Positions 1 through 22,708 of a stretch of 22,708 nucleotides of DNA are shown piece after piece (positions within the stretch are counted from its first letter, which is position 1; each line of letters opens with the position of its first letter). The notes beneath the pieces were generated by a model. It was given only the letters and a program-made list of their open reading frames with translations. It did no database searches and was not told the origin of the DNA. Origin of the DNA: an uncultured Bacilli bacterium (GTDB lineage Bacteria; Bacillota_I; Bacilli_A; RF39; UBA660); assembly GCA_910586425.1 (NCBI GenBank), contig CAJUHL010000025.1, positions 1-22,708 of the forward strand. The letters run 5' to 3'. The translations under genes and the position numbers were made by a program.

Positions 1-377
1 TTTTAGAACAAGTTGGCATAATCAATGGTAAGATTACTGAAATTGAAAATCAAATGATTCAGATAAATGAAAAAATAAATGAAATACAGATGAATGGCGA
101 TTTCAAAAATGTGTCTTCTAGATGGATACAAGTTGAAATTACAACAACAAATATAGCTACTGATGGTTACTACTATGCATCTTTATCATATTCATCAATC
201 CCTGTTTTAGATGGAACTAAAAGAATCGCTATATTTCCAATTGGGGCTTTTTTGAAATCCAATAGCAACGTACCTGTTATAGTAAATTCTTGGATGAATG
301 CGTATGTCAAAATTTGGGGAAAATATGCAGAGGCACCATATATCGTATATTTGCAGGAACTTTATGTGTCGGAATAA
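1..377 (+). CDS. C-terminal part of a phage-tail-like / hypothetical protein (5' end outside window)
   Basis: The reading frame is open from the window edge (codons in phase with base 3) to a TAA at 375-377, so the gene starts upstream and the first ATG at 54 is probably internal. The visible part begins with a heptad-like stretch rich in I, N, E and K (about 25 residues, likely coiled coil). It continues as a polar beta-rich segment with many T, S and Y and no membrane helix or signal peptide. That layout, a coiled coil followed by a compact beta domain, resembles the ends of phage tail or fibre proteins, but no diagnostic motif is visible. It converges on rodA with only 6 bp between the stops. 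Function is unassigned; the phage link is an inference from composition. Confidence 0.5.
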   Translation, partial: LEQVGIINGKITEIENQMIQINEKINEIQMNGDFKNVSSRWIQVEITTTNIATDGYYYASLSYSSIPVLDGTKRIAIFPIGAFLKSNSNVPVIVNSWMNAYVKIWGKYAEAPYIVYLQELYVSE

Positions 378-383
378 GTGAGT

Positions 384-1517
384 TTACTTATTTGTATACT
401 TCATACTTTCATTTGAAATATCAAAAATAATCCCTGTCATTATCATGTAACTGAGTAAACTAGAACCTCCATAACTAATGTAAGGCAGCGTAATCCCTGT
501 AATTGGCATAATCCCATAAGTCATTCCGATATTTTGAAATTGTTGATATATCAACATCCCCACGATCCCACCAATGATATATTTTTGAACATTGGAATTT
601 GTTTTAATGGCAGTAATGATTAAACGAATATCGAACAAGAGAATAATTGATAGAAATAAAAATGATCCAATAAAACCAAAGTTACTTGCAAATACAGCAA
701 AAATGAAATCTGTTTGAGGTTCTGGAAAATAAATCGGGGTATGATGAAATCCATGGCCAAAAAGGCCTCCAGATCCAATTGCAGTCATACCATACTGTAA
801 TTGGAATCCTGATCCGTTGGACCAATCCAGTAAACGATCGACTCTTAAAAAGAAACTTGTTCCAAAAAGGCGAATGAACAATTCTTGATTCTGAAAATAG
901 ATGATTAGAACACTTCCAATCGTTATGGCTAAAAGGGCAAATAGTATAATAAACCATCGATATCGAATTCCTGAGATAAACAACATGCAAATTGTAATTA
1001 ATAAATAAATTAAGACAACCCCAGTATCTGGCTGTAAAAAAGTTAGAATACTTGGAATTAGTACAATTATTCCAACTTTGCATAAAAATAGAAATTCTTC
1101 AAAAACGGTTGGATTGGAATGTTTGTCATGAAATTTTTGAATTTGTTGGGCAATCAGTAAAATTAAAATAATTTTCATAAATTCACTTGGTTGAATGGTT
1201 CCAACGCCAGGAAGAGCATACCAACATTTTGCTTCATTGATTTCCTTCCCAAAGAAAAATAAACCAATTAAAGATAGAATGCCAATGATATAAAAAAACC
1301 AAGCTTTCTTAATTAAAAAGGTGTTTCCAATTCTTAAAATAATGTAGGCAAGGATAAAACCAACTATATACCAAAGAAATTGTTTGAAGGCTAGATCTTG
1401 CATAGTATCTGGGAGTAGTGCTTGGGCACTATAGATAGATGCAACACTGATGATTGAAAATAGTATCATAGGAATGACCAAAAATATATCGATACGATAT
1501 TTTGCTATTTTATACAT
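384..1517 (-). CDS. rodA: RodA/FtsW-family SEDS peptidoglycan polymerase
   Basis: Polytopic SEDS protein of about 377 aa with roughly ten hydrophobic helices. SEDS proteins polymerise lipid II glycan strands together with a class B PBP. Family hallmarks visible are IQPSEFMKI near residue 110, the LQPDTG loop with its conserved Asp, a PEPQTDFIFA segment, and GITLPYISYGGSSLLSYM near the C-terminus. These fit the elongation-type RodA slightly better than FtsW. The ATG at 1517 is preferred over a GTG at 1526 because AGGTG lies 6 nt upstream of it. The gene is divergent from the EIIB-like gene at 1654. The rodA assignment rather than ftsW is likely but not certain. Confidence 0.88.
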   Translation of the reverse strand: MYKIAKYRIDIFLVIPMILFSIISVASIYSAQALLPDTMQDLAFKQFLWYIVGFILAYIILRIGNTFLIKKAWFFYIIGILSLIGLFFFGKEINEAKCWYALPGVGTIQPSEFMKIILILLIAQQIQKFHDKHSNPTVFEEFLFLCKVGIIVLIPSILTFLQPDTGVVLIYLLITICMLFISGIRYRWFIILFALLAITIGSVLIIYFQNQELFIRLFGTSFFLRVDRLLDWSNGSGFQLQYGMTAIGSGGLFGHGFHHTPIYFPEPQTDFIFAVFASNFGFIGSFLFLSIILLFDIRLIITAIKTNSNVQKYIIGGIVGMLIYQQFQNIGMTYGIMPITGITLPYISYGGSSLLSYMIMTGIIFDISNESMKYTNK

Positions 1518-1578
1518 ATGAATCACCTTTTTTTCATCTTACCGCAAAATAAAATGAACTACAAATGAATTCGGTTGA

Positions 1579-1587
1579 TTCGACAAA
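1579..1587 (-). promoter_or_regulatory. Candidate Spo0A box
   Basis: TTCGACAAA here is the exact reverse complement of the 0A-box consensus TTTGTCRAA. It lies in the divergent spacer between rodA and the EIIB-like gene. A single 9-bp match in AT-rich DNA is weak alone, but three near-matches occur 0.5 kb downstream at 2056-2098. Confidence 0.35.
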
Positions 1588-1653
1588 ATTAGAATGAGAA
1601 AAAAAGATATTAAAATTAGAAAAAATATAGTATAATAAATACAGGTGATAAAA

Positions 1654-1968
1654 TTGGGAAATATACAGTATTTAGTAATTATTTTAATTTTAATTTTAAT
1701 CGCACTTGCGATTTCTAAATCAATGCGAAAAGATATTAAAATTGAAATGAATAAATTGGTAACCAGTTTGGGTGGAAAAGATAATATTTTAAATTATGAG
1801 GTGAATAAATCTAGGTTTATTGTAACCCTCAAAAATGTGGATATTGTAAATAAAGAGGCCATTCAAAAAATGGGTGCCAAAGGAATTGTTGAAATTGATC
1901 ATCAACTTAAAATTATTTTAGGGGATGAAGCACGTCAACTCAAAAAACAAATTGATGAGTTAAAATAA
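1654..1968 (+). CDS. Membrane-anchored PTS EIIB-like protein lacking the catalytic cysteine
   Basis: Small protein of about 104 aa. One N-terminal transmembrane helix (about residues 4-22, rich in I and L) is followed by a domain that follows the glucose-family PTS EIIB pattern: LVTSLGGKDNI, then SRFIVTLKN, then MGAKGIVEI and a final ILGDEARQLKKQI. In true EIIB this domain carries the phosphoryl group on a Cys in the NxxNCxTRLR loop. Here the aligned segment reads NYEVNKSRF and has no Cys, so phosphotransfer is unlikely and a structural or regulatory role is inferred. TTG at 1654 is chosen because AGGTG (1643-1647) lies 6 nt upstream; GTG at 1645 would overlap that site. A TATAAT at 1631-1636 precedes it without a convincing -35. 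A terminator follows directly. Confidence 0.75.
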   Translation: MGNIQYLVIILILILIALAISKSMRKDIKIEMNKLVTSLGGKDNILNYEVNKSRFIVTLKNVDIVNKEAIQKMGAKGIVEIDHQLKIILGDEARQLKKQIDELK

Positions 1969-1970
1969 TA

Positions 1971-2035
1971 AAAAACGATAGATGGTAAAAGGATATTAAC
2001 CTAGTTGGAAATCCCAAAAACCATATCGTTTTTTT
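1971..2035 (+). terminator. Intrinsic terminator with long branched stem
   Basis: The outer arms AAAAACGAT (1971-1979) and ATCGTTTTT (2025-2033) pair. They continue as ATGGT (1982-1986) with ACCAT (2020-2024), and an inner GGAT/ATCC pair closes part of the long 33-nt loop. The stem ends in seven T residues. It separates the EIIB-like gene from the kinase. Confidence 0.75.
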
Positions 2036-2054
2036 ATTTATAAGATGGTTCAAA

Positions 2055-2098
2055 TTTCGACAAGTTTCGACAAGCAAAAAATGTACAATTTTGTCGAG
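2055..2098. promoter_or_regulatory. Tandem Spo0A-box-like sites upstream of sensor kinase
   Basis: TTTCGACAAG occurs twice back to back (2055-2064 and 2065-2074). On the minus strand each reads CTTGTCGAA, one base off the 0A-box consensus TTTGTCRAA. A third site in the opposite orientation, TTTGTCGAG, lies at 2090-2098 and touches the Shine-Dalgarno of the kinase gene. CGACAA and TTGTCG therefore face each other across about 20 bp. The repeat is seen directly; binding by Spo0A is inferred. Confidence 0.5.
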
Positions 2099-2106
2099 GT
2101 GAGAGA

Positions 2107-3360
2107 ATGGATTTATTTGAAACCATTATGATTAACGTTATTTTCATCATTTTTCCACTTGTGTTTTGTTTGTTGTATCAATCTTATAATCAAACAATGA
2201 ATAAAGAAAAAGGGGACTTGTTTTTAGACTTTGCCCTAATTACTTCTTTTTATCTTATTGTAAGATTTGGACTCAAAATGTCGTTACATCCCCCAATTCT
2301 ACTTTTTCATATTCCATTAATACTTGCTTATTTAAAAAATCGCAAGGCAAATGTTATTTTATTATCTGTATGCATTATTGTTTATTACAATCGTTGTTTG
2401 AATGTACCATGGCCATTTTTGATAATAGAATATAGCCTTTATTATGGAATTTATCAAATATGGAATTATAAGAAATGGAATGTTTCTGCCCTCATTAATC
2501 TGTTATTAATTGGAAAAAGTATCGGTATTGCAATTATGATATGGTTTCTTTTAGATACTTGGATAGTGCCTATTTTAGAATATTTTATTATCAACTTTTC
2601 ATTTATTGTCATAACAAAATTTACCATTTACCTATTTGAACGTGCTGAAGAAGTTTTGTCTCTTCGTTTGAAATTAAAACAATTTGAAAAAGAAAAAAAG
2701 TTAAGAGAATCTCTATTTAAAATTACACACGAGATTAAAAATCCAATTGCTGTATGTAAAGGGTATTTGGATATGTTTGATACAAACAATATTACACATA
2801 GTCAAAAATATATACCTATTATAAAAGATGAAATTGCACGGGTTCTTATTTTATTAGAAGATTTCTTATCCATTCATAAAATTAAAATAGAAAAAGAAAT
2901 TATGGATGTTAATTTGTTATTAGATAGTATTTATCAAAATTTTGTACCTATTTTAGAAAACCGAAATATAAAAGCAACATTTGAAATCGGGGAAGATGAA
3001 ATTTTTATGATGGGAGACTATAATCGTTTGTCACAAGTGTTAATCAATGTGATTAAAAATAGCATAGAAGCAATTCCAAATCATAAAAAAGGATACATAA
3101 ACGTTTTTTTAGAAGAAGATCCTACACATTTAAAAATCATAGTAAAAGACAATGGAAAAGGGATGACCAAAGAGGAGATGGCTAAAATTAAGGAACCATT
3201 TTTTACCACTAAAGAAAAAGGAACTGGGTTAGGTGTTTATCTTTCCGATGAAATCATAAAAGAACATGGAGGTACCATACAATATATATCAGAAGAAGGA
3301 AATGGAACTACTGTTGTCATTACTTTTCCAAGAAAACAAAGTGAATTTAATATGGTTTAA
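2107..3360 (+). CDS. KinB-like membrane sensor histidine kinase
   Basis: A 417-aa kinase. The N-terminal ~175 residues form about six hydrophobic helices with short loops and no PAS or HAMP domain. A short charged linker (about 183-205) leads to the HisKA helix. The phospho-accepting His208 is in the H-box THEIKNPIAV. The HATPase domain shows the N-box LINVIKNSIEAI, G1 VKDNGKGM, F-box PFFTTKEKG and G2 GTGLGVYLS. This layout matches the KinB-type sporulation kinases, which feed the Spo0F/Spo0B/Spo0A relay. No response-regulator gene is adjacent (orphan), as is usual for phosphorelay kinases. The ATG at 2107 sits 5 nt after AGGTG. Tandem Spo0A-like boxes upstream suggest feedback control. The sporulation role is inferred; the kinase call is firm. 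Confidence 0.9.
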   Translation: MDLFETIMINVIFIIFPLVFCLLYQSYNQTMNKEKGDLFLDFALITSFYLIVRFGLKMSLHPPILLFHIPLILAYLKNRKANVILLSVCIIVYYNRCLNVPWPFLIIEYSLYYGIYQIWNYKKWNVSALINLLLIGKSIGIAIMIWFLLDTWIVPILEYFIINFSFIVITKFTIYLFERAEEVLSLRLKLKQFEKEKKLRESLFKITHEIKNPIAVCKGYLDMFDTNNITHSQKYIPIIKDEIARVLILLEDFLSIHKIKIEKEIMDVNLLLDSIYQNFVPILENRNIKATFEIGEDEIFMMGDYNRLSQVLINVIKNSIEAIPNHKKGYINVFLEEDPTHLKIIVKDNGKGMTKEEMAKIKEPFFTTKEKGTGLGVYLSDEIIKEHGGTIQYISEEGNGTTVVITFPRKQSEFNMV

Positions 3361-3442
3361 AAGAAAAAGCAAAAGCATAATATTGATTGACAAATTTCTT
3401 TTTTTTTGAGAGAATATGTATATAAGAATTGAGGTGGTTTGT

Positions 3443-3766
3443 ATGTATCAAGAGAGAATTTTACTAACTGGCAAAGATATTTTAGAAAAGGAATTTAAAA
3501 TAGATACAAGAGGATATCGACCACAAGAAGTAGATAAATTTTTGGATGTCATTATTCGTGATTATGAAGAATTTATGATTATTATCAAAGAAATCGAAAG
3601 TGAAAAAAAAGAATTGATTGAAGACAATATTAAATTAAAACAAGAAATTCGTAATTTAAGAACTAAATTGCAAGTACTTTCTGAAGAATCTGGTGGCGAA
3701 GTATCAAACGCAGATTTATTAAGAAGATTATCTAATTTGGAAAAAATTATCTATGGAAAAGAATAA
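3443..3766 (+). CDS. gpsB: GpsB, cell-division/elongation coordinator (DivIVA family)
   Basis: A 107-aa protein with the DivIVA-type N-terminal domain: ILEKEFK, then RGYRPQEVDKFLDVIIRDYEEF, followed by a coiled coil (about residues 45-80) and a short C-terminal helix ending LEKIIYGKE, typical of GpsB. GpsB is a membrane-curvature-associated adaptor that docks penicillin-binding proteins at the septum and side wall. The ATG at 3443 follows GAGGTGG with good spacing; the upstream in-frame ATG at 3416 would put that site inside the gene. Its stop codon overlaps the first base pairs of rnpB, so the two are probably co-transcribed or overlap at the promoter. gpsB next to rnpB is a common order in Bacilli. 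Confidence 0.9.
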   Translation: MYQERILLTGKDILEKEFKIDTRGYRPQEVDKFLDVIIRDYEEFMIIIKEIESEKKELIEDNIKLKQEIRNLRTKLQVLSEESGGEVSNADLLRRLSNLEKIIYGKE

Positions 3767-4120
3767 TATTTAGACAAACGCTGCATTCATTTGTAATGTA
3801 GAGGAAAGTCCATGCTCGCACAATCTGTGATGATTGTAGTGTTCGTGTAGGGGGAAGACATAACCCCTAGTAGAGAAATCTAACGGCTCACGAAATTACC
3901 TAAGTCTTAAAAGATATGGTTAAAGTAGGTATAAAAGTGCCATAGTGACGAAGAAATCAGAAATGGTGGAAATGGAACGCGGTAAACCCCACGAGCGAGA
4001 AACCCAAATTTTGGTAGGGGAGCCTGATAAAAGAGAAACGAATCTTTTATGGGATTGATGATTCAATAGATAAATGTTTGTCGCCTAGGAATAGGAACAG
4101 AACATGGCTTATTAAATATT
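3765..4120 (+). ncRNA. rnpB: RNase P RNA (B type) with terminal terminator
   Basis: Catalytic RNA of RNase P, which trims tRNA 5' leaders. Universal segments are visible: GAGGAAAGTCCATGCTCGCA near 3812, AGTGCCATAGTGACGAAG, GTGGAACGCGGTAAACCCC, GAGCGAGAAACCCAAATTTT followed by GGTAGGGG, and AACATGGCTTAT at the 3' end. The order and wording resemble the Bacillus B-type RNA, as opposed to the more widespread A type. P1 is formed by AATATTTA (3765-3772) with TAAATATT (4113-4120). The T-run immediately after (4122-4129) makes P1 or the last helix double as terminator. The 5' end overlaps the gpsB stop codon. Confidence 0.95.
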
Positions 4121-4152
4121 ATTTTTTTTGATTTTAGAAAGTTGGTGAATAC

Positions 4153-4653
4153 TTGGAGGAAATTGGAATCGCTTTAAAAGAAGCAAGAGAAAATATTGGA
4201 CTTTCGATTGAAGAAGCAGCAAGTGATCTTAAGGTTAAGCCAAGTCAAATTGAAAGTATAGAAGCTGGAGATAAGGAGCCATTTAAAGATGTATTTGCTC
4301 TTAAGTATTTTATCCGTGATTATGCAAAATATTTAGGACTCAATTATGAAGATATGATAGATGAATTTAATGAATATTTATTTGACTATACTTCCAAAAT
4401 ATCACTAGATGATATTAAGCGTGCTAAAAAACAGATTGAAAAAAAAGAAGAAAAAGTAGACCGAATTGCGTCTCCATATACCATTGAAAGAGAGCGTAAA
4501 TGGACTATGCCGCCTTTTTTCATTTATTTGATTATGCTGATTGCCGTTATATGTGCAGTATGGTATATTGTTTCTTTATTTCATGTGGAAAAACCAAAAG
4601 AACAGGAAAATCTTGTAAGCTATAGGGAAATGGATCGAGGAATTGTACTATGA
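4153..4653 (+). CDS. RodZ-like helix-turn-helix membrane protein
   Basis: A 166-aa protein. The N-terminal HTH_25/XRE-like domain (about 1-70: GIALKEARENIGLSIEEAA, then LKVKPSQIESIEAGD and KYFIRDYAKYLGLNYEDM) is followed by a charged linker, one transmembrane helix (about 120-141) and a short external tail. This is the RodZ plan; RodZ links MreB filaments to the elongation machinery. The usual C-terminal beta domain is missing, making this a short version. Start is TTG at 4153 (GGTG a few bases upstream); no in-frame ATG fits. It overlaps pgsA by 4 bp (ATGA), the classic rodZ-pgsA-recA order of Bacillota. Confidence 0.8.
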   Translation: MEEIGIALKEARENIGLSIEEAASDLKVKPSQIESIEAGDKEPFKDVFALKYFIRDYAKYLGLNYEDMIDEFNEYLFDYTSKISLDDIKRAKKQIEKKEEKVDRIASPYTIERERKWTMPPFFIYLIMLIAVICAVWYIVSLFHVEKPKEQENLVSYREMDRGIVL

Positions 4654-5264
4654 ATTTACCAAATAAAATTACCATCAGTCGTATTATTTTATCATTAATG
4701 ATTATCGCACTTTTGCTATTTCCATTAGATGCATCAGGGCTTTCCTTGCCAAAATTATTCATCAATGAATCCATTGTAGTTGATATAAAATATATATTAG
4801 CAGGCTTTTTATTTATTATTGCTTCTTTAACAGATTATCTAGATGGCTATCTAGCACGTAAAAAGCATTTAGTGACTGATTTTGGTAAAATGATGGATGC
4901 GATTGCCGATAAAATTCTTGTCAATTCAGTATTGGTCATTCTATCCGCTAATGGTTTTATATCGCCTATTATCCCAGTAGTTATCATCATCCGTGATAGT
5001 GTAGTTAATTCGATTAAAATGCTTGCAGGTAATAAAGGTAAAGTCGTTGCAGCAATTAAATCAGGAAAAGTGAAAACAGCCTGTTTGATGACTGGAATTG
5101 TACTTACCTTATTCTACAACTTACCATTCGAGTTATGGAATTTTAAAGTATCGGATGCCTTGTTAATTGTAGCAGCCGTTTTATCTGTTATCTCTGCAAT
5201 GCAATATTACTATATGAATCGGGAATTGTTATTAAAAGAAAAAAAGGAAATTCTAGAAAACTAG
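4650..5264 (+). CDS. pgsA: CDP-diacylglycerol-glycerol-3-phosphate 3-phosphatidyltransferase
   Basis: A 204-aa membrane enzyme that makes phosphatidylglycerol-phosphate from CDP-diacylglycerol and glycerol-3-phosphate. It has the CDP-alcohol phosphotransferase signature D-x2-DG-x2-AR-x8-G-x3-D-x3-D (DYLDGYLARKKHLVTDFGKM followed by MDAIADK, about residues 64-90). Several hydrophobic helices surround it, and it starts NLPNKITISRI as PgsA does. Its ATG overlaps the RodZ-like stop, indicating translational coupling. A terminator hairpin overlaps its stop codon, so recA is expressed from its own promoter. Confidence 0.93.
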   Translation: MNLPNKITISRIILSLMIIALLLFPLDASGLSLPKLFINESIVVDIKYILAGFLFIIASLTDYLDGYLARKKHLVTDFGKMMDAIADKILVNSVLVILSANGFISPIIPVVIIIRDSVVNSIKMLAGNKGKVVAAIKSGKVKTACLMTGIVLTLFYNLPFELWNFKVSDALLIVAAVLSVISAMQYYYMNRELLLKEKKEILEN

Positions 5265-5274
5265 AATTTTTATT
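5248..5274 (+). terminator. Intrinsic terminator after pgsA
   Basis: AAATTCTAG (5248-5256) pairs with CTAGAATTT (5261-5269) around an AAAA loop and is followed by T residues. The 5' arm lies in the last codons of pgsA. Confidence 0.8.
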
Positions 5275-5340
5275 ATGTAAAAAATAAATATTGATATAGT
5301 AGAAATGGCCTATTTGCTCTAAATAGATTGCAAAAACAAT

Positions 5341-5354
5341 CAAACAAATGTTCG
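5341..5354. promoter_or_regulatory. LexA (SOS/DinR) box upstream of recA
   Basis: CAAACAAATGTTCG matches the Gram-positive SOS consensus CGAACRNRYGTTYG at 13 of 14 positions (A for G at position 2). It ends 9 bp before the recA -35, a repressor-compatible position. Confidence 0.75.
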
Positions 5355-5363
5355 TAAAAAGTC

Positions 5364-5392
5364 TTGACAAGTGTTATTTTGTATTATATAAT
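5364..5392 (+). promoter_or_regulatory. recA promoter, TTGACA-17-TATAAT
   Basis: Consensus -35 TTGACA (5364-5369) and -10 TATAAT (5387-5392) with exactly 17 bp between. Transcription should start near 5399, about 23 nt before the recA ATG, with AAGGAGG in the short leader. Confidence 0.9.
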
Positions 5393-5421
5393 AGGCATGT
5401 AAATATTAAGGAGGAAATTAA

Positions 5422-6459
5422 ATGGTGAAATCATCAGGAGATAAAACATTAGAACAAGTATTAGCAAATATAGAAAAACAATTTGGAAAAGGATCTGTCA
5501 TGAAGTTGGGTGACAATGAACATAGAGAAATCGATGTGATTCCTAGTGGATCATTATCATTAGATATTTGTTTGGGAATTGGAGGATATCCCAAAGGTCG
5601 TATTATTGAAATTTATGGCCCAGAATCCAGTGGTAAAACCACATTTGCGCTTCATGCGATTGCGGAAGCACAAAAATTAGGAGGAAGAGCAGCATTTATT
5701 GATGCAGAGCATTCATTGGATCCGCAATATGCGTCTAAATTGGGTGTAAATATCAATGAATTACTGTTATCACAACCAGATAATGGAGAACAAGCCTTGG
5801 AAATTTGTGAGGCATTGGTTCGTAGTGGAGCAATCAGTATTATAGTAATTGACTCTGTTGCTGCTTTGGTACCACAGGCTGAAATTGAAGGAGAAATGGG
5901 AGATAGCCATGTTGGCTTACAGGCAAGATTGATGAGTCAAGCATTGCGTAAGCTATCTGGTGTGATTAATAAAACAAACACCATTTGTATTTTTATCAAT
6001 CAATTGCGTGAAAAAGTTGGTGTTATGTTTGGTAATCCAGAAACAACTCCAGGAGGACGTGCTTTAAAATTCTATGCTTCTGTTCGTTTGGAAATTAGAC
6101 GATCAGAACAAATCAAAGATGGAACTGATATCATCGGAAATAAGACCAGTATTAAGGTTGTAAAAAATAAGATGGCCCCTCCATTCAAAAGTTGCGTGGT
6201 AGATATTATGTATGGAGAAGGAGTATCTTACGAAGGTGAAATTGTTGACCTTGCAAGTGATGCTAATGTTTTAGAAAAAAGTGGTTCTTGGTATGCATAT
6301 AAAGGCGAAAAATTAGGCCAAGGCAAAGAAAATGTGAAAGAGGTTTTAAAAACCAATACTAAATTGAAAGCAGAGTTGGAAAAACAAGTACGTGAGCATT
6401 ATGAAATTTCAAATAAAAAACAAAATGCGAATAAGGTAGAAAAAGTTGAAACTGTATAA
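5422..6459 (+). CDS. recA: RecA recombinase
   Basis: Full-length 345-aa RecA, the ATP-dependent strand-exchange protein that also triggers LexA self-cleavage. Walker A is GPESSGKTT (residues 66-74). Other hallmarks are [13 protein letters not shown], Walker [13 protein letters not shown], the L1/L2 region with [19 protein letters not shown] and [20 protein letters not shown], and [13 protein letters not shown]. The acidic/lysine-rich C-terminal tail is present. Nothing is missing. Start ATG follows AAGGAGG. It has its own promoter, LexA box and terminator, so it is a monocistronic SOS gene. Confidence 0.98.
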
Positions 6460-6461
6460 TA

Positions 6462-6498
6462 GGGTGTAGAAAGCATTTCGTTTTCACACCCTTTTTTT
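6462..6498 (+). terminator. Intrinsic terminator after recA
   Basis: GGGTGT (6462-6467) and ACACCC (6486-6491) with an extended GAAA/TTTTC stem, followed by seven T residues. Confidence 0.88.
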
Positions 6499-6541
6499 GT
6501 TTGAGAATTTATTGTATAATAGAAATGAAAAGAGTGATAAC

Positions 6542-7288
6542 ATGTACTTTCAGAATATGGTTGCCCTGATTACAGGTGCTGGAAGAGGAATTGGATCTGC
6601 AATTGCAGAAGAATTTGCATCCCATGGCTGTAATTTAATTTTAAATTATTGTACAAGTGAAAAAGAAACCAGAAAATTGCAAGAAAGACTTATGAAAGAC
6701 TATTCCATCCAAGCCCTTGCGATAAAAGCTGATATTTCACAAGAAGATGAAGTAAAACATATGATAGAGACTGCAATAGAAATATTTGGAAAAATTGATA
6801 TTTTAGTAAACAATGCAGGGATTGCGGTTGATACATTATATGAAAATAAAACAGTAGAAAATTTTCGGAAAACACTTGATGTCAATTTAATTGGAACTTT
6901 TTTAGTGAGCAAATATGTGGGAGACTTGATGTATCAAAATAAAAAAGGCGCTATTATCAATCTTGCTTCTACCAATGGCATAGACCAATACTTTCCAATG
7001 TGTTTGGATTATGATGCCTCCAAGGCTGGTGTTATTTCTTTGACTCACAATTTGGCACTTCAGTATGCGCCATATGTGAGAGTGAATGCTGTTGCCCCAG
7101 GATGGGTTGCGACTGAAAATGAAATGCGTGAATTGGATTTAGATTATATACAATCAGAACAAGAAAAAATTTATTTGAGGAGATTTGGAGAACCAAAAGA
7201 AATTGCAAAAGTCGTATCGTTTTTAGCAAGCGAAAATGCCAGTTTTGTAAATAATGCGATACTTCGTGTAGATGGAGGACAAAGATGA
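6542..7288 (+). CDS. Short-chain dehydrogenase/reductase, FabG-like
   Basis: A 248-aa NAD(P)-dependent SDR. Cofactor motif TGAGRGIG lies near the N-terminus and the structural NNAG motif follows. The catalytic Ser is in NLASTNG and the active-site Tyr/Lys pair in YDASK. The C-terminal half has VNAVAPGWVATE and the closing LRVDGG. Strand order and length match FabG-type 3-oxoacyl reductases, but no fatty-acid genes are adjacent, so the substrate is open. ATG at 6542 is chosen because the SDR fold begins there and GAGTGA precedes it; the in-frame ATG at 6497 lies inside the recA terminator. TATAAT at 6515-6520 is a likely -10. Its stop overlaps the ATG of the PLP enzyme (ATGA). Confidence 0.85.
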   Translation: MYFQNMVALITGAGRGIGSAIAEEFASHGCNLILNYCTSEKETRKLQERLMKDYSIQALAIKADISQEDEVKHMIETAIEIFGKIDILVNNAGIAVDTLYENKTVENFRKTLDVNLIGTFLVSKYVGDLMYQNKKGAIINLASTNGIDQYFPMCLDYDASKAGVISLTHNLALQYAPYVRVNAVAPGWVATENEMRELDLDYIQSEQEKIYLRRFGEPKEIAKVVSFLASENASFVNNAILRVDGGQR

Positions 7289-8547
7289 ACGAAATGTATG
7301 AAACGTTAGGAATTAAACAGGATTTGATAGATAGGGTAAAAGAGGCAGAAATTGTATTACAACCAGAGTTTACGAAAATAGATTCTTTGGCTGATTACCA
7401 AAGTCTAAAAGTACTCAATGCTTTTCATAAATATCAAGTATCAGAAATTCATATGCGGAGTACAACGGGTTATGGATATGATGATATTGGAAGAGATACA
7501 ATTGAGCAAGTTTTTGCAGAGGTTTTGGGGACAGAGGATTGCTTGGTAAGAAATCAATTTATATCCGGTTCTCATGCTTTAACTGTTTGTTTTTTTGCTC
7601 TTTTACGACCAGGTGATACATTACTTAGTATTTCTGGAGAACCATATGATACATTACACCAGGTAATTGGCATCAAAGAAAATGCCAGTTCTCTAGCGTC
7701 TTATCATGTCAAGTATGAACAGATTGATTTAGTGGATAATCGTTTTGATATTCCACGAATTCAAAAACGATTAAGAAAGTCCAAAGTAAAAGTAATTGAA
7801 ATTCAAAGATCAAAAGGATATTCTAGTCGAAAGAGTATTGATATAGAATCCATAAAAGAAGTGATTGAAAAAATAAAAGAAGTAGATTCTGATGTGATTG
7901 TTATGGTAGATAACTGTTACTGTGAATTTGTAAATGAAATAGAGCCTACTCAAGTAGGTGCTGACATTATGGTGGGTTCTTTGATTAAAAATTTAGGAGG
8001 AGGAATCGCACCCAATGGGGCTTATATAGCAGGGAGAAAAGATTTAGTAGAGCTTGCGGCAGAACGTCTGACAGTACCAGGAGAAGGAAAAGAAGTTGGA
8101 CCAAGTTTAGGAGTTAATAAATCATTGCTACAAGGATTGTTTTTTGCTCCAACTGTAGTTGCTAGTAGTTTAAAAACTGCTATTTTGGCAAGCTATCTTT
8201 TAGAACAATTAGGCTATCCAGTGGAACCTAGGTATTATGACAAGCGTGCAGATATTGTTCAAATGATTACATTTGGAAATCCAGATGATTTAATTCGTTA
8301 TTGTCAAGGCATTCAAATGGGGTCTTATATAGATGCCAATTCCATTCCAATTCCTGGGGATATGCCAGGATATGAAAATCAAATTATAATGGCCTGTGGT
8401 AGTTTTACACAAGGTTCATCCATTGAACTATCTTGTGATGGACCAATCCGGCCCCCTTATATTGCCTATATGCAAGGGGCGCTTACTTACCCTGCTGGTA
8501 AGTTGGGTGTAATGAAAGCCCTTTCTTATTTATTGGATCAGAAATAG
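7285..8547 (+). CDS. PLP-dependent lyase, methionine gamma-lyase / 'aluminium resistance' (YnbB) family
   Basis: A 420-aa fold-type I PLP enzyme resembling the Met-gamma-lyase family PF06838 (YnbB). Visible pieces: the N-terminal helical part, TTGYGYDDIGRDT, NQFISGSHAL, GEPYDTLHQVIG, the Asp that binds the PLP ring nitrogen in VMVDNCYCEF, and the Schiff-base lysine in GSLIKNLGGG. The C-terminal domain has SIELSCDGPIRPPYIAYMQG. Such enzymes act on sulfur amino acids, but no member's cellular role is firmly set, and 'aluminium resistance' is a historical label. It is translationally coupled to the SDR gene by a 4-bp overlap, suggesting a shared pathway. Confidence 0.85.
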   Translation: MNEMYETLGIKQDLIDRVKEAEIVLQPEFTKIDSLADYQSLKVLNAFHKYQVSEIHMRSTTGYGYDDIGRDTIEQVFAEVLGTEDCLVRNQFISGSHALTVCFFALLRPGDTLLSISGEPYDTLHQVIGIKENASSLASYHVKYEQIDLVDNRFDIPRIQKRLRKSKVKVIEIQRSKGYSSRKSIDIESIKEVIEKIKEVDSDVIVMVDNCYCEFVNEIEPTQVGADIMVGSLIKNLGGGIAPNGAYIAGRKDLVELAAERLTVPGEGKEVGPSLGVNKSLLQGLFFAPTVVASSLKTAILASYLLEQLGYPVEPRYYDKRADIVQMITFGNPDDLIRYCQGIQMGSYIDANSIPIPGDMPGYENQIIMACGSFTQGSSIELSCDGPIRPPYIAYMQGALTYPAGKLGVMKALSYLLDQK

Positions 8548-8553
8548 TTTTTG

Positions 8554-8587
8554 CATAAATATCATTGACAAACATATGATATTTATG
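8554..8587. promoter_or_regulatory. Perfect 12-bp inverted repeat over the infC promoter
   Basis: CATAAATATCAT (8554-8565) and ATGATATTTATG (8576-8587) are exact reverse complements separated by 10 bp. The left arm touches the first base of the -35 and the right arm fills the spacer next to the -10, an operator-like position. There is no T-run after it, so it is not an obvious terminator for the PLP gene. Confidence 0.55.
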
Positions 8588-8593
8588 TATACT
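8565..8593 (+). promoter_or_regulatory. infC operon promoter, TTGACA-17-TATACT
   Basis: -35 TTGACA (8565-8570) and -10 TATACT (8588-8593) with a 17-bp spacer. The expected start is near 8600, giving an infC leader of about 130 nt. Confidence 0.88.
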
Positions 8594-8599
8594 ATAGAA

Positions 8600-8731
8600 G
8601 AAAATTAAAAAAGGAAAGCAGAAGTATCCACTTCTCACCCGATTGCTTAAGCTTTGGGTAGATGCCAATTATCAGTTTGTGATTTTTGAGTGGATACGTT
8701 TTGTATTCACTTTTTTATGGAGGTGTCAGGT
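8600..8731 (+). promoter_or_regulatory. L20-type leader with attenuator
   Basis: The leader offers two exclusive structures. GTATCCACT (8624-8632) is the exact complement of AGTGGATAC (8689-8697), giving a long-range helix. Alternatively AGTGGATAC pairs with GTATTCACT (8703-8711; one G-U) and, with the T-run at 8711-8716, forms an intrinsic terminator. This is the logic known for the Firmicute infC-rpmI-rplT leader, where free ribosomal protein L20 binds and favours termination. Structure is seen in sequence; the L20 ligand is family knowledge. Confidence 0.85.
8689..8716 (+). terminator. Attenuator terminator in infC leader
   Basis: Nine-pair stem AGTGGATAC / GTATTCACT with a GTTTT loop and six T residues, ending just before the GGAGGTG of infC. 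It is conditional because its 5' arm is also sequestered by 8624-8632. Confidence 0.85.
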
Positions 8732-9259
8732 ATCGCAAGAGAAAAAGATATGTACATTAACGAACAAATACGTGCAAGGGAAGTCATGGTGATTGGACCA
8801 AATGGAGAACAACTCGGTGTAAAACCAATCAAAGATGCACTTACTTTGGCTTCTTATGCTGGTTTTGATTTGGTTTTGATGAGTCCAAATGCAACCCCAT
8901 CAGTTTGTAAAATTATGGATTATAATAAATTCAAATATGAGAGTAAAAAGAAACAAAAAGAAAATATGAAAAAACAAAGAGAAACCAATTTAGAAATCAA
9001 GGAATATCGTCTGTCAGTTACAATCGATGTGCATGATTTTGATACACGTGTTCGTAATGCATCAAAATATTTAGAAAAGGGTCATAGAATTAAGGTGTCT
9101 GTTCGTTTTCGTGGAAGACAAATGGCGCATCAAGAATTGGGACGTGATGTACTCAATCGTTTCGCAGATGCGGTGAAAGAAATTGCTGTTATTGAACAAC
9201 AACCTAAAATGGAAGGTTATTTTATGACCATGATGCTAATGCCAAATAAAGAAAAATAG
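8732..9259 (+). CDS. infC: Translation initiation factor IF-3 (AUC start)
   Basis: IF3, which keeps 30S subunits free and proofreads start codon choice. The core INEQIRAREVMVIGPNGEQL, LMSPNATPSVCKIMDYNKFKYE, the basic interdomain helix, and the C-domain VRFRGRQMAHQELG and QQPKMEGYFMTMML are all present. No ATG or GTG fits the start. GGAGGTG at 8719-8725 is followed 6 nt later by ATC (8732), giving a 175-aa protein, the usual IF3 length. A rare AUU/AUC start is a family trait that lets IF3 repress its own translation. An ATG at 8690 lies inside the attenuator stem and is rejected; an internal ATG at 8750 is a weaker alternative. Confidence 0.93.
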   Translation: MAREKDMYINEQIRAREVMVIGPNGEQLGVKPIKDALTLASYAGFDLVLMSPNATPSVCKIMDYNKFKYESKKKQKENMKKQRETNLEIKEYRLSVTIDVHDFDTRVRNASKYLEKGHRIKVSVRFRGRQMAHQELGRDVLNRFADAVKEIAVIEQQPKMEGYFMTMMLMPNKEK

Positions 9260-9270
9260 GAGGAATATTT

Positions 9271-9465
9271 ATGCCAAAAATGAAAACCCATAAGGGAACT
9301 GCCAAAGTTTGTAAAGTAAGACCTGGTGGAACCATTAAAATTGGAACTCCAGGATCAAGACATAACACTGGAAAGAAAAATGCTGCTTCTAATCGCAAAA
9401 GCAGAAAAGGATCATTATTAAGTCAATCAGATTACAAGAGAATTAGAACGAATTTAGGAAAATAG
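9271..9465 (+). CDS. rpmI: 50S ribosomal protein L35
   Basis: A 64-aa, strongly basic protein with the L35 signature MPKMKTHKGTAKVCKV at the N-terminus and SRKGSLLSQSDYKRIRTNL at the end. It binds 23S rRNA near the E-site region. It lies 11 bp after infC with AGGAGG as ribosome-binding site, in the standard infC-rpmI-rplT order, and is controlled by the shared leader. Confidence 0.97.
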   Translation: MPKMKTHKGTAKVCKVRPGGTIKIGTPGSRHNTGKKNAASNRKSRKGSLLSQSDYKRIRTNLGK

Positions 9466-9483
9466 TATTAAAGGAGGATATAT

Positions 9484-10008
9484 ATGGCAAGAGTAAAAGG
9501 TGGCACAATTCATCGTGCACGTCGTAAAAAAGTAATGGATCAAGCCAAAGGATACTTTGGAAGCAAACACAGATTATATAGAACTGCAAAAGAACAAGTG
9601 ATGCATTCATTAAGTTATGCATACAGAGATAGAAGACAAAAGAAAAGAGATTTTAGAAAGTTATGGATTACAAGAATCAATGCTGCTTGTAGAGACAATG
9701 ATATTAGTTATTCTAGATTTATCAATGGTCTTAACAAAGCTGGTGTTACTGTAAACCGTAAGATGTTATCTGAAATTGCAATTGATAACCCTGCAAGTTT
9801 CTCTGATCTTGTCAATGTAGCAAAAGATGCATTAAATGGAAAAGGTGCTACAGCTAAAAAGAAAGAGGAAAAAGAAATTTCAGTTCAAACAGAAGAAACG
9901 GATATTTCTAAAATGACAGTTGGGGAGCTACGTGAGCTTGCTAAAACAAAGGGAATAGAAGGTACTTCTACTATGAAAAAAGCAGAATTATTAGATGCTT
10001 TAAAATAA
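9484..10008 (+). CDS. rplT: 50S ribosomal protein L20 with C-terminal Rho_N/SAP-like extension
   Basis: Residues 1-118 are a normal L20 ([80 protein letters not shown]). L20 is an early assembly protein and the repressor of its own operon. L20 usually ends near residue 118; here about 55 residues follow: a Lys/Glu linker, then [17 protein letters not shown] through the last residue (144-174). That segment matches the LEM/SAP-like Rho N-terminal helix-extended-loop-helix pattern (VxELxxxAKxxxI...KxELLxAL). The extension may add nucleic-acid contacts. The frame is continuous and there is no stop at the usual end, so this looks like a true fusion. A terminator overlaps its stop. Confidence 0.95.
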
Positions 10009-10029
10009 TCATTATGATTATTTTTTTTT
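10004..10029 (+). terminator. Terminator of the infC-rpmI-rplT operon
   Basis: AATAATCA (10004-10011) and TGATTATT (10015-10022) with a TTA loop and a run of T. The 5' arm includes the rplT stop codon. Confidence 0.82.
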
Positions 10030-10136
10030 ATAAATCAGAATAGATTTCACAGAATACAGTATTAAAATGCATTATGTCGTAACATATTAAAGTGCTATTA
10101 CCAATCATTCGTTAATAAATTTACATATTTTAACTT

Positions 10137-10155
10137 AAAAGGATAATCCTTTTTC
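10137..10155 (+). terminator. Small hairpin with T-tail, possible second terminator
   Basis: AAAAGGA (10137-10143), TAA loop, TCCTTTT (10147-10153), then TTC. It lies in the 177-bp spacer between rplT and the next gene. The rest of that spacer (10030-10136) shows no ORF or clear promoter. Confidence 0.45.
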
Positions 10156-10185
10156 AGTTTGGGCATACTAATACTGGTGATTTTT

Positions 10186-10680
10186 ATGTATTATCTTAAT
10201 GTATTTTTTGTCTATTCTATTTTGGGGCATTTACTAGAGACTTTTATTTATATGATGAATTCAGGTGAAAGTGGTATTTTATATGGTTTTTGGACACCTG
10301 TTTATGGTATTGGATGTATTATTATCATATCTTGTTATCAAGCTTTGTTTCAAAAACATCATTTGTCTAAAAAAATAGAAGCACTTACTGTCTTTTTGAT
10401 TGGTGCTGTTTTATTAACCTTTATTGAATGGATTGGTGGAATTTTAATTGAAATTATATTTGGTTATATCTTTTGGGATTACAGCCATTTTAAATTTCAT
10501 ATTGGTCCTTATATTGCTTGGGAGATGGCTCTTATTTGGGGGCTTGCTTCCTTGGGCCTTATTTTTTTCTTAAAACCAATGGTAGATCAATGGCTAAAAA
10601 AGATACCTCTATGGGTTACTATTTTATTTAGTCTTTTATTTATGGTAGATGTTGTATGTACTATTTTGTTTAAAATTTAA
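10186..10680 (+). CDS. Integral membrane protein, putative ABC-transporter-permease-like (PF06541 type)
   Basis: About 164 aa with five hydrophobic helices. The pattern LGHLLETF, then GFWTPVYGIG, then FIEWIGGILIE and FGYIFWDYSHFKFHIGPYIA is that of the CmpB-like family annotated as 'putative ABC transporter permease', although no ATPase partner is nearby and no transport role has been shown. ATG at 10186 is preferred because GGTGAT lies just upstream; an in-frame start at 10159 has no ribosome-binding site. Its stop abuts the stop of the convergent UPF0316 gene with no spacer. Confidence 0.7.
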   Translation: MYYLNVFFVYSILGHLLETFIYMMNSGESGILYGFWTPVYGIGCIIIISCYQALFQKHHLSKKIEALTVFLIGAVLLTFIEWIGGILIEIIFGYIFWDYSHFKFHIGPYIAWEMALIWGLASLGLIFFLKPMVDQWLKKIPLWVTILFSLLFMVDVVCTILFKI

Positions 10681-11196
10681 TTACTTAATATAACCATTTT
10701 GAACATATTTTGTTTCATTGACGACGATAAAAGCTTTTTTATCGATTGAGTGAATCAAATTTTTTAAATGTTCAAAATTATTTTTTTTGATTTCAATAAA
10801 TAACATATATTTTTCATTTGCTTTATCCTGACCTTTGACATCAATGACAGATACTGCATAACCTTCTTTTCTTAAGATATCAATGAGTTTATGATTATTG
10901 TTACTTGTTACAACTTGTACTCCAAAATTACCTTTGATGAAACGATCTGATAAATAACCACCAATATAGGTTCCAGTTGCGAATCCAAGGGAATAAGCAA
11001 TCGCAATCCAAAGGCTGGTTTCTGTTGTGTTTAATGCTTCTTTGACAATTACAAACCATACAAAAACTTCAATAAAGCCGACCATGCTTGCAAGCAAGGT
11101 TCTACCTTTGACAGTGATTAGAGTACGAACCGTTCCTAAAGATACATCAATGATTCTTACAAAAAAAATTTTAAGACATAATAGAAATAAAGTCAT
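10681..11196 (-). CDS. UPF0316 / DUF2179 membrane protein (YebE-like)
   Basis: A 171-aa protein. Three N-terminal hydrophobic helices with the UPF0316 signature (RIIDVSLGTVRTLITVKGR near the start, then IEVFVWF and GFATGTYIGGYLSDR) are followed by a soluble DUF2179-type C-terminal domain (about 95-165: VQVVTSN, LRKEGYAVSVIDVKG, then KYMLFIEIKKN). DUF2179 is an ACT-like regulatory fold in other membrane proteins. No biochemical function is established for UPF0316. The gene is convergent with the preceding one and divergent from the VanY cluster. AGAAAGGA precedes the ATG on the minus strand. Confidence 0.85.
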   Translation of the reverse strand: MTLFLLCLKIFFVRIIDVSLGTVRTLITVKGRTLLASMVGFIEVFVWFVIVKEALNTTETSLWIAIAYSLGFATGTYIGGYLSDRFIKGNFGVQVVTSNNNHKLIDILRKEGYAVSVIDVKGQDKANEKYMLFIEIKKNNFEHLKNLIHSIDKKAFIVVNETKYVQNGYIK

Positions 11197-11219
11197 AGTT
11201 TATTTTCCTTTCTGTGTAT

Positions 11220-11248
11220 TTGAAATTTTATTCAATATTGGTTATAAT
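11220..11248 (+). promoter_or_regulatory. Promoter of vanY cluster, TTGAAA-17-TATAAT
   Basis: -35 TTGAAA (11220-11225), -10 TATAAT (11243-11248), spacer 17 bp; AGGTGATGATATG of the first VanY gene follows within 20 bp. It overlaps the upstream region of the divergent UPF0316 gene. Confidence 0.82.
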
Positions 11249-11264
11249 AAAATCAGGTGATGAT

Positions 11265-12227
11265 ATGAAACATAGAAGAATTAAAAAACAGGTATATATA
11301 ATGGGCGCTATTGTGATACTATTGATAGTATCTACGATTTTTGGAATTCGATACTTGATTTTGAAAGGAACGAGTTCTTATCAATTAAAACAAATGGGTT
11401 ATCAAAAAGATGAAATTGCTGTAATAGAACAACTAGAAAAAGAACAAATCAAACAAATTTTAAAAATGGAATATCATGCATCAATTCCAGATTTGTTAAA
11501 AGAAAAATATTATATATTTGAAAATTTGGAGCGGTATTTGGCGTATGAAAAACAAACAAAAGATACTAATTTGACTCATGTTGTTAGTATGGTAAATGTG
11601 GGTGCTGATCATGAATATTATGACGAGGAATTTGTAGTTCCTACCAAAATTGATTTAAAAAATGAATATTTGATATTGGTCAATAAATTTCATTATTTAG
11701 AAGAAGACTTTTCTCCTGAAGATTTGGTAGCGATTAAAAACTGGTATGCTTATGGGGATAATGAAATTAGGAAAGAAGTATATGATCAATTTCTTTTGAT
11801 GTTTCATGATGCGGAAAAGGAAGATGTAAAGCTGATTATTACGTCTGCTTATCGTGATTATGATTTTCAAAAATCATTATGGAATCGATATCAAAATGAT
11901 AAGGGACAAGAGTGGGCAGACAGTGTCTCTGCACGACCTGGTTATTCGGAACATCAGACTGGACTTACTTTAGATATCATAACAGATGGAGAATATTGTA
12001 CTATGGAAACTTTTGAGCAATCAGATGCGTTTAAATGGCTTCGTAAAAATGCACATAAATATGGATTTATTTTAAGATATCCCAAAGGAAAAGAAGACAT
12101 CACAGGGTATGATTATGAATCTTGGCATTATCGTTATGTGGGAAAAGAAGTGGCCACTAAAATTTATAATTTGGGCATTACATATGATGAATATTATGCA
12201 TATTATAAAGATGAAATAGAGGGATAA
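11265..12227 (+). CDS. VanY-type D-alanyl-D-alanine carboxypeptidase, paralogue 1
   Basis: About 320 aa. N-terminal signal anchor (about 10-32), then an ~130-aa helical domain beginning QMGYQKDEIAVIEQL, then the zinc peptidase domain. The metal/catalytic motifs are SARPGYSEHQTGLTLDI (SxHxxGxxxD) and YESWHYRYVG (the HxxH-type third ligand region). VanY/M15B enzymes remove the terminal D-Ala from peptidoglycan pentapeptides outside the membrane. Start ATG at 11265 follows AGGTGAT. It is the first of three tandem paralogues; paralogue 2 starts one base after its stop. The YESWHY Ser differs from the Pro (EPWHY) in the other two. Confidence 0.9.
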   Translation: MKHRRIKKQVYIMGAIVILLIVSTIFGIRYLILKGTSSYQLKQMGYQKDEIAVIEQLEKEQIKQILKMEYHASIPDLLKEKYYIFENLERYLAYEKQTKDTNLTHVVSMVNVGADHEYYDEEFVVPTKIDLKNEYLILVNKFHYLEEDFSPEDLVAIKNWYAYGDNEIRKEVYDQFLLMFHDAEKEDVKLIITSAYRDYDFQKSLWNRYQNDKGQEWADSVSARPGYSEHQTGLTLDIITDGEYCTMETFEQSDAFKWLRKNAHKYGFILRYPKGKEDITGYDYESWHYRYVGKEVATKIYNLGITYDEYYAYYKDEIEG

Positions 12228-12228
12228 T

Positions 12229-13296
12229 TTGAAAAAGATTTTAGGTGGATTATGTATTATTCTTTTATTGTCGATGGGCTTTATTTTATGGGAACAAAAT
12301 CTTAAGAAAGTATCCAATCAGCCAGAAGAAAAAAATCCTTATCTTCAAAAAGGATATACAAAGGAAGAAATTAAGAGAATTGAAACTTTAAATACAGAAA
12401 ATCAATCGTATTTATTAAAAGAGGACTATCAAATTCATTTGATTGATTATTTAGATACCATAGAATTTGATGAGGCAAAATTAAAAGACTATATTCAATT
12501 TTCAAAATTGTATAATCTTTCCATACAAGATATTGTTTATATTGTCAATCACCATTATGATGATATCGATGTATATGATGAAAAGACTGTTTCTCTTATG
12601 CATGAATCTTACTACATTCACGCTTATTTAGATCGATATTTGCGTTATAGTAATATCCATTCAGCCAAAGATATGAAAGCGGTTATTATAGATGTCAATA
12701 GTAATTTAGATTATGCTTTTTATACACAGGATTATACAGTGGATTTGGAGAAGCAATATTTGATATTGGTGAATAAGTATTATAAATTGACAAGTGATTA
12801 TGTTCCTTCTAATTTAGTAACCATTGAAGCAAAATATGGAAGAACACTTTTATTAGAAGGTACTGTATATGAACAATACAAGTTGATGTGGAATGCGGCG
12901 AATGAAGAAGGGTTGTCCTTGTATATTCGGTCCCCTTATAGAAGTTATGCAACACAACAAAGACTTTATAATGATTATGTAGCCCAGGATGGAAAGGAAG
13001 CAGCTGATACTTATTCTGCAAGACCAGGCTATTCGGAACATCAAACAGGACTTGCATTTGATGTAACAAGTCCAACTACTAATTTTGATACGTTTTCAAA
13101 TAGTCGAGAATTTAAGTGGCTATTGGAACATGCACATGAATATGGATTTATTTTAAGATACCCTGAAGGAAAAGAAAAGATTACAGGTTATATTTATGAA
13201 CCTTGGCATTATCGCTATGTAGGAAAGGAAGCCGCAACAATAATTCATGAAACAGGGATGACTTTGGAAGAGTATTATGCATATTATGTAAGATAG
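12229..13296 (+). CDS. VanY-type D-alanyl-D-alanine carboxypeptidase, paralogue 2
   Basis: A 355-aa paralogue with a signal anchor (about 5-20), a helical N-terminal domain (KGYTKEEIKRIETL onward) longer than in paralogue 1, and the same M15B domain: SPYRSYATQQRLY, SARPGYSEHQTGLAFDV, RYPEGKEKITGYIYEPWHY and RYVGKEAA. Start is TTG at 12229, one base after the upstream stop, with GAGGGAT as ribosome-binding site, implying translational coupling. The N-terminal domains of paralogues 1 and 2 are recognisably related, so the pair arose by duplication of the full gene. Confidence 0.9.
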   Translation: MKKILGGLCIILLLSMGFILWEQNLKKVSNQPEEKNPYLQKGYTKEEIKRIETLNTENQSYLLKEDYQIHLIDYLDTIEFDEAKLKDYIQFSKLYNLSIQDIVYIVNHHYDDIDVYDEKTVSLMHESYYIHAYLDRYLRYSNIHSAKDMKAVIIDVNSNLDYAFYTQDYTVDLEKQYLILVNKYYKLTSDYVPSNLVTIEAKYGRTLLLEGTVYEQYKLMWNAANEEGLSLYIRSPYRSYATQQRLYNDYVAQDGKEAADTYSARPGYSEHQTGLAFDVTSPTTNFDTFSNSREFKWLLEHAHEYGFILRYPEGKEKITGYIYEPWHYRYVGKEAATIIHETGMTLEEYYAYYVR

Positions 13297-13339
13297 GTAA
13301 AATTATCTTACTTTTTCATATACTATAGTGGTGAAGTAT

Positions 13340-14008
13340 ATGCGAGTTGAAACTTTTAAAAAATGTGTTTATATCATTTTGTTTCTTTTAATAGCACTCT
13401 TTTTTACAAAAGATATTGATTTTTTTGGGTCAAAATTTTATGAAAATGTGAAGGAAATTGAAAATCCTGAAGATTTAACTGTTTTGGTAAATAAAAATTA
13501 TAAATTGATGAGTAACTATATTCCTCCTGATTTGGAATTAATCTCCATTCAATATGCAACAGATGATAAATATATGAGAAAAGAAGCCAAAGAAGCATTT
13601 GAACGTTTGAGTGAAGATGCGAGACAAATGGGATATCAAATTATTGCAACATCTACTTATCGTAGTTATGAATATCAAGAAAAATTATATGATTATTATG
13701 TGAAAACCAAAGGACAAGAATATGCGGATTTGTGTTCTGCAAGGCCAGGACATTCTGAACACCAAACGGGGTTATCAGTAGATGTAATGGGTTCTAATCA
13801 AGATTATGATTTATTTGTAGAAGCGATTGAATTTGATTGGATGAAAAAAAATGCACATAAATATGGATTTATTTTAAGATATCCTGAAGGAAAAGAAAAA
13901 GTGACAGGCTTTAAATATGAACCTTGGCATTATCGTTATGTAGGAAAAGAAGTAGCGACTATTATTTATGAAAATAATTGGACATTAGAAGAATATAAGA
14001 GATCTTAA
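13340..14008 (+). CDS. VanY-type D-alanyl-D-alanine carboxypeptidase, paralogue 3 (short)
   Basis: About 222 aa: one signal anchor (about 10-25) and then directly the M15B domain, without the helical N-terminal domain of its two neighbours. Motifs STYRSYEYQEKLY, SARPGHSEHQTGLSVDV and YEPWHYRYVGKEVA are intact, so it should be active. ATG at 13340 follows GTGGTGAAG; an in-frame GTG at 13328 would consume that site. It lies 43 bp after paralogue 2 and probably shares its transcript, although TACTATAG just upstream could hold a weak -10. Confidence 0.9.
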   Translation: MRVETFKKCVYIILFLLIALFFTKDIDFFGSKFYENVKEIENPEDLTVLVNKNYKLMSNYIPPDLELISIQYATDDKYMRKEAKEAFERLSEDARQMGYQIIATSTYRSYEYQEKLYDYYVKTKGQEYADLCSARPGHSEHQTGLSVDVMGSNQDYDLFVEAIEFDWMKKNAHKYGFILRYPEGKEKVTGFKYEPWHYRYVGKEVATIIYENNWTLEEYKRS

Positions 14009-14036
14009 TTTATGTTATAATAGAGTAGGTGATTGA

Positions 14037-14519
14037 ATGGAAACGATAAAACATGAATTTCCTCCATATTATGATGCAGATTCCAAAATATTAATTTTAG
14101 GAACGATGCCATCTGTCAAGTCAAGAGAAGTTGGATTTTACTATTGTCATCCACAAAATCGTTTTTGGAAGGTATTAGCATTTTTATATCAGGAGGATAT
14201 GCCAGTTACCATTTTGGAAAAAAAGCAGTTATTAAAGAAACACCATATTGCCTTATGGGATGTACTAGCTTCTTGTTCCATTGAAGGGTCTTCTGATCAA
14301 TCGATTCGCAATCCGATTTGTAATGATATTTATCATCTTTTAAAAAATAGTTCCATTGAAAAAGTATACACGACAGGTCAAAAAGCTTATGAATTGTATC
14401 AAAAATATTGTTATCCTAAAACCAAAATGGAAGCTATTTTACTTCCATCAACCAGTCCTGCAAATGCAGCATTTTCTATCGAACAATTGATAAAAGCTTA
14501 CTCTATTATTTGCGAGTAA
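14037..14519 (+). CDS. Uracil-DNA-glycosylase superfamily protein, DNA-deoxyinosine glycosylase type
   Basis: A 160-aa small-domain glycosylase of the Mug/UDG superfamily. It opens with HEFPPYYDADSKILILGTMP (the GTMPSVKSRE segment replaces the UDG water-activating loop), then FYYCHPQNRFWKVL, the WDVLASCSIEGSSDQSI segment and the C-terminal LPSTSPAN, which corresponds to the leucine/minor-groove loop. This wording is typical of the DNA-deoxyinosine glycosylase family, which excises hypoxanthine. TATAAT at 14016-14021 and AGGTGATTGAATG suggest its own promoter. It ends in a terminator. Confidence 0.85.
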   Translation: METIKHEFPPYYDADSKILILGTMPSVKSREVGFYYCHPQNRFWKVLAFLYQEDMPVTILEKKQLLKKHHIALWDVLASCSIEGSSDQSIRNPICNDIYHLLKNSSIEKVYTTGQKAYELYQKYCYPKTKMEAILLPSTSPANAAFSIEQLIKAYSIICE

Positions 14520-14526
14520 GCTTTTT
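14492..14526 (+). terminator. Strong intrinsic terminator
   Basis: AAAAGCTTACTC (14492-14503) pairs exactly over 12 bp with GAGTAAGCTTTT around a 10-nt loop, then T residues. The stop codon of the glycosylase lies in the 3' arm. Confidence 0.92.
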
Positions 14527-14584
14527 CATGTAAAAGATTCATAAATGTTTGATTTTGTCATATTTTTGTAATAGAGGTGGAATG

Positions 14585-15232
14585 ATGAAAAAGATTGTAG
14601 TATTGTGCATTTGTTTAGGATTACTTCTACCATGTCGATTGGTAAAAGCAGAAACAGACTTGGCTCCAAATGCGAAAAGTGCAGTTTTAATAGAGGCAAG
14701 TACAGGAAAGATTATTTATGAAAAAAATAGTCATGAAAAGCTTGCACCAGCTTCTATGACCAAAATGATGAGTATGTTAGTGATTGTAGAAAGTATTGAA
14801 AAAGGAGTCATTGGTTGGGATGATATGGTTACAGCATCAGAAAATGCATCTAAAATGGGTGGTAGTCAGATATTGTTAGAAACTGGAGAACAAATGCTTG
14901 TATCCGATTTGTTCAAAGGTGTTGCAGTTGCTAGTGGAAATGACGCGGTTGTTGCACTTGCTGAAGCAGTAGCAGGAACAGAAGAAGAATTTGTATCTAT
15001 GATGAATCAAAGGGCAAAGGAGCTTGGATTAACTGATACTGTATTTAAAAATCCCCATGGATTAGATGATGCCAATCATTATTCTAGTGCATATGACATG
15101 ATGTTAATTGCCAAGGAGCTTGTAAAACATGAAAAAGTATTAGAATATACATCCATTTATGAGGACTATTTACGAAAAGGAACTCCCAAAGAATTGTGGC
15201 TTGTTAATACCAATAAAGTCGTATGTGTATAA
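14585..15232 (+). pseudogene. dacF: dacF 5' part, split by the serine-recombinase element
   Basis: N-terminal part of a DacF/DacA-type (S11) D-alanyl-D-alanine carboxypeptidase. Signal peptide (1-22, ending VKA), then AKSAVLIEASTGKIIYEKN, the nucleophile motif SMTK (S57-K60) and SGN (S117-N119) are intact. Native sequence runs to Lys211 (15215-15217); the element then supplies V-V-C-V and a stop, so the product lacks the KTG motif and the C-terminal domain. The ATG at 14585 is preferred (AGAGGTG 5 nt upstream); ATG at 14582 is next to it. The remaining 173 residues lie at 19083-19604 in a frame restored by excision. It is therefore an interrupted gene, possibly repairable, rather than a decayed one. 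Confidence 0.9.
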
Positions 15233-15239
15233 AGCATAA
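15192..15239. other. attL of the serine-recombinase element
   Basis: dacF-derived half (to CAAT, 15211-15214), core AA at 15215-15216, then the element half AGTCGT... (15217-15239). The element half matches the inverted attR element half at 18 of 23 positions, including the first six and last nine bases. Confidence 0.8.
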
Positions 15240-15254
15240 AATAATCATTAAAAG

Positions 15255-15275
15255 CCTTATAATAAGGTTTTTTTT
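15255..15275 (+). terminator. Small terminator just inside the left end
   Basis: CCTTA (15255-15259), TAA loop, TAAGG (15263-15267), then eight T. It would stop transcription coming from the truncated dacF. Confidence 0.6.
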
Positions 15276-15409
15276 CTTTTGTATTTATACATGTGCACTA
15301 CAAAAGTAATATCAATAACAGGCAATCTGTGCAAAAATCGTCCTAACTTAAAATAAAAGGTACTAAATCATTGAGAAAATTGTAAAAAAATGGTAGACTA
15401 TTATTAGTG

Positions 15410-15435
15410 AAGTTACTTTAATTAGTAACTTTTTT
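15410..15435 (+). terminator. Intrinsic terminator in left part of the element
   Basis: AAGTTACT (15410-15417), TTAATT loop, AGTAACTT (15424-15431), T-run. The stretch 15276-15409 before it holds no ORF that I can support. Confidence 0.75.
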
Positions 15436-15520
15436 GTTGTCTAAAATCTTCAGTAGAGTGTGTAGAAATTTAGGTGGTATTTTTAATTATTAAACAAATA
15501 TACTTTATTAGGTGATTCTC

Positions 15521-15622
15521 TTGATTTCAATTGAAACTAGCAAGGCAATGATTGAATTTTTTATTAAAAATTCCTTACCTAAAATATTAGAACAACAAAA
15601 AATAGATCAGGTAAAAAGGTAA
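15521..15622 (+). CDS. Tiny ORF, unknown (33 aa)
   Basis: TTG start preceded by AGGTGATT, coding for 33 residues with the pattern S-x-E-T-S-K-A-M-I-E-F-F and then S-L-P-K-I-L-E. It looks like an intact amphipathic helix peptide or the start of a decayed small protein. It is followed by four GTAAC motifs (15619-15693). No function recognised. The evidence is the ribosome-binding site and codon composition only. Confidence 0.35.
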   Translation: MISIETSKAMIEFFIKNSLPKILEQQKIDQVKR

Positions 15623-15744
15623 CATAATTTAAGTAACATTTTGTAACGAGTAATAAAACTTTTAGGTATGTTGTTATCGTGCCAAAAGGTAACACATAAT
15701 ATATTATAATAAGTTTTTTATAATATAATCTGGAGGTTTTGACT

Positions 15745-15987
15745 ATGAAAGACCACGAAAAGTTTATTTTTGTGTAGATTATGATTATATAAAGATGGTA
15801 TAGGAATGACTAAAAAAGTTCAAATGCCAATATCACAATGGCTTGAAGATAATCATTATATAAGTACAAAATCAAGCGATGATGGTATCATAAATGGTAT
15901 AAAGTAAATGATTATTATTGTGCTAGAAAATTAGAATATTTTGAAAAACAAACACATTTTAAGAAACCATATAAGCCAAGTAAATAG
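15745..15987 (+). pseudogene. Decayed small gene, unknown product
   Basis: A good start (TGGAGG, ATG at 15745) opens a frame that stops after ten codons. Coding-like sequence then continues in other frames: MTKKVQMPISQWLEDNHYIS (from 15806) to a stop at 15905, and, one frame over, WYKVNDYYCARKLEYFEKQT to TAG at 15987. Small frameshifts would join these into one basic protein of about 75-80 residues. Product family not recognised. The coding look of each segment and their collinearity support decay rather than chance. TATAAT-like sequences lie just before the start. Confidence 0.55.
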
Positions 15988-16078
15988 TGATTATAAAAGT
16001 GCATAATCTCTTTTAATATGCTATAAATAATAGTTAAAATATGGTACAATATTTATATATTTAAAAGGAGGTTAAGAC

Positions 16079-16924
16079 ATGGAAAAAGAATTAAATGGAG
16101 AATTAAATAGTTATGAAAAAGTAGAAGAAACAAAAGATAGTTATAAAAAACAATTGTATTGGGATATGGCTATTGGATTACAACAAGTAGATAGTCTTGT
16201 ACCTTCAAAATATCTCATAGAATTAGCTAATGATAATATTAATGGAAAAATAAGTAGTTATAAAATAGAAGAATTGTTAAATAAATATTATGCAAAACAA
16301 AATATGGCTGATAAGAAAGTATCAGATGAACACGAGTGTGATTTAGTTGCTACTAGAATTGTTGAACTGTTAAATGATAAGAATTTTTCTTTTAGACCTA
16401 TCACATTAAAAGTAATTCATGAATATCTATTTAAAGGAATTTATGATTTTGCTGGTAAGTATAGAACATACAATATCACAAAAGAAGAACCAATTTTAAA
16501 AGGTGATACAGTTATCTATGCATCATTTAATGAAATTGAAAGAACTTTGGATTATGATTTTAATCAAGAAATGAAATATGATTATTCTAAATTAACATTA
16601 CAAGAGCAGATCAATCATATAGTAGATTTTACTTCAAGAGTATGGCAGGTACATGCGTTTGGGGAAGGAAATACTAGAACTGTTGCAGTTATGATTGAAA
16701 AGTATTTGAGAAGTCTAGGTTATGATGTTAATAACGATTTATTTAAAGAACATTCTGTTTATTTTAGAAATGCATTAGTGAGAAGTAATTATTCGAATAG
16801 AGCAAAGAATATTTATCCTACAAATGAATATCTAATTAAATTTTTTGAGAATCTGTTAGTTGGTAAGAAACATGAATTAAGTAGTAAAGATTTAATGGTT
16901 ATAGAATTATTTAATAATAATTAG
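16079..16924 (+). CDS. Fic-domain protein with VbhA-like N-terminal antitoxin region
   Basis: A 281-aa protein. The C-terminal Fic domain has the catalytic motif HAFGEGNTRT (H192 to R200; canonical HxFxxGNGR with T at the G position) and the flap region around YNITKEEPIL (131-140), preceded by IYDFAGKYR. Fic enzymes transfer AMP or other nucleotide parts to proteins and act as toxins or regulators. Residues about 24-72 (YWDMAIGLQQVDSLVPSKYL ... ISSYKIEELLNKYY) match the VbhA antitoxin helix bundle pattern, here fused to the toxin. At the inhibitory S/TxxxE(G/N) site the aligned residues read QQVDS, so the regulatory Glu appears to be Asp. Start has AAAGGAGGT and a TACAAT -10 at 16045-16050. 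It is the main cargo of the element. Confidence 0.88.
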   Translation: MEKELNGELNSYEKVEETKDSYKKQLYWDMAIGLQQVDSLVPSKYLIELANDNINGKISSYKIEELLNKYYAKQNMADKKVSDEHECDLVATRIVELLNDKNFSFRPITLKVIHEYLFKGIYDFAGKYRTYNITKEEPILKGDTVIYASFNEIERTLDYDFNQEMKYDYSKLTLQEQINHIVDFTSRVWQVHAFGEGNTRTVAVMIEKYLRSLGYDVNNDLFKEHSVYFRNALVRSNYSNRAKNIYPTNEYLIKFFENLLVGKKHELSSKDLMVIELFNNN

Positions 16925-17004
16925 TTGTTTGTTGAGGGTTAAAATGAGTGTGTAAAAAACTTTGTTAAAATATTTAAGTTTATTTTTGAATTTGTATCAT
17001 TTAC

Positions 17005-17265
17005 ATGTCTGTTTTTGAAAGTCCCTTATATGATTGGGTCTAATTTGCAATATTTGGTGCAATTACACATGCAATTGTATTTAATCTAAATCGATTTCGT
17101 AAAAGTTTTGGACCATTTGTATATTGGGTATGCTATACAATCTTATTTGATATACTTTATTTAATTGCTCATTTTATAAAGTGGTACTTAACACTGCCAT
17201 TCCTTACTACGATAGAAATACTTATTTTAATTATAATTGTAATAAAAGAATGTGGGAATTTTTAA
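17005..17265 (+). pseudogene. Decayed small membrane protein with in-frame stop
   Basis: From ATG 17005 the frame reads MSVFESPLYDWV, a TAA at 17041-17043, then FAIFGAITHAIVFNLNRFRK and two more hydrophobic stretches to TAA at 17265, about 86 codons in all. Reading through the stop gives a coherent protein with three membrane helices separated by basic loops, which argues for a recent nonsense mutation. No good ribosome-binding site is seen. Product family not identified. The stretch 16925-17004 before it shows nothing further. Confidence 0.5.
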
Positions 17266-17280
17266 ATATCAATCAAAGGA

Positions 17281-17316
17281 AAAGAGAACTTAACTAGCAA
17301 AAGTTAAGTTCTTTTA
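17281..17316. terminator. Bidirectional terminator
   Basis: AGAACTTAAC (17285-17294) and GTTAAGTTCT (17303-17312) are exact complements over 10 bp, flanked by A-run and T-run. On the minus strand the 5' arm encodes the last codons of the recombinase (K-E-L-N), so stop codon and loop overlap. Confidence 0.85.
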
Positions 17317-18736
17317 TTATGGGATTACCATTATTTACATCAAGAATTATGCTATCAATAAATTGGCTTATGAACGAGTTTTTTTGGGAGGTGTCTAGAT
17401 GTTCCCAATTGAGTTTAATGTCGCTTAAAATGTCTTTAAACTTACTATAATCAAGTGTTGATTCTTGTTCTTTATTAATGTTCCTTATAGAGTGATTAAT
17501 CAATTCTTTTTGATTTTGAATGTCTTTTAATAATTCTTTATAATCATTAGTATCTATTTCTTCATTAATAAATAATTTTTGGATTCTTTTTCTTTTGTTT
17601 TCAATTGTGGATAATTCCTTATTAAGTCTATCAAGTTTTTTATCATTCTTCTTATTGGTATTAATTTCAATATTGCAATCTAACTTTATATCTTTAATAT
17701 AATTTTCAAAGGCATTTAATACTTTAGCATGTGAAATACCACCACATTCACACCGAGCAGTTTGTTTATTATTACAATAATAAGTGATATATAATTTACC
17801 ATTATGACTTTGCTGTTTTGCATGAAATCTTGCTCCACAATGGGAACATTTTAATACTAGACCAAAGTAAGCATTTTCACTTGGAAATTTTTTTACATTG
17901 AAATGCTTTCTTTTCTTTATCATATTTTGAACCTTTTTGAATGTGTATTCATCAATAATTGGTTCGTGTTCGCTTTCCACAATAAATGCTTTATTTTTAA
18001 TCTTTTTATTTACACCATAACGAACTCTACCTAAATATGTTTCATTTGTAAGAATCGATTGAATCGTAGATTGAGACCAATCACCACCTCGTTTAGTTGG
18101 AACATTCCTTAAGTTATAATCTTTGGCAATACTAATCATTGCTTTTCCACTTAAGTAATTTTGATAAGTAAGTCTCACTAGTTCAGCTTCTTCTTCATTG
18201 ATAACTAAATCGCCTTTACCAACAATGTAATCATATCCATAAACACCATTTGTATTGGTATAGTTTCCTTGTCTTGTTTTTTCTTCATAACCAAAACTGA
18301 CTCGTTCAGCTAGGTTTTCTCGTTCGAATTCGGCGAAGATTCCAATGATTTTAATAAACATTCGCCCAACTGCATTGCTAGTATCCAACTTTTCGGTGAC
18401 TGATGAAAAACTACAATTATATTGCTCAAATAATTCAATTAAATTGATTAAGTCTTTAACAGATCTGGTTAATCGGTCAAGTTTATAGACAAGAACATTA
18501 TTGATTTCTTTCTTTTTAACAAGTTCAATTAATCTTGTTAGTTCAGGTCTATCTTTGATATTTTTTCCACTAATACCATCATCTAGAAAATAATCATATA
18601 ATTCCCAATCATTTACTTCAACATATTTAGTAAGTTTTTCTTTTTGAGCTGCAATTGAGAACCCTTCCTTGGCTTGATCTTCGGTTGATACACGAAGATA
18701 AACAGCAGTTTTTATATTTTCTCTAGTATCATTCAT
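17294..18736 (-). CDS. Large serine recombinase (integrase of the element)
   Basis: A 480-aa large serine recombinase. The resolvase domain opens AVYLRVSTEDQAKEGFSIAA with the nucleophilic Ser in RVST, then DDGISGKNIKDRPEL, VYKLDRLTRS and GRMFIKIIGIFAEFERENLAER. The recombinase domain holds GVYGYDY and TKRGGDWSQSTIQSILTNE followed by YLGRVRYG. The zinc ribbon has C-x2-C (KCSHCGARF) and later C-x5-C-x-C type cysteines (YYCNNKQTARCECGG). A coiled coil (about 370-420) follows. Such enzymes cut attP and attB with a 2-bp overlap and integrate without host factors; excision needs a directionality factor. ATG at 18736 follows GGAAGTGAG. Its location next to attR and the symmetric att sites identify it as the element's integrase. 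No accompanying excision factor is recognised. Confidence 0.95.
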   Translation of the reverse strand: MNDTRENIKTAVYLRVSTEDQAKEGFSIAAQKEKLTKYVEVNDWELYDYFLDDGISGKNIKDRPELTRLIELVKKKEINNVLVYKLDRLTRSVKDLINLIELFEQYNCSFSSVTEKLDTSNAVGRMFIKIIGIFAEFERENLAERVSFGYEEKTRQGNYTNTNGVYGYDYIVGKGDLVINEEEAELVRLTYQNYLSGKAMISIAKDYNLRNVPTKRGGDWSQSTIQSILTNETYLGRVRYGVNKKIKNKAFIVESEHEPIIDEYTFKKVQNMIKKRKHFNVKKFPSENAYFGLVLKCSHCGARFHAKQQSHNGKLYITYYCNNKQTARCECGGISHAKVLNAFENYIKDIKLDCNIEINTNKKNDKKLDRLNKELSTIENKRKRIQKLFINEEIDTNDYKELLKDIQNQKELINHSIRNINKEQESTLDYSKFKDILSDIKLNWEHLDTSQKNSFISQFIDSIILDVNNGNPIIKELNFC

Positions 18737-19056
18737 ATACTCACTTCCTTAATTAGTTTTGAAACATAAGGCTATGGTTGATAGTAGTCATAATAGGCAA
18801 CAAATTATTTTATATTGTTACCGAAGTACTTGTATGATTCTATCTAATTTAATCTTATGTTTCTTATTTTTAATCTTGTATAACAAAATTTGCAGGGTAT
18901 AGAAATTAATCTACTTAAGGTAGTCATCAAGATTTATAAAAATTATTTTTAAAACATATCTCTTCCAATCTTTTTACGTGTATAAGTGATACTTTCTAAA
19001 AGTCACTTTTTTAATTACAGAAAAAGCCTTTCTTTATAAGGAATTTGTAATCATTA
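18737..19056. other. Non-coding right arm of the element
   Basis: About 320 bp without a credible ORF. It must contain the recombinase promoter (minus strand), but no consensus pair stands out. TGTTACC near 18816 is the inverted form of the GGTAACA motif repeated at 15618-15693. A plus-strand terminator lies at 18984-19012. Confidence 0.5.
18984..19012 (+). terminator. Intrinsic terminator before attR
   Basis: AAGTG and CACTT form the outer stem, ACTTT and AAAGT the inner stem (CTA loop, AT bulge), followed by six T. It would stop plus-strand transcription from the island before it enters the dacF 3' part. Confidence 0.75.
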
Positions 19057-19104
19057 TTATGCTTTTATAACACACGACTAAATTGACACGTTTTTATCCA
19101 GGTG
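19057..19104. other. attR of the serine-recombinase element
   Basis: Element half (19057-19079, ending ACGACT), core AA at 19080-19081, then the dacF half ATTGACACG... from 19082. See the attL entry for the matching arm. Confidence 0.8.
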
Positions 19105-19604
19105 TGGATGGATTAAAAACAGGATTTACAGATACAGCAGGTTATTGTTTGACGGCAACTGCTCAAAAAAATGGAATGCGTTTGATTGCTGTTGTCATGG
19201 GGGAAGCAGATAGTAAGGTACGTAATGCAGAAGTTACTTCAATGTTAGATTATGGTTTCGCACAGTATAAAGTCAATGAAATTTTAAATACAAGTACAAT
19301 CATTTCGAAAGTGGAAATTGAAAAAGCAAAATCAAAACAAGTCGAATTGATTCCTGTAAAAAATGCAGTGATTGTAACACGTAAAACAGAAACCATTGGA
19401 AAAATTAGTTATAATTTGCATTTAGATTCTGTCAAAGCACCCGTTAAAATAGGTGATAAAGTCGGGAGGCTTGATATATATGAGAATGGAAGTAAAATAG
19501 GAGAAATTGATGTAACAGTAAAAGAAGAAGTAAGAAAAGCAAATTTTGCCGATTTATTTCTACGCTATTTTGGAGATATGTTAGGTGGAGCGATTCAATT
19601 TTAA
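19082..19604 (+). pseudogene. dacF: dacF 3' part (KTG motif and C-terminal domain)
   Basis: Continuation of the split carboxypeptidase, beginning at the third base of Lys211 and reading LTRFYPGVDGLKTGFTDTAG. It holds the KTG motif (K223-G225 in the restored 384-aa protein), the GYCLTATAQKNGMRLIAVVM strand and the S11 C-terminal beta domain ending in an amphipathic membrane-anchoring helix (FADLFLRYFGDMLGGAIQF). A TTG is at its first whole codon but no ribosome-binding site precedes it, so it is probably not translated alone. Reading frame intact with no decay, consistent with recent or reversible insertion. Confidence 0.9.
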
Positions 19605-19845
19605 TTTTTAACTTAAATTCTTGAAAAGAGAAAAAGAGTATGATAGAATAAAGAAGAAAAATAGATGACAAGAAGAAAGAATATTTGCAGATTGTAAACG
19701 GGACAGAATAAAGGATAGACCCAAAATATAGAAAAATAACTAAATAGTTGAAAAATAGTTGAGATAAAAGTCTTATAAAATAAGAAAAATAATAATATAC
19801 TCAAGAAATATCAACTATAAAAAATGGAAGAATAATTGTTTTTGC
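19605..19845. other. Gene-free stretch with orphan promoter
   Basis: After dacF, TTGAAA (19621-19626) and TAGAAT (19644-19649) with a 17-bp spacer make a promoter, but no ORF follows; every frame closes quickly. AAATAGTTGA is repeated near 19742 and 19752. It may be the promoter of a host gene displaced or deleted when the accessory DNA beyond it arrived. Confidence 0.45.
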
Positions 19846-19912
19846 AAGTGCAAAAATAGTTGCTGGTGCACTTATAAGCAATAGGAACCTTTGTTTTATA
19901 AGGTTTTTATTG
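19846..19912. other. Two adjacent strong hairpins, possible structured RNA or element end
   Basis: Hairpin A: AAGTGCA (19846-19852) with TGCACTT (19867-19873). Hairpin B: 13 pairs between CAATAGGAACCTT (19879-19891) and AAGGTTTTTATTG (19900-19912), with two G-U pairs and an 8-nt loop. TGGTGCA occurs again just after (near 19919). No long T-run follows, so this is not a plain terminator. The sequence to 20045 holds no further feature apart from AGGAGGTGA before the next gene. Confidence 0.45.
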
Positions 19913-20045
19913 TTTCGTGGTGCATTCCCATATCCTGTTATAGTATAAATTTTAACTTTTTTATGAAATTATAGATATTATACGTAAATTGATTTATAAT
20001 TTAAGTAGAAGTTTAATCATATAAAATTATTCAGGAGGTGAACTA

Positions 20046-20656
20046 ATGCAAACTATACAAATAAGAAATTCAACTGCAGAATTTTTGATTTTTACAAAAC
20101 AAAATAAAGAGAAAACAATTGAAGTGATAGTAGATGATGAATCAGTTTGGTTAAATCAAAAGCTAATTGCCGAACTTTTTGGTACAAGCAGAAACAATGT
20201 TACAATGCACTTAAATAATATTTTAGAACACGAACTAGATAGAAGTTCAGTATGTAAGGATTTCTTACATACTGCTCGAGATGGGAAAAATTATAAGACT
20301 AAGTACTACAGCCTAGATGCTATCATTTCAGTTGGTTTTAAAGTTAATAGTAAAAGAGCAATCGAATTTAGATTGTGGGCAATTAACATATTAAAACAAT
20401 ATTCTGTTAAAGGATATGTTTTAGATAAAGAAAGACTTAAAAACGGAACATTTTTAAATGAAAAATTACTGATATTTATGCTACTAGTTTGGATTATAAC
20501 AGAAATTCACCAGTCACTAAAGAATTTTTTAAAGCAGTACAAAATAAAATGCATTTTGCCACACATGGCAATACCGCTGCAGAAGTTATAGTAAAAAGAG
20601 CAAATCATGAAAAGGAGCATATGGGTCTTACTACTTGGCTTGTTTGTCCATTATGA
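20046..20656 (+). pseudogene. rhuM-like gene, internally deleted, frameshifted and truncated
   Basis: The first ~143 codons match the RhuM ('virulence protein', KilA-N-like regulator) N-terminal plan: VDDESVWLNQKLIAELFGTS, then NNVTMHLNNILEHELDRSSV, KTKYYSLDAIISVGFKVNSK and AIEFRLWAINILKQYSVKGY. After FLNEK the frame runs into non-family residues and stops at 20591. In another frame family sequence resumes, ITDIYATSLDYNRNSPVTKE through HFATHGNTAAEVIVKRANHE to MGLTTW, ending in TGA at 20656. About two dozen codons normally between FLNEK and ITDIY are missing, and the usual C-terminal part is absent. AGGAGGTGA precedes the start. RhuM genes are common in mobile islands; their function is not established. 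Confidence 0.8.
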
Positions 20657-20892
20657 CACGATTTAACAAAATGACTGATTTGCTTTATTTTTATTTAAAA
20701 AATGGATAATAAACACATTATGTTAAATGAATTAGAAAACAAAGAAATTGATGAAAATTTTACTATTTTAGTATCTATAATTAAATAAATATGTCCTCAA
20801 AGATACTAAATAAATATTTAAAATAAGTGAATGTTATTAAAATTTAGTTTTGAGAAAAGGTATGAATGCCATAGAAAAAATCAGCAAAAGGA
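20657..20892. other. AT-rich spacer before abi locus
   Basis: No gene supported. A 23-codon frame from the ATG near 20719 (MLNELENKEIDENF...) and a 15-codon frame from 20862 (MNAIEKISKRIDEGR) could be scraps of decayed genes; neither has a convincing ribosome-binding site. Confidence 0.35.
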
Positions 20893-20921
20893 TTGACGAA
20901 GGCAGATAATTATGGTATGAT
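20893..20921 (+). promoter_or_regulatory. Promoter of the abi RNA/mRNA, TTGACG-17-TATGAT
   Basis: -35 TTGACG (20893-20898) and -10 TATGAT (20916-20921) with a 17-bp spacer. The structured motif begins 8 nt after the -10, so the transcript would start at or within a base or two of it. Confidence 0.82.
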
Positions 20922-20928
20922 TTATATC

Positions 20929-20965
20929 GATTGGTACTCAGGAAACTTTCGAAGCCCTGAGTCGT
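20929..20965 (+). ncRNA. Structured RNA motif, copy 1 (upstream of abi)
   Basis: A 37-nt motif. ACTCAGG (20936-20942) pairs with CCTGAGT (20956-20962), and the loop AAACTTTCGAAGC contains a nested CTT/AAG pair around TCG. Copy 2 at 21885-21921 matches at 31 of 37 positions, with an identical loop and compensating stem changes. After copy 1 only a weak T-rich tract (GTTTTATTTT) follows, then the abi ribosome-binding site AAGGATG, so it can be the 5' end of the abi mRNA, a separate short RNA, or both. Association of a structured RNA with AbiF-type genes is known; identity with that RNA is inferred. Confidence 0.75.
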
Positions 20966-20987
20966 TTTATTTTAAGGATGTGATTTA

Positions 20988-21866
20988 ATGAAGCAATATA
21001 AAAATATAAATGAATTATTAGATTATATAATGAGTAAAGGCGTTATAGTAACTAATAAGGATGATGCTTTAGAAAAACTTCAAAAATATTCTTATTATGG
21101 AGTAATAAATAGTTATAAAGATATATTTAAAACTTCTTCTAATGATTATAAAAAGAATGTATCTTTTGATGAAATCTACGATTTATATGAATTTGATAAG
21201 AATATAAGAGCAATATTTTTAAAATACATTCTTGAAATAGAAACAATTATTAAATCACTATTAGCAGAAACTATTTCATCAAAATATGGAATAGAAGATT
21301 ATTTAATATTAGAAAACTTTGATGATACAGTAAAACAAGAAGTTATACAAGAATCAATTACTAAAATAAAAGAAGAAATTGATAAACAAAATGGTAAACA
21401 TGAGGCAATAACACATTATTTAAATGTTTATGGCTTTGTTCCTCCTTTTGTATTAGTGAAAATTTTAACATTAGGGGAATTAAGTAGATTATATACAATG
21501 TTAAAACAAGTAGATAGACAGTCTATTAGTAAAGAATTTAAAATATCTGATAAATTGTTAAAACAAATTATGAAAAATATGACTATGATAAGAAATATAT
21601 GTGCTCATAATGACAGGTTATTTTCTTTTCATAGTAAATTTTTAATTACATTTAAAATTATTGATAAAAACTATGACAATAAAGATAAATCAACTAATAT
21701 TTATATGATTATGAAGTCTATGAAATTATTACTTGGAAGTGATATAGGAAAAGAATTCGAAAACCTTATAATAGATGAAATTGAAAATTTGAAAAGTAAA
21801 ATAAAATCAGTTGATCATAATATTATTTTATATTTAATGGGATTTCCTACGAATAAAAATATTTAA
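20988..21866 (+). CDS. abiF: AbiF/AbiD-type abortive-infection protein (Abi_2, HEPN fold)
   Basis: A 292-aa protein. N-terminal SKGVIVTNKDDALEKLQKYS and YYGVINSYKDIF match the Abi_2 (PF07751) start. The centre has YEFDKNIRAIFLKYILEIE, and the HEPN ribonuclease-type motif RNICAHNDR (R202-x4-H207) lies near residue 205. Abi_2 proteins (AbiD, AbiF) block phage growth, and AbiF has been described as a toxin restrained by a neighbouring structured RNA and as a relative of Cas13. ATG at 20988 follows AAGGATG. The gene is bracketed by two copies of a structured RNA motif, has its own promoter, and lies just upstream of a relaxase in accessory DNA. It is very AT-rich. Membership in Abi_2 is firm; the AbiF subtype is likely. 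Confidence 0.88.
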   Translation: MKQYKNINELLDYIMSKGVIVTNKDDALEKLQKYSYYGVINSYKDIFKTSSNDYKKNVSFDEIYDLYEFDKNIRAIFLKYILEIETIIKSLLAETISSKYGIEDYLILENFDDTVKQEVIQESITKIKEEIDKQNGKHEAITHYLNVYGFVPPFVLVKILTLGELSRLYTMLKQVDRQSISKEFKISDKLLKQIMKNMTMIRNICAHNDRLFSFHSKFLITFKIIDKNYDNKDKSTNIYMIMKSMKLLLGSDIGKEFENLIIDEIENLKSKIKSVDHNIILYLMGFPTNKNI

Positions 21867-21884
21867 AAAACATATAATATTATT

Positions 21885-21956
21885 GATTAGTACTTGAGAA
21901 ACTTTCGAAGCCTTAAGTCGTCAAAAGTTCATGTAGAAATGCATGGACTTTTTTGT
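21885..21956 (+). ncRNA. Structured RNA motif, copy 2, with own terminator
   Basis: The motif (21885-21921) folds as ACTTGAG (21892-21898) with CTTAAGT (21912-21918) around the same 13-nt loop as copy 1. A TATAAT at 21873-21878 precedes it by 6 nt, matching the -10 position of copy 1, but its -35 is poor. A terminator completes an RNA of about 70 nt. This is the better candidate for a free RNA (antitoxin-like); it could also be released from the abi transcript. Confidence 0.75.
21923..21956 (+). terminator. Intrinsic terminator after RNA copy 2
   Basis: AAAGTTCATG (21924-21933) pairs over ten positions (one G-U) with CATGGACTTT (21942-21951), followed by T residues. Confidence 0.88.
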
Positions 21957-21984
21957 CGTGTAAAAAAGAAAGTGAGGTAGATAA

Positions 21985-22677
21985 ATGAATTTAAATTATG
22001 CAATATTTAGAAGTGAACCTATTTATACTTTAAATGATTTAGCACAAATAGGATCACATAATAAAAGAGATAAAAAATTTTATAATTCTAATCCTGATAT
22101 TAAGGTAGAATTAAGTAAAAATAATATAGAATTAGTACCTTTAGCAGATAAGTATGTTAAAGGTTTTAAAATGCTTGTTAAAGATTATGAAAAAGAACAT
22201 AATGAAAGAATGAAAACTGAACGAGAAGATAGAAAAAGGACTTTTAATCAAATGCTAGATAAATCTAAAAATGTTGTAGCAGATGAGTTATTATTTACTG
22301 CTACAAATGAGTTTTTTAAAGAAATGACAAAAGAGGATATACTTGATTGGGCTAATACTTGTATGGAATTTGTTTATGAAGATTTAGGTTACACCAAAGA
22401 ACAAGTTTTACATAGTGTTGTGCATTTAGATGAGACAACACCACATATTCATTGTGTAGTTGTACCACTTGTTAAAAAACTAGATAAAAGAACTAATACA
22501 GAAAGATTTACTATTTCTAAAAAACAATATATTAGAGATAAAATACACTTATCTGAATTACAGGATAAATATCATAAACGATTAACTGACAAAGGTTACG
22601 ATTTAGAAAGAGGAATCAAAGGTAGTGATAGAAAGCACATTAAAATTAAAGACTATGGTGTTAGTATAGATATATAG
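21985..22677 (+). CDS. MobV/Pre-family relaxase, C-terminally truncated
   Basis: A 230-aa N-terminal relaxase domain. The start NLNYAIFRSEPIYTLNDLAQ IGSHNKRDK is that of MobV (Pre) proteins. The metal-binding motif HLDETTPHIH is at 147-156, and DKRTNTERFTISKKQYIRDK and ERGIKGSDRKHIKIKDY follow. MobV relaxases nick oriT and start mobilisation of small plasmids and integrative elements. Full-length relatives run to about 400 residues or more; here family sequence ends at KIKDY and a stop follows six codons later, next to a TAGTATA/TATACTA inverted repeat, so an insertion or deletion has probably cut the gene. GTGAGG precedes the ATG. No recognisable MobV oriT is seen upstream. Confidence 0.85.
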   Translation: MNLNYAIFRSEPIYTLNDLAQIGSHNKRDKKFYNSNPDIKVELSKNNIELVPLADKYVKGFKMLVKDYEKEHNERMKTEREDRKRTFNQMLDKSKNVVADELLFTATNEFFKEMTKEDILDWANTCMEFVYEDLGYTKEQVLHSVVHLDETTPHIHCVVVPLVKKLDKRTNTERFTISKKQYIRDKIHLSELQDKYHKRLTDKGYDLERGIKGSDRKHIKIKDYGVSIDI

Positions 22678-22706
22678 ACACAAAAAACTTTAGTAATGGT
22701 ATACTA
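22662..22706. repeat. Inverted repeat at truncation point of the relaxase
   Basis: TAGTATA (22662-22668) and TATACTA (22700-22706) are exact complements flanking 31 bp at the window edge, starting where relaxase family sequence ends. It could be the end of an inserted element; the window stops too soon to tell. Confidence 0.35.
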
Positions 22707-22708
22707 GG

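Follow-up and report, generated by a model that had tools for sequence, protein, structure and literature searches.

The abiF locus

The window, by which we mean the whole stretch of 22,708 nt analysed here, derives from an uncultured member of the Bacilli and carries near its 3' end an abiF gene bracketed by two copies of a hairpin motif in direct orientation (Table 1). A repeat search to which the motif was not given returned a pair of direct repeats of 41 nt (20925-20965 and 21881-21921; 83% identical and 956 nt apart), and so recovered the two 37-nt motifs, with 31 of 37 bases in common, that a preliminary description of this DNA had placed around an Abi_2 gene. The three stem pairs that differ between the copies all remain paired (C-G to T-A, A-T to G-T and G-C to A-T), exactly as that description had it, and the promoter it gave ahead of copy 1 and the TATAAT ahead of copy 2 are both present. 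Hereafter U denotes the upstream copy and D the downstream copy.

Copy 1 is composed of a 7-bp stem, AAA, a 3-bp inner stem (CUU/AAG), a 3-nt loop and a C. Directly 3' of it a U-rich tract can be read from the sequence, so that copy 1 may also be a weak terminator within the leader. The intrinsic terminator previously claimed after copy 2 was missed by a simple terminator scan but appears when copy 2 is folded together with it (-19.7 kcal/mol, z -1.99), and has variable counterparts in relatives (by eye). Taken singly, the hairpins are not unusually stable when compared with shuffled sequences (z -1.31 and -0.09); being energetically unremarkable one by one, they depend for their case on conservation.

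The protein was rightly described as AbiF-like, with a HEPN domain. It matches Pfam Abi_2 (PF07751; 156 bits against a cut-off of 25.6, E 1.7e-45), is assigned by PADLOC to AbiD (E 1.8e-55), and has the R-N-x-x-A-H catalytic motif of HEPN proteins as RNICAH at residues 202-207. Its fold is that of PbAbiF, a protein solved together with its ncRNA, to which it is 20% identical (PDB 8vz6). PbAbiF is reported to bind one RNA per monomer (PMC12737573). The C. difficile AbiF is described as toxic and as neutralised, in cis and in trans, by RCd22, an RNA with two hairpins; R202 and H207 of its RNQCAH motif are required for toxicity, which is lost when both are changed (PMC12373285).

Several features of the surrounding DNA may be recorded. 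Upstream of the module lies a RhuM-family ORF (20046-20591), which looks truncated since the match covers only positions 1-97 of 252. Further upstream, about 3.85 kb interrupts a gene for a D-alanyl-D-alanine carboxypeptidase (Peptidase_S11, PBP5_C), whose two parts lie at 14549-15232 and 19083-19604. The interruption holds a large serine recombinase (17294-18736, minus strand) together with a Fic gene (16079-16924), and no att repeat stood out clearly.

Table 1. Features of the abiF module in the window, with their basis.
Feature	Position	Strand	Basis or detail
Promoter of copy 1	20893..20921	+	TTGACG-17-TATGAT, TG ahead of -10
RNA copy 1 (U)	20929..20965	+	62.4 bits with covariance model R1
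Ribosome-binding site AAGGA	20974..20978	+	read from sequence
abiF (Abi_2 HEPN protein, 292 aa)	20988..21866	+	Pfam and PADLOC matches
HEPN catalytic motif RNICAH (R202, H207)	21591..21608	+	invariant across 20 aligned sequences
-10 box of copy 2, TATAAT, without -35	21873..21878	+	read from sequence
RNA copy 2 (D), direct repeat of copy 1	21885..21921	+	58.4 bits with R1
Terminator hairpin and T run after copy 2	21923..21955	+	fold of 21870-21960
Mob_Pre (MobV-type) relaxase ORF beside module	21985..22677	+	PF01076, E 1.2e-31

Conservation of the two-sided arrangement

A protein-based genome scan gave five loci, and the four close relatives among them (77-96% identity) all have both RNA copies; the distant fifth (L005, 27% identity) has neither. 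When the search was extended to 291 genomes of the family, both copies were found in all 27 loci that have both flanks and a full-length or near full-length abiF match (the window, L001-L004, L008-L021 and L023-L030; relatives 47-96% identical). This count includes L023 despite its broken abiF frame and leaves out L022, L031 and L035, which are cut by contig ends, as well as the distant L005. Both copies also occur at L032, L073 and L107, where the gene is broken or partial, some in degenerate form (the U of L107 scores 23.7 bits and L032 has variant cores). These AbiF proteins, which we call clade A, form one branch of the tree with support of 100/99 (26 clade-A rows). When the 200 nt on either side of the gene were compared without reference to the motif, direct similarity (p<0.01) was found at 25 of 26 clade-A loci, at none of 14 loci of a second group (group B, below) and at none of six phage AbiF loci, a seventh phage locus being too short.

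The proposed layout, with copy 1 as a 5' leader and copy 2 furnished with its own -10 box and terminator, holds across clade A. Between the U core and the beginning of the coding match there are 42-54 nt (126 in L023, where the match begins late), and U is followed by a U-rich stretch, a ribosome-binding site and ATG; U copies have a -10 box matching at least 4/6 in 28/28 cases and a -35 box matching at least 4/6 in 21/28. D begins 7-29 nt past the abiF stop, with a -10 box exactly 6 nt ahead of the RNA in 29/29 copies, perfect in 24, and a -35 matching at just 2-3/6 in all 29. By eye, D is followed in several clades by a terminator hairpin and in L024-L031 by a U-rich stretch. Within a locus, the last three motif bases of U and D agree in 26/27 cases (permutation mean 7.1, maximum 18), which fits two RNAs serving one protein, a pattern that gene conversion or shared descent would also give. 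In the literature consulted we found no printed description of this layout; Zilberzwige-Tal et al. (the original AbiF-Cas13 paper) or Weinberg et al. 2017 may have one.

An RNA family outside the Rfam model

An alignment of 36 distinct copies follows a single layout: a 7-nt tail, a 7-bp stem, AAA, the CUU/AAG inner stem, a 3-nt loop and C. Covariation, first proposed from the two copies of one locus, extends to homologous loci, with all 360 of the alignment cells paired and five outer-stem pairs covarying. Three measures exceeded all 500 shuffles (the number of paired cells, that of cells with double changes, and the covariation score); two of the five did not rise above them (pairs with a double change, 101/500; further pair types, 460/500). 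Since the search was keyed on the inner core AAACTTNNGAAGC, the invariance of that core is a product of how the copies were selected; the outer stem was left free in the search.

No Rfam family matched the RNA, either in the window, where the gathering cut-off was applied, or in the 14 loci checked. The idea that the motifs are the Rfam abiF RNA found no support, in that RF03085 gave no match up to E 10 in window positions 20700-22100 and none in genomes G001-G005 (0/5), control genomes being likewise without a match. As a positive control, one of seven phage loci, that of C. difficile phage phiC2, was recognised at 37.6 bits (cut-off 37). The two also differ in their internal loop, the longer strand of which is on the 3' side in RF03085 and on the 5' side in the clade-A RNA. 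R1 in turn gave no match at any of the loci of group C, group B and phages to which it was applied.

Other AbiF groups

A hairpin of clade-A geometry lies upstream of the gene in a more distant set of loci, group C (L033, L034 and L043-L048; 30-36% identity), for which clade support is weak (83/42). Group C has a downstream hairpin also, on the opposite strand and with its own -10 box (5-6 of 6) in 8/8 loci. In an alignment of 15 distinct copies, 97% of 135 cells are paired and five pairs covary. The apical 13 nt of U and D are identical or one base apart in 6/8 loci, their stems differing; in L034 and L048 the apical parts differ more.

An Abi_2 match is present in 271 of the 291 family genomes, and among the matches listed most genomes have a single abi gene of group B, at about 30-36% identity (L049-L062, and probably also L280, L281, L284-L293 and L296-L298). 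Group B keeps the HEPN motif, as RNLCAH, in 14/14 cases checked, and shows no R1 hairpin, no flank repeat and no hairpin by eye. Such an AbiF, nearly universal and seemingly active, would be without its RNA. ORFs named by eye adjoin two of these genes: protease-like, 3' of the gene in L055, and amidase-like, 5' of the gene in L054. Outside the family, genome G505 has a distant AbiF (L098; about 32-36% identity) with an R1-like RNA (28.9 bits, 1501-1537, minus strand) found only downstream of abiF, with its own TTGACT promoter and terminator.

Solitary copies of the RNA

R1 matches occur in 73 of the 291 family genomes and in 16 of 395 genomes of the class, 12 of the latter being family members. 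By a count made by hand, a complete or near-complete clade-A abiF is present in 24 of the 73 (among them G143, whose frame is broken) and a contig-cut or fragmentary one in four. The other 45 have no abiF of at least 47% identity among the matches listed, some retaining short remnants, and as the genomes are mostly metagenome assemblies the toxin may have been missed. Outside intact modules we considered 63 copies at 58 loci, having dropped R1 matches weaker than E 2.5e-5, L148 (contig end), the third copy of L014, the copies in L032, L073, L075 and L107, and the weak class-search matches L099-L101 and L108. Flank typing returned 21 U/D, 11 U/U, 5 D/D and no D/U, with 26 of the 63 partly or wholly untyped; in leave-one-locus-out trials it was accurate in 26/28, 29/29, 27/28 and 23/29, the last and lowest figure being for the D side.

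The U/D hybrids join the promoter side of an upstream copy to the terminator side of a downstream copy. They are spread over 17 genomes and represent five abiF clades, and both sides of a hybrid point to the same clade in 15/21 (permuted mean 5.8, with 0/10000 as high), the two sides pointing to different clades in 6/21. All seven stem pairs are kept in 19/21, as is the core in 19/21. The reciprocal junction, a D-type upstream side joined to a U-type downstream side, was seen once, in L025/L160, where the decayed start of a second abiF comes after it. Remains of abiF lie at 14 of the 58 loci, two of which (L098 and L133) have distant AbiF genes, and at 44 of 58 none was found (tblastn, E 0.01, within the stretch examined).

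Comparisons of full and solitary forms were possible in a few regions. L063 and L003 can be aligned on either side (86% over 1.55 kb and 84% over 1.5 kb), and L063 lacks the approximately 1 kb that holds abiF and D in L003; having kept U alone, it is not the product of a U/D crossover. L127 aligns with L159 over 0.7 kb up to U and resumes from D onward. L083 and L136 have their upstream gene, which we take by eye to be ppdK, and both flank sides in common with L021. Both forms occur in two regions, 3' of the ppdK-named gene and beside tmRNA; tmRNA genes are near two solos (loci L127, L129 and L159), and a second hot spot is possible there, since the intact L159 can be aligned to that stretch.

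Other solitary copies are noted for their arrangement. L079 and L110 each have two R1 RNAs 83 nt apart, of different clade types by eye and each with a terminator, which look like small tandem sets of antitoxin-type RNAs. At L089 a hairpin with the R1 core and an unlike tail, ATATTTA (1373-1409), directly follows the stop of the ppdK-named gene, and the same hairpin sequence lies at position 2522 of L023, downstream of abiF.

Viral contig L189, with portal and terminase genes by PHROGs, has a solo R1 RNA (50 bits, 869-905, minus strand) directly 3' of a gene of the structural region. L191 has a weaker RNA of R1 type (32 bits, 1112-1143), ahead of terminase genes and, by eye, with a TTGACA-17-TATACT promoter and a terminator. 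These RNAs are possible decoys against AbiF, which we offer as a lead. An RNA mimic of a type III antitoxin is known from phage phiTE (PMC5449768, PMC5086642), and solitary repeat RNAs directed against CRISPR have been described (PMC10651486).

Discussion

From what can be read directly in the DNA, namely both copies with their structure and conservation, the -10 boxes and the U/D hybrid solos, we consider it likely that the window holds a two-sided toxin-antitoxin or abortive-infection module, similar to type III systems, that is able to shed its toxin by repeat recombination. By analogy with the AbiF systems already studied, AbiF would act as a dimeric HEPN RNase whose activity a small hairpin RNA suppresses; the toxin gene is flanked by two copies of the gene for that RNA, in direct repeat. 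If expressed, the RNA would bind and neutralise the protein, and it probably keeps an RNA-cutting toxin in check. Transcription from the full promoter of copy 1 would place the hairpin and its U-rich tail inside the mRNA leader, so many transcripts may end there as free antitoxin, and some would continue into abiF. Copy 2, through its own -10 box and terminator, would supply extra free antitoxin and also end the read-through mRNA; as it has no -35, it may be transcribed weakly or not independently.

The point that goes beyond the preliminary description is that the two direct repeats appear to recombine. Because the copies are direct repeats, abiF could be deleted by recombination or slippage between them; the product would be a single antitoxin-type RNA gene, complete in itself, with the copy 1 promoter ahead of it and the copy 2 terminator behind. 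Such a loss of the toxin gene, with one hairpin RNA gene left, seems to have taken place in a number of related bacteria. We infer that the solos arose in this way rather than as sites that abiF entered.

That opposite course, in which the solo is the older state, a free-standing RNA gene used as the site for an abiF circle carrying one RNA copy, strikes us as improbable. In it the solo would be an empty site, and U and D the left and right junctions. It predicts the same hybrid flanks, flank homology being symmetrical, and it accords with the loci lacking abiF remains, with the Mob_Pre ORF adjoining abiF in the window and at L152, where a related ORF lies 3' of D, and with the two regions that have both forms. 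It would require many separate insertions into matching solos, however, given that the 21 hybrids fit five abiF clades and 15 are of one clade on both sides; the abiF remains beside 14 loci, and the decayed abiF start that backs the single D/U junction, also speak against it.

It is more doubtful still that only copy 1 works, copy 2 being the relic of a lost tandem abiF or of a cassette insertion. The poor -35 of D and the remains of a tandem abiF in L025 are in its favour, but D occurs in 27/27 loci, compensating changes preserve its stem, its -10 box sits at a fixed 6 nt, and group C also retains a D, on the other strand and with a -10 of its own. Least credible is that the hairpins are plain transcription terminators or attenuators of abiF with no protein binding, as the U-rich tract after copy 1 and the terminator after copy 2 might suggest, because the outer stem varies around an apical 13 nt (found by an almost fixed core), D is followed by a separate terminator in many loci (by eye), and hairpin RNAs are bound by related AbiF proteins (PMC12373285, PDB 8vz6).

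Under the deletion reading, the solos may be retained for a purpose, namely to protect against incoming AbiF, or may be no more than scars. It is possible, if on the unlikely side, that bracketing makes the toxin safely removable and that the solo, kept as heritable immunity, accumulates at hot spots (L079 and L120 have two RNAs each) and has been acquired by phages as a decoy (L189).

Among known systems, the closest likeness is to AbiF-RCd22 of C. difficile R20291, as described in PMC12373285: an Abi_2 HEPN protein with an RN..AH motif, a promoter-proximal leader RNA with premature termination, and two hairpins per system (33 and 35 nt in RCd22). There, both hairpins are in one upstream RNA, whereas in the window they are direct repeats divided between the two sides of the gene; the hairpins also differ in sequence and in the asymmetry of the internal loop, and the window is without an RF03085 match. 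ToxIN and other type III systems, in the accounts consulted, resemble our proposal in setting an RNA antitoxin against an RNase toxin for abortive-infection phage defence, but their antitoxin is an upstream tandem repeat array, ToxI is a pseudoknot, and the assemblies are different (PMC5086642, PMC12373285). In the window one copy is upstream and one downstream; conserved hairpins of RNA type do adjoin a HEPN gene, the hairpins being presumed transcribed and the product a toxic RNase. Solitary Racr repeat units (PMC10651486) and the pseudo-ToxI of phiTE (PMC5449768, PMC5086642) are, as reported, defence RNAs found alone away from their effector, some on phages, as here; the solos described here differ in being mostly in bacterial genomes and in looking like recombination products. 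A resemblance of the repeats to CRISPR direct repeats, raised at the outset, was not borne out: two copies lie 956 nt apart around one gene with no repeat-spacer array, and the window AbiF is not a large effector with two HEPN domains of the Cas13 kind.

The RNA family is invisible to the current Rfam abiF model and belongs to an uncultured gut group of Bacilli. What is new is that the RNA also occurs without an intact abiF among the 291 related genomes, and these solos are the most surprising part. The bracket would offer a concrete route by which direct repeats of an antitoxin-type RNA lose their toxin by recombination and leave solo RNAs behind. Since AbiF has been reported as the origin of Cas13 (PMC12373285, PMC12737573), the arrangement of its RNA and gene, and the multiplication and release of that RNA, may bear on how CRISPR-like repeats began.
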